A stretch of DNA of 64,000 nt, from NCBI GenBank assembly GCA_020444545.1, contig JAHLKT010000006.1:186001-250000 (forward strand), written 5' to 3'. Shown one piece after another: positions 1 through 64,000 of this stretch. How positions within the stretch are numbered: the first letter of the stretch is position 1; every line of letters starts with the position of its first letter. The DNA comes from Desulfarculaceae bacterium (GTDB taxonomy: Bacteria > Desulfobacterota > Desulfarculia > Desulfarculales > Desulfarculaceae). The notes under the pieces are model-generated. The model searched no databases, was not told the DNA's origin, and saw nothing but the letters and a program-made list of their open reading frames with translations. The position numbers were made by a program, and so were the translations under genes.

Positions 1-588
1 CTGCGCCTTGGCCGCGATCTCCACGCGCTGCAAGGTGAGCACCTGGTCGCTCAGGCGGTTGCCCACGATCTGGCGCATCACCGACTCGGAAAGGTCGCGG
101 ATGGCGGCCACGGGGTCGCGCACCGCGAACAGCCACAGGCGCGGGTCGCGGATCTTGTACTGCACGATCCACTTGACCTCGATGACGTTGAGGTCGCCGG
201 TGAGCATCAAGGATTCGTCGGAGTATCCCTTTTCGGAGAAACGGCTGCGGATGCCGGGGTTGATCCCCCGGAAGCCGAACTCCTCCTTGAACACGCGGCC
301 GGTCTTGACGTTGATGGCCTGCTCAATGCCGAAAGGCAGCTTGAAGTGCAGGCCCGGGCCGTTCTCCCGGGAGAAAGCTCCCAAGCGCAACACGATGCCG
401 GTCTCCTCGGGGCCCACGGTGTAATAGGCCGTGGAGCCGAGGATGATGGCGGCGACCACCAACACCACGATCCACAGGCCTTTGGCCCGTTTGAAACCCG
501 GCATTTTGCTCTTGAAATCAGCGATGACCTTGTTCAGGTCGGGCTCCCGGCCGGTCCCCCTTGGTGGGGGAGTCCAGTCCATGGGCAT
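1..588 (-). CDS. hflK: HflK, membrane protease modulator (3' end cut off by window)
   Basis: N-terminal 196 codons of an SPFH/band-7 protein; the gene runs off the left edge. HflK works with HflC at the inner membrane, where the complex surrounds and modulates the FtsH protease. The translation opens with a short cytoplasmic tail rich in Pro and charged residues. One hydrophobic segment follows at about residues 38-58, and then the band-7 domain, with a VGPEETGIVLRLG stretch typical of HflK. The ATG at 588 is preceded by GAGGTGAG. hflC would be expected just beyond the edge. The family call is secure; the rest of the gene is unseen. Confidence 0.9.
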   Translation of the reverse strand, partial: MPMDWTPPPRGTGREPDLNKVIADFKSKMPGFKRAKGLWIVVLVVAAIILGSTAYYTVGPEETGIVLRLGAFSRENGPGLHFKLPFGIEQAINVKTGRVFKEEFGFRGINPGIRSRFSEKGYSDESLMLTGDLNVIEVKWIVQYKIRDPRLWLFAVRDPVAAIRDLSESVMRQIVGNRLSDQVLTLQRVEIAAKAQ

Positions 589-637
589 ATGCTCACCTCG
601 TAGGGGCTGGGTAGGTAAAAAATACTACAATTACGAA

Positions 638-666
638 ATACTATCAGCCACCCGGCGGGGGGGCAA
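638..666 (-). promoter_or_regulatory. Putative sigma-70 promoter for hflK
   Basis: Read on the minus strand, TTGCCC (666-661) and TAGTAT (643-638) are 17 bases apart. A TG lies one base before the -10, giving an extended -10 element. It is about 50 bases upstream of the hflK start. Each hexamer matches 4 of 6 consensus positions, so this is a moderate prediction only. Confidence 0.4.
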
Positions 667-846
667 GGTATTCCGGGCAGCCGGGCGGGCAAGGCAATAT
701 GGCCCCGCCTCTTGATCGCGGGGGCTCTGGGCCGCGATTCCTCTTTAAATCACGGCTTGCGCAAGAATCGGATTGGTCTGGTCCCGCCTTGCAGGCATGC
801 TAAGGGTCGAAGCGGAGGTGAAGGGGGTACAGGAGGAATTAAGCCC

Positions 847-1683
847 ATGGACCGGGATTACCAACGCATCGAGCAGGCCATCGCCTATTTGGAAGAGCAT
901 GCGCCGGAGCAGCCCAGCCTGTCCCAAACCGCCGCCGCCCTGAGGCTGAGCCCTTTTCATTTTCAGCGGCTTTTCAAGCGTTACGCCGGGGTCAGCCCCA
1001 AGCGTTTCCTGCAATTTTGCACCGCCCAGGAGGCCCGCCGCCTTCTCGGGCAATCCACGCCCGTGTTGGAGGCTGCCTTTGAGCTGGGGCTGTCCTCGCC
1101 CAGCCGGCTGCACGATCTAACCCTGACGGTGTATGCCCTCACTCCGGGCGAGGTGGCCCTGGCCGGAGCGGGAATCGAAATACGCCACGGCTTTCACGAC
1201 ACCCCCTTTGGCCGTTGCCTCCTGGGGCTGAGCCCCCGGGGAGTGTGCTGGCTTTCTTTCGGCGACGCTGGGGATGACAAGCAAGCCTTGCAAGACTTGG
1301 CGCGGTGCTGGCCCAAGGCCGACTTGCGCCGGGACCAGAAGGCCACCGCGCCGGTGGTGGCCCGGATTTTTCAACCCCAGGAAGACCAGGCGGCCGCCCC
1401 CCTGCCTCTGCTGCTCAAGGGCAGCAACTTTCAGCTTCAGGTGTGGCAGGCCCTGCTGCGCATCCCCTCGGGGGCCTTCACCACCTATGGCGACCTGGCC
1501 CAACGCCTGGGGCGGCCGGGCGCGGCCCGGGCCGTGGGCAATGCGGCCGGGGCCAATTCCATCGCCTACCTGATCCCCTGTCACCGGGTTCTGCGCTCCA
1601 GCGGAGCCCTGGGCGGCTACCGCTGGGGGATGCAGCGCAAAAAGGTGATGATAGCCCGCGAGGCGGCCCGGATATCGGGTTAG
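847..1683 (+). CDS. AraC-type regulator fused to O6-methylguanine-DNA methyltransferase (Ada-like)
   Basis: 278 residues. An AraC-type helix-turn-helix region (about residues 5-105) is followed by an Ogt-type methyltransferase domain with the active-site PCHRV motif (Cys at about 245). The methyltransferase takes alkyl groups from O6-alkylguanine onto that cysteine. It differs from E. coli Ada in lacking the N-terminal zinc methylphosphotriester domain, so the usual methylation sensor is absent. ATG 847 has a strong GGAGGAATT upstream; the frame stays open further 5' but without a ribosome site. Convergent with ampG. It could be a regulator, a repair enzyme or both. Confidence 0.85.
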   Translation: MDRDYQRIEQAIAYLEEHAPEQPSLSQTAAALRLSPFHFQRLFKRYAGVSPKRFLQFCTAQEARRLLGQSTPVLEAAFELGLSSPSRLHDLTLTVYALTPGEVALAGAGIEIRHGFHDTPFGRCLLGLSPRGVCWLSFGDAGDDKQALQDLARCWPKADLRRDQKATAPVVARIFQPQEDQAAAPLPLLLKGSNFQLQVWQALLRIPSGAFTTYGDLAQRLGRPGAARAVGNAAGANSIAYLIPCHRVLRSSGALGGYRWGMQRKKVMIAREAARISG

Positions 1684-1693
1684 GCGAGGCCGC

Positions 1694-2929
1694 TCAGGCG
1701 TCCACCTTTTGGGGCGGGCGCTTGGCCGGGGCGTACTTGACCAGGAGAATCAGGCCCGGGATGGCCGCCAGGGTGCAGAAAATGAAGAAGCCCGGCCAGC
1801 CCATGTACTGGGCCATCCAGCCGGTGGGCGCGCTGGCCACCACCCGGGGGATGCCGATGAGGCTGGAGAGCAGGGCGTACTGGGTGGCGGTAAAGCGCTT
1901 GTCGGTGAGGGTGGCCATGAAGGCCAGGAAGGCCGCCGTGCCCATGCCCGAGGCAAGGTTCTCAAAGGCGATCACCGCGGCCAAGGCCCATATCTGGTGG
2001 CCGATGTAGGCCAGGGCCGCGAAGCCGGCGGTGGAGACCGCTTGCAGAATGCCGAAAATCCACAGGCAGCGCCGGATGCCCAGCTTGAGGATCACCACCC
2101 CGCCGAACAGCCCGCCGCCCACCGTGGCCCAAAAGCCGAATAGCTTGACCACCGCCCCGATCTCGCTGTTGGTGAAGCCGGTGTCCAGGTAAAAGGGGAT
2201 GGTCATGGTTGAGGCCATGGAGTCGCCGATTTTATATAGAAGCACGAAGGCCAGCAGGCCCAAGGCCCCGGAGCGTTGGAAATACTCCACAAAGGGCTCG
2301 ATCACCGCGTCCCTGAGGCTGGTGGGGGTGCCCCCGGGATGGGGCGGTTCGCGGCAGAGCAGGGTGGTGATGATGCCCACGCCCATGGCCGCGGCCATGA
2401 TCATGTAAACCTGGGTGAAGCCGATGTGGTCGGCCATGATCATGCCCCCGCCGCTGGCCAGGAGCATGCCCACCCGGTAGCCGTTCACGTACAGCGAGGA
2501 GCCCAGGCCCAGCTCCTCGTCGCTCAGGTCCTCCCGGCGGTAGGCGTCCACCACGATGTCTTGCGAGGCGCTGAAAAAGGTGACCAGCAGGGCCACCAGG
2601 GCCAGCACGGTGGGGGCCTTGGCCGGTTCGCTGAAGCCCAGGGCCACGATGGCCCCGGTGAGGAGCACCTGGGCCACCAGCAGCCAGCCCCGCCGCCGCC
2701 CCAGGAAGGGCAGGGTGTAGCGGTCCACCAGGGGGGCCCAAAGGAACTTGAGGGTGTAGGGCAGGCCCACCAGGGCCATGAGCCCGATGGTGGCCAGGTC
2801 CACGCCCTGGGCGCGCATCCAGGCCTGCAAGAGGGAGATGGTTAGGAGCAGGGGCAGGCCGCAACTGAAGCCCATGAGCAGGGCCACCAGCATGCGGGGG
2901 CTGAATATCTGCCGGATGATGCCGGGCAT
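1694..2929 (-). CDS. ampG: AmpG-family muropeptide permease (MFS)
   Basis: 411 residues with about 12 hydrophobic segments, the usual size for a major facilitator transporter. The N-terminal signature resembles AmpG: FSCGLP near residue 24, LPYTLKFLWAPLVDR in the first half, and a GRRRGW loop. AmpG imports anhydromuropeptides released by cell-wall turnover for recycling. It lies downstream of greA on the same strand, 86 bases away, and may be co-transcribed. The short gap contains a GCCGCC/GGCGGC inverted repeat without a T-run. Substrate is inferred from the family; other MFS roles are possible. Confidence 0.78.
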   Translation of the reverse strand: MPGIIRQIFSPRMLVALLMGFSCGLPLLLTISLLQAWMRAQGVDLATIGLMALVGLPYTLKFLWAPLVDRYTLPFLGRRRGWLLVAQVLLTGAIVALGFSEPAKAPTVLALVALLVTFFSASQDIVVDAYRREDLSDEELGLGSSLYVNGYRVGMLLASGGGMIMADHIGFTQVYMIMAAAMGVGIITTLLCREPPHPGGTPTSLRDAVIEPFVEYFQRSGALGLLAFVLLYKIGDSMASTMTIPFYLDTGFTNSEIGAVVKLFGFWATVGGGLFGGVVILKLGIRRCLWIFGILQAVSTAGFAALAYIGHQIWALAAVIAFENLASGMGTAAFLAFMATLTDKRFTATQYALLSSLIGIPRVVASAPTGWMAQYMGWPGFFIFCTLAAIPGLILLVKYAPAKRPPQKVDA

Positions 2930-3015
2930 GGCTCAGCCCCGCCGCCGTGGCGGCTCAAGGTTGTTGCGATTTTCCGGGATGTGAACGCGCGGGAGCTGGG
3001 GCGCGGCGGTCCTCA

Positions 3016-3483
3016 TCACTCTACGCTGACGATCTCCAGCAGGCGGACGCCGCCCGGGGTGCGCACCGAGACCTCCTCGCCCTCTTCCTTGCCCAACAGG
3101 GCCTGGCCGATGGGAGAGGTCATGGAGATGCGTCCGGCGGTGGCGTCGCTCTCGGCCTCGCCCACGATCTGGTAGGAGAACTCCACGTCCCCGTCCACGT
3201 CGTAGACCGTGAAGCGACAGCCGAAGACCACCCGGCCGTTGGGGTCGGGCAGGGGATCAACAATCTCGGCCACGGCCAAGAGGTTCTTGATCTCGGCGAT
3301 CTTGCTCATGATTATGGCGTTGCGCTCTTTGGCGGCGTGGTACTCGGCGTTTTCCGAGAGGTCGCCGTGGGCCCGGGCCTCTTCGATGGCCTTGACGTTG
3401 GCCGGAAGGTCCACCTTGCGCAGTTGGTCCAGTTGGTCTTGCAGACTTTTGTGGCCCTCGCGGGTGAGTAGGGTGCGCGACAC
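3016..3483 (-). CDS. greA: Transcription elongation factor GreA
   Basis: 155 residues, full length for GreA. The N-terminal coiled coil carries the acidic tip motif ARAHGDLSENAEYHAAK, whose Asp and Glu reach into the RNA polymerase secondary channel to stimulate cleavage of backtracked RNA. The C-terminal FKBP-like domain includes the SPIGQALLGKEEGEEV stretch. The ATG at 3483 follows AAGGAG on the minus strand. Its leader holds a hairpin with a U-rich tail, described separately. Divergent from the yceD operon. Confidence 0.95.
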   Translation of the reverse strand: MSRTLLTREGHKSLQDQLDQLRKVDLPANVKAIEEARAHGDLSENAEYHAAKERNAIIMSKIAEIKNLLAVAEIVDPLPDPNGRVVFGCRFTVYDVDGDVEFSYQIVGEAESDATAGRISMTSPIGQALLGKEEGEEVSVRTPGGVRLLEIVSVE

Positions 3484-3534
3484 CGTAACTCCTTACCTGG
3501 GGCGGCCCTAAAAAATAAACGGGCAGCCGGGGTT

Positions 3535-3567
3535 CAAGAAACGGCGCGGACGAAAGCGTCCGCGCCG
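3535..3567 (-). terminator. Hairpin with U-rich tail at the start of the greA leader (attenuator-like)
   Basis: On the minus strand an 11-bp GC-rich stem (3567-3557 paired with 3552-3542) closes a four-base loop and is followed at once by TTTCTT (3541-3536). It starts only a few bases after the predicted greA transcription start and lies about 50 bases before the start codon. It has the form of an intrinsic terminator inside the greA 5' leader. E. coli greA is known to have a leader terminator producing short GraL RNAs; the same role here is inference. Confidence 0.6.
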
Positions 3568-3578
3568 CCGTGAAAAGG

Positions 3579-3607
3579 AGTATAACACCAACCTCCCGCC
3601 TACTCAA
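3579..3607 (-). promoter_or_regulatory. Promoter of greA (extended -10)
   Basis: On the minus strand TTGAGT (3607-3602) and TATACT (3584-3579) are spaced 17 bases, with TG one base upstream of the -10. Predicted transcription start is near 3572, giving a leader of about 90 bases. It is back to back with a very similar promoter facing the other way at 3638-3666. Confidence 0.65.
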
Positions 3608-3637
3608 CGCCGCCCTTTGTTCAAGCGCGGGGCCAAC

Positions 3638-3666
3638 TTGTTAAGACCGGGGGGCGATGTTATACT
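3638..3666 (+). promoter_or_regulatory. Promoter of the yceD-rpmF-plsX run (extended -10)
   Basis: TTGTTA (3638-3643), 17-base spacer, TATACT (3661-3666) with TG at 3658-3659. The -10 hexamer is identical to that of the opposing greA promoter and the two -35 boxes are about 30 bases apart, so one regulator could act on both. It would give a leader of about 125 bases before yceD. Confidence 0.6.
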
Positions 3667-3725
3667 AGGCCTCCTGTTCTTGGAGGGGTGGACCGGGGAA
3701 CCCCCTGAAAGCCCTGGAGCATTTT

Positions 3726-3753
3726 GCCCCGGCTGAGGCTTGACAGCCGGGGC
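3726..3753 (+). other. GC-rich hairpin in the yceD leader
   Basis: A perfect 9-bp stem (3726-3734 with 3745-3753) and a ten-base loop lie between the main promoter and the yceD start. The bases after it are only weakly T-rich (GGTTTGC), so it is not a convincing terminator. It may act in attenuation or simply be a structured leader. Confidence 0.35.
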
Positions 3754-3766
3754 GGTTTGCTATAGT
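3740..3766 (+). promoter_or_regulatory. Possible second promoter for yceD
   Basis: TTGACA (3740-3745) and TATAGT (3761-3766) with an extended TG at 3758-3759. The spacer is only 15 bases, shorter than ideal, and the -35 sits in the loop of the leader hairpin. Treated as an alternative to the promoter at 3638. Confidence 0.3.
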
Positions 3767-3796
3767 CAACAGCAGGCCCCAAAGGTGGTCGGACTA

Positions 3797-4315
3797 ATGA
3801 AGATCGCGGTGAAGGACATTCAGCCGGAAGGCCTCGCCGTAAACTTCAGCGATAATGCCGCTCAACCGGGGGACCTGGGTCCGCAGGTGGAGGCCATAGC
3901 ACAAGCGCCCCGGGCCGAGCTTCGCCTGGAACGCGAGGGCGATCTGGTCTTTGCCAAGGGCAGCTACGCCGCGGAGCTGGTGCTGGCGTGCAGCCGGTGC
4001 CTGGGGCCCGCGCCCCTGGGCCTGGAGGGCACGGTGGACTGGACCTTCCGGCCCCTGCCCGAGGACGCGCCCGAGGAGTTGCGCCTGGCCGGCGAGGAGA
4101 TGGAGCTGTCGTTTTATAAAGACGGTGTCATCGACCTGGCCCAGGCCCTTCGGGACGAGTTGGGCCTGGCCCTGCCCATGGCCCCCTTGTGCAGCCAGGC
4201 CTGCCCGGGCCTGTGCCCCGTGTGCGGCAAGCCCATTGAAGAGGGCAAGGCCTGCTGCGCCGAAGAGAAGATCGACCCCCGCTGGGCCAAGCTGGCCCAG
4301 TTGAAAAAAGAGTGA
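3797..4315 (+). CDS. yceD: YceD/DUF177 family protein
   Basis: 172 residues. The DUF177 signature is visible: a CSRCL motif mid-protein and a C-terminal cysteine cluster (CSQACPGLCPVCGKP) followed by DPRWAKLAQLK, the standard ending of the family. Members are almost always encoded directly before rpmF and are linked to 23S rRNA maturation or L32 supply; the exact role is not settled. ATG 3797 is chosen because MKIAVKDI aligns with family starts and AGGTGG lies upstream, although the frame opens earlier. Fifty bases before rpmF. Confidence 0.85.
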   Translation: MKIAVKDIQPEGLAVNFSDNAAQPGDLGPQVEAIAQAPRAELRLEREGDLVFAKGSYAAELVLACSRCLGPAPLGLEGTVDWTFRPLPEDAPEELRLAGEEMELSFYKDGVIDLAQALRDELGLALPMAPLCSQACPGLCPVCGKPIEEGKACCAEEKIDPRWAKLAQLKKE

Positions 4316-4365
4316 GTTTGCAACCAACGCGGCACGACCGCGATTAAAGCCGGAGACATTAGAAA

Positions 4366-4545
4366 ATGGCCGTTCCCAAAAGACGTCATTCCACCACCCG
4401 CGGCAAAAAGCGGCGCTCCCACGACGCCATCGCCCTGCCCAACACCGTGGCCTGCCCTCAGTGCGGCGAGCCCAAGATGCCCCACCGGGTGTGCCCTTCC
4501 TGCGGCACCTACAAGGGGCGCCAGGCGGTGCAGACCGAGGAGTAG
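4366..4545 (+). CDS. rpmF: 50S ribosomal protein L32
   Basis: 59 residues starting MAVPKRRHSTTRGKKRRSHD, the classic L32 N terminus. Two CxxC pairs (CPQC and CPSC) form the zinc ribbon, so this is the zinc-binding form of the protein. It lies between yceD and plsX, the usual bacterial order, with only 13 bases before plsX, so translational coupling is likely. GGAGA at 4352 serves as ribosome binding site. Confidence 0.97.
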   Translation: MAVPKRRHSTTRGKKRRSHDAIALPNTVACPQCGEPKMPHRVCPSCGTYKGRQAVQTEE

Positions 4546-4558
4546 GTACTAACTTCTC

Positions 4559-5587
4559 ATGCGCATAGCCCTGGACGGTATGGGGGGCGACAAGGCCCCT
4601 GAAGCGGTGGTCAAGGGAGCGGTGCGCGCCCTGAGCGAGAACCCGTCGGATGTGGAAATCATCCTGGTGGGCCAGCCCGAAGCGCTGGAGCCGCTCTTGG
4701 AGCGCGAGAGCTACCCCAGCGACCGCCTACATCTGCATCCGGCCACCCAGGTGGTGGCCATGGACGCCTCGCCGGGCACCGCGCTCCGGCGCTTGCCTGA
4801 TTCCAGCATCCGGGTCTGCTACGACCTGCACAAGAGCGGCGAGGCCGACGCGGTGATCAGCGCGGGCAACTCCGGCGCGGTCATGGCCCTGGGCGTGGTG
4901 ATCATGGGCCGCTTGGCCGAGGTGGACCGCCCGGCCCTGGCCTCGGTGTTCCCGGCCCTCAAAGGAGCCACCCTGCTCATCGACGTGGGGGCCAACGTGG
5001 ATTGCACCCCGTTGATGCTCCTCCAGTTCGGCTACATGGGCAGCGTGTACGCCGAAAAGGTCATGGGAGTGCCCTCGCCCAAGGTGGGGTTGTTGTCCAT
5101 CGGCGAGGAGCCGGGCAAGGGCAACACCGTGGTCAAGCAGGCCGCCGAGCATCTGAACAACAGCGGCCTGAACTTCATCGGCAACGTGGAAGGCCGCGAC
5201 ATGTTCGTGGGCGAAACCCAAGTGATCGTTTGCGACGGTTTCGTGGGCAACGTCTGCATCAAGCTGGTGGAAGGCTTCGCCGACACCTTTGAGTATTTTT
5301 TCCGGGAATACATGTCCCACAGCATCAAGGGCCGCCTGGGCGGCCTGTTGCTGCGCGAACAGTTCCGCGACGTGGCCAGCCGCCTGGACTACTCCAACTA
5401 CGGAGGCGCCCCCCTGCTGGGCATCAACGGGGTCGGGCTCATCGCCCACGGCGCTTCCTCGCCCAAGGCCATAGCCACGGCGGTCAAGGTGGCCGCTGAC
5501 GCGGTCCGCGCCGAAGTGACCCGCCACCTGGCCGAAGGCCTGGAGCAATACCGCGGCCGCCTGCTGGGGCAGGGCTTCCTCGACTGA
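4559..5587 (+). CDS. plsX: Phosphate acyltransferase PlsX
   Basis: 342 residues, full length. It starts MRIALDGMGGDKAP, the signature of PlsX, which converts acyl-ACP to acyl-phosphate for phosphatidic acid synthesis at the membrane. Other family stretches are the SAGNSGAVMA motif and the C-terminal YGGAPLLGINGV. There is no clean ribosome site close to the ATG; AGGAG overlaps the end of rpmF, so expression may depend on coupling. In many bacteria fabH and fabD follow plsX, but here an acyl-CoA dehydrogenase and etfBA come next. Confidence 0.95.
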   Translation: MRIALDGMGGDKAPEAVVKGAVRALSENPSDVEIILVGQPEALEPLLERESYPSDRLHLHPATQVVAMDASPGTALRRLPDSSIRVCYDLHKSGEADAVISAGNSGAVMALGVVIMGRLAEVDRPALASVFPALKGATLLIDVGANVDCTPLMLLQFGYMGSVYAEKVMGVPSPKVGLLSIGEEPGKGNTVVKQAAEHLNNSGLNFIGNVEGRDMFVGETQVIVCDGFVGNVCIKLVEGFADTFEYFFREYMSHSIKGRLGGLLLREQFRDVASRLDYSNYGGAPLLGINGVGLIAHGASSPKAIATAVKVAADAVRAEVTRHLAEGLEQYRGRLLGQGFLD

Positions 5588-5634
5588 GCCCCCTCGCCCC
5601 CCGGCGGCAACCATCACTGGGGAGATACGATTCG

Positions 5635-6789
5635 ATGGACTATTTCTTCACCGAAGAGCAGGAGATGATCCGCGACCTTTGCCGGCAGATCGCCGAAGAG
5701 CGCATCAAGCCGGTCCGGGCCGAGTTGGATGAAAAAGAGCAGTTCCCCAGCGAGATCATGAAGGCCCTGGCCCAGGCGGACCTGTTCCAGATCATCATCC
5801 CCGAGCAGTACGGCGGCTTGGGCGGCGGGTGCCTGGAAAACTGCATCGCGGTGGAAGAGCTTTCCCGCGCCTGCTGCGGCGTGTCCACCAGCTATGCCGC
5901 TTCTTTCCTGGGGGCTTACCCCATCCTGCTCTACGGCTCCGAGGCCCAGAAAGAGAAGTACCTCCCGCTCATCGGCAGCGGTGAGCAGTACTGCGCCTTC
6001 GCCCTCACCGAGTCCGCCTCCGGCTCCGACGCGGGCTCCATTGCCACCGAGGCCAAGAAGGACGGCGACTCCTACGTACTGAACGGCTCCAAGCAATGGA
6101 TCACCAACGGCGGCGAGGCGGGCATCTACACCGTCATCGCCATCACCGACCGCTCCAAGGGGCCCCGTGGGGCCAGCGCCTTTATTGTGGAGGCGGATGA
6201 CCCCGGCTTCAGTGTGGGCAAGAAAGAGACCAAGCTGGGCATCCGGGCCAGCGCCACGGCCGAGCTGATCTTCAACGACTGCCGCATCCCGGCCGATCGC
6301 CTGGTGGGCCGCGAGGGCCTGGGTTTCGTGGTGGCCATGCGCACCTTTGACAAGTCCCGCCCCGGCGTGGGCGCCCAGGCGGTGGGCGTGGCCGCGGGCG
6401 CCCTGGACGAGGCCGCGGCCTTTGCCCGCACCCGCAAGCAGTTCGGCAAGCCCATCATCACCTTCCAGGCCGTGGCCCACATGCTGGCCGACATGGCCAC
6501 CGAGATCGAGGCGGCCCGCGCCCTGGTCTACTGCACGGCGCGTTTCATCGACTCCGGGGCCAAGGACTTCTCCAAGGTCAGCGCCATGGCCAAGGTCTTC
6601 CCCTCGGACGTGGCCATGCGGGCCACCACCAACGCGGTGCAGGTCCTGGGCGGCCACGGCTACATGCGCGACTATCCCGTAGAGAAGATGATGCGCGACG
6701 CCAAGATCCTGCAAATCTACGAGGGCACCAACCAGATCCAGCGCAACGTCATCGGCCAGGAGCTGAACAAAGAGTACGGGCGCAAGTAG
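5635..6789 (+). CDS. Acyl-CoA dehydrogenase
   Basis: 384 residues with the three-part acyl-CoA dehydrogenase fold: helical N-terminal, central beta and C-terminal helical regions. FAD-binding motifs include ALTESASGSDAG and the C-terminal QIYEGTNQIQR; the catalytic base is the Glu of YEGT (about residue 363), the position used by short- and medium-chain enzymes. It oxidises an acyl-CoA to the trans-2-enoyl-CoA and passes electrons to Etf. etfB and etfA follow within 20 and 4 bases, so the three form a transcriptional and functional unit. Chain length cannot be read from sequence. Its place in a fatty-acid synthesis cluster is unusual. Confidence 0.93.
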   Translation: MDYFFTEEQEMIRDLCRQIAEERIKPVRAELDEKEQFPSEIMKALAQADLFQIIIPEQYGGLGGGCLENCIAVEELSRACCGVSTSYAASFLGAYPILLYGSEAQKEKYLPLIGSGEQYCAFALTESASGSDAGSIATEAKKDGDSYVLNGSKQWITNGGEAGIYTVIAITDRSKGPRGASAFIVEADDPGFSVGKKETKLGIRASATAELIFNDCRIPADRLVGREGLGFVVAMRTFDKSRPGVGAQAVGVAAGALDEAAAFARTRKQFGKPIITFQAVAHMLADMATEIEAARALVYCTARFIDSGAKDFSKVSAMAKVFPSDVAMRATTNAVQVLGGHGYMRDYPVEKMMRDAKILQIYEGTNQIQRNVIGQELNKEYGRK

Positions 6790-6808
6790 GTTCCGGGAGC
6801 ACTGCCTA

Positions 6809-7606
6809 ATGAAGATCGCGGTTTGCATCAAGCAGGTCCCGGATACGGCCAACGTCAAGCTGGACCCCGAGACCCATACTCTCAAGCGCGAAGGCGTGGA
6901 GAGCATCGTCAACCCTTTTGATCTGTTCGCCCTGGAGGCCGCCCTGCGTATTCGGGAGCAGGCCGGCGGCGAGATCGTGGCCGTTTCCATGGGCCCGCCC
7001 CAGGCCGAGTCGGTCTTGAAAGAAGCCGTGGGCTACGGCGTGGACGAGTGCCTGCTCTTGAGCGACCGGGCCTTCGCCGGGGCTGACACCTGGGCCACCA
7101 CCGCCGCCTTGGCGGCCGGAATCCAGGGCCTGGGCGACGTTGACCTGGTGGTCTGCGGCAAGCAGGCCGTGGACGGCGACACCGCCCAGGTGGGGCCGGG
7201 CATCGCCCGCCGCCTGGGCATCCCCCACGTGGCTTTCGTAAAAGGTTTCCGCGAAATGGCTGACGGCCGCCTGGTGGTGGAGCGCCAGATGGACGACGGC
7301 TTCGACGTGGTGGCCCTGCCTCTGCCCGGGCTCATCACCGTGGTGCGCGAGGTGGGCGAGCCCCGGCCGCCTTCGCTAAAGGGTAAGATGCGGGCCAAGA
7401 AGTATCAGGTGCCCATGAAGGGCGCGGCCGAGCTGGGCCTCACGCCCGAGCAGGTGGGCCTGGCCGGCTCCTACACCCAAGTGGTCAAGGTTTTCGCGCC
7501 CAGCGTGTCCGGCGACCGCAAGAAGCTCACCGGGCCGCCCCAAGAGACCGGCGCCTCGGTAATCGACGCCCTGGTGGAAAACCAGGTCATCATGCTGGGG
7601 AGCTAG
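6809..7606 (+). CDS. etfB: Electron transfer flavoprotein beta subunit
   Basis: 265 residues. It begins MKIAVCIKQVPDTANVK, the standard EtfB opening, and contains the VCGKQAVDGDTAQVG stretch of the nucleotide-binding region near the middle. EtfB binds AMP or, in bifurcating forms, a second FAD and partners with EtfA. It sits between an acyl-CoA dehydrogenase and etfA, so this Etf is probably the dedicated acceptor for that dehydrogenase. Whether it bifurcates electrons cannot be decided from sequence by eye. Confidence 0.95.
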   Translation: MKIAVCIKQVPDTANVKLDPETHTLKREGVESIVNPFDLFALEAALRIREQAGGEIVAVSMGPPQAESVLKEAVGYGVDECLLLSDRAFAGADTWATTAALAAGIQGLGDVDLVVCGKQAVDGDTAQVGPGIARRLGIPHVAFVKGFREMADGRLVVERQMDDGFDVVALPLPGLITVVREVGEPRPPSLKGKMRAKKYQVPMKGAAELGLTPEQVGLAGSYTQVVKVFAPSVSGDRKKLTGPPQETGASVIDALVENQVIMLGS

Positions 7607-7610
7607 GCGC

Positions 7611-8807
7611 ATGGGCGTGATCATCGACAAAGAGTTGTGCACCGGCTGCGGCTCCTGCGTGGACGTCTGCCCCTTCGAGGCCCTGGAGCTCATCGACGAC
7701 AAGGCGCAAGTCAACGACGCCTGCACCCTGTGCGGGGCCTGCGCCGACGAGTGCCCCGAGGGCGCCATCACCGTGCCCGAGGTGGAGCGCGCGGCCGACG
7801 AGCGCGCCGCCAGCGCCAAGGGCGTGTGGGTCTATGCCGAGCAGCGCGGCGGGGCCATGCCCGAGGTGGTGGCCGAGCTGTTGGGCCAAGGGCGCCGCCT
7901 GGCCGACGAACTGGGCGTGGAGCTGGGCGCGGCCTTGTTGGGCGCGGGCCTGGACGGCCTGGCCGGCGAGCTCTTCGCCATGGGCGCGGACGTGGTCTAT
8001 CTGGCCGACGACCCCCGCCTGGGGCAGTTCAACGACGATCTTTACTGCGAGGTCCTGGCCCGGCTCATCACCGAGCACCAGCCCGAGATTCTCTTGGCCG
8101 GAGCCACCTCCCTGGGGCGCAGCCTGATTCCCCGCGTGGCCACGGCCGTGGCCACCGGGCTTACGGCGGACTGCACCGGCCTGAGCATCGATCCGGACAA
8201 GCGGCTTCTGTTGCAGACCCGCCCGGCATTCGGCGGCAATATCATGGCCACCATCGTCTGCCCCGCCGCCCGGCCTCAGATGGCCACGGTGCGGCCCCGG
8301 GTGATGAAGCAGAGCCCGCGCCAGGAGGGCCGCGAGGGCCGCTTGGTGACCCTGGATCTGAAGCCCGAGGACAAGGCGGCAACCGAGGTGCTGGAGGTGG
8401 TTCAGGCCATCGACGACCAGGTGAACCTGGTGGGCGCCGAGGTGGTGGTCTGCGGCGGGCGCGGCCTGGGCAAGGCCGAAGGCTTCGAACTGGTGCGCGA
8501 GCTGGCCACGGCTCTGGACGGGGTGGTGGGCGCCACCCGCGGGGCGGTGGATTCCGAGTGGATCGGCCACGCCCATCAGGTCGGCCAGACCGGCCGCACC
8601 GTGGCCCCCAAGCTCTATATAGCCTTGGGAGTGTCCGGCGCTGTGCAACATCTGGTGGGTATGCAGGGCTCCGAGACCATCGTGGCGGTCAACAGCGACC
8701 CCAACGCGCCCATTTTCGACGTGGCTCATTATGGTATAGTAGGTGACTTGTTCGAGGTCGCGCCGGCCATGCTGGCCCGCCTCAAAGAGTTGCGCGGCCA
8801 GGCCTAG
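7611..8807 (+). CDS. etfA: Electron transfer flavoprotein alpha subunit with N-terminal 2x[4Fe-4S] ferredoxin domain
   Basis: 398 residues, longer than a standard EtfA (about 310-330) because of an added ferredoxin module. Two CxxCxxCxxxC clusters are visible (Cys 10, 13, 16, 20 and 38, 41, 44, 48), each followed by Pro or a near equivalent. The EtfA body follows, with a C-terminal FAD domain (GGRGLGKAEGFEL, the QVGQTGRTVAPKLYIALGVSGAVQH stretch split around residues 320-345). Iron-sulfur EtfA proteins occur in anaerobes, where the clusters may link the flavin to ferredoxin or a membrane oxidoreductase. Starts four bases after etfB. Confidence 0.93.
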   Translation: MGVIIDKELCTGCGSCVDVCPFEALELIDDKAQVNDACTLCGACADECPEGAITVPEVERAADERAASAKGVWVYAEQRGGAMPEVVAELLGQGRRLADELGVELGAALLGAGLDGLAGELFAMGADVVYLADDPRLGQFNDDLYCEVLARLITEHQPEILLAGATSLGRSLIPRVATAVATGLTADCTGLSIDPDKRLLLQTRPAFGGNIMATIVCPAARPQMATVRPRVMKQSPRQEGREGRLVTLDLKPEDKAATEVLEVVQAIDDQVNLVGAEVVVCGGRGLGKAEGFELVRELATALDGVVGATRGAVDSEWIGHAHQVGQTGRTVAPKLYIALGVSGAVQHLVGMQGSETIVAVNSDPNAPIFDVAHYGIVGDLFEVAPAMLARLKELRGQA

Positions 8808-8834
8808 AGCGCCGCGCCAAGGGAGGGCGACAGT

Positions 8835-9581
8835 TTGACTGAGCAAGGCAAGGTACATCTGATCACCGGCGGTTCCCGGGGCATCGGGCGGGCCATCGCC
8901 CTGGCCCTGGCCTCGGCCGGCGACGTGGTCTACTTCAACCACTTCGACCCCGACGATAGCGCGGCTGAGCAGACCGTGGCCATGCTCAAGGACGCGGGCG
9001 TCACCGCCTTTGGCCAGAAGTTCGATATCTGCGACCAGGCCCAGTGCCAGGCGTGGGTGAACGGCGCCTTCGAGGCCCAGGGCCGGGTGGACAACCTGAT
9101 CAACAACGCGGGCATCACCATGGACGGCCTGCTGGTGCGCATGAGCGCCGAGCAGTTCAACAAGGTCATCCAGGTGAATCTGGTGGGCGCCTTCTACTGC
9201 TTGCAGGCGGCGGCCAAGCTGATGATGAAACAGCGCGGCGGCTCCATCGTGGGGCTGGCCTCCATCGCCGGGCAGATCGGCAACCCGGGGCAGGCCAACT
9301 ACTCTGCCTCCAAGGCGGGGCTCATCGCCCTTACCAAGACCGCGGCCAAGGAGCTGGCTCCGCGCGGGGTGCGGGTGAACGCGGTGGCGCCTGGCTTCAT
9401 CGAGACCGACATGGTCAACACCATCCCCGAAAAGCTTCAGGAGGCCATGAAGGCCATGATCCCCATGGGCCGGGCCGGCCAGCCCGAGGACGTGGCCGAC
9501 GTGGTGGCCTTCCTGTGCTCCGATGCTGCCAGCTACGTCACCGGGCAGGTGATCGCCATCAACGGCGGCATGATGATGTAA
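8835..9581 (+). CDS. fabG: 3-oxoacyl-ACP reductase FabG
   Basis: 248 residues of the short-chain dehydrogenase family. The NADP-binding TGGSRGIG motif is at residues 11-18, NNAG at 90-93, and the catalytic Ser143, Tyr156 and Lys160 (YSASK) are all present. It reduces 3-oxoacyl-ACP in type II fatty-acid synthesis. The start codon is TTG at 8835, supported by GGGAGGG at 8821-8827. acpP and fabF follow, which favours FabG over an acetoacetyl-CoA reductase, although the etf neighbours leave room for a CoA-linked role. Confidence 0.88.
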   Translation: MTEQGKVHLITGGSRGIGRAIALALASAGDVVYFNHFDPDDSAAEQTVAMLKDAGVTAFGQKFDICDQAQCQAWVNGAFEAQGRVDNLINNAGITMDGLLVRMSAEQFNKVIQVNLVGAFYCLQAAAKLMMKQRGGSIVGLASIAGQIGNPGQANYSASKAGLIALTKTAAKELAPRGVRVNAVAPGFIETDMVNTIPEKLQEAMKAMIPMGRAGQPEDVADVVAFLCSDAASYVTGQVIAINGGMMM

Positions 9582-9692
9582 GGCCCTCTTGGGCGAAGAT
9601 CGGCAACGCCGCCTTCGGGCGGCGGACATATAGGGATTCAAAGACACGGCGGGCCCCCCGAGGCCCTGACACAAAATGGGAGAATAGGTTTC

Positions 9693-9929
9693 ATGGACGA
9701 CATCAAGGCAAAAGTCAAAGAGATCATCTGCGAGCAGCTTTCCGTGGCCCCCGAGGACGTGGTGCCCGAGGCATCTTTTGTCGACGACCTGGGCGCGGAC
9801 TCCTTGGACTTGGTGGAGATGATCATGGCCATGGAAGAGGCCTTTGACGTTTCCATCGCCGACGAGGACGCCGAAAAGATCAAGACCGTCCAGGACGCCT
9901 GGGATTACATCGAGAAACTGAAGCAGTAG
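9693..9929 (+). CDS. acpP: Acyl carrier protein
   Basis: 78 residues, acidic. The phosphopantetheine attachment site is the Ser37 of [13 protein letters not shown] carries the growing acyl chain in fatty-acid synthesis and donates it to PlsX. It sits between fabG and fabF, the usual order. A 110-base gap separates it from fabG. A short GC-rich hairpin (9960-9978) lies between it and fabF. Confidence 0.96.
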
Positions 9930-9959
9930 TAGCCTAGCTCCAGGGAGGGACCCCGGACG

Positions 9960-9978
9960 GGCGCGGTTTTTCCGCGCC
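9960..9978 (+). other. Small hairpin between acpP and fabF
   Basis: A 7-bp GC stem (9960-9966 with 9972-9978) closes a loop of five T. There is no T-run after the stem, so it is not a standard terminator. Such a hairpin could stabilise the abundant acpP transcript or lower read-through into fabF; this is inference. Confidence 0.25.
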
Positions 9979-10015
9979 GCCGGCGGGCATGGCATCGGGC
10001 GTTTAAGGAGTGATC

Positions 10016-11263
10016 GTGCAGCGCAGGGTGGTCGTAACTGGATTGGGGCTGGTGACGCCGCTGGGCACCGGCGTGGAAAAGACCTGGGAAGGGCTAAAGG
10101 CCGGCAAGAGCGGCATCGGCCCGATCACCAGGTTCGACGTTTCTTCCTTCAAGACCCAGATCGCGGGAGAGGTCCCTGACTTCGACCCCGAGGAGTGGGT
10201 GCCCAAAAAGAAGATACGCCGCCTCGATCCTTTCATTCATTTTGCCATCGGCGCGGCCAAGATGGCCTGGGAAATGGCCGGCTTGCCCGAGACCCTGGAC
10301 GACGAGGTGGCCCCCCGGGCCGGCTGCATCCTGGGCGTGGGCCTGGGCGGCCTCATCACCCTGGAAGAGACCATCCGCATGACCGAACGGGATGGCTACA
10401 AAAGGGTGAGCCCCTTCTTCATCCCCAAGCTCATCGGCAACATGGCCCCGGGCGAAGTTTCCATGATCCACAATCTTCGCGGCACCAACCTCTGCGTGTG
10501 CACCGCCTGCGCGGCGGGCACCCACGCGGTGGGCGAGGCCATGAAGAACATCCAGCGCGGCGCCACCGACCTTATGGTCTGCGGCGGGGCCGAGGTGGTC
10601 TGCACCGCCACGACGCTGTCGGGCTTCGGCGCGGCACGGGCCCTCAGTACGCGCAACGATGATCCCCAGCGGGCCAGCCGCCCCTTTGACCGCGACCGCG
10701 ACGGCTTTGTCATGTCCGAGGGCTCGGGGGTGCTGATCCTGGAAGAGCTGGAGCACGCCAAGGCGCGCGGGGTGCCCATCCTGGCCGAGCTGGTGGGCTA
10801 CGGCCTCAGTTCCGACGCCTACCACATGACCGCTCCCGACCCCACGGCCCAGGGCTTCGTGCGCTGCATGCAGATGGCCCTGGAGGACGCCGGCGTCAAC
10901 CCCGAGGAGCTGGACTACATCAACGCCCACGGCACCTCCACCGACCTGAACGACGCCACCGAGACCAAGGCCATCAAGATCCTGTTCGGGGACCACGCCT
11001 ACAAGCTGGCCATCTCCAGCACCAAGAGCATGTTGGGCCACATGCTGGGGGCCACCGGCGGGGTGGAGGCGGCGATCAGCGTTTTGGCCCTGCGCGACCA
11101 GATCATGCCGCCCACCACCAACTACGAGAACCCCGATCCCCAATGCGACCTGGATTACGTGCCCAACCAGGCCCGCGAGGGCAAGATCAAAACCGTGCTC
11201 AGCAACTCCTTCGGCTTCGGCGGCACCAACGCCAGCGTCCTGTTCAAGGTCTACCAACCCTAG
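10016..11263 (+). CDS. fabF: 3-oxoacyl-ACP synthase II FabF
   Basis: 415 residues from a GTG start at 10016. An upstream in-frame GTG at 10010 overlaps the ribosome site TAAGGAG (10004-10010), so the second GTG, five bases downstream of that site, is the better start; it gives MQRRVVVTGLG, the usual FabF beginning. The catalytic Cys is at about residue 165 (CTACAAGTH), and both active-site His motifs (NAHGTSTDLND and SMLGHMLGATG) are present. The enzyme elongates acyl-ACP by condensation with malonyl-ACP. FabH, needed to start chains, is not in the window. Confidence 0.95.
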   Translation: MQRRVVVTGLGLVTPLGTGVEKTWEGLKAGKSGIGPITRFDVSSFKTQIAGEVPDFDPEEWVPKKKIRRLDPFIHFAIGAAKMAWEMAGLPETLDDEVAPRAGCILGVGLGGLITLEETIRMTERDGYKRVSPFFIPKLIGNMAPGEVSMIHNLRGTNLCVCTACAAGTHAVGEAMKNIQRGATDLMVCGGAEVVCTATTLSGFGAARALSTRNDDPQRASRPFDRDRDGFVMSEGSGVLILEELEHAKARGVPILAELVGYGLSSDAYHMTAPDPTAQGFVRCMQMALEDAGVNPEELDYINAHGTSTDLNDATETKAIKILFGDHAYKLAISSTKSMLGHMLGATGGVEAAISVLALRDQIMPPTTNYENPDPQCDLDYVPNQAREGKIKTVLSNSFGFGGTNASVLFKVYQP

Positions 11264-11315
11264 GGCGGGCGCGCCGGGCGCGGCCGGAGCTTTTATACAG
11301 CGGAGGCTCGCTCAT

Positions 11316-11831
11316 TTGGACTCCAGACCATCCAAGGACGCCTACTATCTGAATCTGGCCCGCGAAGTCAGCCACCGGGGCACCTGCCTGCGCCGCCGCT
11401 ACGGCGCGGTCATCGTCAAGGACGACCAGATCGTCTCCACGGGCTACGCCGGAGCGCCGCGCGGGGTGGCCAACTGCGTGGACCTTGGCGTGTGCATGCG
11501 CCAGGAAATGGACATTCCGCCGGGCCAGCGCTATGAGCTTTGCCGCTCGGTGCACGCTGAAATGAACGCCGTTATTCACGCCTCCAGGGCTCAGACCCTG
11601 GGGGCGGTGTTGTATCTGGCCGGTATTGAGGTGGCCGACGGAAAGCCCACCAAGCATCCCGAGCCCTGCCTCCTTTGCCGGCGGGTGATCATCAACGCCG
11701 GCATCGCCGAGGTGGTGGTGCAGCCGCGCGACTCGGAGGTCATTCACCTGGACCCCCAGGACTGGATCGACGAGGAGAATCGCGCGGCCAAGCAGGGACT
11801 GGCCGCGCCCAAGGTTTTGCCCATGGCCTAG
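11316..11831 (+). CDS. dCMP/cytidine deaminase family protein (ComEB-like)
   Basis: 171 residues of the zinc-dependent deaminase fold. The motif H80-A-E82 supplies a zinc ligand and the catalytic Glu, and PCLLC (Cys118, Cys121) the other ligands. The extended Cys-rich region between about residues 54 and 76 is typical of deoxycytidylate deaminases, which make dUMP for thymidylate synthesis. TTG start at 11316 with CGGAGG nine bases upstream. It is followed 28 bases later by nrdR, so both neighbours deal with deoxynucleotide supply. Confidence 0.85.
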   Translation: MDSRPSKDAYYLNLAREVSHRGTCLRRRYGAVIVKDDQIVSTGYAGAPRGVANCVDLGVCMRQEMDIPPGQRYELCRSVHAEMNAVIHASRAQTLGAVLYLAGIEVADGKPTKHPEPCLLCRRVIINAGIAEVVVQPRDSEVIHLDPQDWIDEENRAAKQGLAAPKVLPMA

Positions 11832-11859
11832 GCTTAGGCGAGGGAAGGGGAGGAAGCTC

Positions 11860-12336
11860 GTGAGGTGCCCATACTGCGGCAAGCTGGACAACAAGGTGGT
11901 GGATTCGCGCGTCAGCAAGGACGCCTCGGTGATCCGCCGCCGCCGTCAATGCCTGGACTGCGACCAGCGCTTCACCACCTATGAGCGGGTGGAGGAGATG
12001 GAGACCTACGTGGTCAAGAAGGACGGCAGCCGCGAAGTCTACGACCGCGCCAAGCTCAAGAACGGCATCCTCAAGGCCCTGCACAAGCGGCCGGTGTCCA
12101 TCGAAAAGGTGGAGTCCTTCCTGGACGCCCTGGAGACCGGTTTCCAGGAGCGCGGCGCCCGCGAGATTCCGGTGCGCGAGCTGGGCGAGGCGGTGATGAA
12201 CGCGCTCAAGGAGATGGACGACGTGGCCTACGTGCGCTTCGCCAGCGTGTACCGCGAGTTCCGCGACGTGGACGAGTTCATGCGCGAGGTCAAGAAGCTC
12301 CTGGCCCAGCGCGAGGAAGACCTGCCAGGGGCCTGA
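11860..12336 (+). CDS. nrdR: Transcriptional repressor NrdR
   Basis: 158 residues. An N-terminal zinc ribbon (Cys3, Cys6, Cys31, Cys34, with RRRRQCLDC) binds DNA, followed by an ATP-cone domain (about 49-139) that senses ATP/dATP. NrdR represses ribonucleotide reductase genes by binding NrdR boxes. GTG start at 11860 with GGGGAGG upstream. Its stop overlaps the ribD start (TGATG), so the two are translationally coupled, a common arrangement. Confidence 0.96.
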   Translation: MRCPYCGKLDNKVVDSRVSKDASVIRRRRQCLDCDQRFTTYERVEEMETYVVKKDGSREVYDRAKLKNGILKALHKRPVSIEKVESFLDALETGFQERGAREIPVRELGEAVMNALKEMDDVAYVRFASVYREFRDVDEFMREVKKLLAQREEDLPGA

Positions 12337-13460
12337 TGCCTTTTTCCGATCCACAGCCTATGGACGCCCACTTCATGCTACGGGCCCTGGCGCTCACCCG
12401 CCGGGGCCTGGGCTTTTCCTCGCCCAATCCGGCGGTGGGCGCGGTGGTGGTGGCCCATGGCCGCATCGTGGGCCAGGGCTGGCACGCCAAGGCCGGCACC
12501 CCCCACGCCGAAGTGCACGCCCTGGCCGACGCGGGCGAGGCCGCCCAGGGAGCCACCATCTATGTGACCCTGGAGCCCTGCCATCACCAGGGCCGCACCC
12601 CGCCCTGCACCAGCGCCATCCAGAAGGCGGGCATCGCCCGGGTGGTCTACGGAGCCTCGGACCCCAACCCCAAGGTGGCTGGAGGCGGCGGGCAGTTCTT
12701 GGCCGCGCAAGGCCTGGAGGTCACCCCCGGCGTCCTGGCCCAGGCCTGCGAGCGTGAGCACCGTTTTTTCATGACCCACATCACCAAGGCCCGGCCCCAC
12801 GTGATCCTGAAAACCGCGGCCACCCTGGACGGCAAGACCGCCACGGCCACGGGCCACAGCAGGTGGGTCACCGGCCCGGCCAGCCGCCGCTACGTGCACC
12901 GTTTGCGCGGCTGGATGGACGCCATCATGGTGGGCTCTGGCACGGCCCTGGCCGACGACCCGGAGCTGACCTGCCGTCTGCCAAGGGGAGGCAATCCCCT
13001 GCGCGTGGTGGTGGACAGCCGTTTGCGCCTGCCTTCCACGGCCAAGGTGCTCTCTCCCCAAGCGCCGGGCTGCCTGGTGGCCTGCGGGCCGGAGGCATCG
13101 CGGGAAGACGAGCAGCGGCTGATTGCCGCCGGGGCCGATGTGCTGCGCCTGCCCGCCGGCGAGTCGGGCGGGGTGGACCTGAGCGCCTTGCTGAAGGATC
13201 TGGGCGCGCGGGGCATCACCAGCCTGTTGGCCGAGGGCGGGGCGGGCCTAGCCTGGGGCTTGTGGTCCGCTGGCCTGGTGGACGAGGCCATGTACTTCTA
13301 CGCGCCCAAGGTGGTGGGCGGGGCGAGCGCCCCCTCCATGGTGGCCGGGCCCGGGGTGGAGACCATGAGCGATGCCTTCCGAGTGTCGCGGCCCGTGATG
13401 CGGCGCTTCGGGGATGATGTTATGCTTTGCTTTGGAGCGAAAAATGAGCCCGCAACCTGA
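12336..13460 (+). CDS. ribD: Bifunctional riboflavin biosynthesis deaminase/reductase RibD
   Basis: 374 residues. The N-terminal deaminase domain carries H57-A-E59 and PCHHQGRTPPC (Cys82, Cys91) for zinc, and the C-terminal reductase domain starts near residue 150 (HVILKTAATLDGKTA). The enzyme performs the second and third steps of riboflavin synthesis from GTP. ATG 12336 overlaps the nrdR stop by one base; a second in-frame ATG at 12360 is possible. A VOC-family gene follows before ribE. Confidence 0.96.
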   Translation: MPFSDPQPMDAHFMLRALALTRRGLGFSSPNPAVGAVVVAHGRIVGQGWHAKAGTPHAEVHALADAGEAAQGATIYVTLEPCHHQGRTPPCTSAIQKAGIARVVYGASDPNPKVAGGGGQFLAAQGLEVTPGVLAQACEREHRFFMTHITKARPHVILKTAATLDGKTATATGHSRWVTGPASRRYVHRLRGWMDAIMVGSGTALADDPELTCRLPRGGNPLRVVVDSRLRLPSTAKVLSPQAPGCLVACGPEASREDEQRLIAAGADVLRLPAGESGGVDLSALLKDLGARGITSLLAEGGAGLAWGLWSAGLVDEAMYFYAPKVVGGASAPSMVAGPGVETMSDAFRVSRPVMRRFGDDVMLCFGAKNEPAT

Positions 13461-13485
13461 GCATACACATCATGAGGAGAGAGAC

Positions 13486-13848
13486 ATGGGCGATAGCTTC
13501 GGCTGGGTGGAGCTGACCACCGACGATCTGGAAGCGGCCAAGGATTTCTACGGCCAGGTTTTCGATTGGAAGATGGAGTCCTTTGGCGAGGCTCCCATGC
13601 CCTACTACATTGTCAAAGCCCACGGCAAGAGGCGGGGCGGCATGATGGCCAAGACCAGCTCCCGCACCCCGGTGGCCTGGACCCCCTACGTGGAGGTGGA
13701 CGACCTCTCGGCCACCTGCGACCGGGTGGAGCGTCTGGGCGGCCGCATCCTCAAGCACAAGACCGCCATTCCCGGCATGGGCTGGTTCGCGGTGGTGCAC
13801 GACCCCCAAGGCGCGGTCCTGGGCCTGTGGCAGTCGCGCAAGGGCTAG
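13486..13848 (+). CDS. VOC (glyoxalase/bleomycin resistance) family protein
   Basis: 120 residues. It resembles single-domain VOC proteins: FGWVELTTDDLEAAKDFYGQVF at the N terminus (the opening is split here only by length) and a C-terminal VVHDPQGAVLGLW stretch with a typical Asp-Pro-x-Gly turn. ATG 13486 is selected because GAGGAGAGA lies just before it; the frame is open earlier and overlaps the end of ribD. Function is unknown. Its place between ribD and ribE may be chance, or the protein could deal with reactive riboflavin-pathway intermediates. Confidence 0.75.
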   Translation: MGDSFGWVELTTDDLEAAKDFYGQVFDWKMESFGEAPMPYYIVKAHGKRRGGMMAKTSSRTPVAWTPYVEVDDLSATCDRVERLGGRILKHKTAIPGMGWFAVVHDPQGAVLGLWQSRKG

Positions 13849-13865
13849 ACGAAAGGGGTTAGGCC

Positions 13866-14519
13866 TTGTTCACCGGATTAGTGGAAGGCACCGGCACCCT
13901 GGGGCGCATCAGCCCCTCGGGGCCGGACAGCGTGCTGAGCATCTCCCCGCCCTGGCCGGTGGGGGAGACGGTCCTGGGCGAGTCCATCGCCATCAACGGG
14001 GCCTGCCTCACGGTAACCCGCATCACCGGCGAGGGCTTCACCGTGGACGTGTCGGCCGAGACGCTCTCGCGCACCACCCTGGGCAAAATGAGGCCCGGGG
14101 CCAAGGTGAACCTGGAGCGGGCCATGCAGTTGGGCGACCGCCTGGGCGGCCACCTGGTCAGCGGGCACATCGACTGCGTGGGCGCCATCGCCAAGCGCGA
14201 GGAGGTGGGCGGCTCCACCCGCTTCGAGGTGACCATCCCTCCCGAGCACCTGCGCTTAATGGTGGAAAAGGGCTCCGTGGCCGTGGACGGCATCAGCCTC
14301 ACCGTGAACTGGGTGGGCCCGGACCGCTTCGGCCTGAACATCATTCCTCACACCATGAGCGCCACCACCCTTAATCTTGCTAAGCAAGGCGATTCTGTTA
14401 ATATTGAGACCGACTTGATCGGCAAGTACGTGGCCAGGCTGCTGAATCGCGATGAAGCGGAAAATGGCCAGGATCGTTCCGGCCTGAGCGTCGAGGACTT
14501 GAGGCGCGCGGGCTGGTAG
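13866..14519 (+). CDS. ribE: Riboflavin synthase alpha subunit
   Basis: 217 residues with the invariant MFTGLVEG N terminus and two lumazine-binding repeats (about 1-97 and 98-195; the second begins HLVSGHIDCVG). It converts two molecules of 6,7-dimethyl-8-ribityllumazine into riboflavin. The start is TTG 13866, fixed by the conserved N terminus. Part of the rib run, followed by a GNAT gene and ribBA. Confidence 0.95.
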   Translation: MFTGLVEGTGTLGRISPSGPDSVLSISPPWPVGETVLGESIAINGACLTVTRITGEGFTVDVSAETLSRTTLGKMRPGAKVNLERAMQLGDRLGGHLVSGHIDCVGAIAKREEVGGSTRFEVTIPPEHLRLMVEKGSVAVDGISLTVNWVGPDRFGLNIIPHTMSATTLNLAKQGDSVNIETDLIGKYVARLLNRDEAENGQDRSGLSVEDLRRAGW

Positions 14520-14549
14520 CCGGGGGCCGGCGCCCCCAGGAGCGGGGCC

Positions 14550-15032
14550 GTGCAAGGGGTGGAGTTCACAGGCTACTATCCCGGGGTGATCGGCGAGATC
14601 ACCCGCCTGCACGCCGTCTACTATGCCGACAACTGGGGCTTTGATTTGTCCTTCGAGTCCCAGGTGGGCCGGGAGCTGGCCGAGTTTCTGGCCCGCTTCA
14701 ACCCGGCCCGCGATTTTTTTGTTGCCGCCCGGGGCCCCCAGGGCCTGGCCGGAGCGGTGGCTCTGGACGGCGAGTTCGCCGAGGGAGCCAGGGTCCGCTG
14801 GTTCATCGTGGACCCGGCCATGCAGGGCAGCGGCCTGGGCCGCGACCTGCTGGACATGCTCCTGGGTTTTGCCCGCGCGGCGGGCCACCGGCGACTGTTC
14901 CTGTGGACCTTCCAGGGCCTGGAGGCCGCCCGCAAGCTCTATGAGCAGGCCGGTTTCGTCCTGGACGAGGAGCACCGGGTGGAGCAGTGGGGCGACGCCA
15001 TCATCGAGCAGAAGCTGGTGCTGGAGCTGTAG
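14550..15032 (+). CDS. GNAT-family N-acetyltransferase
   Basis: 160 residues. The acetyl-CoA binding motif is visible as VDPAMQGSGLGRDLLDMLL (about residues 90-108), a good match to the GNAT Q/RxxGxG/A loop. The substrate cannot be read. GTG start at 14550 with AGGAG six bases upstream. It is inserted between ribE and ribBA in the same direction, so it is probably co-transcribed with riboflavin genes without an obvious role in the pathway. Confidence 0.8.
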   Translation: MQGVEFTGYYPGVIGEITRLHAVYYADNWGFDLSFESQVGRELAEFLARFNPARDFFVAARGPQGLAGAVALDGEFAEGARVRWFIVDPAMQGSGLGRDLLDMLLGFARAAGHRRLFLWTFQGLEAARKLYEQAGFVLDEEHRVEQWGDAIIEQKLVLEL

Positions 15033-15093
15033 GCCCCGCCGACTAGAGTAGAGTTTTCCAGCCCGCGCGGCTGATCATGTTAGGAGAAAGTTC

Positions 15094-16308
15094 ATGCCCC
15101 TGGCCAGCATCGCAGAGGCCATCGAGGACATACGCAACGGCAAGATGGTCATCCTGGTCGACGACGAAGATCGGGAGAACGAGGGCGACCTCACCATGGC
15201 CGCCGAGCTGTGCACCCCCGAGGCCATCAACTTCATGGCCAAGTACGGCCGGGGCCTCATCTGCCTCAGCCTCACCCCGGACATGGTGCAGCGCCTGGGC
15301 CTGCCGCTGATGGTGCGCGACAACCAGTCGCCCTTTGAGACCGCCTTCACCGTGTCCATCGAGGCGCGCAAGGGCGTGACCACCGGCATCAGCGCCCAGG
15401 ACCGGGCCGTGACCATCCGCACCGCAGTGGACCCGGGCGCGGGCCCGGCCGACCTGGTGAGCCCGGGGCACGTATTCCCCCTGCGGGCCAAGCGCGGCGG
15501 CACCTTGGTGCGCACCGGCCAGACCGAGGGCTCGGTGGACCTGGCCCGCCTGGCCGGCCTCACCCCCTCCGGGGTGATCTGCGAGATCATGAAGGACGAC
15601 GGCACCATGGCCCGCATGCCGGACCTGGAGGAGTTCGCCGTGGAGCACGATCTCAAGATCGTGACCATCGCGGACCTGATCTCCTACCGGATGCGCAACG
15701 AGTCCTTTGTGCACCGCCGGGCCGAGGTGCGCCTGCCCACCGAGTTCGGCGAGTTTCGCGCCTATGGCTACACCAACGACGTGGACGACCTGGAGCACGT
15801 GGCCCTGGTCAAGGGCGAGATCGACCCGGAAAAGCCGGTCCTGGTGCGGGTGCATTCCCAGTGCCTCACCGGTGACGTGTTCCATTCCCGCCGCTGCGAC
15901 TGCGGCGACCAGCTGGCCCACGCCCTCAAGATGATCGACGACGAGGGCAGCGGGGTGCTGCTCTATATGAGCCAGGAGGGGCGGGGCATCGGCCTGGTCA
16001 ACAAGCTCCGGGCCTATGAGCTGCAAGACCAGGGGGCCGACACCGTGGAGGCCAACGAGCGCCTGGGCTTCCCGGCCGACATGCGAGACTATGGAATCGG
16101 GGCACAGATCCTGGCCGACCTGGGGGTCCGCCAGATGCGCCTGATGACCAATAACCCCAAGAAGATGGTGGGCCTGGAGGGCTACGGCCTTTCGTTGGTG
16201 GAGCGGGTGCCCCTGGAGATTCCCGCCTGCCCGGACAACGAAGCCTACCTGCGCACCAAGTGCACCAAGATGGGGCACTTGCTCAAACAGGCCGAAGAGG
16301 CCGAATAG
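15094..16308 (+). CDS. ribBA: Bifunctional 3,4-dihydroxy-2-butanone-4-phosphate synthase / GTP cyclohydrolase II
   Basis: 404 residues. The N-terminal RibB half includes [12 protein letters not shown] (metal and substrate binding) and the C-terminal RibA half includes the zinc motif [18 protein letters not shown] and the GQEGRGIGL-type loop ([13 protein letters not shown]). The two activities feed both branches of riboflavin synthesis. TAGGAG lies upstream of the ATG. It is followed by ribH eight bases later. Confidence 0.96.
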
Positions 16309-16316
16309 GGGGTGAG

Positions 16317-16781
<465 letters not shown>

Positions 16782-16810
16782 GCCGCAAGCGGTCGGCAAA
16801 GGCGAGGGCC

Positions 16811-17218
16811 GTGGGCGAAAGACGCAAGAGCCGCGAACTGGCCCTCAAGGTGCTCTATCAGATGGAGCACGGGGACGCATCGGCCGAGGAGGCCCTGGCC
16901 AGCTTTGCCGACAACTTTGCCGCGCCGGCGCGGCTGTGGGACTATGCCCGCGAGCTGGTCATGGGCATCAGCGAGCGGGCCTGGGACATCGACGACTCCC
17001 TGTCCTCGGCCAGCCGCCGCTGGCGGGTGGAGCGCATGGACCGGGTGGACCGCAACATCCTGCGCATGGCCTGTTATGAGATGCTCTTCGCCGCCGATCC
17101 GGTGCCGCCCCGGGTGGCCATCAACGAGGCGGTGGAGCTGGCCAAACGCTACGGGGCCGACGAGTCCCCCGCTTTCATCAACGCGGTGTTGGACTCGCTG
17201 ATGGCCGCACGGGGCTAG
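16811..17218 (+). CDS. nusB: Transcription antitermination factor NusB
   Basis: 135 residues, all-helical, starting GERRKSRELALKVLYQMEHG (after a GTG start), the NusB signature. The C-terminal PRVAINEAVELAKRYG is the other conserved block. NusB with NusE (S10) binds boxA RNA and is needed for antitermination on rRNA operons. GTG 16811 is preceded by GCGAGGG. It ends five bases before the TetR gene. Confidence 0.95.
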   Translation: MGERRKSRELALKVLYQMEHGDASAEEALASFADNFAAPARLWDYARELVMGISERAWDIDDSLSSASRRWRVERMDRVDRNILRMACYEMLFAADPVPPRVAINEAVELAKRYGADESPAFINAVLDSLMAARG

Positions 17219-17223
17219 GGCCC

Positions 17224-17871
17224 ATGCCTCCCTCCAGCACCTTCCGCAATCTGCCTTCCGACAAGCAGGACCGCATCCTGGACGAGGCCCTGAGCGAGTT
17301 CGCGGCCGTGGGCTACGCCCGGGCCTCGGTGAACCGCCTGGTGGCCCGCCTGGGCATCGCCAAGGGCAGCATCTTTCAATATTTCCGCGACAAGCCCGGC
17401 CTGTTCTCCCAGGTCTTCGACTTCGCGGTGGAGCGGGTGAAGAACCACCTGCGCGGGGTGCGCGAGGCCACGCGGGGCCAGGACGTATTCACCCGCCTGG
17501 AGAAAAGCCTCCTGGCCGGGCTGGAGCTCATCGACAACAACCCGCGCCTGTTCCAGCTCTATTTGCGCGTGGTCTTCGAAGGCGACGTTCCTTTTCGCGG
17601 GCGCCTGCTGGCCTCCATCCGCATCTTCAGCCACGACTACATCATGGATCTGCTCGAGGATGGGGTGGCGGCGGGAGACCTCAGGCCCGACCTGGATTTG
17701 GAGCTGGCCGCCTTTGTGGTGGACGCCACCCTGGAGCGTTTCCTGGTGGCCTCGGCCGTGGAGCACATGGACCCGGGCCTGGGCTTGAGCTCGGCCGACG
17801 CCCAGCGCGCCGCCGAACTGGCCGCCGGGCTGGTGGGCACCCTGCGCATGGGCCTGGGGGTGCGTCCATGA
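17224..17871 (+). CDS. TetR/AcrR-family transcriptional regulator
   Basis: 215 residues. The N-terminal helix-turn-helix is clear: ILDEALSEFAAVGYARASVN, then IAKGSIFQYFRDKPGLF (about residues 38-54). The C-terminal region, about 150 residues, would bind a ligand that cannot be identified. Its ATGA overlap with mqnB suggests the two are co-translated, so it may respond to quinone or redox state, but this is only context. It could also regulate fatty-acid genes upstream. Confidence 0.88.
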   Translation: MPPSSTFRNLPSDKQDRILDEALSEFAAVGYARASVNRLVARLGIAKGSIFQYFRDKPGLFSQVFDFAVERVKNHLRGVREATRGQDVFTRLEKSLLAGLELIDNNPRLFQLYLRVVFEGDVPFRGRLLASIRIFSHDYIMDLLEDGVAAGDLRPDLDLELAAFVVDATLERFLVASAVEHMDPGLGLSSADAQRAAELAAGLVGTLRMGLGVRP

Positions 17872-18566
17872 GCACTTGGCTGCTCATAGTGGCCATGCGG
17901 GCCGAGGCCGGGCTGATCATGCCTCGTTTGCGGCCCATCGACGACATAGGCCGGCGTCCGGCTTTCGAAGGGCGCCTGGCCGGGCGCGAGGTGCTCCTGG
18001 TGCTCAGCGGCATGGGCCAGGTGAACGCGGCCCAGGCCACCACCGCCGCCCTGGAGGCCCGGCCCGAGGTGCAGGCGGTTATCAACCTGGGCTGCGCCGG
18101 CGCTTATGCCCCCAGCGGCCTGGCGCGCGGTCAGGCCGCCCTGGCCACCGAGGCGGTATTCGCCGACCTGGGCGTGGCCAAGGACGGGCGGTTGCACGAG
18201 CTGAGCGTGGTGGGCATTCCCCTGTACGGCGCGCGCGGCAAAAACGACGTGTACAACCGGGTGCCCTGCGACCCCGGTCTGGCCGGGCTCATCCTGGCGG
18301 CCAACCCCGGCCTGGCGCAGGGAGCCTTCGCCACGGTGGAGCGCATCAGCGGCGACCCGGCCACGGCCGAGGCCATTGCCGGGCGCTGGGACGTGGCCCT
18401 GGAAGAGATGGAAGGCGCGGCCGTGGGTCTGGTGGCCCTGCACTATGGCAAGCCTTTCGCCGCCCTGCGCGGGGTGAGCAACCTCGCCGGAGACCGCGAC
18501 CTGGACGTGGCCGCCGGAGCAGGCGCGGCCATGCGGGCCCTCATGAACCTGGACGCCCCGGCGTGA
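17868..18566 (+). CDS. mqnB: Futalosine hydrolase MqnB
   Basis: 232 residues of the nucleoside phosphorylase/hydrolase fold. Features are VLSGMGQVNAAQAT near residue 45, the INLGCAGAY motif and the C-terminal EEMEGAAVGLVAL, where the Glu-Met-Glu contacts the ribose. It cleaves futalosine, or aminodeoxyfutalosine in some organisms, in the alternative menaquinone pathway. Identification over MTA/SAH nucleosidase is helped by mqnD starting inside its stop codon (GTGA overlap). Confidence 0.9.
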   Translation: MSTWLLIVAMRAEAGLIMPRLRPIDDIGRRPAFEGRLAGREVLLVLSGMGQVNAAQATTAALEARPEVQAVINLGCAGAYAPSGLARGQAALATEAVFADLGVAKDGRLHELSVVGIPLYGARGKNDVYNRVPCDPGLAGLILAANPGLAQGAFATVERISGDPATAEAIAGRWDVALEEMEGAAVGLVALHYGKPFAALRGVSNLAGDRDLDVAAGAGAAMRALMNLDAPA

Positions 18567-19414
18567 ACGGCCGCGAGATCCAGTTCGGCTTTTCGCCGTG
18601 CCCCAATGACACCTTCTCTTTTCACGCGGCAATGCACGGCCTGGTGGACACCCAGGGCTGGCGGTTCGAGGCAAGGTTCGCCGACGTGGAGCAGCTCAAC
18701 CAGTGGGCCCTGGAGGGCAGGCTGCCGCTGACCAAGCTCAGCTTCCCGGCTTTGGGCCGCGCTTTGGATCGCTACGGCCTGCTTCGCGCCGGGGCCGCCT
18801 TGGGCCGGGGCTGCGGGCCTCTGGTGGTATGCCGCCCGGGGTTTGACCTGGCCCGCCTGGGCGAGGTGAAGCTGGCCGTGCCCGGGATCAACACCACCGC
18901 CTTCATGCTGCTCAGCCTGTATCTGGGTAAGCCGCCCGACGCGGCCTTTATGGTCTTCGACCAGGTGATGCCCGCCGTGGCCGGGGGCGAGTACGAGGCC
19001 GGGGTGATCATCCACGAGGGGCGCTTCACCTTTGGGGCCCACGGCCTGGAGGCTCCCCTGGACCTGGGAGCCTGGTGGGAAGAGACCACCGGCCTGCCCA
19101 TCCCCTTGGGCTGCATCGCCGCCCGCCGCGATCTGGGGCCCGCCGCGGCCCGCGAGCTGGAGCAGGTGCTGGCCGCCAGCGTGGCCCACGCCTTGGCCAA
19201 CCCCCTGGCCTCGCGGGAGTACGTCTTGGCCCACAGCCAGGAGATGCAAGACGAGGTGGTGGCCAGCCACATCGGGCTCTATGTCAACGACTTCAGCCAA
19301 GAGCTGGGGGAAGAGGGGCTGGCCGCGGTCCGGGAGCTGATGCGGCGGGGCCGCGAGGTAGGCCTGCTGCCCGCTGCCGAAATGCCCCTGTTGGCAAGCC
19401 AGGAAAAATTTTGA
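18563..19414 (+). CDS. mqnD: 1,4-dihydroxy-6-naphthoate synthase MqnD
   Basis: 283 residues. The N terminus FGFSPCPNDTFSFHAAMHG is characteristic of MqnD, a periplasmic-binding-protein-like enzyme that turns cyclic de-hypoxanthine futalosine into 1,4-dihydroxy-6-naphthoate. GTG start at 18563 overlaps the mqnB stop. mqnA and mqnC are not seen, so they must lie elsewhere. Menaquinone made this way would serve anaerobic respiration. Confidence 0.93.
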   Translation: MNGREIQFGFSPCPNDTFSFHAAMHGLVDTQGWRFEARFADVEQLNQWALEGRLPLTKLSFPALGRALDRYGLLRAGAALGRGCGPLVVCRPGFDLARLGEVKLAVPGINTTAFMLLSLYLGKPPDAAFMVFDQVMPAVAGGEYEAGVIIHEGRFTFGAHGLEAPLDLGAWWEETTGLPIPLGCIAARRDLGPAAARELEQVLAASVAHALANPLASREYVLAHSQEMQDEVVASHIGLYVNDFSQELGEEGLAAVRELMRRGREVGLLPAAEMPLLASQEKF

Positions 19415-19452
19415 CCAATACCGCCGGCATACGATAAATTTAGGCTGACCCC

Positions 19453-20367
19453 TTGTGGGGGATTGGCATTTCTTCAGTGGATGAGGAGAAGTTGGAACCC
19501 GAGCCACGACGCGGCTTTCTCCAGCGCCTGAAACAGGCCCTGGGGGGAAACAGCGCCAACACATCAGAAGAGCTCGAGCGCGAGATTCACGGCCTGGTTG
19601 ACCAGGGCGAAGCTCAGGGCCTGATCACCGAGCGGGAAGGCCAGATGATCGAGGCCATCCTCGACCTGGACGAAACCACCGCCGGGCAGATCATGGTGCC
19701 GCGCACCGAGATGGCCACCGTGGACGCCACGGCAACCCTGACAGAAACGGTCAAGGTCATCGTGGATTCCGGCCACTCGCGCATTCCCATCACCGGCGAA
19801 GACCTGGACCACATCGTGGGCGTGGTGCACGCCAAGGATCTGTTGCCCCATTGGGGCTGCGCCAACGGCGGCGTCTCGCTCACCAAGATCTGCCGCCCGC
19901 CATTTTTCGTGCCCCAGTCCAAGCCGGTGGACCAACTCCTCAGCGACTTCAAGCGCAAGCGGGTGCACTTGGCCATCGTGGTTGACGAGTACGGCGGCAC
20001 CGCCGGCATCGTCACCATCGAGGACGTGCTCGAGGAGATCGTGGGCGAGATCGTGGACGAGTACGACCAGGAGCAGCCCCAGATCATGGAGCAGGCCGAC
20101 GGCTCCCTGCTGGTGGACGCCCGCCTGGAGACCGAGAAGCTGGCCGAGCACCTGGACATCGAGCTGCCCGCCGAGCTGCCCGAAGGCCGCTTCGAAACGG
20201 TGGGCGGCTTCATCACCACCCTCTTGGGCCGGGTGCCCCGCACCCAGGAAGAAGTCAGCTACGGCCCCCTGCGCATGGTGGTTACCGGGGCGGACGAGCG
20301 CCGCATCACCCAAGTGCAGCTCCACCACGACCCCCAGGCCCCGCCGTCTCCCCACACGGGGGACTGA
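19453..20367 (+). CDS. corC: CorC/YbeX-type CBS-domain protein
   Basis: 304 residues from the first possible start. A short acidic N terminus is followed by two CBS repeats (about 65-190, including GQIMVPRTEM and VVDEYGGTAGIVTIEDVLEEIVGEI in split form) and a C-terminal transporter-associated CorC domain. No membrane segment is seen, unlike HlyC/CorC proteins with a DUF21 domain. It lies directly before lnt, matching the ybeX-lnt order of E. coli. The start is uncertain: TTG 19453, GTG 19477 and TTG 19492 are in frame and none has an ideal ribosome site. Confidence 0.85.
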   Translation: MWGIGISSVDEEKLEPEPRRGFLQRLKQALGGNSANTSEELEREIHGLVDQGEAQGLITEREGQMIEAILDLDETTAGQIMVPRTEMATVDATATLTETVKVIVDSGHSRIPITGEDLDHIVGVVHAKDLLPHWGCANGGVSLTKICRPPFFVPQSKPVDQLLSDFKRKRVHLAIVVDEYGGTAGIVTIEDVLEEIVGEIVDEYDQEQPQIMEQADGSLLVDARLETEKLAEHLDIELPAELPEGRFETVGGFITTLLGRVPRTQEEVSYGPLRMVVTGADERRITQVQLHHDPQAPPSPHTGD

Positions 20368-20374
20368 CCCCTTC

Positions 20375-21943
20375 ATGTCCAGACTGACTGCATGGCGCCC
20401 CGGCCGGGGCGCCGCGATCACCGCCATTTTGGGCGGCCTGCTATTGGCCTGCGCTTTTCCGCCAATAAACCTGTGGCCCCTGGCCCTGGTGGGCCTGGTG
20501 CCTTTCTTCTGGCTGGCCCGCCGTCTGACGCCCAAGAAGGCGCTGGTGGCCGGCTGGCTGGGCGGCATAACCATGTTCATGGGCCTGGTCTATTGGCTCA
20601 TCGTGGTGATGATCACCTACGGCGGGGTGCACTGGTCCGCCGCCTTGCTGGCCCTGTTCATCTTTGCCTGGTATTTGGGATCTTATCTGGGCATATTTTG
20701 CTGGCTGCTCAGCCTGGGGGCGCGCGGCGGCCTAAGCCTGCTGATCCTGGCGCCTTTGGTGTGGGCGGGCACGGAGTGGGCCCGGGGGCTCATCTTCACC
20801 GGGGTGCCCTGGCTGCCCCTGTCCATGGGCCTGGTGAGCCGGCTGGAGCTGGTGCAGAGCGCCGAGCTGTGGAGCACCACCGGCCTGAGCCTCATCCTGG
20901 TGCTGGTCAACGCCCTGGTGGCCGAGGCGGTTTTCCCGGCCCGGCCGGACTCGCCCAACTGGCGGCGGGGCGCGGCGGTGGTGTTGGCCATCCTCATCGT
21001 GGCGGCGGGCTGGCTCTGGGGCGCCCAGCGCATGGACCAGGTGGAGGCCCAGGCCAAGAGCGCGCCCACTCTGGCGGTGAGCGTGGTGCAGGGCAACGTG
21101 CCGCTTGCCATGATGTGGCAGCGCCAGCTGCGGCCCCAGGTGATCGGCCGCCACGCGCGGGCCACCAAGCGGGCCGCCCAGGACAACCCCGAGCGGCCCT
21201 GGCTGGTGGTGTGGCCCGAGTCGGCCGCGCCGTTTTATTTCTTGCGCGACGCCCGGCCCAGCATCCCGGTGCTGGAGCTGGCCAAGGAGCTCAAGGCCTA
21301 TGTAATGCTGGGCTCCCTGGGCGCGGTGAAGGACGGCGACCTGCTGCGGGTGAGCAACCGCTCCTGGCTCATCGGCCCGGACGGCCGCGAGGCGGGCTAT
21401 TACGATAAGGTGCACCTGGTGCCCTTCGGCGAGTACGTGCCCCTGGGCAAGCTCTTGTTCTTCGTGCGGGCCGTGGCCCAAATCGGGGTGGACTTCGCGG
21501 TGGGCAGCCCGGGCAAGGTGCTCATGGTGGGGCCCCTGGCGGTGGGGCCGCTTATCTGCTATGAATCGATCTTTCCGGAGCTGGCCCGCCAGATGCGCCT
21601 GCACGGGGCCCGGCTGCTGGTCAACCAGACCAACGACGCCTGGTTCGGCCGCACCAGCGCGCCCTATCAGCATCTGAGCCACTTGCAGCTCCGGGCCATC
21701 GAGAACCGGCTGGCCTGCGCCCGCGCGGCCAACACCGGCATATCGGGGTTCGTGTCGCCCAGCGGACGGGTGAGCCAGGCCACGGGCATCTACCGCCCAG
21801 GCCTGGAAAGCGCCCGTGTGCCGCTCATGGAACAGAAGACCTTTTTCACCCGCCACGGGGATATAATCGGGCCAGTCGCCCTGGCCGCCGCGCTGCTGTT
21901 GGTGCTGGCCGGCTGGTGGCGCGCCCGCAAAAGAGAGGCATGA
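20375..21943 (+). CDS. lnt: Apolipoprotein N-acyltransferase Lnt
   Basis: 522 residues. About eight hydrophobic segments in the first 220 residues and one at the C terminus flank a periplasmic nitrilase domain. The catalytic triad is visible as Glu in WPESAAPF, Lys in YDKVHLVPFGEYVP and Cys in LICYESIFPE. Lnt adds the third acyl chain to lipoproteins at the inner membrane. Starts eight bases after the corC-like gene stop. The window encodes several lipoproteins that would be substrates. Confidence 0.95.
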   Translation: MSRLTAWRPGRGAAITAILGGLLLACAFPPINLWPLALVGLVPFFWLARRLTPKKALVAGWLGGITMFMGLVYWLIVVMITYGGVHWSAALLALFIFAWYLGSYLGIFCWLLSLGARGGLSLLILAPLVWAGTEWARGLIFTGVPWLPLSMGLVSRLELVQSAELWSTTGLSLILVLVNALVAEAVFPARPDSPNWRRGAAVVLAILIVAAGWLWGAQRMDQVEAQAKSAPTLAVSVVQGNVPLAMMWQRQLRPQVIGRHARATKRAAQDNPERPWLVVWPESAAPFYFLRDARPSIPVLELAKELKAYVMLGSLGAVKDGDLLRVSNRSWLIGPDGREAGYYDKVHLVPFGEYVPLGKLLFFVRAVAQIGVDFAVGSPGKVLMVGPLAVGPLICYESIFPELARQMRLHGARLLVNQTNDAWFGRTSAPYQHLSHLQLRAIENRLACARAANTGISGFVSPSGRVSQATGIYRPGLESARVPLMEQKTFFTRHGDIIGPVALAAALLLVLAGWWRARKREA

Positions 21944-21946
21944 GTC

Positions 21947-23048
21947 ATGTACGAGGAGCTCAAGGAACAACTCAACGGGCTGTTGGCGCGTCTCAATCTG
22001 CTCCAGGAGTATCTTTGACCCCGCGTCCAAGAAAGAGCGCCTGGCAGAGCTGGACAAGCTCATGGCCAAGGACGGCTTCTGGGATGACTCCGACGCCGCC
22101 ACGGAGGTGATGAAGGAGCGCTCTCTTCTGGAGCAGGGGATCGAGAGCCTGACCGCGCTGAGCCAGCAGGCCGAGGACGCCGAGGTGCTCCTGGAGCTGA
22201 GCCAGGAGGAGCAGGACAAGGCAGCGGCCAAGGAGGTCTCGGCCAACCTGGAGGAGCTGGAAAAGGGCGTGGCCAAGCTGGAGGCCCAGCGCCTCTTGGG
22301 CGGGCCGGACGACCACCGCGACGCCATCCTGGCCATCAACGCCGGGGCCGGGGGCACCGACGCCCAGGACTGGGCCGAGATGCTCTTGCGCCTCTACACC
22401 CGCTACGCCGAGCGCCAAGGCTTCGAGGTGCGCCTGCTGGACTTGCAGGAGGGCGAGGAAGCGGGCATAAAGAGCGCCACCCTGGAGGTCAACGGACACC
22501 AGGCCTATGGCCAGCTAAAGGGCGAGGCGGGCATCCACCGCCTGGTGCGCATCAGCCCCTTTGACGCCTCGCACCGCCGCCACACCGCCTTCGCCTCGGT
22601 GTCGGTTTCGCCTCAGGTGGACGAGGACATCGAGATCGAGATCAACGACAACGATCTGCGCATCGACACCTACCGCGCCTCCGGGGCGGGCGGCCAGCAC
22701 GTGAACAAGACCTCCTCGGCGGTGCGTATCACCCACCTGCCTACCGGCACGGTGGTGCAGTGCCAGAACGAGAAGAGCCAGCACCGCAACCGCGATTTGG
22801 CCATGAAGGTCTTGAAGGCTCGCCTGTACGAGCTGGAGCTGGAGAAGCTCCAGGCCGAAAAGCAGGAGGCCTACGACAACCAGCGCGAGATCGCCTGGGG
22901 CAGCCAGATCCGCTCCTATGTCTTGGCCCCCTACCGCTTGGTCAAGGACCACCGCACCGGGGTGGAGATGGGCAACGTGGACGCGGTCTTGGACGGTGAC
23001 CTGGAGAGCTTTGTGCAGGGGTATCTGCTCTGGCGCAGTCAGGCTTAA
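21947..23048 (+). CDS. prfB: Peptide chain release factor 2, with programmed +1 frameshift
   Basis: The gene is in two frames: 23 codons from ATG 21947 end at TGA 22016-22018, and translation continues in the +1 frame from GAC 22017 to the stop ending at 23048, giving 366 residues, normal for RF2. The SPF motif that reads UGA/UAA is present (RISPFDASHRRH), as is the GGQ catalytic loop (GAGGQHVNKTSSAVR). The in-frame TGA is recognised by RF2 itself, so low RF2 favours frameshifting and restores supply. ATG is 4 bases after the lnt stop. A terminator follows the gene. Confidence 0.96.
22005..22019 (+). promoter_or_regulatory. prfB recoding site
   Basis: AGGAG (22005-22009), three bases TAT, then CTT TGA C (22013-22019). 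This is the classic arrangement of an internal Shine-Dalgarno element, the slippery CUU codon and the UGA stop. The spacing matches that of E. coli prfB. Confidence 0.95.
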
Positions 23049-23077
23049 GCTGGGGAATCATTTAGATCGGCACGCGG

Positions 23078-23106
23078 CGCCGCCCTTTAAGGGCGGCGTT
23101 TCTTTT
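23078..23106 (+). terminator. Rho-independent terminator after prfB
   Basis: An 8-bp stem (23078-23085 with 23091-23098) with a TTTAA loop, followed by TTTCTTTT. It ends the corC-lnt-prfB unit and separates it from the convergent amidase gene. Confidence 0.85.
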
Positions 23107-23113
23107 GGTGGGG

Positions 23114-24859
23114 TTAGTTGCCGGCCCGCTTGAGGTCCTTGGCGTAGCCCACGATGCCTTCGGCGATGCCCTGGGCCACCACGTCGCGGTAGGACTTTTT
23201 GGCCAGCAGGCGGTGCTCTTTGGGGTTGGTGAGGAAGCCCACCTCCACCAGGATGGAGGGCATCCGCGCGCCGATGAGCACATAGAACGGCGCCTGCTTT
23301 ACCTTGAGGTCTTGAATCTTGGCCTTGCTGCGCGCCTTGGCCAGCATGTCGCCGTGCACCGAGCGGGCCAGGCGGTTGGACTCGTTGATCTTGGAGTTGA
23401 GCATCAGGTCGTTGAGGATCATCTGCAAGTCGCTGATGGAGCGGGTGGTGGTGGCGTTCTCCCGCGCGGCCACCCGCATGGATTCTTCATCCGAGGCCAG
23501 GTTGAGGAAGTAGGTTTCCATGCCGTTGAGGCGGTGGCTGGCCGCCGCGTTCACGTGGATGGAAACGAATAGGTCCGCGTCGCGGGTGTTGGCAAAGGCG
23601 GTGCGCTCCTCCAGAGCCAGGTACTCGTCGCGGTCGCGGGTCAAGAGCACCTGCACGCCCATCATCTTCCTGAGCTTGGCGGCCACCCGTTTAGACAGGT
23701 CCAGGGTCAGATCCTTTTCCTTCATGCCCTTGTACAGGGCGCCGGTGTCCTTGCCGCCGTGGCCAGGGTCTAAGACCACCCGCTTGACCCCCAGCCCTAA
23801 GGCCTTGGCCAGGCTCAGATCGGGCGGGGTCTCATGGGCGCGGCCCCGGGGCACCCGCCGTTCCCTTGCGTTCTGGCGCTTCTGGGCCCTGGCCTTGGCC
23901 TGCTCGCCGAAGCAGTCGATCACCACGCGGAAGGGGTTTTCCAGGGTGAAGACCTTGTAGGTGGCCAGGTGCTTGATGTCCAGGACCAGGCGTACCGTGT
24001 CCGGGCTGTATTGCCCGGCCCGCGCGGCTTTCAAGAGGCCGTCGCCGATGGGCATGCGGTCGTCGAAGCCCGAGGGCAGGCGCGCGCCTTTGAGGTCCAA
24101 GTACAGCCGCCGCGGCTTGTTGTGGTCCGGGTCGCGCTTCAAGAGGGCCGAGTTGTAAGGCACCGGCCGCTCCAGGCCGATGACTACGCGGGTGTAGCTG
24201 GGCGTGGACCAGTGACGCAGGCCTTTCACCGTGGCCAGGGCCTTTTCGCCCGGCTTCTGGGCCGGTTTGGCGCTAGGGGTCTTGACCGGCTTGACTGCCG
24301 GGGCGGGGGCTGGGGCCTTCTTGCCCTGGTCGCGCTGGCCCGCGGCCAGGCGTTCCTCAAGGGCGTCCAGGCGCGCCTTGGCCCGGGGGGACATGTCGCC
24401 CCGGGGGTAGTTCACCGTCACCCGGAGGTATTCCAGATAGGCCTGCTTGGGCTGGCCCGCTTCCTCGTAGAGCCCGGCCAGCATGGTCTGGGCGTCGTCT
24501 GCCAGGCGCGAGTCCGGGAAGTGGTTCACCAGGCGCTTGAACAGGTCAACCGCCCGGTCGAAGTCGTCCTGGCGCTTGAAGCGCCGCCAGGCCTGGCCAT
24601 GCACCCGGCCCATCCACAACAGGGCGCCCGCCGCGAAGGGTCCGTTGGGCGAGGCGGTGTAGACCCGCGAGAAGCGGTCGGCCAGGCTCTGCCAGTTCTG
24701 ATACACCGACTGGGCCTTGGGGTGCTTGATCAGCCAGTGGTAGTCGGCCCGCGCTTGGTTGTAGACCGCCTTCTCGTCCTGGGCCAGGGCCGCGCCGCCC
24801 GCCAAGGCGGCAAGCAGGGCCACAGCCAAGGCGATTATGCTCAGCCTAGTCCAGTTCAT
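23114..24859 (-). CDS. N-acetylmuramoyl-L-alanine amidase with AMIN domain (AmiC-type)
   Basis: 581 residues. A signal peptide (about 1-26, ending ALA) is followed by TPR-like repeats (about 30-170), a Pro/Ala/Lys-rich linker, an AMIN domain (about 210-320) and a C-terminal Amidase_3 domain. Zinc ligands are seen in VLDPGHGGKDTGA (His), the Glu of ALEERTAF, and SIHVNAA (His); the catalytic Glu is in ILVEVGFLTN. It cleaves peptidoglycan side chains in the periplasm, probably at division. Its start overlaps the end of mutS by 14 bases. Confidence 0.92.
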   Translation of the reverse strand: MNWTRLSIIALAVALLAALAGGAALAQDEKAVYNQARADYHWLIKHPKAQSVYQNWQSLADRFSRVYTASPNGPFAAGALLWMGRVHGQAWRRFKRQDDFDRAVDLFKRLVNHFPDSRLADDAQTMLAGLYEEAGQPKQAYLEYLRVTVNYPRGDMSPRAKARLDALEERLAAGQRDQGKKAPAPAPAVKPVKTPSAKPAQKPGEKALATVKGLRHWSTPSYTRVVIGLERPVPYNSALLKRDPDHNKPRRLYLDLKGARLPSGFDDRMPIGDGLLKAARAGQYSPDTVRLVLDIKHLATYKVFTLENPFRVVIDCFGEQAKARAQKRQNARERRVPRGRAHETPPDLSLAKALGLGVKRVVLDPGHGGKDTGALYKGMKEKDLTLDLSKRVAAKLRKMMGVQVLLTRDRDEYLALEERTAFANTRDADLFVSIHVNAAASHRLNGMETYFLNLASDEESMRVAARENATTTRSISDLQMILNDLMLNSKINESNRLARSVHGDMLAKARSKAKIQDLKVKQAPFYVLIGARMPSILVEVGFLTNPKEHRLLAKKSYRDVVAQGIAEGIVGYAKDLKRAGN

Positions 24860-27488
24860 CCTGCCACTCGCTGAGCAGGTTCAGGGCCTGCAAGGGGGTT
24901 AGGGCGCTTAGGTCCAGCTCGGCCAGCTTGCTGATGAGCGGGTGCCGCTCCGGCGCGAACAGGGCCAGCTGGCCGCCGCCCGCGCTCTGGTCCGGGGAGG
25001 GGGCGGGCGGGCCTTCTTGTTCCAGACGGGCCAGCACCTCCCGCGCCCGGGCCAGCACCGGCTCGGGCAGCCCGGCCAGACGGGCCACGGCCAGGCCATA
25101 GGAGCGGCTGACTCCGCCCGGGGCCAGACGGCGCAAAAACACGATGGAGCCTTGGTACTCCTTGACCGCCACGTTGAAATTCTTTGCCCGGGGGTGGGTG
25201 GCGGCCAGCTCGGTGAGCTCGTGGTAGTGGGTGGCGAACAGCGTCTTGACCCCCACCCCGTCCAGATCGTGCAGATGCTCGGCCACGGCCCAGGCCAGGG
25301 ACAGGCCGTCAAAGGTGGAGGTGCCCCGGCCCACCTCGTCCAGGATCACCAGGGAGCGCGGGGTGGCCGCGGCCAATATCTGGCTGGTCTCGGTCATCTC
25401 CACCATGAAGGTGGAGCGTCCGCCCGCCAGGTCGTCCATGGCCCCCACCCGGGTGAACACGCGGTCGATGAGCGGCAAGTGAGCTTCGTTGGCGGGCACG
25501 AAGGACCCGGCCTGGGCCAGCAGGGAAATCAATGCCACCTGGCGGAGGATGGTGGACTTGCCGGCCATGTTGGGGCCGGTGATGATCAGGACCTGCTGTT
25601 CATCGTCGTCCAGGTAAACGTCGTTGGGCACGAACTCGCCCTCGGGAAGCATCTGCTCCACCACCGGATGGCGGCCCGCGCTGATGCTTAAGGGGCCGTC
25701 CTTGCTCATCACCGGGCGCACGTAGTCGCGGCTGAGCGCCAGGCGGGCCAGCCCGGCCAGCACGTCCACCTCGGCCACGGCCCGGGCGGCGGCCACCAGG
25801 CGGGGGCCTTGTTCGGCCACGGCTCCGCGCAGCTCTTCGAACAGGGTCTTTTCCAGCTCCAGGGCCTTTTCCTCGGCCCCCAGCACGGCGGCTTCCTTGT
25901 CCTTGAGGGCCGGGGTGATGTAGCGCTCCGCGTTGGCCAGGGTCTGCTTGCGGATGAAGCTCTCGGGCACCTTGTCCAGATGGGTCCGGGTCACTTCGAT
26001 GTAATAGCCGAAAACCTTGTTGAAGCTCACCTTGAGCGAGGGGATGCCGGTGTCGGCCCGGAGCTCGGCTTGCAGGGCCGCGATCCAGTCCTTGCCCGCG
26101 CCGCGCAATTGCCTGAGCTCGTCCAGCTCCTCGCTCACGCCCTGGGCGATGACCCCGCCTTCGGCCAGGGAGGCGGGAGGGCTTTCGCTCAGCCAGTCGT
26201 AGAGGCGCTGGGCCAGGGGACCCAGGCCGCCCATCTGGCCCAAGCGCGCGGCCACCAGGGCCGACTGCATGGGCTCCAACAGGGCGCGCAGGCCGGGCAG
26301 GGCCAACAGGGCGTCGCGCAGGGAAGCCAGGTCGCGCGGGGTGGCCTGGCCCAGGCTGGCCCGGCCCACCAGACGGGGCAGGTCGGGCAGCTCGCGCAGG
26401 GCCTCTTGCAAGGCGTCCAGGAGCAGGGGATCGCCCACCAGCTCCTCCACCGCCTGGTGGCGCGCCTCGATGGCTTCTAAAGAGCGCAGGGGGAAACCCA
26501 GCCATTGCTTGAGCAGGCGTCCGCCCATGGGCGTTGCAGTCATGTCCACCGCGTTCAAGAGCGAGCCCGTGCGCCCGCCGCCCGCGATGGCGCGGTAAAG
26601 CTCCAGGTTGCGCTGGGCCGTGGCGTCCAGGACCAGGTGGGTCTGCACCCGGTAGAGGCCCAGCGGTTCGATGTGCTCCGGGCTGGTGCGCTGGGTGCTC
26701 AAGACCGCGGACCAGGCCAAGGCCGCCGCGATGAGCGCCGGCTCCCAGTCCTCTTCCTCCGCCTCCTCGGGCAGGCGGGCCTCCAAGAGCTGGCGGGCCT
26801 GGCCGGGGGTGGGCGGGCGGCCTGTGGCCAGGCTGCGGGGCAACTCGGCCGCGCCGGGGCCCAGGTCGCCCAGGCCAGGGTGGGCCGCCTGGCTCTCGGC
26901 GATCACCAGCTCGGCGGGCTCCAAGCGGGCCAGCTCGTCGGCCAGGGCCGGGCCGGGCAAGAGGGTGGTGGCCATGAACTCGCCAGAGGCCAGATCCAGG
27001 CAGGCCAGGCCCAGGCGCTCGCGGCCCAGGAACAGGGCGGCCAAATAGCGGTGCTCCCTGGCGGGCAGGTGGTTGGGGTCGATGAACATGCCCGGGCTCA
27101 CCACCCGGGTGATCTCACGCTTGACCAGCCCCTTGGCCTGCTTGGGGTCCTCCACCTGGTCGCACACCGCCACCTTGTGGCCCGCTTCCACCATCTTGGC
27201 CAGGTAGGCGTCCACCGCGCGGTAGGGCACCCCGCACATGGGGATGGGATCGGGGTGACCCTTGTCCCGGCTGGTCAGGGCGATGGAGAGCACCTTGGAG
27301 GCGACGATGGCGTCGTCAAAGAACATCTCGTAGAAGTCGCCCATGCGGAAGAACAGAATGCAGTCAGGCACCTGCTCCTTGAGCTCGAAAAATTGGCGCA
27401 GCATGGGGGTGTCCCGGGCGGGACTGGGCGAGGCGGAATTGGAACGGCTGGGGCCTTGAGCGGAATCGGGCTGCACGGCGCGGCTCAT
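24846..27488 (-). CDS. mutS: DNA mismatch repair protein MutS
   Basis: 880 residues, full length. The mismatch-binding motif FFRMGDFYEMFFDDA is near residue 45 (Phe-x-Glu type), and the C-terminal ATPase has the Walker A GPNMAGKSTILRQ, Walker B VILDEVGRGTSTFDG and the ABC-type signature region. It recognises mismatches and recruits MutL. The first 30 residues are low-complexity Ser/Pro-rich and the ATG has only a distant AGGAG, so the true start could be the Met near residue 29 (MLRQFFELKEQ). Middle of a minus-strand operon. Confidence 0.96.
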   Translation of the reverse strand: MSRAVQPDSAQGPSRSNSASPSPARDTPMLRQFFELKEQVPDCILFFRMGDFYEMFFDDAIVASKVLSIALTSRDKGHPDPIPMCGVPYRAVDAYLAKMVEAGHKVAVCDQVEDPKQAKGLVKREITRVVSPGMFIDPNHLPAREHRYLAALFLGRERLGLACLDLASGEFMATTLLPGPALADELARLEPAELVIAESQAAHPGLGDLGPGAAELPRSLATGRPPTPGQARQLLEARLPEEAEEEDWEPALIAAALAWSAVLSTQRTSPEHIEPLGLYRVQTHLVLDATAQRNLELYRAIAGGGRTGSLLNAVDMTATPMGGRLLKQWLGFPLRSLEAIEARHQAVEELVGDPLLLDALQEALRELPDLPRLVGRASLGQATPRDLASLRDALLALPGLRALLEPMQSALVAARLGQMGGLGPLAQRLYDWLSESPPASLAEGGVIAQGVSEELDELRQLRGAGKDWIAALQAELRADTGIPSLKVSFNKVFGYYIEVTRTHLDKVPESFIRKQTLANAERYITPALKDKEAAVLGAEEKALELEKTLFEELRGAVAEQGPRLVAAARAVAEVDVLAGLARLALSRDYVRPVMSKDGPLSISAGRHPVVEQMLPEGEFVPNDVYLDDDEQQVLIITGPNMAGKSTILRQVALISLLAQAGSFVPANEAHLPLIDRVFTRVGAMDDLAGGRSTFMVEMTETSQILAAATPRSLVILDEVGRGTSTFDGLSLAWAVAEHLHDLDGVGVKTLFATHYHELTELAATHPRAKNFNVAVKEYQGSIVFLRRLAPGGVSRSYGLAVARLAGLPEPVLARAREVLARLEQEGPPAPSPDQSAGGGQLALFAPERHPLISKLAELDLSALTPLQALNLLSEWQDELD

Positions 27489-27576
27489 GGTTGGCGAGGC
27501 ACCACTCCTAAGAGGGTTTCAGGGTTCCTGCTGTCCACTAACATAGCAGAAATAAAGGCCTTACGCCAGGAGCCCC

Positions 27577-28791
27577 CTAGCGGACCCGGGGCAACATGCT
27601 GTCCCAGCGGTGGCAGCGGGGGCATTTCCAGGTGAGCTGGTGCGAGACGAAGCCGCACTGGCTGCACTGGTAGCGCGCCTGGTCGCCCTCGATCTCGTCC
27701 AGCAGCTGGGCATAGGCCTCCAGGGCCCGGCCCCGGTCGCCGTCGGCCAAGAGGATGCGGCCGCGCAGGCGGTGGGCGTCGAGCAGATGGGGCGCCCGCT
27801 CCACGGCCATGTCCACCACCTCCAGGGCCTTGTCCTGGTCCTGGTGTTGGGCATAGTGCTGGGCCAGGGCCATGAGGGTGGGCACCTCGGCGCTGGCCGG
27901 GTCAATCTCCCCGAAGAAGCCCTCGGCCGCCTTTTCGCCCAGCTCCTCCTCGGCCGAGTTCACCCGCATGATCACCAGGTGGGCGTACTGGGGCGAAAGC
28001 TTGACCGCCTTCTTCCACACCCCCAGGGCCTTGCGGGCCCGCCCCCGGGCCAGCTCCAAATCGCCCAGGTGCAGATAGGCGTCCAGGCAGTTCTTGTCCA
28101 CGTTGATGGCCTGGCTGAAGGCGTCTTCGGCCCGGTCCAGCTGGCCTGAGACCATCAACTCCTTGCCCTGTTCGGTCTTGTAATGGGCCAACACCGGGCG
28201 GCTGTCGCTCTTGGTCAGGCGGTCCAGGCGCTTGCGGGCCTCGAAGGCGCCCTCCCAGTCGCGCATCTCCTCGTAGAGGGTGGCGATCTGGCGGGCGGCC
28301 TCGATGTGGCGCTGGTCATTCTTCAAGACCTCGTCAAAGGCCTCGGCCGCGCGGTTGAACAAGCCGCCTTTCTTGTAGTCCAGGCCCAGGTCGTAGACCG
28401 CCTGGAGGTGGGACTTGGCATCAAGGTTGGGCCGGGCGATGATGCTCTGGCGGATGCGCACCGCCCGCTCGATCTCGCCCTTTTGCCGAAACAGGTTGCC
28501 CAGGACCACGTAGGTCTCCACCGTGTCCGAGTTCAGGGTCACCGCCTTGGTGAACTCCTCGATGGCCTGGTCGGTGTGGTCGGCCATGAGGTGGCTGATG
28601 CCCCGCATAAAGGCGTCGTCGCTGGCGCTGCGCCCCGGGCCCCGCTCGGAGGACTGGGCCGCGGCCTGGGCCTTGCCCGAGCGCCCGGCCAGCCAGCCGA
28701 CGAGCCAGCCTATGATCAGCAGGGCGACGCCGGCCACCAGATGGGCCGTGGTCAGGCTGTAGCCCTGCCAGGTGAATAGCACCGTAGACAT
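27577..28791 (-). CDS. lapB: LapB/YciM-type TPR protein
   Basis: 404 residues. One N-terminal membrane helix (about 15-36) anchors a long TPR region, and the protein ends in a rubredoxin-like zinc site, CSQCG...CPRC, as in E. coli LapB. In E. coli this protein controls LpxC proteolysis by FtsH and so lipopolysaccharide amounts; the same role here is inferred from domain order and the adjacent lapA. hflK, another FtsH modulator, is at the left end of the window. Three bases after lapA. Confidence 0.88.
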   Translation of the reverse strand: MSTVLFTWQGYSLTTAHLVAGVALLIIGWLVGWLAGRSGKAQAAAQSSERGPGRSASDDAFMRGISHLMADHTDQAIEEFTKAVTLNSDTVETYVVLGNLFRQKGEIERAVRIRQSIIARPNLDAKSHLQAVYDLGLDYKKGGLFNRAAEAFDEVLKNDQRHIEAARQIATLYEEMRDWEGAFEARKRLDRLTKSDSRPVLAHYKTEQGKELMVSGQLDRAEDAFSQAINVDKNCLDAYLHLGDLELARGRARKALGVWKKAVKLSPQYAHLVIMRVNSAEEELGEKAAEGFFGEIDPASAEVPTLMALAQHYAQHQDQDKALEVVDMAVERAPHLLDAHRLRGRILLADGDRGRALEAYAQLLDEIEGDQARYQCSQCGFVSHQLTWKCPRCHRWDSMLPRVR

Positions 28792-28794
28792 GAT

Positions 28795-29241
28795 CTAACG
28801 CTTGTCCTTGTCCGGAGCCGCCCCTGGCTCCTCGGCCTGCTCCAGGGCGGGCAGTTCGCTCTCGGCCTTGGCCTCGTTGGCGCTGAAATCGTCGGTGGGG
28901 GTTATGCCCCCGGTGCCGGCCACCATCCCCTCGCCGGTCACCGGCAGGTTCCTCAGGCTGTTCAGCTCGCGCCGAAGCTCCTCGGTCTTCTTGACCTGGG
29001 CCTTGACCTGGCGGCGCAGGCGGAAGCGCTCGCTGATGCCCACCAGGCTGGCGGCCAAGAGCCCCACGAAGAAGGCCAAGAGGATTACCAGGTAGGTGGG
29101 GTAGGGCGTGGACTCCCACTTGACGAACAAAAGGTTCAAGCGGATGCCCAGGGGATGGCTCAGCGGGGTGATGTTCTGGATCATGAAGATGATGGCCAGA
29201 GCCACCACCGCCGAGAGTATGATCACCTTGATATAGCCCAT
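28795..29241 (-). CDS. lapA: LapA-domain membrane protein
   Basis: 148 residues. Two hydrophobic segments (about 3-22 and 50-73) enclose a short loop, then a charged coiled-coil region (about 75-100) and a C-terminal acidic tail. This matches LapA (DUF1049), encoded with LapB in many proteobacteria. The C-terminal tail is longer than in E. coli. Twelve bases after the HIT gene stop. Confidence 0.82.
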   Translation of the reverse strand: MGYIKVIILSAVVALAIIFMIQNITPLSHPLGIRLNLLFVKWESTPYPTYLVILLAFFVGLLAASLVGISERFRLRRQVKAQVKKTEELRRELNSLRNLPVTGEGMVAGTGGITPTDDFSANEAKAESELPALEQAEEPGAAPDKDKR

Positions 29242-29252
29242 GGTCGGCCTTT

Positions 29253-29738
29253 CTATTTTAGATCGGCGAAATAGGGGCGCAGATTCTCGTAAGTGGCGCG
29301 GATGTGCTCGGGGATCACCCGCACCTCGCCGAAGACGGTCATGAAGTTGGTGTCGCCGCCCCAGCGGGGAACCACATGGAAGTGCATGTGCTCCTCGATG
29401 CCCGCCCCGGCCACCCGGCCCAGATTCAGGCCCACGTTGAAGCCCTCGGGATGCATGATTTCCCTAAGGGCCTGCACGCTCAGGCGCACCGTGGCCAACA
29501 GGTCGGCCATTTCCTCGGGGCTCAGCTGGTCCAGGCCGGGCAGGTGCCGCCGGGGAGCCACCAGGAGGTGGCCGTTGTTGTAGGGGTACTTGTTCATCAT
29601 CACCAGGCTATGCTCGCCCACGCCGAGCACCAAATCGTCGGCGCCCTTGCCGTCGCCGGCCAGGCAGAAGATGCAGCCCTCGGGTTTGTCCTCATCCAAA
29701 ATGTAGGTCATGCGCCAAGGGGCCCACAGGTTTTCCAT
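29253..29738 (-). CDS. HIT-family hydrolase (AP4A phosphorylase/hydrolase-like)
   Basis: 161 residues. The histidine triad is present as EEHMHFHVVPRW (HxHxH, about residues 102-107), and the N terminus begins MENLWAPWRMTYI with a CIFC pair that may bind zinc, as in bacterial HIT/Ap4A-type proteins. Likely hydrolyses a nucleoside phosphate or dinucleotide. Physiological substrate cannot be read. Confidence 0.88.
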   Translation of the reverse strand: MENLWAPWRMTYILDEDKPEGCIFCLAGDGKGADDLVLGVGEHSLVMMNKYPYNNGHLLVAPRRHLPGLDQLSPEEMADLLATVRLSVQALREIMHPEGFNVGLNLGRVAGAGIEEHMHFHVVPRWGGDTNFMTVFGEVRVIPEHIRATYENLRPYFADLK

Positions 29739-29741
29739 CAG

Positions 29742-30224
29742 CTACTCCCCTAACTTTAGCACGTGGCCGGTGATCTCCTGGTCTAATTCCAGGATGCCCA
29801 CCGTGCCGCTACCCAGGAAGCCCTTGGCATAAGATCCTGGGTTAAATAACAGTATACCTTGCTTTACCAGGTTGGTGGGGCGGTGAGAATGTCCGAAGAC
29901 CACCGCGTCCACCCCGGTGAATTCGTTCAGCACCCGGCCGGGCAGGCCCATGGGCGAGCCCCAGCCGTGGATCAAGCCGATCTTGAAGCCGCCGACGCCG
30001 ACCACCCGCTTGATGGGCAGGTTGGCCCGGATGGCCGGGCCGTCCATGTTGCCCGCTACGGCCACCACCTCCACCCCGTCCCAGGCATCCAGGACCGCGG
30101 GATCGGTGATGTCGCCAGCGTGCAGGATCATCTCCACCCCGGCGAAGGCCTCGGCGGTGCGGCGGGCCACTTCCGGGTCATAGCCGGTGAGGTGGGTGTC
30201 GGATATCACCCCGATGCGCTTCAT
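29742..30224 (-). CDS. YfcE/MJ0936-family metallophosphoesterase
   Basis: 160 residues of the calcineurin-like phosphoesterase fold. Metal-binding motifs are visible in order: ISDTHL at residues 6-11, LHAGDI near 35, AGNMDG near 57, HGWGSP near 84, and FGHSHRP near 112. Small enzymes of this type hydrolyse phosphodiesters in vitro; the natural substrate is unknown. Its ATG overlaps the UPF0280 stop (ATGA). Confidence 0.88.
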   Translation of the reverse strand: MKRIGVISDTHLTGYDPEVARRTAEAFAGVEMILHAGDITDPAVLDAWDGVEVVAVAGNMDGPAIRANLPIKRVVGVGGFKIGLIHGWGSPMGLPGRVLNEFTGVDAVVFGHSHRPTNLVKQGILLFNPGSYAKGFLGSGTVGILELDQEITGHVLKLGE

Positions 30225-30970
30225 GCCGCGTCTCCCAGGGGGGCCAGTTCCAGCTCACCCCAGGCGGCCAGCTTGGAGCCGATGACGATGAGCGCGCCCA
30301 GCACCCCCGGCACGCCGGAAACCCAGTCCAGGGCGCTCTCCAGGTCACGGACGCTTTTGACCCGGTTGCCCAGGGCGGTGGCTGCCGCGTCGGCCAGGGC
30401 CCCGTCCTTGGCCTTTACCGTGGCCGCGTCGGCCTTGCCCAGGGAGAGCGAGTGCCCCACCGTGCCCGAGCTGGTGCCCAGGCACAGGGGCATGTCATCG
30501 GCTGCGATCTTTATGCCCAGGCGGCCGGAGATGGGCGAGTCGCCCGCCTCCAGGCCCACGGTGATGTGGCGTGCGGCGCCCAGAAAAACGTCGCCGCCGT
30601 TCTCCACCAGCACCTCGTCCGAGAGCTCGCCCAAACGGCGGCCCACTTCCTGGGCGATGGCTCCGGCCACGGCGGCCATGGGCCCGGTGCCCGCGGCCCG
30701 GCCCGCGGCCAGCATGGCCTGCATCACCGGCGGGGCGGTGGGGTCCGGTGGCAGGGGCTCCAGGGAAGTGAGCGCTTCGGGGTTTTCCAGCAGATAGCGC
30801 TCCAGGCCCCGGCGCACCGCCATGATGGCCTCCACCGCCTCCTGGGTCAGGTCGCGCGAGGCGGTGATCCAAAGGTCGGTTTCCTTGACCCGGGCGGTGA
30901 AAGAGGCCAGAGAACGGCCCCCGCATTTAACCCGGTAGATTCTTTCTTGGAATTGAGGCAAGCCCACCAC
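30221..30970 (-). CDS. UPF0280 (ApbE-like fold) protein
   Basis: Up to 249 residues. It resembles the UPF0280 family: FTARVKETDLWI near the N terminus, GPMAAVAGAIAQEVG in the middle, VENGGDVFLG and SGTVGHSLSLGKADAA. These are related in fold to ApbE flavin transferases, but no activity is established. The start is uncertain: GTG 30970 touches the GGAGG ribosome site, so GTG 30967 or TTG 30961 are better placed. First gene of a seven-gene minus run. Confidence 0.8.
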   Translation of the reverse strand: MVGLPQFQERIYRVKCGGRSLASFTARVKETDLWITASRDLTQEAVEAIMAVRRGLERYLLENPEALTSLEPLPPDPTAPPVMQAMLAAGRAAGTGPMAAVAGAIAQEVGRRLGELSDEVLVENGGDVFLGAARHITVGLEAGDSPISGRLGIKIAADDMPLCLGTSSGTVGHSLSLGKADAATVKAKDGALADAAATALGNRVKSVRDLESALDWVSGVPGVLGALIVIGSKLAAWGELELAPLGDAA

Positions 30971-31160
30971 CCTCCACCCGCCGCGCCGCGCGGGCGGTTC
31001 CTTCTTATAGACCAGCCCCTTGCGCGTGTCAACGAAAGCGGATAAGGGGCCCGCTTGGCTGAACCCGGGGTGCGAATTGGTCCCGAGCGCTCGGTCGGCC
31101 TTTCTTGACTTGTTCTCTATTGTCGGCTAAGTAGAGGAGGATTAGGGCGAAAGGAGGGGC

Positions 31161-31835
31161 ATGAACAGCCGCCGCTTGGCCCGGCTCATGGACATTATCT
31201 GCGATATCAAGGCTCATCCCCGTCGCAGCCCCGACGAGATGTGCGCTCGGCTGCAGATATCCCGCCGACAATTTTACAAAGACCGTGACACTTTGTTGGC
31301 CATGGGCTTCGGGTTCCACTATTCCCGTGGCCGGGGGGGCTTCGTCCTGGACAAGGAGACTACCTTCAACGTCCAGGGCATGAGTTTGGCCGAGCTGTTC
31401 GCCCTGATCCTGGCGGTTCGCGAGCTTACCCGCCTGAGCGACTTCTCCCTGGCCATGGGCGCGGTGGCCGGCCTGCGCACCCTGGTGCGCCAGCTGCCCG
31501 ACGGGGTAAGGGATTGGTTCGACGAGGCAGTGGACGGGGTGGTGGTGGCCGACGGCTTCGGCTGCGACTCCGAGGTGCTCACGGCCCTGGAGGAAGCCAT
31601 CCGGGGCGAGTGGCAGGTGGTGCTGGTTTTGGAGCAGGGCCATGGCGAGAAACGCCTGACCGTGGCCCCCCGCCAGCTCTATCTGCGCGAGGGCACCCTG
31701 TTCCTGGAAGCCAGCGGGGACGAGCTGGGCGAGAGCGGCCTGGTGTCCCTGTCCCGGGTGCGCCGGGTGATCAGTACGCCGATTTTCACCGCCCGCCGCC
31801 GGGAAGAGGGGCCCGGCGCGCCGGCGGAAGAGTAA
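31161..31835 (+). CDS. HTH/WYL-like transcriptional regulator
   Basis: 224 residues. An N-terminal winged helix-turn-helix (about 5-55; LQISRRQFYKDRDTLLAMG is the recognition region) is followed by a region resembling WYL-domain regulators, with a C-terminal LTVAPRQLYLREGTLFLEA strand pattern. AAAGGAGG precedes the ATG. It stands 60 bases before a thiolase, so it may control the acyl-CoA genes that follow; this rests on position. A TTGACT at 31105 may be a -35 box, but no good -10 is seen. Confidence 0.72.
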   Translation: MNSRRLARLMDIICDIKAHPRRSPDEMCARLQISRRQFYKDRDTLLAMGFGFHYSRGRGGFVLDKETTFNVQGMSLAELFALILAVRELTRLSDFSLAMGAVAGLRTLVRQLPDGVRDWFDEAVDGVVVADGFGCDSEVLTALEEAIRGEWQVVLVLEQGHGEKRLTVAPRQLYLREGTLFLEASGDELGESGLVSLSRVRRVISTPIFTARRREEGPGAPAEE

Positions 31836-31897
31836 TTGCAAGCGGAGAGAGGACATCCGGGGCCACAGCGGCCGCCGGAGAGGAGAATAGTTTGCTC

Positions 31898-33076
31898 ATG
31901 CGCGAAGTAGTTATCGTCAGCGCCTGCCGCACGGCGGTGGGGTCTTTCCTGGGCGGGCTTTCCAGCCTGAGCGCCAATCAGCTCGGCGTGGTGGCCATCA
32001 ACGAGGCCATCAAGCGGGCGGGCATCGACCAGCAGGCGGTGGACGAGGTGATCATGGGCTGCGTGTTGCCCGCCGGTCTGGGCCAGAACCCGGCCCGCCA
32101 GGCCACGCTCATGGCCGGGCTGCCTTACGAAGTCGGCTGCATCACCGTGAACAAGGTCTGCGGCTCGGGGCTCAAGGCGGTGATGCTGGCCGCCCAGGCC
32201 GTGGCCTGCGGAGATGCGGACGTGGTGGTGGCCGGGGGCATGGAGAGCATGTCCAATGCGCCCTACCTGCTGCCCAAGGCGCGCACCGGCATGCGCATGG
32301 GCGACGGCAAGGCCATCGACTCCATGGTGCATGACGGCCTGTGGGACCATATCAATGATTTCCACATGGGCATGAGCGCCGAACTCTGCGCCGAGAAGTA
32401 CGGGGTCAGCCGTATGGACCAGGATTTGTTCGCCTTCGAGTCCTACGAGAAGAGCCTCAAGTCCGCCGAAGAGGGCCGCTTCGACGCCCAGATCGTGCCC
32501 GTGGAGATACCTCAGCGCAAAGGCGAGCCCAAGGTGGTCAAGCGGGACGAGGGGCTCATGGCCCCGGACCTGGACAAGCTGAGCTCGCTCAAAACGGTTT
32601 TCAAAAAAGACGGCACGGTCACCGCGGGCAACGCCTCCAGCCTCAACGACGGGGCGGCGGCGGTGGTGGTGATGAGCGCGGAGCGGGCCAAGGAGCTGGG
32701 CTGCTCCCCCATGGTCAAGGTGGGGGCCCAGGGCGCGGCGGGCATCGATCCCAAGTACGTGCTTGTAGCCCCCATCTGGTCCATCCCCAAGGTGGCGGCC
32801 AAGCAGGGCATCGCGCCCACCGACATCGAGCTCATGGAGGTCAACGAGGCCTTCGCCTCCAGCTCCATCGCGGTGCAGCGCGAGCTGGGCCTGGACCCGG
32901 AGCGCATCAACATCTACGGCGGGGCCCTGTCCATCGGGCATCCCATCGGCGCCTCGGGGGCCCGGGTCTTGACCACCCTGATCTACGCCATGAAGGACAC
33001 CGGCGCTGCCACGGGCATGGCCAGCCTGTGCCTGGGCGGCGGCGAGGCGGTGAGCCTCATTTTGGAGAACATCTAG
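31898..33076 (+). CDS. Acetyl-CoA C-acyltransferase (thiolase)
   Basis: 392 residues with all thiolase residues: nucleophile Cys88 (NKVCGSGLKA), His348 ([10 protein letters not shown]) and Cys378 (SLCLGGGEA). Thiolases either cleave 3-oxoacyl-CoA or condense two acetyl-CoA. ATG 31898 is 12 bases after AGGAG; a TTG at 31892 is in frame and better spaced, so the protein may be two residues longer. A second thiolase follows after 71 bases. Confidence 0.93.
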   Translation: MREVVIVSACRTAVGSFLGGLSSLSANQLGVVAINEAIKRAGIDQQAVDEVIMGCVLPAGLGQNPARQATLMAGLPYEVGCITVNKVCGSGLKAVMLAAQAVACGDADVVVAGGMESMSNAPYLLPKARTGMRMGDGKAIDSMVHDGLWDHINDFHMGMSAELCAEKYGVSRMDQDLFAFESYEKSLKSAEEGRFDAQIVPVEIPQRKGEPKVVKRDEGLMAPDLDKLSSLKTVFKKDGTVTAGNASSLNDGAAAVVVMSAERAKELGCSPMVKVGAQGAAGIDPKYVLVAPIWSIPKVAAKQGIAPTDIELMEVNEAFASSSIAVQRELGLDPERINIYGGALSIGHPIGASGARVLTTLIYAMKDTGAATGMASLCLGGGEAVSLILENI

Positions 33077-33147
33077 CGCGCCGCGACAGAGGCGCGGATT
33101 AATATTTCATAACACCAATACAACCGGAGATCGGCAGAGGAGCAATC

Positions 33148-34326
33148 ATGAAAGAAGTAGTTATCGTAGGCGCGGCACGCACCGCGGTGGGCCGTTTCGG
33201 CGGTATGTACACGGACGTTTCGGCGGTGGACCTGGGCGTGATCGCGGCCAAGGCCACCCTGGAGCGCGCCGGGGTGGATCCCTCGGCGGTGGACGAGGTC
33301 ATCCTGGGCAACGTGCTGGGCGCGGGGCTGGGCCAGAACGTGGCCCGCCAGGTGCAGGTGCACGCGGGGATGCCGGTGGAGTCCAACGCCTTCACCATCA
33401 ACAAGGTCTGCGCCTCGGGGCTCAAGAGCGTGATGCTGGCGGCCCAGGCGGTCAAGTGCGGCGACAGCCGCATGGTGCTGGCCGGCGGCACCGAGAACAT
33501 GACCCAGGCTCCCTACCTGCTGCCCAAGGCCCGCTGGGGCATGCGCATGGGCGACGGCAAGGTGGTGGACTCCATGGTCCACGACGGCCTGTTCGACATC
33601 TTCAACAAGTACCACATGGGCATCACCGCCGAGAACGTGGCCGAGAAGTTCGACATCACCCGCGAGGACCAGGACAAGCTGGCCGTGACCAGCCAGAACC
33701 GGGCCGAGGCGGCGATCACCTCCGGGCGCTTCAAGGAGGAGATCGTTCCGGTGATCATCCCGCAGCGCAAGGGCGACCCCAAGGTGGCCGACACCGACGA
33801 GCATCCGCGCTTCGGGGCCAGCCTGGAGGCCATGGCCAAGCTGCCGGCCGCCTTCAAGAAGGACGGCACCGTGACCGCGGGCAACGCCTCGGGCATCAAC
33901 GACGGCGCGGCCTGCGTGCTGGTGACCACCCGCGACGCGGCCGAGGCCGAGGGTCTCAAGGTCATGGCCACCATCAAGAGCTACGGCTGGGGCGGCGTGG
34001 ACCCGGCTTACATGGGCATCGGGCCCATCGCGGCCACCAAGGCGGCCCTGGCCAAGTATGACGGCAAGGTGGGCGACCTGGACCTGATCGAGGCCAATGA
34101 GGCCTTTGCCACCCAGGCCCTGGCGGTCATCAAGGAGCTGGGCTTCGACCCCGAGATCGTCAACGTCAACGGCGGAGCCATCGCCCTGGGCCATCCCATC
34201 GGCGCCTCGGGCTGCCGCATCCTGATCACCCTGCTGTATGAAATGATCAAGCGCGACGCCAAGCAGGGCCTGGCTACCCTGTGCATCGGCGGCGGCCAGG
34301 GCGCGGCCCTGGTGCTGGAGCGCTAA
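33148..34326 (+). CDS. Acetyl-CoA C-acetyltransferase (second thiolase)
   Basis: 392 residues, intact active site: Cys88 ([10 protein letters not shown]), His349 ([10 protein letters not shown]) and Cys379 (TLCIGGGQG). It is homologous to the previous gene over its whole length but clearly diverged, so this is an old tandem duplication or two different substrate ranges. GAGGAGCAATC precedes the ATG. The next gene, an enoyl-CoA hydratase, is 26 bases away. Confidence 0.93.
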
Positions 34327-34352
34327 GGCCCAAAGCGAGAGGGGAAAGCACA

Positions 34353-35144
34353 ATGGACTATGAAATGATCCTGTTCGAGACCCAGGGCCCGGTGGCCGTG
34401 GTCACCATCAACCGTCCCAAGGCCATGAACGCCCTGAGCCCCCAGGTGGTGGCCGAGATCGACCACGCCATGAAAGCGGTGATGGCCGATGACGACCTGC
34501 GCGTGGTGGTCCTCACCGGCGCAGGCGATAAGGCCTTCGTGGCCGGGGCCGACATCGCGGCCATGAGCAAGATGACCCCCCTGGAAGGCCGGGCCTTTTC
34601 CCGCGCCGGCCAGAAGGTGCTCTTCGACCTGGAGAACATGGCCAAGCCGGTGATCGCGGCGGTGAACGGCTTCGCGCTGGGCGGCGGCTGCGAGATCGCC
34701 ATGGCCTGCGACTTCATCTACGCGGCGGACAACGCCAAGTTCGGCCAGCCCGAGATCAACCTGGGCATCATCCCCGGCTTTGGCGGCACCCAGCGGCTCA
34801 GCCGCCTGGTGGGCAAGAACTGGGCCATGGAGCTGTGCCTCACCGGCGCCATCATTAGCGCGGCCGAGGCCAAGGAGATCGGCCTGGTCAACCGCGTGTT
34901 CCCCGGCGAGGAGCTCATGGCCGCGGCCATGAAGACCGCCCAAGGCATCGCGGCCAAGGGCCGGGTGGCCACCCGGGCCATCAAGGAGCTGATCAACCAG
35001 GGCTACGACATGTCCCTGGAGCGGGCCATCCCCATGGAGGCGGAGTGCTTCGCCACCTGCTTCGCCAGCCCGGATCAGGCCGAGGGCATGGGCGCCTTCC
35101 TGGAGAAGCGCAAGCCCGATTTCAAGGGCGGACTGGACAAGTAA
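34353..35144 (+). CDS. Enoyl-CoA hydratase (crotonase type)
   Basis: 263 residues. Both catalytic glutamates are present: Glu114 in GGGCEIAMACD and Glu134 in FGQPEINLGIIPG. The oxyanion-hole stretch FVAGADI is near residue 62. It adds water to trans-2-enoyl-CoA, probably crotonyl-CoA, given thiolases upstream and acyl-CoA dehydrogenases downstream. No 3-hydroxyacyl-CoA dehydrogenase is in this cluster. A terminator follows. Confidence 0.94.
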   Translation: MDYEMILFETQGPVAVVTINRPKAMNALSPQVVAEIDHAMKAVMADDDLRVVVLTGAGDKAFVAGADIAAMSKMTPLEGRAFSRAGQKVLFDLENMAKPVIAAVNGFALGGGCEIAMACDFIYAADNAKFGQPEINLGIIPGFGGTQRLSRLVGKNWAMELCLTGAIISAAEAKEIGLVNRVFPGEELMAAAMKTAQGIAAKGRVATRAIKELINQGYDMSLERAIPMEAECFATCFASPDQAEGMGAFLEKRKPDFKGGLDK

Positions 35145-35150
35145 TTGCGC

Positions 35151-35185
35151 ACGGCCCCGAAGGCTCATAACGCCTTCGGGGCCGT
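35151..35185 (+). terminator. Terminator-like hairpin after the enoyl-CoA hydratase
   Basis: A 14-bp nearly perfect stem (35151-35164 with 35172-35185) with a seven-base loop. The bases that follow are only moderately T-rich (TGTCGTAT). Position, seven bases after the stop, supports a transcription end. Confidence 0.65.
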
Positions 35186-35274
35186 TGTCGTATAAGATAA
35201 CCCCTAATAACCAAACGCCACCGCCTCGGGCGGCGGGCGTCCGCGCGGCATTTTTTTCTTTCGAGGTGTAAGCC

Positions 35275-36423
35275 ATGAATTTCGCTTTGACCGAAGAACA
35301 ACAGATGGTCAAGGACACGGCGGCCCGGATCGCCGACGAGGACCTGAAGCCCAAGGCGGCGGAGTTTGACCAGTCCCACCAGCACCCAGCCGAGGCCTGC
35401 CAGGCCCTGGGCGAGCTGGGCTTCATGGGCATCGCGGTGCCCGAGGAGTACGGCGGCGCGGGCATGGACTACGTGTCCTACGTCCTGGCCCTGAGCGAGA
35501 TAAGCCGGGGCGACGCCAGCGTGGGCGTGATCATGAGCGTGAACAACTCGCTCTACTGCTTCCCGGTGATGACCTTCGGCAACGAGGAGCAGAAAAAGGC
35601 CTTCCTCACCCCGGTGGCCTCCGGCGCCAAGATCGGCTGCTACGGCCTCACCGAGGCGGGCGCGGGCTCCGACCCGGCCTCCATGCGCACCACCGCCGTT
35701 TTGGACGGCAACGAGTGGGTGATCAACGGCGAGAAAAAGTTCATCACCAACGGCAACGTGGCCTCTTATGCCGTGATCGCGGCGGTGACCGACAGGGCCG
35801 CCGGGGCCAAAGGCATCAGCTCCTTCGTGGTGGACCTGGAGAACACCAAGGGCTTCTCCGTGGGCCGGGTGGAGGACAAGCTGGGCATCTGCGCCAGCGG
35901 CACCTCGGAGCTGGTCTTCGAGGACGCGCGCATACCCAAGGAGAACCTGCTGGGCCAGGAGGGCGGCGGCCTCAAGCAAATGCTCACCACCCTGGACAGC
36001 GGCCGCATCGGCATCGGCTCCCAGGCTCTGGGCATCGGCAAGGCGGTGTTGGAAGAGGCCATCCAGTACGCCGGCGAGCGCGAGCAGTTTGGCCGGCCCA
36101 TATCGGCCTTCCAGGCCATCCAGTGGAAGCTGGCCGACATGGCCGCGGCCCTGGAGGCGGCGGAGCTTCTCTTGCTCAAGGCCGCCTGGATGGAAGACCA
36201 GCACATGCACTTTGAGAAGAACTCGGCCATGGCCAAGATGTTCGCCTCCGACGCGGCCATGAACGCGGCCATCGAGGGCGTGCAGATCCTGGGCGGCTAC
36301 GGGTACTGCAAGGAGTACCCCATGGAGCGCCACATGCGCGATGCCAAGATCACCCAGATCTACGAGGGAACCAACGAGATCATGCGCCTGGTCATCGCCC
36401 GCAACCTGCTGAAAAAGAAGTAG
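35275..36423 (+). CDS. Acyl-CoA dehydrogenase (butyryl-CoA dehydrogenase-like)
   Basis: 382 residues. It carries the FAD/substrate motif GLTEAGAGSDPASM and the C-terminal QIYEGTNEIMRLVIAR with the catalytic Glu at about 364. Sequence style resembles short-chain enzymes (FALTEEQQMVKDTAARIADE at the start). It would take electrons to an Etf, with the nearest etfBA at 6.8-8.8 kb. Downstream is meaB. ATG 35275 is preceded by CGAGGTG. Confidence 0.93.
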   Translation: MNFALTEEQQMVKDTAARIADEDLKPKAAEFDQSHQHPAEACQALGELGFMGIAVPEEYGGAGMDYVSYVLALSEISRGDASVGVIMSVNNSLYCFPVMTFGNEEQKKAFLTPVASGAKIGCYGLTEAGAGSDPASMRTTAVLDGNEWVINGEKKFITNGNVASYAVIAAVTDRAAGAKGISSFVVDLENTKGFSVGRVEDKLGICASGTSELVFEDARIPKENLLGQEGGGLKQMLTTLDSGRIGIGSQALGIGKAVLEEAIQYAGEREQFGRPISAFQAIQWKLADMAAALEAAELLLLKAAWMEDQHMHFEKNSAMAKMFASDAAMNAAIEGVQILGGYGYCKEYPMERHMRDAKITQIYEGTNEIMRLVIARNLLKKK

Positions 36424-36462
36424 GGCGCAAGCCAAGGAGAGGAGACGGCCCCGGCCGGATTC

Positions 36463-37428
36463 ATGACAGCCCAAGAGAGAGCAGACAAAGTCCTGGCCGG
36501 TGACATCCGGGCCATCGCCCGGCTGATGCGCGACATCGACGACGGCGAGCCGGGCTGGCGCGAGGTGCTGGCCTTGCTCTATCCCCATGCGGGCCACTCC
36601 CGCATCATCGGGCTCACCGGCTCGCCGGGGGTGGGCAAGTCAACCCTCACCGATGTCCTGGTGGAGCGCTTCCGCGCGGCGGGCCTCACCGTGGGCGTGG
36701 TGGCGGTGGACCCCACCAGCCCCTTTTCGGGCGGGGCCATATTGGGCGACCGCATCCGCATGCAGCGCCATGCCACCGACGAGGGAGTGTTCATCCGCTC
36801 CCTGGCCACCCGGGGCCACTTCGGCGGGCTGACCGCCTCGGCCCGGGGCGTGGTCACGGTCATGGAGGCCATGGGCCGCGACGTGATCCTGGTGGAGACC
36901 GTGGGCGTGGGCCAGGACGAGGTGGAGATCGTGCGCATGGCCGACACCACGGTGATCGTCACCGTGCCCGGCCTGGGCGACGACATCCAGGCCATCAAGG
37001 CGGGCATCCTGGAGGCTGGCGACATCTTCGTGGTCAACAAGATGGACCGCGACGGGGTGGGGCGCACCGTGCAGGAGCTCAGGAACATGCTGGCCCTGAG
37101 CGGCGGGCATGAGCGCCGGGCCGGTTGGGAGCCGCCGGTGCTGACCACCAGTGCCCTGGACGGCCGGGGCCTGCCCGAGCTGATAGACGCCTTGGACGGG
37201 CACGAGAAGGTGCTGGCCGCCGACGGGGGCAAGCTCTTGAAGGCCCGCCGCCGCGAGGGCCTTAGGCGCGAGCTCTTGGACCTGATCCAGAGCGGCATCA
37301 TGGAGCGGCTGGTGGCCCGCCTGGAAGCGGGCGATGGCATGGCCCCCTTGGTGGAGCGGGTCATGAGCGGCGGCGAAGACCCTTACTCGGTTAGCGACGA
37401 GGTGATTAACAAGGCCCTGGGCGAGTAG
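36463..37428 (+). CDS. meaB: MeaB/ArgK-type GTPase, methylmalonyl-CoA mutase chaperone
   Basis: 321 residues. Walker A GSPGVGKST is at about residues 53-61, and G-domain motifs ETVGVGQDEVEI and VNKMD follow. MeaB proteins protect and reload B12-dependent acyl-CoA mutases. The mutase itself is not in the window. Between two acyl-CoA dehydrogenases, it suggests that propionyl- or branched-acyl-CoA is handled here. Confidence 0.92.
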   Translation: MTAQERADKVLAGDIRAIARLMRDIDDGEPGWREVLALLYPHAGHSRIIGLTGSPGVGKSTLTDVLVERFRAAGLTVGVVAVDPTSPFSGGAILGDRIRMQRHATDEGVFIRSLATRGHFGGLTASARGVVTVMEAMGRDVILVETVGVGQDEVEIVRMADTTVIVTVPGLGDDIQAIKAGILEAGDIFVVNKMDRDGVGRTVQELRNMLALSGGHERRAGWEPPVLTTSALDGRGLPELIDALDGHEKVLAADGGKLLKARRREGLRRELLDLIQSGIMERLVARLEAGDGMAPLVERVMSGGEDPYSVSDEVINKALGE

Positions 37429-37449
37429 CCCAGCGGGCGGGAGCGGAAA

Positions 37450-38001
37450 ATGGCACGCAAGGTCAAACGGCAATCCCTGGGGCAGCGCATCGGCCGCCTG
37501 CGGGAAAGCCAGGAAATGAGCCTGGAGACCCTGGCCAACATGACCGGGCAATCGGTGGAGACCCTGGCCCAGATCGAGAAGGACGAGAAGATTCCGCCCG
37601 TGGCCTTGCTGCTAACTCTGTCGCGGGCCCTGGAAGTGGACAGCGGCGAGCTACTCAAGGACGAGGACGAGGCCGAGGCTGCCGAGCGCCGCGTGGAGGC
37701 GGTGAAGAAGCGCACCGACCGCTACTCCTACCGCGTGCTCACCCCGGAGGCGGGCCACCGCCACCTCAAGAGCTTCCTGGTTACCATCGACCCCACCAGC
37801 GACCTGGAAGGCGCGGGCTATCAGCACGAGGGCGAGGAGTTCGTCTACGTGCTCTCCGGCGAGGTGGAGGTCAAGGTTGGCCAGAACCTCAACCGTCTCG
37901 CGGTTGGCGACAGTCTGCATTTCAACTCCAGCCTGGTGCACACCCTGAAAAACCCCGGCGACGAAACCACCGAGCTGCTGGTCGTACTCTACACTCCATA
38001 A
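37450..38001 (+). CDS. XRE-family regulator with C-terminal cupin domain
   Basis: 183 residues. An N-terminal helix-turn-helix (about 8-65, QRIGRLRESQEMSLETLANM) and a C-terminal cupin_2 barrel (about 105-180, HEGEEFVYVLSGEVEVKVG). The two domains are joined by a charged linker. Regulators of this design often control genes for the metabolism of small acids, with the cupin sensing a ligand. It lies between meaB and an acyl-CoA dehydrogenase, so it is a candidate local regulator. Confidence 0.9.
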   Translation: MARKVKRQSLGQRIGRLRESQEMSLETLANMTGQSVETLAQIEKDEKIPPVALLLTLSRALEVDSGELLKDEDEAEAAERRVEAVKKRTDRYSYRVLTPEAGHRHLKSFLVTIDPTSDLEGAGYQHEGEEFVYVLSGEVEVKVGQNLNRLAVGDSLHFNSSLVHTLKNPGDETTELLVVLYTP

Positions 38002-38016
38002 AGCCGGGAGCGCGCC

Positions 38017-39171
38017 ATGGCCTTTGTGCTCAGCGAAGAGCAGGTGATGATCCAAACCCTGGCCCGGGACTTTGCCAGGGAGGTGCTTTTGCCCACCGCC
38101 GCCGCGCGCGACCGCAGCCATGAGTTCCCCCGCGAGAACCTGTTGCAAATGGGCGAGCTGGGCTTCATGGGCATGATGGTGCCCGAGAAGTACGGCGGGG
38201 TGGGCGTGGACACGGTGAGCTACGCCCTGGCGCTCAGCGAGATCGCCTATGGCTGCGCCAGCACGGCGGTGGTGATGAGCGTGCACAACTCCATCGCCTG
38301 CGAGGCCATCCTGCGCTTCGGCTCCGAGGAGCAGAAGCAGCACTGGCTGCCCCAGATGACCAGCGGCGATTGCATCGGCGCCTTTGCCCTCACCGAGCCC
38401 GGCGCGGGCTCAGACCCCTCCAGCCAGCGCACCAGCGCGGTGCTGGACGGCGACGAATGGGTGATCAACGGCACCAAGCAGTTCATCACCACCGGCAAGA
38501 ACGCGGGCGTGGTCATCGTCACCGCGGTCAACGACAAGAACAAGCGGCACCGGGGCATAAGCGCCTTTCTGGTGCCCAAGGGCACGCCGGGCCTGATCGT
38601 GTCTCGGCTGGAGGACAAGCTGGGACTGAGGGCCAGCGATACCGCGCAGTTGGTGTTCGAAGACTGCCGCATCCCGGCGGAGAACGTGCTTGGCAAGCCG
38701 GGCGACGGCTTCCGCGTGGCCATGACCTGCCTGGACGGCGGACGCATCGGCATCTCGGCCCAGTCGGTGGGCGTGGCCAGCGCCTGTTTGGACGAGGCCA
38801 TCGACTTCACCCGCAACCGGGAGCAGTTCGGCCGGGCCATCAGCGACTTTCAGGGCATCCGCTGGAAGCTGGCCGACATGGCCACCCAGATCGAGGCGGC
38901 GCGCCTTTTGTGCCTCAACGCGGCCAGCCTCAAGGACCTGGGCAAGCGCTACTCCATGCAGGCCTCCATGGCCAAGCTCTTCGCCTCAGAGATGGTGCAG
39001 CAGGTGGCCGGCCAGGCCATTCAGATGCACGGCGGCTACGGCTTCAGCACAGAGTACAGCGCGGAGCGCCACTACCGCGATGCCCGGGTGTTCACCATCT
39101 ACGAAGGCACCAGCGAGATTCAGCGCATCGTGATCAGCAACAACCTGATCGGCCCGCCCATGGTGCGATAA
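38017..39171 (+). CDS. Acyl-CoA dehydrogenase
   Basis: 384 residues. FALTEPGAGSDPSSQ binds the cofactor and TIYEGTSEIQRIVI carries the catalytic Glu (about 363). Closely similar in design to the enzymes at 5635 and 35275 but clearly distinct, so the three probably have different chain-length or branching preference. Begins 15 bases after the XRE-cupin gene. Followed by a repeat-rich gap. Confidence 0.93.
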   Translation: MAFVLSEEQVMIQTLARDFAREVLLPTAAARDRSHEFPRENLLQMGELGFMGMMVPEKYGGVGVDTVSYALALSEIAYGCASTAVVMSVHNSIACEAILRFGSEEQKQHWLPQMTSGDCIGAFALTEPGAGSDPSSQRTSAVLDGDEWVINGTKQFITTGKNAGVVIVTAVNDKNKRHRGISAFLVPKGTPGLIVSRLEDKLGLRASDTAQLVFEDCRIPAENVLGKPGDGFRVAMTCLDGGRIGISAQSVGVASACLDEAIDFTRNREQFGRAISDFQGIRWKLADMATQIEAARLLCLNAASLKDLGKRYSMQASMAKLFASEMVQQVAGQAIQMHGGYGFSTEYSAERHYRDARVFTIYEGTSEIQRIVISNNLIGPPMVR

Positions 39172-39188
39172 GAGTTAGCCGAGTATTG

Positions 39189-39228
39189 GCGGAGGGGAAA
39201 CTTTTTTGGAAAAAAGTTTCCCCTCCGC
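39189..39228. repeat. 19-bp perfect inverted repeat with two-base loop
   Basis: Positions 39189-39207 pair with 39210-39228. The centre consists of runs of six T and six A, flanked by a GC-rich base, so it can fold as a hairpin on either strand. It may work as a bidirectional terminator for the two convergent genes. Confidence 0.8.
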
Positions 39229-39250
39229 GCCACCCCTTCAAAAAACTTCG

Positions 39251-39277
39251 CCGGATATTGCCCGAGGCAATATCCGG
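39251..39277. repeat. 12-bp inverted repeat
   Basis: Positions 39251-39262 pair with 39266-39277 around a three-base loop (CGA). Arm sequence CCGGATATTGCC. It sits 22 bases after the larger hairpin and could be part of the same mobile or structural element. Confidence 0.75.
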
Positions 39278-39329
39278 CCGTTGTTTTGGGCGGGGGACAA
39301 CGTACAACTCAAGCATTCTGTTGCAGGCC

Positions 39330-39374
39330 GAGATTGCCGCGTCGCCGCTGGGCAGCGGCTCCTCGCAATGACAA
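39330..39374 (-). repeat. Dispersed repeat copy (left, inverted)
   Basis: Read on the minus strand it runs from TTGTCATTGCGAGG through a GC-rich middle to GGCAATCTC. The same ends appear in the copy at 39395 in the opposite orientation. Elements with these ends are a commonly seen dispersed repeat in several bacterial phyla; I recall the motif but cannot search for copies. Confidence 0.6.
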
Positions 39375-39394
39375 TGGTGGATATATAGACAACG

Positions 39395-39437
39395 TTGTCA
39401 TTGCGAGGCGCGGCCATGGCCGGGCCGAAGCAATCTC
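39395..39437 (+). repeat. Dispersed repeat copy (right)
   Basis: It begins TTGTCATTGCGAGG and ends GAAGCAATCTC, 43 bases. Together with the left copy it makes a palindrome with a 20-base centre that contains ATATATAGAC. Confidence 0.6.
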
Positions 39438-39552
39438 TGCAACGAGTTGATGGTTAGGTGGAAATCGGGTGGTGCGCTAAATGAGAAAGGCAAGACAGCC
39501 CATGCTTCCTTGCCCCTTCCTTGCCAACCTTCCTAACTCTTAGCTCTTGAAG

Positions 39553-39858
39553 CTACTCAAACGGCTTGCTGGTGTAGCGGTAGGCGCGGAGTTTCTGCTC
39601 GGCATTGTCAAAGGTGAGCCACAGGCGCTCCTTGACCACGCCTGCTGTCTTTTCCTTTAGCCAGTAGGCGGTGAAGCGCTTGTCTGCGTGGTCCACGCTG
39701 GTGGGCTGGCCCCAGCGGGCCACGGCCTGGTCATAGGTGAGCACGCCCACGTCCTTGGCCAGCTCCTGGTCCACGTTGCCGAAGTGGCTGGCCGTGTTGC
39801 AGGCCGAGGCTAGCAACAGGCAGAAGAGCAGGGCGCTGGCGATACCGGCGCGGGACAT
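39553..39858 (-). CDS. Small lipoprotein of unknown function
   Basis: 101 residues. A lipoprotein signal peptide ends in LASAC with the lipidated Cys20. The mature part has a YDQAVARWGQPTSVD stretch resembling SmpA/OmlA-like folds, where a helix and small sheet form a compact domain. It starts three bases after the dnaE stop on the same strand, so it is probably co-transcribed. The role is unknown. Confidence 0.75.
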   Translation of the reverse strand: MSRAGIASALLFCLLLASACNTASHFGNVDQELAKDVGVLTYDQAVARWGQPTSVDHADKRFTAYWLKEKTAGVVKERLWLTFDNAEQKLRAYRYTSKPFE

Positions 39859-39860
39859 GC

Positions 39861-43331
<3,471 letters not shown>

Positions 43332-43392
43332 GGGCGATCTCTCATGGTTGTCAATGACGATTCAAGGTGTTCGCGATCGCCAACTCGCCGCA

Positions 43393-44496
43393 TTATTCGA
43401 AATCCACTTCACAGGATTCGGAAATTTCATCAAGGTAATCTGGTTTTATATATTGAACTAATGAAGAGATGTTTTCTAGGCTGGTTCTTAACGATGAAAA
43501 GGAGATGTAGCGACACATCTCGTACATAGGCGGCAAAAGACGGGAAAAAGTGGGGCGATTGACTTCAGAGATAACCTTATCTCTTCGGCCATCAGGGGCT
43601 ACGATAAATAAAGGGATATTCAGGTTAGGTTGCATTGCAATCAAATCGGATAACCGCAACAAACCTGAGTAGATAGATGTAGTGCTTTCTATTTCGAAGG
43701 CTGCGACAATACTGTTTCCTTGCAGCCACAGTACATCGATTAATTCAATTGTCTGATTCGTGGCAGCATCAAACTGCAAGGGTAGCTCTTTTCTTAGCTT
43801 TTTTAATGAGTCGAATCTTTGGGACCTCCATTTTTTCCCTTTATCATTTTTAGCGACCCAAACGTCGAGCCCCATGTCTGAACCAAATTTCAACAGTAGC
43901 CATTGTATTTCTGTGTGTTCATAAACTTGTTCTTTTTGAGAAGAAGTTTCGTTTCCTGCATTTTCTGACTCTGGCACTATTACCGGCCCGAATTTAGTTT
44001 TAAAGGCCTTTGGTCTGGTTTTGAGCTTTCCTTGATCAACGGGGCGATGTACTGGATTCTCTTTAGCATCAAACACAGCCTTGGTGACTATTTCGCCATC
44101 GGCAACTTTCCATCTGGCGGGTGAACCTCGTAGATGTCCAGTCCAAGCGTTTGGATGAGATAAATTTTCAAAGATAGAGAGCTGTTCTTTAAGCTCCTTG
44201 ATCGGAACCGCAGTTTCAGGAGTAAGACCTACTAAAACTTTAACTTTTACTCTGCATGGGAAGGGGCTGTCTTCCCAAATTTTACTCTCGTCTTTGAAAG
44301 GATCACTGGTGATCTCCATTATGGCGATAAACCTAGAGACACCTATTAAATAGCAGAGAAAATAATCGCCAGGCTTAGTTCTTTTCAACATATTCAATCT
44401 ATGCTCACTGAAACCACTAGTGTCACCACCGGCAGCTAGAAATTCCTGCCAGGTTTTCCATGTAAACAGGTTTAACCAGTAGTTCCGTGGAGCCAT
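43393..44496 (-). CDS. EVE-like domain fused to PD-(D/E)XK-like nuclease domain (possible modification-dependent restriction factor)
   Basis: 367 residues. Residues 1-140 resemble an EVE/PUA-like domain: YWLNLFTWKTWQEF at the start, then a KPGDYFLCYLIGVSRFIAIMEI-like strand region with a typical Gly-Asp turn. Residues about 190-350 look like a PD-(D/E)XK fold: a helix with Glu194/Glu196, then IDVLWL (Asp254), a short turn and AAFEIEST (Glu268, Glu270), followed by a conserved TSIYSGLLRLSDLI stretch. Base composition is far lower in GC than neighbours (26/60 and 21/60 in two sampled lines against 40/60 in dnaE). It has an AAGGGGGG ribosome site. EVE domains are known to bind modified bases. 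Restriction function is inference. Confidence 0.65.
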   Translation of the reverse strand: MAPRNYWLNLFTWKTWQEFLAAGGDTSGFSEHRLNMLKRTKPGDYFLCYLIGVSRFIAIMEITSDPFKDESKIWEDSPFPCRVKVKVLVGLTPETAVPIKELKEQLSIFENLSHPNAWTGHLRGSPARWKVADGEIVTKAVFDAKENPVHRPVDQGKLKTRPKAFKTKFGPVIVPESENAGNETSSQKEQVYEHTEIQWLLLKFGSDMGLDVWVAKNDKGKKWRSQRFDSLKKLRKELPLQFDAATNQTIELIDVLWLQGNSIVAAFEIESTTSIYSGLLRLSDLIAMQPNLNIPLFIVAPDGRRDKVISEVNRPTFSRLLPPMYEMCRYISFSSLRTSLENISSLVQYIKPDYLDEISESCEVDFE

Positions 44497-44520
44497 TTAA
44501 CCCCCCTTGGAGATAGCTGC

Positions 44521-46080
44521 CTACTCCCACTCAATGGTGCTGGGTGGCTTACTTGAAATATCCAACACCACCCGGTTTATCCCGGCCACCTCGTTGATGA
44601 TGCGGCTGCTCAGCTTGGCCAAAAGCTCATAGGGCACGCGAGACCAGTCGGCGGTCATGGCGTCCACGCTGTCCACGATGCGCAGGGCCACCACGTCCTC
44701 GTAGGTGCGCTCGTCGCCCATTACGCCCACGGTCTTTACCGGCACCATCACCGCGAAGGACTGCCACACCTTGGTGTAGAGGTCCGCCGCGCGCATCTCC
44801 TCCTGCACGATGGCATCGGCCTCGCGCAAGGTGCGCAAACGGGCGCGGGTCACCTCGCCCATGATGCGGATGGCCAGGCCGGGGCCGGGGAAGGGCTGGC
44901 GGCTGACAATGGATTCGGGCAGGCCCAGCTCGCGGCCCACCTCGCGGCACTCGTCCTTGAACAATTCCCTCAGCGGCTCCACCAGCTTGAGCTTCATCTT
45001 CTCGGGCAGGCCGCCCACGTTGTGGTGGCTCTTGATCACCGCGCTGGGGCCCTTGAAGCTCACGCTCTCGATCACGTCGGGGTACAGCGTGCCTTGGGCC
45101 AGGTACTCCACCTCGCCCAGCTTCTTGGCCTCGGCCTCGAACACCTCGATGAAGGTGTGGCCGATGATGCGGCGCTTCTCTTCCGGGTCGGTGACCCCGG
45201 CCAAACGGTCCAGGAACAGATCGGCCGCGTCCACCACCACCAGGTTCAGGCCGAACACGTCGCGGAACAGGCCCGCCACCTCGGAGACCTCGCCCGACCG
45301 GAGCACCCCGTTGTCCACGAAGATGCTGGTCAGGTCCTTGCCGATGGCCTTGTGCAATAGGAGCGCAACCACCGAGGAGTCCACCCCGCCGCTAAGGGCG
45401 CAGATGACCTTCTGGCCGCCCAGGCGCTGCTTGAAATCGTTGATGGTGGCTTCGGCGAAGTTGTGCATGGTCCAGATGGGCTCGCAGCCGCAATCGCCCA
45501 AGACGAAGGCGGCCAGCATGGCCGCGCCGCCCGGGGTGTGGGCCACCTCGGGGTGGAACTGCACTCCGTAGATGCGCCGCTCGATGTCGCCCATGGCCGC
45601 CACCGGCGAGTTGCCGGTCACCGCCATGGCCTCGAAGCCCTGGGGCAGCTTTTCGATGCGGTCGCCGTGGCTCATCCACACCGGCTGGGGCTCGTCCTGG
45701 TCGGTGTCGCGGAAGGGGCCGCTGAGCTTGTGTATCTCCAGCTTGGCCGGGCCGTACTCGCGCTTGGCGCCCTTGGCCACCACTCCGCCCAACAGGTGGG
45801 TGATGATCTGCATCCCGTAGCAGATGCCCAACACCGGCACGCCCAGGGCGAAGATGCCCTGATCCACGCTGGGGGCCCCGGGCTCGTAGCAGGAGGCCGG
45901 GCCGCCCGAGAGGATGATGCCCTTGGGCGTGTAGGCCCGGATCTCCTCCATGGGCATGGTGCAGGGATGGATTTCGCAGTAGACCCGCGCCTCGCGCACC
46001 CGGCGCGCGATGAGCTGGGTGGTCTGGGAGCCGAAGTCCAGGATCAGGATTTTCTGCTGGTGTAGCTCGCTCACTATCAC
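44521..46080 (-). CDS. guaA: GMP synthase (glutamine-hydrolysing)
   Basis: 519 residues. The N-terminal class I glutamine amidotransferase has GICYGMQ (catalytic Cys) and FHPEVAHT; the central ATP-pyrophosphatase has the P-loop SGGVDSSV; the C-terminal dimerisation domain ends PPSTIEWE, the invariant ending. It makes GMP from XMP. Its start overlaps the guaB stop (ATGA). Confidence 0.97.
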
Positions 46081-47534
46081 TCCACCCGGTAGTTGGGGGC
46101 TTCCTTGGTGATGGTCACGTCGTGCACGTGGCTCTCGCGAAGGCCCGCGGCGGTAATTTTGACGAAGCGGGCCCGGGAGGCCAGTTCCTCGATGTTGGCC
46201 GCGCCCACGTAGCCCATGCCCGCCTTGAGTCCGCCCACCAGCTGGTAAATGCTGTCGGCCAGGGAGCCCCGGAAGGGCACCCGGCCCACGATGCCCTCTG
46301 GCACCATCTTGTCGGCATCGCTCGCGTCCTGGGAATAGCGGTCGGCCGAGCCCTGACGCATGGCGTCGATGGAGCCCATGCCCCGGTAGACCTTGTAGCG
46401 GCGGCCTTGGAAAAGAATCGTCTCGCCGGGGCTCTCCTCGGTGCCCGCGAACAAGGAACCGATCATCACCACCTGGGCCCCGGCGGCCAGGGCCTTGGTG
46501 AGGTCGCCGGAGAACTTGATGCCGCCGTCGGCGATCAGCGGCACGCCCGCAGCCTTGGTGATCTCGGAGACCTCGAAGATGGCGCTCATCTGGGGCACGC
46601 CCACCCCGGCCACCACCCGGGTGGTGCAGATGCTGCCCGGCCCCACGCCCACCTTGACCGCGTCGACCCCGGCCTCGATGAGCGCCTTGGCCCCGTCGGC
46701 GGTGGCGATGTTGCCCGCGGCCAGCTGGGTGTCGGGGAAGGCTTTCTTGATGGCGGCTACGGTGTCGATGACTCCCTGGGCGTGGCCATGGGCCGAATCC
46801 ACCACCAGCACATCCACCCCGGCATTGATCAGGGCCTCGGCCCGCAGCAGGCCGTCATCGCCGGCCCCCACCGCCGCGCCCACACGCAGGCGGCCCAGGC
46901 TGTCCTTGGCCGCATGGGGGTACTTGCGCACCTTCTCGATGTCCTTGATGGTGATGAGTCCCTTGAGCGCGCCCTTCTCGTCGGTGACCAGTAGCTTCTC
47001 GATGCGGTGCTCGTGAAGGATGGCCTTGGATTCTTCCAGGGTGGTGCCTTCGCGGGCGGTCACCAAATGGTCCTTGGTCATCACCCGGCTCACCGGCTGG
47101 TCCAGCTTGGTCTCGAAGCGGAGATCGCGGTTGGTGATGATGCCCACCAGCTTGCCGCCATCCACCACCGGCACGCCGGAGATGCGGTAGCGGCTCATCA
47201 CGTCCAGCACGTCGTGCAGGCTGGCGTCCGGCCCCACGGTGACCGGGTCCACGATCATGCCTGACTCGGATTTCTTCACCTTGACCACATCCAGGACCTG
47301 GTGGTCGATGGACATGTTCTTGTGGATGAAGCCGATGCCGCCCTGGCGGGCGATGCTGATAGCCGTGTCGGACTCGGTGACCGTGTCCATGGCGGCGGTG
47401 ACGATGGGGATGCTCAGGCGCACCGTACGGGTGAGCTGGGTGGAGGTGTCCACCTCGCGGGGCAGCACCGTGCTGTGGCCCGGCTTGAGCATGAGGTCGT
47501 CGAAAGTGAGTCCCTCTTCCACTCTGTGATTCAT
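46077..47534 (-). CDS. guaB: IMP dehydrogenase
   Basis: 485 residues. A TIM-barrel enzyme with two CBS domains inserted (about 95-205) and the catalytic loop [11 protein letters not shown]. It oxidises IMP to XMP with NAD, the step before GuaA. The N terminus [21 protein letters not shown] is standard. Seventeen bases after the Ppx/GppA stop and overlapping guaA by four bases. Confidence 0.97.
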
Positions 47535-47551
47535 GCCTTTTTACCTCTCCA

Positions 47552-48454
47552 TCATTGGGCGGCGGCCAGCTCCAGGAGTATGCCCTCCAGGAGACCGGCG
47601 TCCATCACCGTCATCTGGTCCAAATGAAGAACCAGCAGCAGGCCCTGCAACAGAGCCATGCCTGCCAGTATTATATCAGCCCGCTCCGGCTCCAGGCCGG
47701 GAACCTGACGCCGCTCGCGCAGGGGCAGGGCGGCCAGGCGGGACAGTTGCGTTTCCAGCTCATCCAGGCCGGCGGCCAGGTTGTTGACCCGCCCCGGCTC
47801 ATAGATTTTCATGCCCAAAAGCAGGGCCCCCACCGTGGCCGCGGTGCCCGCCGTGGCCACCAGGCGGGCGGCCTTTGGGGAGGCCAGCCCTCGCAATCCA
47901 TCGGCCACCGCCGCCTGCAAAGCGGCCAGCTCGGCCGGGGAGGGCGGGTCGGTGTGCAGATGGGCCTCGCTCAGGCTAACCGCGCCCAGGGGCAGGCTAT
48001 GGGCCCAGGAGCCGTCCAGGGCGGTGACCTCGGTGCTGCCCCCGCCCACGTCGGCCAAGACCGCGCCTTCGGCTTGGCCTTGCAAGCGGCTGAGCACCCC
48101 GGCCCGCGAAAGGGCCGCTTCCTGTTCGCCGCTGATGATCTCGGCCAGGTCCAGGCCCAGGTCCCGGCCCAGGGAGGCCACGAAATCAGGGCCGTCCGCA
48201 GCCAGGCGGCAGGCCTGGGTGGCGGCCAGGGCGATGCGTTTTGCCCCGAGCTCGCGCGCCCGGGCCGCGAACGCCCCGGCGTGCTCGCGGGCGGCTTGCT
48301 TGGCGTCCGGAGCCAGCTCGGCGCCGGGCCTCAGGCCCCGGCCCAGGCGGGGGGTGGCCAGGCCGCGTTCGATGTCCTGGTAGCCGTTTGGGCCCACCTC
48401 GGCCACCAGCAGGCGCAGGGTGTTGGAGCCCAGGTCCAGGGCAGCGGCGATCAT
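47552..48454 (-). CDS. Ppx/GppA-type phosphatase
   Basis: 300 residues, the length of the short form lacking the C-terminal HD domain. It has the ASKHA-fold phosphate loop ALDLGSNTLRLLVAEV at the N terminus, ISGEQEAALSRAGV and VGGGSTEV in the middle. Enzymes of this group degrade polyphosphate or convert pppGpp to ppGpp. Neighbouring guaBA makes a guanine-nucleotide role attractive but not shown. Confidence 0.88.
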   Translation of the reverse strand: MIAAALDLGSNTLRLLVAEVGPNGYQDIERGLATPRLGRGLRPGAELAPDAKQAAREHAGAFAARARELGAKRIALAATQACRLAADGPDFVASLGRDLGLDLAEIISGEQEAALSRAGVLSRLQGQAEGAVLADVGGGSTEVTALDGSWAHSLPLGAVSLSEAHLHTDPPSPAELAALQAAVADGLRGLASPKAARLVATAGTAATVGALLLGMKIYEPGRVNNLAAGLDELETQLSRLAALPLRERRQVPGLEPERADIILAGMALLQGLLLVLHLDQMTVMDAGLLEGILLELAAAQ

Positions 48455-48516
48455 AGGCCAATTACCCAGGAAAAAACGTGTTTTCGGACATTTGCCATTA
48501 AGGGGCCTCGGGAGGT

Positions 48517-48534
48517 GGCAACCATTAAGTTGCC
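48517..48534. repeat. Inverted repeat between ppx and the permease gene
   Basis: GGCAAC (48517-48522), six bases CATTAA, GTTGCC (48529-48534). A perfect short palindrome in the divergent intergenic region; on the plus strand it is followed by CCTCTTTCT. It could be an operator for purine-related genes or a small hairpin. Confidence 0.3.
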
Positions 48535-48693
48535 CCTCTTTCTAGCAGACCGGGGTCGGGTTGGCAAGGCGGGGGCTTTTGGTGCGATTGCGCGGGGCAG
48601 GGGCCCGGTTGGCCGGCCGGGGTGCGATGTGTCGGGCAAGCCTTGGAGGCCATTCAGGCGGCGGCCTGGACATATGCCCGCATTCAGGGCACT

Positions 48694-50052
48694 ATGTCAT
48701 CTGCCTCGCCCCTGTCCGCGCCTTTGGAGAGTTGTTTGAGGGATTTATTCGAGCTACGCAACCACGGCACCGATGTGCGCCGTGAGGTATTGGCCGGGGC
48801 CACCACCTTTGTCTCGGCCATGTACATCATCCTGGTCAACCCGGCCATACTGGCCCACGCGGGCCTGCCATTTTCCGCCTCGCTCACCGCCACGGTGCTG
48901 GTTTCCGCCTTTGCCAGCATTTTCATGGGCCTGTACGCCAACAACCCCCTTTTGGTGGCCCCGGGCATGAGCCTCAACTCCATGTTGGCCCTGGTCATCA
49001 GCCAGCAAGAGGGGGTGGATTACGCCACCGCCCTGGGCTGTGTGTTCTGGGCGGGGGTCCTGTTCATGCTGCTCATGTTCCTGGATCGCGGTCGGCGCTT
49101 GATCGAGGGGGTGCCCCGCATGCTGCGCCTGGGCATGGCCGGGGGCATAGGCCTGTTCATCGCCATTTTGGGCCTGCGTTCCGGCGGCCTGATAATCCCC
49201 CACGAGGAGCTGGGCCTGGCCCTGGGCTCCTTCACCCCCCGCACCCTCACTTTTCTGATCGGCTTTTTGATCACCTCGGTGCTGGTGGTGCGCAAGGTGC
49301 CGGCCGGCTTTTTATGGGGAGTGGCCCTAACCACCCTGGCGGCCTGGCCCATCGGACGGCTTTGGGACGCCGGGCCTCCGGCGGTGGCCTTTACCGGCTG
49401 GTTCCAGGCCCCGGACTTTTCCCTGCTTTTGTCCCTGGATGTATTAGGCGCGCTCTCCCTGAGCCATTGGCCCCTTATCTTCGTGCTGCTGTTCACCTGC
49501 CTGTTCGACTGCACCGCCACCATGGTGGGGGTGAGCGAGGCCGGAGACCTGGTGGACCAGCACGGCCGGCCCCAGGGATTGGGGCGGGGGCTCAAGACCT
49601 GCGGCGCGGCGGTCACCGCCGCCAGCCTCCTGGGCACCAGCCCGGCGGTGGCCTTTATTGAGTCCTCCACCGGGGTGCGCGCCGGGGGCCGCACCGGACT
49701 CACCGCAGTGACGGCCGGGCTCTTGTTTTTGCCCTTTTTATTCCTCTCGCCCCTGTTGTCCCTGGTTCCCTCCCTGGCCACGGCCCCGGTGTTGGTGCTG
49801 GCCGGGGTGTTCATGCTCAAGCCCCTGATCTATGTGCGCTGGGAACGCTTTGACGACGCCATCCCCTTTTTCATGACCATGCTGCTCATGCCGCTAACCC
49901 ACTCCATCACCCAGGGCATCATCTGGGGGTGCCTGTGCTGGACCGTGCTCAAGGCGGCCTCGGGCAAATACCGTCAGATACCGGTGGCTCTTTTGGTGGT
50001 GGACGCCCTGGCCTTGATCCTGCTGTTCAACTTGGAGCGGATCGGGCATTGA
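48694..50052 (+). CDS. NCS2-family purine permease (AzgA-like)
   Basis: 452 residues, about 12-14 membrane segments. The AzgA/PbuG-type signature is present: REVLAGATTFVSAMYIILVN at the N terminus, VAPGMSLNSMLALV, and TSPAVAFIESSTGVRAGGRTGLTA in the second half (shown in part). These import adenine, guanine or hypoxanthine. ATG 48694 is chosen for spacing to family N termini; upstream codons are open. Divergent from the guanine-nucleotide genes, which fits purine salvage. Confidence 0.87.
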   Translation: MSSASPLSAPLESCLRDLFELRNHGTDVRREVLAGATTFVSAMYIILVNPAILAHAGLPFSASLTATVLVSAFASIFMGLYANNPLLVAPGMSLNSMLALVISQQEGVDYATALGCVFWAGVLFMLLMFLDRGRRLIEGVPRMLRLGMAGGIGLFIAILGLRSGGLIIPHEELGLALGSFTPRTLTFLIGFLITSVLVVRKVPAGFLWGVALTTLAAWPIGRLWDAGPPAVAFTGWFQAPDFSLLLSLDVLGALSLSHWPLIFVLLFTCLFDCTATMVGVSEAGDLVDQHGRPQGLGRGLKTCGAAVTAASLLGTSPAVAFIESSTGVRAGGRTGLTAVTAGLLFLPFLFLSPLLSLVPSLATAPVLVLAGVFMLKPLIYVRWERFDDAIPFFMTMLLMPLTHSITQGIIWGCLCWTVLKAASGKYRQIPVALLVVDALALILLFNLERIGH

Positions 50053-50089
50053 GCTCGCCGGCGACATGGCTCCGGGGGGAGGGGGGCGC

Positions 50090-51835
50090 ATGCTGAAAGC
50101 GATCGCCCGGCTATTGGCTCCGGAGGAGCGCCGTTTGGATCTGGGCGGCGGCGAACCGGTGCGCCAATATTTGGACTGCTACCGGCGGCTGGGCGGTGAG
50201 ACCTGCCGCCTCCGGCTTTCCGAGCTGGAACCGGCCCATTGCCACATGGGCTCCTCCTTGCACCGCCTGGCCGAATCCAGCCAAATAGCCAGCTCGGCCC
50301 TGCTCTATGCCGCCGCCCGGCTGCCCGGCTGCATGCCCTGGGTGGAGAGGGTGATGGTGGCTGCCCAGCGCCAGGACTTCGTCCGTTTCGGCCTGGGCGA
50401 GGTGGATGCCTGGGGGCCGGCCCCGGCGGACAAGCGGCGGCGCACGGCCCTTTACGATGGGGGGCAAAACCTGGCCGTGCAGGTGCACAGCCTATCGGAT
50501 TTGGATGACCTCATCCCCAGCCTGTGCGCCTATCAGATCGAGTGGAACAAGATCCACCAACACCTGAGCCAAAGCCCCCTGGGTTCGGAGTTGGCCTCGG
50601 GCCGGGCGCGGGCCTCGGAGGAGGGCCATGAGCTGCGCCGGGTGCTGGGGCTTAACCAGGCCGACTTTCAGGCCCTGGCCGAGCTTTGGGCCGAGGGCTG
50701 GGATGACAAGTTGGCCCTGGCCGCCACCAAACCCAAGAATATCGAGTTCGTGACTCTGCCAATGGGCGAGGAGGATTTCCAGGCCGCGGCCCACCGCTGG
50801 TGGGAGCGCATGCTGGAGCGGTTCGCGGGGCTGGACCTGGCCGGGCGGCCGGTGTTCTTTGTGACCAGCAACAGCCACTCTCTGGCCAACCTGATCTCCG
50901 GCTTTGCCGCTCGCCACGCCGAAGACCTTGCCCGTTACGGCCGGGAACGCCTGGGCGCGCCCTGGGAACAGGCCTTCGGGCAGCTCTCGGCCGAAGCGGC
51001 CCCCACCGCCCGCAACCTGCTCTACCTGGCCCAGCAGGGCCTTTTGGCCAGTGACCCCGGCCTGGCCCGGGAATGGGAGGCCATGGAGGCCGAGGCCGGG
51101 GTGCGGCGCACCGAGCCGGTGCCCCCGCTCTTGGCCGAGGCCCAGGTCTTTGACCTGGCCCGGCTCATCCCCCAGCGCCTGGACCCCAGGCTGCGCCTTC
51201 CCGACCCCGCGGCCCTGGCCCGGAGCCGGGCCCTGGTGCTCAACACCGACTATCCCCTGGGCTTTGGGGCCTACCACCTGTTGCGGGCGGCGGGCGAGCG
51301 TTTGTCCGCCTGGCAAGGGCTGTTCGTCCTGGGCAAGAGCGCGGCCATGATCGGTCGGCTGGGGGATATCATGATTCCCACCCAGGTGCGCGACGTGCAC
51401 TCCCGCCGCCTATTCGAGCTGCCCAACTGCTTCAGCGCCCGGCGGCTGGCCCCTTATCTCTACGACGCGGCGGTGTTCGACGATCAGCGCAGCCTAACGG
51501 TGCATGGCACCTTCTTGCACTCCTGGGACACGGTGCGCCGCTTGCAGCGGGCCGATTTCACCGGCATAGAGATGGAGGCCGGTCCCTGCCTGGCCGCCCT
51601 GACCGACCATTTCATGCCCCAAGAAACCGCGTCTCCGGGCCTGGTGCGCCTGACCCCGCCGCCGGGGTTCAGCCTGGGCATTCTGCACTACACCTCGGAC
51701 ACCCCCTACAACCTGCGGGCCAGCCTGTTGAGCCACCCCCTGGGCCTGGCCGGCCTGGAGTCCACCTACTCCTGCTCCCTGGCCATCTGGCAGACCATCC
51801 TGGACCAGGCGGCCTTGCTGGGGAGGCGGCCCTAA
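50090..51835 (+). CDS. Nucleoside phosphorylase-like protein of unknown function (DUF6909-type?)
   Basis: 581 residues. The N-terminal half is unfamiliar and rich in Ala, Leu and Arg. The C-terminal half resembles nucleoside phosphorylases: LNTDYPLGFGAYHLLRAAG near residue 385, GKSAAMIGRLGDIMIPTQVRD near 414, and a Glu-Met-Glu motif (GIEMEAGPCLAAL near 495) that contacts ribose in that fold. I recall similar proteins under DUF6909, not certain. GGGGAGGGGGG precedes the ATG. Being next to a purine permease, a role in purine or nucleoside handling is plausible. Confidence 0.6.
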   Translation: MLKAIARLLAPEERRLDLGGGEPVRQYLDCYRRLGGETCRLRLSELEPAHCHMGSSLHRLAESSQIASSALLYAAARLPGCMPWVERVMVAAQRQDFVRFGLGEVDAWGPAPADKRRRTALYDGGQNLAVQVHSLSDLDDLIPSLCAYQIEWNKIHQHLSQSPLGSELASGRARASEEGHELRRVLGLNQADFQALAELWAEGWDDKLALAATKPKNIEFVTLPMGEEDFQAAAHRWWERMLERFAGLDLAGRPVFFVTSNSHSLANLISGFAARHAEDLARYGRERLGAPWEQAFGQLSAEAAPTARNLLYLAQQGLLASDPGLAREWEAMEAEAGVRRTEPVPPLLAEAQVFDLARLIPQRLDPRLRLPDPAALARSRALVLNTDYPLGFGAYHLLRAAGERLSAWQGLFVLGKSAAMIGRLGDIMIPTQVRDVHSRRLFELPNCFSARRLAPYLYDAAVFDDQRSLTVHGTFLHSWDTVRRLQRADFTGIEMEAGPCLAALTDHFMPQETASPGLVRLTPPPGFSLGILHYTSDTPYNLRASLLSHPLGLAGLESTYSCSLAIWQTILDQAALLGRRP

Positions 51836-51902
51836 TCCCAAGAACCATGGCAAGGGGATGGCGGGTGCTTGGGGCGTTTTGCGGCAAGGTGCAATCTGAT
51901 TG

Positions 51903-51911
51903 TGCTATAAT
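51903..51911 (+). promoter_or_regulatory. Extended -10 promoter element upstream of the DsrE-like trio
   Basis: TG (51903-51904), one base, then TATAAT (51906-51911), a perfect consensus -10. No convincing -35 is found at 16-18 bases upstream. Predicted transcript start about 51918, which leaves a leader of about 235 bases. Confidence 0.6.
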
Positions 51912-52154
51912 GCATTTCACCCCATCGGGCATTTGCCGAGGGTGGTTGCGCCAATCCCACCCGCCAGGTAAGCGTAGACAGGCCTCATAGACCGCGACTG
52001 GTTGGGCCGGGGCAAAACCCCCTCCGCCAGGGAGAGAATGGGCTTGCGCCCTTGACGGGGCGTGTTTGCCCTAGTAAACACATGCTATTTGAAGGAGCGC
52101 CCGCTGATCCCGGCGGGCTTGGCTATGGCTATATAGGCAAGGAGTGAAGGCAAT
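51912..52154 (+). ncRNA. Long structured leader of the DsrE-like operon (possible RNA element)
   Basis: No open frame is supported here. Several hairpins can be drawn: GGGTGG/CCACCC (51940-51962), GGGGCAAAACCCC (52008-52020), GTGTTT/AAACAC (52061-52082) and GCCCGC/GCGGGC (52100-52117). The start of the leader is also partly complementary to 52043-52063. It does not match any riboswitch, 6S, SRP or RNase P RNA consensus that I know. It could be a cis-regulatory leader or a separate small RNA. Confidence 0.4.
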
Positions 52155-52460
52155 ATGGCGGAGAAGCTTGGAATCTTCGTTTCCTCCGACCAGAACCTCG
52201 GTCACCTCATCGGCATATGCAAAGCCGCCACCAAGGCCGGCAAAGAGGTGAAGGTGTTTCTCACCAACCGCGGCGTTCTGCTCACCAAGGATCCCGATTT
52301 CCCCCAACTGGAAGGCCAGGGCCACATCAGCCTGTGCAACGTGAATTTCGAGGCCTTCAAGCTGGAAAAGCCGGTACCGCTGGTTGACGATAAGGATTTC
52401 GCCACCCAGATGCGCCACGCCGAGATCATCGAGTGGTGCGACCGCTACATCGTGCTGTAG
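52155..52460 (+). CDS. DsrE/TusD-like protein
   Basis: 101 residues with an alpha/beta fold resembling DsrE: strand KLGIFVSSD, helix LIGICKAATKAG, strand VKVFLTNRGVLL. Cysteines occur at GICK, SLCN and EWCD, the last near the C terminus. Proteins of this family carry persulfide sulfur in dissimilatory sulfur oxidation or tRNA thiolation; in this lineage sulfite reduction would be the setting. AGGAGTGAAGG precedes the ATG. First of three small co-directional genes. Confidence 0.75.
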   Translation: MAEKLGIFVSSDQNLGHLIGICKAATKAGKEVKVFLTNRGVLLTKDPDFPQLEGQGHISLCNVNFEAFKLEKPVPLVDDKDFATQMRHAEIIEWCDRYIVL

Positions 52461-52472
52461 GGAGGGTGAGCC

Positions 52473-52784
52473 ATGGAAGATATCAAGAGAGTATGCATTC
52501 TGGTCAATGAGTCCGAGGACTCCTGGGAGGGCCTGCGCTCCACCCTGGGCCTGCTGGTGGAAAACCTCTGGGGCGCCTGTTTTTTCATCGACACCGTGAT
52601 CGAGATGCCCGCCGAGAAGAGCGACGAGGAGTTCCAGGAGAACCTGGAGATGCTCGACGACCTGGAGGGCGAGTGTTACACCAATGTCCAGGCCAACGCG
52701 GACAAGTACGAGTTCCTGGACTACCTGCCCCTGGAGGAAATGGTCGAGAAGATCAAGACCTACCAGATAATCGTGCCGTTCTAG
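52473..52784 (+). CDS. DsrF/TusC-like small protein
   Basis: 103 residues, acidic. The beginning (IKRVCILVNESEDSWEGLR) and GACFFIDTVIEM strand-helix pattern resemble DsrE/F-fold proteins, with Cys at VCIL, GACF and GECY. It is 12 bases after the DsrE-like gene, and a TusB-like gene follows within 9 bases. Naming by position in the trio; homology by eye is weak. Confidence 0.6.
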   Translation: MEDIKRVCILVNESEDSWEGLRSTLGLLVENLWGACFFIDTVIEMPAEKSDEEFQENLEMLDDLEGECYTNVQANADKYEFLDYLPLEEMVEKIKTYQIIVPF

Positions 52785-52793
52785 GAGGGTGTG

Positions 52794-52964
52794 ATGAGCC
52801 TTTTGTATATCCTGAAAAGCGAGCCCACCCAGAGCACCGAGACCCTGATGAGCGCCCTGGGCGAAGGCAAGGAAACCAAGCGCTTCAACCTGTATGAAAA
52901 CACCGACTACGACAAGCTGATCGAGGAGATCTTCGCGGCCGAGGAGATCATCTCCTGGTGGTAG
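52794..52964 (+). CDS. DsrH/TusB-like small protein
   Basis: 56 residues, starting MSLLYILKSEPTQSTETL and ending ISWW, the pattern of DsrH/TusB proteins (LLYILKSEP...LYE.TDYDKLIEEIF). It is about half the usual length (95 residues in E. coli TusB) and has no cysteine, so the conserved sulfur-binding Cys of DsrH is missing. GGAGGGTG precedes the ATG. A terminator follows 22 bases later. Confidence 0.7.
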   Translation: MSLLYILKSEPTQSTETLMSALGEGKETKRFNLYENTDYDKLIEEIFAAEEIISWW

Positions 52965-52986
52965 GCGAGTGATTCGCGTGTTTACA

Positions 52987-53017
52987 GGCCGCCGTCTCGC
53001 GCAGACGGCGGCCTTTT
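52987..53017 (+). terminator. Rho-independent terminator after the DsrE-like trio
   Basis: An 11-bp perfect GC-rich stem (52987-52997 with 53003-53013), loop CGCGC, then TTTT. It closes the DsrE/F/H-like operon 15 bases before the next start codon. Confidence 0.85.
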
Positions 53018-53031
53018 GCGTGGAGGGACCC

Positions 53032-54021
53032 ATGATGAGCGCCCCGGCCCGCAAGCTAATCCTGGCCGCGCTGCTGCTGGCCGCGCTGTTGGCCGGGGGC
53101 TGTATGCACCTGACCCGGGTGGAGCCCGGCGCGCGGCCCATGGAGGCCTATCAGGGCGTGGGCGGCCCGGAGCTGGCGAAGCGTTTCGCGCCCCTGATCG
53201 TGGCCCACGGCTGGAAGCAGAGCTACAACCGCATCGGCAAGCCGGTGGCCTCCTTGGACCCGCAGGGCCAGGAGCAGATACGCATGGACCCGGCCCAGCC
53301 GGCCATGTATTGGCGGGCAGTGGCCTTTTCCACGCCCAAGGGCGATTACACCAACCTGATATACCGCGTGCATTTCCCCTCTATCCCGGTGAGCCTGATC
53401 CCGTTGTTCATCAGCGCGGGCGAGAACATGGGCCTGTTCGTGGTGGTCACCCTGGACGACCACCTGCGGCCGGTCTTGGTGAGCACCCTGGGCACCTGCG
53501 GCTGCTACACTTCCCTGACCCCCACCAGCCACACGCCGAAGTGGGCCTATCCGAAAGATTGGCGGGATGAGCCGGTAAAGCTCTACGGCGAGACCCTGCC
53601 CGCGCGCCTGGCCTACGTGGGCAAGGCCCAGCCGCGCCTGGTGGTGGAGCTTAGGCCCGGCGAGCACCGGGTCATGGGGCTCAAGGTCATTCCCGGCGCG
53701 GCCATGCACGACCCACGCCTGTACCGCCTGCATTCGGCCGAGCTGATCCCGGCGGCGGCGCTGTGGCGTCTGCCTTTGGGGCAGGGGACCACCAGCTTGT
53801 TCTATGAGGACGGCATGCTGGAGGGGCACGTCAAGGGCGCCTGGAAGCCCTTGGAGACGGTGTTTATCGGCTGGTGGTGTTTGGACGGGGTGGTGGGCAT
53901 GGACAAGGCCTACGGGGTCAAGGCCAACCCGCTCTACACCAGCCTCAAGCCTTGGAACCGGCTCTCCTCGGACATGAACGACTTTCCGGGGTTATTAAAG
54001 TTTTGGGGCTGGGGATTTTAA
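53032..54021 (+). CDS. Lipoprotein of unknown function
   Basis: 329 residues. Signal peptide with lipobox LAGGC (Cys24). The mature part has a conserved-looking core (STPKGDYTNLIYRVHFPSIP and WLPLETVFIGWW-like segments) but I do not recognise a family. It has three Cys near the middle (GTCGCY). ATG 53032 is preceded by GGAGGGA; the frame opens upstream within the terminator and is not translated. Ends a plus-strand block. Confidence 0.7.
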   Translation: MMSAPARKLILAALLLAALLAGGCMHLTRVEPGARPMEAYQGVGGPELAKRFAPLIVAHGWKQSYNRIGKPVASLDPQGQEQIRMDPAQPAMYWRAVAFSTPKGDYTNLIYRVHFPSIPVSLIPLFISAGENMGLFVVVTLDDHLRPVLVSTLGTCGCYTSLTPTSHTPKWAYPKDWRDEPVKLYGETLPARLAYVGKAQPRLVVELRPGEHRVMGLKVIPGAAMHDPRLYRLHSAELIPAAALWRLPLGQGTTSLFYEDGMLEGHVKGAWKPLETVFIGWWCLDGVVGMDKAYGVKANPLYTSLKPWNRLSSDMNDFPGLLKFWGWGF

Positions 54022-54335
54022 GGGATGGGGGCGGGGTGGGTGATTCCTAAGAATAGCAAAAGCAGCTAATAATAAAAAATAAGGAATGAATCGAGGGATG
54101 CGGTTCGGGGGGCCGGGATAAGGCCAGCCCCGGAGTCAAGCGCCGAGTGCGGCAAGCCGGGCCGGGTCAGACGGGCATATCGCCCCACTCAAGCCTGCTA
54201 ACCTCATTCCAACCTCTTGATTTCCCATTTGTGCTCCCCGCCTAAAAAGAAAGAGCGCGCCTCACGAAGAGGCGCGCTCTTTTGTTTTCGTTCTCCACGG
54301 TAGGAGGGGTTTCTGATGCTTAATCCATGATGCGG
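54022..54335. other. Intergenic gap between convergent genes
   Basis: This 314-base gap contains an AT-rich patch (54050-54090) and the bidirectional terminator at 54251-54287. No gene, repeat family or other signal was identified. Confidence 0.6.
54251..54287. terminator. Bidirectional terminator
   Basis: A 12-bp stem (54251-54262 with 54270-54281) with T-rich sequence after it on the plus strand (TTTGTTTT) and, because AAAAAGAAA lies before it, T-rich sequence after it on the minus strand too. It serves the convergent lipoprotein and ACT-domain genes. Confidence 0.85.
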
Positions 54336-54770
54336 TTACATGTTGTAGAGCTCAGAACCGTAGAGACGAATCCAGTCCTTTTTCAAGGCCTCAATGGCCT
54401 GTTTGTTCTGATCGCTGGTGCCGATTATCAGCACCGTGGCCTCGCCGGTCTGAATGCAAGGGTAGATGTAGTCCACGTTGACTTCCGCCCTCTTGAGCGG
54501 ATTCAGGACCGCCAGCAACCCGCCGGCATGGTGCGGGGTTTCCGCCGCGACCACATCTTCAACCTCAACCGCGAGGCCCTGTCCTGATAAAACGTTAGCA
54601 CCCTTATCCGGATTGTCAACCACGAAGCGCATAATTCCTTCGCCAGTGCCCGTGGCGGTGCTGACGAAGAAGGCCAGGATGTTGACCCCGGCGTCGCCCA
54701 GAATCTCGCTGATGGAAGCTAACTGCCCGGGCTTATTGACCATTGATATGGTGAGCTGCTTGACGGTCAT
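54336..54770 (-). CDS. Double ACT-domain protein
   Basis: 144 residues consisting of two ACT domains: the first begins QLTISMVNKPGQLASISEIL, the second near residue 75 (GGLLAVLNPLKRAEVNVDYIY). ACT domains bind amino acids. The gene overlaps the oxidoreductase gamma gene by 4 bases, so it may sense a branched-chain or aromatic amino acid for this 2-oxoacid enzyme, which is inference from context. Confidence 0.85.
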   Translation of the reverse strand: MTVKQLTISMVNKPGQLASISEILGDAGVNILAFFVSTATGTGEGIMRFVVDNPDKGANVLSGQGLAVEVEDVVAAETPHHAGGLLAVLNPLKRAEVNVDYIYPCIQTGEATVLIIGTSDQNKQAIEALKKDWIRLYGSELYNM

Positions 54771-55330
54771 GCGCTCTTCTCCTTGCCCAGCGCCAGGCGG
54801 GCATTTTGGGCCCCGACCTCCAGGGCGCGTCGATTCAGTTCCAACACCTTGGGTTTCTTGCCCAGACCGGTCTCGGCCAGGGCCTCTTTCAGGGCCTCGA
54901 TGCTCACCACGCCGGTGGCTTCGGCCAGGGCGCCGACCATGATCACGTTGGCCGAACGGTCCTCGCCCAGCTCGTGGGCCAGCTCGTTCACCGGCACCGC
55001 GACCTTGGTCACGTCGTCACGCTTGACCTCGCCGTGCACCAGCGAGGAGTTGGTGAGCAGATAACCGCCCTGGGCCACCATGTTGGCGAAACGCACCAGG
55101 GAGGGGTTGTTCATCACGATCACGTAGTCCGGGGTGGAGGACACCGGCGAGGCGATTTCCTCGTCGCTGATCACCACGGTGCAGTTGGCCGTGCCGCCGC
55201 GCACCTCGGCCCCGTAGGCGGGCAGGTAGGTGACGCTCTTGCCCAGGCGCATCCCGGTGAGGGCCATGAGGTAGCCCATGACCAGCACGCCCTGGCCGCC
55301 GAAGCCGGCGAAGATCATTTTCTTGGTCAT
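54767..55330 (-). CDS. 2-oxoacid:ferredoxin oxidoreductase gamma subunit
   Basis: 187 residues. The start MTKKMIFAGFGGQGVLVMGYLMA and the PAYGAEVRGGTANC motif are hallmarks of gamma subunits of pyruvate/2-ketoisovalerate-type oxidoreductases. It works with the alpha and beta subunits upstream to oxidise a 2-oxoacid to the acyl-CoA and reduce ferredoxin. ATG 55330 was chosen to match the family; the frame opens earlier. Confidence 0.92.
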   Translation of the reverse strand: MTKKMIFAGFGGQGVLVMGYLMALTGMRLGKSVTYLPAYGAEVRGGTANCTVVISDEEIASPVSSTPDYVIVMNNPSLVRFANMVAQGGYLLTNSSLVHGEVKRDDVTKVAVPVNELAHELGEDRSANVIMVGALAEATGVVSIEALKEALAETGLGKKPKVLELNRRALEVGAQNARLALGKEKSA

Positions 55331-55341
55331 TGCCGGCCTCC

Positions 55342-56094
55342 TTATTTCTCGTCGTAGCCGGTGATGTCCTTGATCACCCCCAAGGGGAAGATCTTGGTCA
55401 TCTCCTGCAAGGTCCACTCATAAGCCGGCACCGGAGCCATCTTCCAGTTGGTGGGGCAGGGGCTCAGGACCTCCACCAGGGAGAAACCCAGCCCGTCCAG
55501 CTGCACCTGGAAGGCCTTCTTGATGGCCTTCTTGGCCTGGCGGATGTGCTTGGGGCTGGCCACGGTCACCCGCTCCAGGTACACGCTGCCCTTGGCCGTG
55601 GCCAACATCTGGGTCAGGTCCAGGGGAGCGCCGTCGCGGGCCACGTCGCGGCCGCCGGGGGTGGTGGTGGAGTTCATGCCGGCCAGGGTGGTAGGGGCCA
55701 TCTGGCCGCCGGTCATGCCGTAGGTGCCGTTGTTGACGAAGATGGCGGTGACCTTCTCGCCGCGGTTGGCCGCGTGGATGATCTCGGCGGTGCCGATGGC
55801 CGCGATGTCGCCGTCGCCCTGGTAGGTGAAAACCACCCGGTCGGGCAGCACCCGCTTGAGGCCGGTGGCCACGGCGATGGCGCGGCCGTGGGGGGCCTCG
55901 CCCATGTCCACGTCAAAGTAGTTGTAAGCCAACACCGCGCAGCCGGCGGGCGGCACCCCCAGGGTGCGCTCCTGGATCTCCAGCTCGTCGATGGTCTCGC
56001 CGACCAGGCGGTGGATGATGCTGTGCCCGCAGCCCGGGCAATAGTGCATCACGTTGGGCTTGAGGCTCTTGGGCTTGGTGAATATCTTGTTCAT
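55342..56094 (-). CDS. 2-oxoacid:ferredoxin oxidoreductase beta subunit (TPP-binding)
   Basis: 250 residues. YCPGCGHSIIHRLV near residue 18 and the thiamine diphosphate motif GDGDIAAIGTAEIIHAANRG with NNGTYGMTGGQ confirm a beta subunit. It holds TPP and, by the Cys pairs, an iron-sulfur cluster. Between the alpha (14 bases away) and gamma genes. Confidence 0.93.
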   Translation of the reverse strand: MNKIFTKPKSLKPNVMHYCPGCGHSIIHRLVGETIDELEIQERTLGVPPAGCAVLAYNYFDVDMGEAPHGRAIAVATGLKRVLPDRVVFTYQGDGDIAAIGTAEIIHAANRGEKVTAIFVNNGTYGMTGGQMAPTTLAGMNSTTTPGGRDVARDGAPLDLTQMLATAKGSVYLERVTVASPKHIRQAKKAIKKAFQVQLDGLGFSLVEVLSPCPTNWKMAPVPAYEWTLQEMTKIFPLGVIKDITGYDEK

Positions 56095-56107
56095 GGCGCG
56101 CCTCCCC

Positions 56108-57199
56108 TCAGCCCTGGGCCCGGGCGTCGTCGTTCATGAGCCCGGCCTGGTAGTAGTAATGGCTGATCTGGTGGGCCACCTCCTCGGGGGTGGGGACAAC
56201 GCCGCCGGGGCGGCCGTAGAAGTGGACCTGGGCCTGTCCGGCCACGGCCATCTCCACGTCCTCCACCAATTGGCCGGCGCTCATCTCGAAAACCAGAAGT
56301 TGGCGCACCACCCGGGTGAGCCGCTTGAGGGGCTCGCTGGGGAAGGGCCACAGGGTCTTGGGCCGAAGCAGGCCGACCTTGAGGCCCATGGAGCGCACCC
56401 GCTTGATGGCCCCCTTGGCGATGCGGGCGGCGGTGCCGTAGGCCACCACCACCTGGCGCGCGTCGTCCAGGAGGTACTCCTCCCAGTCGGTCTCCGTGCG
56501 GGTCACCGCGTCGTACTTGCGCACCAGTTTGTAGTTGTGGTCCTCCAGGACCTTGGGGGTCAGCAGCAGGGACAACAGCGCCCGGCTGGGACGGTCCTTG
56601 GCTCCGGTGATGATCCAGTCCTTGGCCGGCAGATCGGCCAGCTCCTGCATTTCCGGGAACTCCACCGGCTCCATCATCTGGCCCATCATGCCGTCGCCCA
56701 GAATCATGACCGGGTTGCGGTACTTGTCGGCCAGGTCGAAGGCCCTGACGGTCAGGTCGCAAAGCTCCTGACAGGAGGAGGGGGCCAACACGATGGTGCG
56801 GTAGTCGCCGTGGCCGCCGCCCCGGGTGGCCTGGAAGTAGTCGCTCTGAGCCGGGGCGATGTTGCCCAGGCCCGGCCCGCCGCGCACCACGTTGGCGATC
56901 ACCGCGGGAAGCTCCAAACCGGCCAGGTAGCTGATGCCTTCCTGCATCAGGCTGATGCCAGGGCTGGAGGAGGTGGTCATGACCCGCGCGCCGGCCATGG
57001 CCGCGCCGATGACCATGTTCACCGAGGCCAGCTCGCTCTCGGCCTGCACGAAGGTGCCGCCCACTTCCAGCAGGCGGGCGGACATGTACTCGGGCACTTC
57101 GTTCTGCGGGGTGATGGGGTAGCCGAAGTAGTAACGGCACCCGGCCCTAACCGCGGCCTCGCCCAATACGTGGGATCCTCGCATCAGTCTCTTAGCCAC
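56108..57199 (-). CDS. 2-oxoacid:ferredoxin oxidoreductase alpha subunit (VorB/KorA-like)
   Basis: 363 residues. It starts with GYPITPQNEVPEYM near residue 27, a VorB/KorA pattern, and has SSSPGISLMQEGISYL and the GGPGLGNIAPAQSDYFQ motif. The naming leans to 3-methyl-2-oxobutanoate (VorB) rather than pyruvate because of size and context, but 2-oxoglutarate is possible. Its ATG overlaps the ferredoxin stop by 8 bases. Confidence 0.88.
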   Translation of the reverse strand: MAKRLMRGSHVLGEAAVRAGCRYYFGYPITPQNEVPEYMSARLLEVGGTFVQAESELASVNMVIGAAMAGARVMTTSSSPGISLMQEGISYLAGLELPAVIANVVRGGPGLGNIAPAQSDYFQATRGGGHGDYRTIVLAPSSCQELCDLTVRAFDLADKYRNPVMILGDGMMGQMMEPVEFPEMQELADLPAKDWIITGAKDRPSRALLSLLLTPKVLEDHNYKLVRKYDAVTRTETDWEEYLLDDARQVVVAYGTAARIAKGAIKRVRSMGLKVGLLRPKTLWPFPSEPLKRLTRVVRQLLVFEMSAGQLVEDVEMAVAGQAQVHFYGRPGGVVPTPEEVAHQISHYYYQAGLMNDDARAQG

Positions 57200-57413
57200 G
57201 GTACACCTCGATTGCTATGTCCGGGCAGATCAAGGCGCACAGAGTGCAGGCAGTGCAGCACTCCTCACCCTCGGCCTGGCAGAACTCCGCCGGATAATAC
57301 CCCTTTTCGTTTAGCCCCTTGCTGGCGGCGATGCACTGCTTGGGACAGACCGAGATGCACAGGCCGCAGCCTTTGCACAACTCCCGGTCCACGGTGATTT
57401 TACCTTTTGCCAT
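57192..57413 (-). CDS. 2-oxoacid:ferredoxin oxidoreductase delta subunit (ferredoxin)
   Basis: 73 residues. Two clusters are visible: CKGCGLCISVCP and CTACTLCALICP, with an extra FCQAEGEEC stretch before the second, a common variation in VorD. It passes electrons from the enzyme to soluble ferredoxin. ATG 57413 follows GGGAGGG. First gene of the five-gene operon. Confidence 0.92.
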   Translation of the reverse strand: MAKGKITVDRELCKGCGLCISVCPKQCIAASKGLNEKGYYPAEFCQAEGEECCTACTLCALICPDIAIEVYRG

Positions 57414-57497
57414 GTTCCCTCCCAATAGGCCGCCCAACGCCCGCTCCCCGCCCACCAGGGCGAGGGCGGACGGATCGGCATTACCTTGAAATGACGA

Positions 57498-57526
57498 TTC
57501 ATATCAGGAAGTAACATTATAGTCAA
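57498..57526 (-). promoter_or_regulatory. Promoter of the oxidoreductase operon
   Basis: On the minus strand TTGACT (57526-57521) and TATGAA (57503-57498) with a 17-base spacer, and TG before the -10 (extended form). The spacer also contains TATAAT, which has no suitable -35. Confidence 0.55.
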
Positions 57527-57551
57527 GAAAAGGGGAGGGCCGGGGCCCGGT

Positions 57552-57580
57552 TTGACAGGCCCCAAGGGGGCCGCTAAAAT
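57552..57580 (+). promoter_or_regulatory. Promoter of the DUF493 gene
   Basis: TTGACA (57552-57557), 17 bases, TAAAAT (57575-57580). Near-consensus sigma-70 promoter 60 bases before the ATG at 57641. Its spacer contains a GGCCCC...GGGGCC palindrome that could bind a regulator. Confidence 0.7.
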
Positions 57581-57640
57581 TTAAGTCCGTAATACCAGTG
57601 GGTAATCCATCCCCCAGCCCCAGGCGCCGGGAGGCCAGAA

Positions 57641-57967
57641 ATGCACAAATTCATTGACCCCGCCCAGGCCACCCCGCCGGCCAGCCGCGAGGAATCGCTC
57701 CGGCTGCTGGAGCAATTCCACGATTTCCCCTGTCCTTACATGTTCAAGGTGATCGCCCGGGGCAGCGAAGAGCTGCCCGCCGAGGTGCGCCGCCGCGCCG
57801 AGGGCGTGGTGGGGCCGATCATGGATCAGGGCAGCGTGCGCACCCGGCCCTCGTCGGGCGGCAAGTACATGTCCGTGACCGTGGAGACCGAGCTGGCCAG
57901 CGCCGAGCAGGTGCTGGAGGTCTACGAGGCGCTCAAGCAGGTGGAGGGCCTGGTGGCCCTGATCTAG
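57641..57967 (+). CDS. DUF493/YbeD-like protein
   Basis: 108 residues. The YbeD-like pattern is clear: FPCPYMFKVIARGSEE near residue 30, then SSGGKYMSVTVETELASAEQVLEVYEAL. The fold is ferredoxin-like and resembles ACT regulatory domains; the function of the family is not known. GGGAGGCCAGAA precedes the ATG. Confidence 0.85.
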   Translation: MHKFIDPAQATPPASREESLRLLEQFHDFPCPYMFKVIARGSEELPAEVRRRAEGVVGPIMDQGSVRTRPSSGGKYMSVTVETELASAEQVLEVYEALKQVEGLVALI

Positions 57968-57974
57968 CCAATTC

Positions 57975-58217
57975 TCAGGCGGGCGGCTTCCAGTCCGCGG
58001 ACGGGTTGACCAGCCAGGAGCCGTCCGGCGCGCTCATCACAATGCCCCGCCCGGCCAATTCCTTCAGCCCCTCGTCCAGTTCCGTGTCCTCGCCGTTCCA
58101 GATGGTGAGCATCTGCTCGCGGGTCAGGGGCGCCCCTTGGTCGGACAAGGCCACCATCAACAGATAAATGCTGGTGCCCACCACGCTGAGGCCTTGCTCG
58201 AATATGCGCTGATCCAT
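57975..58217 (-). CDS. Small hypothetical protein
   Basis: 80 residues. Predicted mainly helical with a likely winged-helix-like pattern (LTREQMLTIWNGEDTELDEGLKELAGRGIV) but without clear family. Convergent with the DUF493 gene, ending seven bases after its stop. It has a plausible GGGAAAG ribosome site. Function unknown. Confidence 0.55.
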   Translation of the reverse strand: MDQRIFEQGLSVVGTSIYLLMVALSDQGAPLTREQMLTIWNGEDTELDEGLKELAGRGIVMSAPDGSWLVNPSADWKPPA

Positions 58218-58338
58218 ATTTTTGGCTTTCCCTTGCCCATGGGGGCGCCTTGGGTGGAGAATAAGTCACCCTTTTTGTACCATACCGGGCGTCGCGGTCC
58301 AGCCCGGCTTGTTAGTGAACGCCCCGGAAGGAGCCCCC

Positions 58339-59559
58339 ATGGAGCTTAGCGCCCTGATTCTGCCCTCCACCGCATTGCGCCGCAGCGTGCTGGTGTCTTT
58401 GTGCCCCCTGTTCAAGCCGCTGTGCGTGTTGCAGCCGCCCAGCCTGGAGGCCGGAGCCGAGGCGGCCCCGCCGGGGCTGGAGGGCCTGGTGGCCAAGCTG
58501 CGCCCCGGCGGCGGGGCCGACGGCTCGGACAACCCCCAGGCCCGCCAGGCGGCCGAGCAGCTGCGCCAGTGGAGCGAGTGGCTCAGCCGCAACCAGGGCT
58601 CCAGCGCGGTGGACGCGGTTAAGGCCGGGGTGCAGCCGCCCTCGCCGCCCGAGACCTTCCGCAGCCTCATGCGCGACATCAAGTCCTACCAGGGCGCCGA
58701 GGGCCAGGGCGAGCAAGGCCTGCCCGGGGTGGAGGCGGATTTGCTCTTGAACCTGGCCCACATCCAGGACCAGCAGGCCGCCGAGCTGGAGCAGGCCCTT
58801 TCCCAGGCCCGCCAGGGCGAGAGCCGTCTGCGTTCCTCCATGGGCCAGGACCAGGAGGACCACCAGCCCGTGGACTACGAGGCTCCGTTGTTGGACCACT
58901 TGGCCCCGGTGGACTACACCCTGCCCCAGGAGCACCTCCTGGAGCAACGCATGGCCGCCTGGGCTACCCTGGCCGCGGGCCTGGACGCCGGCGAGGATTG
59001 GCTGGCCACCAGCTCGGGCGCGGCGGCGCGCTTGCTCCTGGACCGGGCCCACGAGTTGGTGCAGCCGCCGGTCAAGGAGTACCGCACCCCCGCCGGGGCG
59101 GTTTCGCCCCTGGGCCTGGCCCCGATGGCCGCCCGGCCGGACAACCCCCTGGCCCAGGAGGCGGCCCGCCTGGTTTTGCCCGACCTCTCCGAGCTGGACG
59201 ACCAGGCCTTCCTGAGCCTGTGCGCCAAGCTGGACCAGGACCGGGACATGGACCTGCTGCGCCAGCGGGTGAATCACCTGGCCCAGCGGGTGGAGGGCGA
59301 AAAGTGGTGGTCCGGCCTGGCCCCTGAGCTGGCCCAAGAGGCCCAGGAGTTGGCCCAAACCTATGGCGATCTGATCGAGAAGGCGGGCGTCACCGCCGGG
59401 GGCCGTCCCCGGGGCCTGAGCCTGCTGGCCTTCCCCGGCCTGACCCGCGCGGACCTCTTGGCCCTGATGAAAAATCAGAAGCCCGTGGACGCGCCCAGCC
59501 TCAAGGACTGGCCCGATAGCTGGCCCCAGGTGGCCACGCCGGTGTGGGCGCTGTGGTAG
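58339..59559 (+). CDS. Hypothetical protein, Gln/Glu/Ala-rich
   Basis: 406 residues. I do not recognise it. It is soluble, with a Gly/Ala/Pro-rich region (about 38-65), then mostly helix with many Gln, Glu and Ala. Several paired VDY motifs (PVDYEAPLL and PVDYTLPQEH, about 180-200) repeat. The start MELSALILPSTALRR is preceded by AGGAG. Codon use looks like the neighbours, so it is a real gene. It might be a scaffold, structural or conserved lineage-specific protein. Confidence 0.6.
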   Translation: MELSALILPSTALRRSVLVSLCPLFKPLCVLQPPSLEAGAEAAPPGLEGLVAKLRPGGGADGSDNPQARQAAEQLRQWSEWLSRNQGSSAVDAVKAGVQPPSPPETFRSLMRDIKSYQGAEGQGEQGLPGVEADLLLNLAHIQDQQAAELEQALSQARQGESRLRSSMGQDQEDHQPVDYEAPLLDHLAPVDYTLPQEHLLEQRMAAWATLAAGLDAGEDWLATSSGAAARLLLDRAHELVQPPVKEYRTPAGAVSPLGLAPMAARPDNPLAQEAARLVLPDLSELDDQAFLSLCAKLDQDRDMDLLRQRVNHLAQRVEGEKWWSGLAPELAQEAQELAQTYGDLIEKAGVTAGGRPRGLSLLAFPGLTRADLLALMKNQKPVDAPSLKDWPDSWPQVATPVWALW

Positions 59560-59601
59560 AGGGGCGCGGCGCCTAAAGGCTCCGCATGAAAGTCATCAGC
59601 T

Positions 59602-59628
59602 AAAAAGCCGCCTTGGGGCCGTGGCGGC
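59602..59628 (-). terminator. Terminator after the CoA-transferase genes
   Basis: On the minus strand GCCGCC (59628-59623), ten-base loop, GGCGGC (59612-59607), then TTTTT (59606-59602). It lies 115 bases beyond the stop of the beta subunit. Confidence 0.65.
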
Positions 59629-59742
59629 GGAGGCTGAGGCCTCCGGCCGGCGTGGCGGTCGTGGGCCTTTGCAGGCTCATGCCCATCTCGAAAAGCTTAA
59701 GGATGGCTAGTGCCGTCCAGCCCGCCGGGATGACAAAAGGCC

Positions 59743-60534
59743 TTAGCCCTTTTTGCGCAGAGAGCCGGTGGTGTCCACCGCCCGCAGATTGGCCATCTCC
59801 CGCTCGCTGGGCTCGGGTACCATCTTCACCTCGGGCGAAACCTTGAGATCCCAACCGGTGGACTCCTTGACCTCCTCCACGGTGGTGAAGGGGAAGTAGG
59901 CGTCCAGATAGAACTCCTTGCTCACCGGGTCGGGCCGCAAGATGCCGAGGGTGGAGATGATGGCCGAGGGGCCGCCGCCCACGAACCCGGCCCGCTGGCG
60001 GGCGTCGCCGCCGTCCAGATAGCCGGGCGAGGAGATGTAGTCCACCTTTTCCATGAAGCGGCGGCTTTCATGGGAAGCCATGATCAAATAGCTCTTGGCC
60101 CCCACCGAGATGTCGTTGGCCCCGCCCGAGCCGTTGAGGCGCACCCGGGGGGTGGCGTAGCGCCCCGCCTTCCAGGGCGGCTCCTCCCAGATGCCGGTGG
60201 TGTTCACGTTGCCGTATTTGTCCACCTGGGCCGCCCCGATCACCGCGTTGTCGCAGCGCCCCGAAGCCACCAGGAAGCCCAGGGCGTCGATGGCGTTGGT
60301 GAAGCTGGTGGCGTTGGCGCTGATGCGGTTGCACTCGATGCCCCAGGGCAGTCCGCCCACCGGGGTGGAGCCGTAGATCCCGCCCTCGGTGAAGGCTCGG
60401 AGGTTGGGGGCGTGGTTGAGCCGGGCGAAGTAACCGGCCAGCATGGAGAGCCCCACTCCCAGGATGATCAGTTGGCCGTCCTTGATCTCCCGGCCGGTGA
60501 CGATGGCCATGAATTCCTGCTTGGTGTATTCCAT
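59743..60534 (-). CDS. CoA-transferase beta subunit (GctB/IpdB-like)
   Basis: 263 residues of the class I CoA-transferase fold. The catalytic Glu is probably Glu50 (FTEGGIYG), and GSGGANDISVGA near residue 135 is the family's second glycine-rich motif. Similar proteins are glutaconate CoA-transferase B or IpdB of steroid-ring degradation. Works with the alpha subunit directly upstream (5 bases). The substrate cannot be named. Confidence 0.83.
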   Translation of the reverse strand: MEYTKQEFMAIVTGREIKDGQLIILGVGLSMLAGYFARLNHAPNLRAFTEGGIYGSTPVGGLPWGIECNRISANATSFTNAIDALGFLVASGRCDNAVIGAAQVDKYGNVNTTGIWEEPPWKAGRYATPRVRLNGSGGANDISVGAKSYLIMASHESRRFMEKVDYISSPGYLDGGDARQRAGFVGGGPSAIISTLGILRPDPVSKEFYLDAYFPFTTVEEVKESTGWDLKVSPEVKMVPEPSEREMANLRAVDTTGSLRKKG

Positions 60535-60539
60535 GGCGC

Positions 60540-61529
60540 CTATCCCTTCGCCTGTTCCAAAAGCTCGGCCACTTCCACGCCGCTTTTGAGCCAGTGGCGG
60601 TACGGGTCCATCAAGAAGGCGGTCTCCGTGGCCGTGATCTTCTCGATCTTGTCGCGGCCGATGAGGTCCACGTACTCTTCCTGGGTCTGGTAGGAGTGGA
60701 CCCAGTCGTGGCAGTAGGCCTCGGTATCCTTGGCAGTCTTCATGGCCTTGTTCATCATGAACATGTGCTCTTCGTCAGAATCGTAGAGCCCGCAAGAGGC
60801 CTGGGGCCAGGAGCAGAAGGGCCAGTAGACCACCGCGTCCACCACCTCGGAGATGATGCGCACCAGGTTGGGGTATTGGCGCATGCAGGCGGTGTCCACG
60901 ATCTCGTCGGCCACCAGCACCACCTTTTCGGCTGCCCGCGACATCTCGAAGCGGCTCCACTCGCTGCCCAGCATGATGGCGTTGCCGTGGATGTCGGCCA
61001 TGGTCACGTGGATGGCCGCCACCTCCGGCCTGAGCGAACGGAAAGCGCCCAGGGTCTTGCCGGTGAAGGGGTCAATGATGGTGGGGATCTTGTCCGTGGC
61101 CGGGTAGACCTCCGGGTTGTCGCCCGAGCACCACTGCTGATCGTTGGAGATGTTCACCGTGGCCGGGACAAAAGGCCAGTTCATGGCCCCGCCGAAGAAT
61201 CTAAAGGCCATGGCTCCGTTGGAGTAGTCCTCGATTACGGTCTGGCCGCTGGTCACCGCCCGGTTGAGGCCGTTGGCAAAGCCGTAGACCTCCAGGCCGG
61301 AGAAGCCGACCTCCACCCGCCGCACCGCGCCCACCGCGGCCAGCAGGTTCACCTGGCTGGAGCCGCAGTGGCAGATGACGTTGAGGTCCTTGCGATTCTG
61401 CTTGACCATTTCCCTGCCGAAGGCCACCGAGTCCGAACCCACCGGAAAGGCCGCCCCGTGGCAATAGGTCATGCCGTCCCAGGTGTAGGCGGCCACGGCT
61501 TGTTGAATCGTCATTAGCTTGTTGCGCAA
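60540..61529 (-). CDS. CoA-transferase alpha subunit (GctA/IpdA-like)
   Basis: 329 residues from the TTG at 61529, chosen because AGGGAGG lies seven bases upstream; an ATG at 61514 (MTIQQAVAAYTWDG) is the alternative. It has HGAAFPVGSDSVAFGREM and the ADIHGNAIMLGSEW motif typical of alpha subunits in this family. Residues after 240 include several Cys and His (CSWPQASCGLYD) unlike GctA. The pair transfers CoA between carboxylic acids, perhaps for an unusual cyclic or branched acid. Confidence 0.82.
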   Translation of the reverse strand: MRNKLMTIQQAVAAYTWDGMTYCHGAAFPVGSDSVAFGREMVKQNRKDLNVICHCGSSQVNLLAAVGAVRRVEVGFSGLEVYGFANGLNRAVTSGQTVIEDYSNGAMAFRFFGGAMNWPFVPATVNISNDQQWCSGDNPEVYPATDKIPTIIDPFTGKTLGAFRSLRPEVAAIHVTMADIHGNAIMLGSEWSRFEMSRAAEKVVLVADEIVDTACMRQYPNLVRIISEVVDAVVYWPFCSWPQASCGLYDSDEEHMFMMNKAMKTAKDTEAYCHDWVHSYQTQEEYVDLIGRDKIEKITATETAFLMDPYRHWLKSGVEVAELLEQAKG

Positions 61530-61918
61530 AGGCAACCTCCCTTTGGCGTCTTGCTTTTGGCCGTGCCCGGGCCGGGCAGGGGAGCGGCCGCCACGCCTTT
61601 GCTCCTCCATGGCTTGCAGATCATCCGCACGAGGCCTCCCTTTCGCCGGAGTGATAGCCGTTCTCGCCCCTATCGCGGGAATGGGGCTAATCGGAATAAT
61701 ATAAAATTTGCAACATTCGCACCAACTAAGTCAAAGGCGGCCGTGCTGAAAAAGCATCGCGCCGCCCGGGGTGAAGCTCATGCGCTCGTGACAAGGGGTT
61801 TGAATTCCAGGGCACAGATAGGTTAGGAAAAGAGTAGGTCCGTCAGCGGCCACAATGGGATTGTCAAGGAATCCCGCCGCGAGAGCGGGAGCCTTTCCCA
61901 GTACACGGAGGCAAAGAC
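61530..61918. other. Divergent intergenic region
   Basis: This 389-base stretch lies between the CoA-transferase alpha start (minus) and the crotonase start (plus). It contains an AT-rich element at 61690-61713. On the minus strand TTGGTG and TATATT are 16 bases apart within it, a weak promoter for the CoA-transferase genes. A TCCCGC/GCGGGA hairpin lies in the crotonase leader (61872-61890). No further gene is supported. Confidence 0.5.
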
Positions 61919-62698
61919 ATGGCTTACAAATACATCTTGAGCGAGGTCAAGGATAAGATCGGAATCCTGACCCTCAACCAGCCCGACAAGATGAACGCCT
62001 TGGGCGCCGCGGTGGAGAAAGAGATAACCGACTGCCTCAATAACTGGGCGGAAGGCACGGAAGTTAAGGTAGTAATCCTCAGGGCCAACGGCAAGGTCTT
62101 CTGCTCGGGCCACGACAGGCTGGAGGTGCGCGACGGCACCCCCTCCTCGATCCGCAACCTGTTCCAGACCTCCTACGACATGATGACCTGCATGCGCACG
62201 GTGCGTATGCCCATCATCGCCCAGGTGCACGGAATCGCCATGGCCGGCGGCTGCCATCTGGTGGCCGGCTGCGACCTGGCGGTGGCCGCGGAAGAGGGCG
62301 CCAAGTTCGGCATGACCGGAATGAAGATCGGCTACAACTGCTCCACCCCCACGGTGGCGGTGAGCCGGGCGGTCGGCTCCAAGAAATGCCTGGAAATGCT
62401 TTTCACCGGGAACCTTTACAGCGCCCGGGAGTCCCTGGACATGGGCCTGATCAACCGGGTGGTGCCCGACGACAAGCTGGAGGAGGAGACCTGGGCCCTG
62501 GCCACGCAGATCGCCAAGGGCTCCCGCATTACCCTGGGCATTTCCAAGCAGGTGTTCTACGCCCAGATCGGCATGACCGAGGACCAGGCCTATCACTACG
62601 CCAAGGAGATGATGGCCATCGCCGCCTTGCTGCCCGACGCCCAGGAGGGCTTTTCGGCGGGCATCGAAAAGCGCGAGCCCAACTTCCCGGAAGAGTAG
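61919..62698 (+). CDS. Crotonase-family protein, ECHDC3-like, without the catalytic glutamates
   Basis: 259 residues of the crotonase fold. The oxyanion-hole region (FCSGHD, about residue 61) and a G-rich loop are intact, but the two glutamates that add water to enoyl-CoA are replaced: His113 (GGCHLVAGCD) and Gly134 (FGMTGMKIG). The stretch IGYNCSTPTVAVSRAVGSKKCLEMLFTG (given in part) resembles human ECHDC3. It is therefore probably not a hydratase. Possible roles are isomerase, hydrolase or binding of acyl-CoA. GGAGG precedes the ATG. Confidence 0.82.
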   Translation: MAYKYILSEVKDKIGILTLNQPDKMNALGAAVEKEITDCLNNWAEGTEVKVVILRANGKVFCSGHDRLEVRDGTPSSIRNLFQTSYDMMTCMRTVRMPIIAQVHGIAMAGGCHLVAGCDLAVAAEEGAKFGMTGMKIGYNCSTPTVAVSRAVGSKKCLEMLFTGNLYSARESLDMGLINRVVPDDKLEEETWALATQIAKGSRITLGISKQVFYAQIGMTEDQAYHYAKEMMAIAALLPDAQEGFSAGIEKREPNFPEE

Positions 62699-62755
62699 CA
62701 AAAAGCTTGTGTTACAATCTTGCTGGCCTGGGACGCGGGGGGCGTTTGCGGACCA

Positions 62756-62890
62756 TGAACTCCAAGGCGGCGCGCCTGCTACGCCTGGCCGGGCAACCTG
62801 CGTGAGCTGCAAAAAGTCATCGAGCCTCTGGCGGTAACGGCCGACAGCGACGTGCTGGCCGCGCGGGGGCCTTTGGCACCTATGTTGTAA
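62756..62890 (+). pseudogene. Remnant of a sigma-54-dependent activator (AAA+ domain end)
   Basis: In the frame of 62786 the translation gives WPGNLRELQKVIEPLAVT, the diagnostic end of sigma-54 activator ATPase domains (WPGNVREL), and stops at TAA 62888. Immediately before, the matching helix seems to be in another frame (NSKAARLLRL, from ATG 62756), so a frameshift lies near 62780. The rest of the gene and its DNA-binding domain are gone. It probably once controlled neighbouring acyl-CoA genes. Confidence 0.5.
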
Positions 62891-62954
62891 TGTAAGCATC
62901 GTCAAATCCCGGTCATCGCACCTTTGGCCGCATGTTCGCAGCAAGGAGTTCGGC

Positions 62955-63998
62955 GTGAGCGAATCCAGACACATCCCCCTGGGCGTGGGTTTTTATCCTG
63001 ATTGGTGGAAAGCCAACCACGGCATCCTGGTCGGCAACCGCGACTACTACTACGACCCGGACTACCGAGTGGATGTTGGCCTCAAGCAGCAGAAGGCCCT
63101 CTATGAGCAGTTCGGCGACGTGGGCCTGGGCGCTCCCGACCCTGAGCCCAAGCCCTTGATCAGCTTCGGTATGGTCATGCTGCCCGCCATCTTCGGCTGC
63201 GAGATCGTCTATGAGGAAGCGGCTCTACCCTGGGCCATGCCCCTGAACCTCTCGGCCGAGGAGTGCGACAAGCTCTCAAAGCCCGACCTGACCAAGGCCG
63301 AGCCCATGGCCACCATCCTGGGCCAGTGCGAGTACTTGAAGAAAAAGTACGGCAAGGTGGTGGGCGACATCAACGTGACCGGCGTGCAGAACCTGGCCCT
63401 CAAGCTACGGGGCGAAGAGCTCTACATGGACTACTTCGAGGACCCCGAGTTCGCGCACCGCTTCCTGAAGTTCTGCACCGAGTGCATTATCGACCTGTGG
63501 AAACTGGTCTATCCCATCACCGGCACCGGCGCGGTAGACGTTACTCCCATGTGCGACCCCACCATCTACTGCGTGCCCAACTGCACCGTGGAGCAGATCA
63601 GCGGGGACACCTACGAGGAGTTCGGCCTGCCCTACGACACCATGCTGGCCGAGGCCTGCCATCCCTTTGGCATCCACCACTGCGGCAGCCTGGACCCGGT
63701 GGCCGAGCACTACGCCAAGGTGCCCAACCTGGTCTTCGTGGAAGCGGGCTTTGGCACCGACTTCCGCCGCTCCCGCGAGCTGCTGGGCCCTGACGTGGCC
63801 TTCAACGCCCGCATCAGCCCGGTGCTCATGAAAAACGGCACCCCCGAGGAGGTGGCGGCCACGGTGAAGGACGCCATCGACCAGGGCGCGCCGCTTTCCA
63901 ATTATTCCATCGACACGGTGGGGCTCACCGACGGGGTGCCCGACGAGAACGTGCGCGCCGCCCGCAAGACGGCCGCGGAATTCGGCAAGATCGGCTAG
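62955..63998 (+). CDS. Uroporphyrinogen decarboxylase-family methyltransferase
   Basis: 347 residues of the URO-D superfamily, which includes corrinoid methyltransferases such as MtaA, MtbA and CmuA. The stretch GIHHCGSLDPV near residue 236 has the His/Cys pattern of zinc-binding forms of the family and FNARISPVLMKNGTPEEV is typical of the C terminus. The GTG start at 62955 follows AAGGAG. It ends two bases before the window edge. A corrinoid protein or methyltransferase partner may lie to the right. The substrate is unknown. Confidence 0.8.
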   Translation: MSESRHIPLGVGFYPDWWKANHGILVGNRDYYYDPDYRVDVGLKQQKALYEQFGDVGLGAPDPEPKPLISFGMVMLPAIFGCEIVYEEAALPWAMPLNLSAEECDKLSKPDLTKAEPMATILGQCEYLKKKYGKVVGDINVTGVQNLALKLRGEELYMDYFEDPEFAHRFLKFCTECIIDLWKLVYPITGTGAVDVTPMCDPTIYCVPNCTVEQISGDTYEEFGLPYDTMLAEACHPFGIHHCGSLDPVAEHYAKVPNLVFVEAGFGTDFRRSRELLGPDVAFNARISPVLMKNGTPEEVAATVKDAIDQGAPLSNYSIDTVGLTDGVPDENVRAARKTAAEFGKIG

Positions 63999-64000
63999 CG

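Follow-up and report, generated by a model that had tools for sequence, protein, structure and literature searches.

A putative solitary EVE–PD-(D/E)XK restriction endonuclease inserted behind guaA in a Desulfarculaceae bacterium

The window, a 64,000-nucleotide stretch of a Desulfarculaceae genome, holds a single gene between guaA and dnaE, and all three genes lie co-oriented on the minus strand. The features of this locus are as follows.

39861-43331, minus strand: dnaE, the downstream neighbour
43332..44520, no strand assigned: guaA-dnaE junction that contains the insert, with a length of 1189 bp here and of 76 bp in G001, the closest relative
43393..44496, minus strand: EVE-PD-(D/E)XK gene, 367 aa (open reading frame, Pfam, PADLOC, structure model)
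43417..43944, minus strand: divergent PD-(D/E)XK nuclease domain, residues about 185-360 (PADLOC REase_II, model, fold match)
43687..43737, minus strand: catalytic motif D254 ... E268-x-E270
43936..44010, minus strand: disordered inter-domain linker, residues 163-187 (model pLDDT below 50)
44059..44496, minus strand: EVE domain, residues 1-146 (Pfam PF01878, Foldseek, conservation)
44501..44508, minus strand: ribosome-binding-site-like AAGGGGGG, read from the sequence, four bases before the ATG
44521-46080, minus strand: guaA, the upstream neighbour
44525..44532, minus strand: GAGTGGGA at the 3' end of guaA, the same sequence at which GIsul2-type islands integrate (PMC9376610)

The reading frame is intact and opens with an ATG. 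The gene has a GC content of 41.9% and a GC3 of 0.398, compared to 66.1% and 0.929 for guaA and 65.9% and 0.928 for dnaE, and it is the only gene of such composition within the 64-kb window. An earlier note, made from the sequence alone, had pointed to this AT-richness. The composition is indeed foreign, although the quoted range of 35–43% GC was slightly low, as 300-bp windows inside the gene give 40–46%. A promoter scan of the insert returned three sites against a shuffle mean of 1.5, which is little above chance.

The N-terminal part of the protein, which the earlier note had called EVE-like, is an EVE domain at the level of both sequence and fold. Residues 5-106 match PF01878 at 29 bits against a cut-off of 23 (1.2e-6), and in Foldseek the structure model matches the solved archaeal EVE proteins PH1033 (1.9e-9) and MJECL36 (7.3e-9), as well as the EVE-HNH enzyme VcaM4I (8.4e-5). 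MJECL36 is also matched at 1e-8 in a profile search of the PDB, and when the nuclease was part of the query, a sequence search of the PDB gave EVE proteins only. Residues W74, W118, R123 and W129 are invariant among EVE-bearing homologues. The three Trp residues are conserved aromatics and candidates for a modified-base pocket like that of VcaM4I. The EVE domain of VcaM4I flips 5mC or 5hmC into its pocket (PMC7897488), and we guess that the ligand here is likewise a modified cytosine. An unlikely alternative, though one to be taken seriously, is that this is a modification-dependent nuclease reading some other mark: N6-methyladenine, as in YTH domains, a hypermodified pyrimidine, or modified RNA. 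Numerous YTH domains bound to m6A RNA or DNA are found among the Foldseek matches of the model, which leaves m6A open, and according to Bell et al. some EVE domains may recognise derivatives of adenine or thymine (PMC7641849). However, the closest matches by fold and by sequence are EVE proteins rather than YTH domains, and 5mC/5hmC is what is read by the EVE restriction enzyme whose complex with DNA has been solved (PMC7897488).

In the full-length model (pLDDT 82), for which 18 sequences were used, the disordered linker connects two domains, and a pTM of 0.49 is what such a loosely tethered pair should give. Modelled alone, the nuclease domain reaches a pLDDT of 88 and a pTM of 0.86, with a helix followed by strands bearing the acidic motif and then a further helix and strand. 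Residues 193-321 match the PADLOC REase_II profile PDLC03534, for type II restriction enzymes, at 6e-15. The best solved fold match is the type II enzyme EcoT38I, and this match is weak (E 0.029, probability 0.93, TM about 0.42). The profile hit and the confident model together bear out the PD-(D/E)XK nuclease that had been predicted for the C-terminal part. The predicted Asp...Glu-x-Glu pattern is found there too, with D254, E268 and E270 invariant in the 18 aligned sequences, and the TSIYSGLLRLSDLI stretch named in the earlier note is present in the protein. Like this protein, BamHI has a Glu where most such enzymes have Lys. Searches of the protein against NCBIfam and PHROGs gave no functional name.

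Taken with the evidence of transfer given below, this architecture supports the earlier reading at the level of domains and transfer, and from it we infer an activity. The gene probably encodes a solitary, modification-dependent (type IV-like) restriction endonuclease that was acquired horizontally. The pocket of the N-terminal EVE domain would receive a flipped-out modified base, a modified cytosine being the most likely one, and beyond the flexible linker the C-terminal domain would cut the DNA nearby using D254, E268 and E270, with Glu replacing the usual Lys. Because the predicted targets are modified foreign DNA and not unmodified DNA, such an enzyme would need no methyltransferase, and none adjoins the gene in the window. 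The host carries one C5-methyltransferase (PF00145, the only one in the genome) on another contig, so the enzyme would have to tolerate that methylation. Alone, this one gene would probably serve as a defence against viruses whose DNA is modified.

The combination of domains is not new. Bell, Wolf and Koonin predicted in 2020, at the level of the class, that EVE-PD(D/E)XK fusions are type IV restriction enzymes (PMC7641849); the protein in the window shares that core domain combination and that predicted role. VcaM4I (PMC7897488; 6yex) similarly combines an N-terminal EVE sensor and a C-terminal nuclease in a single chain, but its nuclease is of the HNH type. In the literature searched, no characterised enzyme of the present subfamily was found, and the EVE restriction enzyme whose structure has been solved belongs to the EVE-HNH type. 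The protein is therefore a compact candidate for studying how an EVE sensor is coupled to a PD-(D/E)XK nuclease.

Scanning one genome of each species gave 21 loci that encode relatives. Full-length EVE-bearing homologues share 51–63% identity over the best segment and are spread across about ten phyla, with hosts in the Planctomycetota, Acidobacteriota, Chloroflexota, Bacillota, Pseudomonadota and desulfobacterial groups, and one archaeon. The homologue tree shows no order by phylum, and its resolution is too poor for a donor to be named. Within the phylum of the window, the family is present in 11 of 297 genomes at E 1e-20, few of which have the EVE domain. A phage origin is unsupported, as neither phage records (tblastn) nor viral contigs (profile search) gave any relative.

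The nuclease domain also occurs with N-terminal regions other than EVE. Two loci (L039 and L040) carry the same nuclease behind another region of about 280 aa, and that of L039 is 59% identical to the domain in the window, while plasmid forms (L050-L055) have an N-terminal region of about 240 aa and a nuclease domain identity of 36–41%. At L043:3600-4799 the nuclease domain is fused to an N-terminus that matches PADLOC PD-T4-1 (1.3e-20); we did not assign it that system's activity, as the accessible text of the PD-T4-1 paper describes none to which it could be tied. The L039 gene (L039:121-3337) directly precedes a C5-methyltransferase (PF00145, 4.1e-60) and a Vsr gene (1.3e-28), in an apparent type II system.

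These arrangements bear on a reading that we consider very improbable, in which the protein is an ordinary type II-like enzyme, guarded against by a methyltransferase from another locus of the genome, and the EVE domain is a DNA-binding accessory. The L039 system, the PADLOC label REase_II and the single C5-methyltransferase of the host all speak in its favour. However, the host methyltransferase lies beside an ATPase-like gene on its separate contig, the domain fused to the nuclease in L039 is not EVE, and the EVE-bearing homologues have no adjoining methyltransferase. Across the EVE-bearing loci, a C5-methyltransferase is seen in the available flanks only at L023, about 2.7 kb off, a check that is limited because flank length differs between loci. 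In short, the nuclease domain is homologous to that of the type II enzymes (PDLC03534; L039, L050-L055), whereas the gene in the window lacks the adjoining methyltransferase that defines a type II restriction-modification system. As the same nuclease has other N-terminal domains and, once, adjoins a methyltransferase, the family may illustrate how, in nature, a type II-like enzyme becomes modification-dependent when its sensor is exchanged.

Two EVE-bearing loci have further genes of note nearby. At L023:2723-5875, downstream of the homologue, lie a PADLOC PD-Lambda-5_A match (2.4e-27) and the C5-methyltransferase. At L027:3344-4564, immediately upstream of the homologue there, are a second EVE-like gene (PF01878, sub-threshold at E 0.0038) and a gene for a YgjP-like metallopeptidase.

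No homologue of the EVE-nuclease gene was found in the seven congeneric and twelve other family genomes searched. In the closest relative, whose guaA is 96% identical, the junction is empty, and it is short or empty also in G002, G005 and G006. In G007 the contig ends within guaA and the junction is unreadable. The horizontal transfer proposed in the earlier note, which had named close relatives as a check, thus agrees with the absence of the gene from these genomes, with its foreign composition (GC3 0.40 versus about 0.9), and with the scatter of the family over about ten phyla.

Counting the present genome, three of the seven readable congeneric junctions hold one AT-rich gene and four are empty. 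In G004 (L006:3079-4062) the occupant encodes 328 aa in a segment of 44% GC and matches PADLOC PDC-S14 at 6e-101; it also has DUF4357 and, below threshold, a match to GIY-YIG. The occupant in G003 (L009:3086-3721) encodes 212 aa in a segment of 46% GC and matches Shedu SduA (8.6e-24) and Pfam SduA_C (2.5e-15). The gene in the window is therefore isolated in the sense that it stands alone between guaA and dnaE, as the earlier note had said, but in two sister species the junction is occupied by other lone defence genes. Each of the three occupants belongs to a different nuclease-like family, and all are co-oriented with guaA. Among 14 genomes checked, the PDC-S14 gene is absent from all others, and for the Shedu gene there is one further relative, a match of 137 aa where a contig of G004 ends.

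Outside the genus the picture is mixed, with several junctions empty or short and others holding small ORFs of native composition. In one genome of the same order (G020; L015:299-1507) the junction holds a 403-aa AT-rich gene, which was left out of the defence count because PADLOC gave no match.

The distance from the guaA stop codon to the start of the occupant is 24 bp for the gene in the window, and ranges over only 18–31 bp across the three (24, 18 and 31 bp). The occupants therefore probably ride the guaBA transcript by read-through, the EVE-nuclease gene among them. The recurrent occupation of this site suggests, but does not prove, that in this genus (seven congeners) the guaA-dnaE junction is a lineage-specific defence slot, a shared landing place that takes alternative single-gene cargo and that the EVE-nuclease gene would have entered by horizontal transfer. 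A stronger version, which we put forward tentatively and with some doubt, is that of a dedicated slot in which solitary nucleases (EVE-PD-(D/E)XK, Shedu, PDC-S14) replace one another, bring no integrase with them and depend on the essential guaBA transcript for their expression. This probable shared slot is more unusual than the EVE-nuclease protein itself, and, as a small and countable system, it lends itself to asking how lone defence genes travel when no mobile element is visible.

Cargo next to guaA has precedent. In Stenotrophomonas, guaA-flanked islands carry a diverse set of defence systems (PMC11680222), and GIsul2 integrates at GAGTGGGA (PMC9376610). In contrast to those islands, the genus studied here has one gene per genome, in the guaBA-dnaE gene order and without an integrase; neither an integrase nor the att-like flanking repeats of GIsul2-type islands are found at the window's insert. 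Flanking direct repeats were seen neither for this insert nor for that of PDC-S14, a second copy of GAGTGGGA was not found for the former, and no integrase gene accompanies the single gene between guaA and dnaE. The presence of GAGTGGGA alone says little, because its bases encode conserved terminal GuaA residues. The GC3 of the last 12 guaA codons is 0.58 here and 0.42 in G003, whereas the eight remaining sequences in the comparison lie at 0.75–1.0; it looks as though these two genomes had had the end of guaA exchanged. In G003, a 12-bp repeat, AATGGGAATAGT, flanks the Shedu insert and takes in the last codons of guaA (shuffle p 0.006). Site-specific integration followed by loss of the remainder is a plausible, though unproven, mode of entry behind guaA, and recombination between homologous guaA and dnaE flanks could serve as well.

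The same marks could be read as those of a decayed passenger that is now free of selection, the terminal gene of a larger island which had integrated at the 3' end of guaA. The GAGTGGGA target, the odd codons at the end of guaA in this and the Shedu-bearing species, and the AATGGGAATAGT repeat all fit such a history, and a related gene in G106 has an internal stop. We nonetheless judge this improbable: the frame and catalytic residues are intact, the insert is compact and has no other remnant, and one site holds three different single genes in the same layout. The modification-dependent restriction endonuclease remains our preferred reading.

Finally, the C5-methyltransferase of the host (L045; C2:831275-832495) stands beside a large gene that by eye resembles an HSP90/MORC-type ATPase, and the pair may mark another defence island in the same genome.
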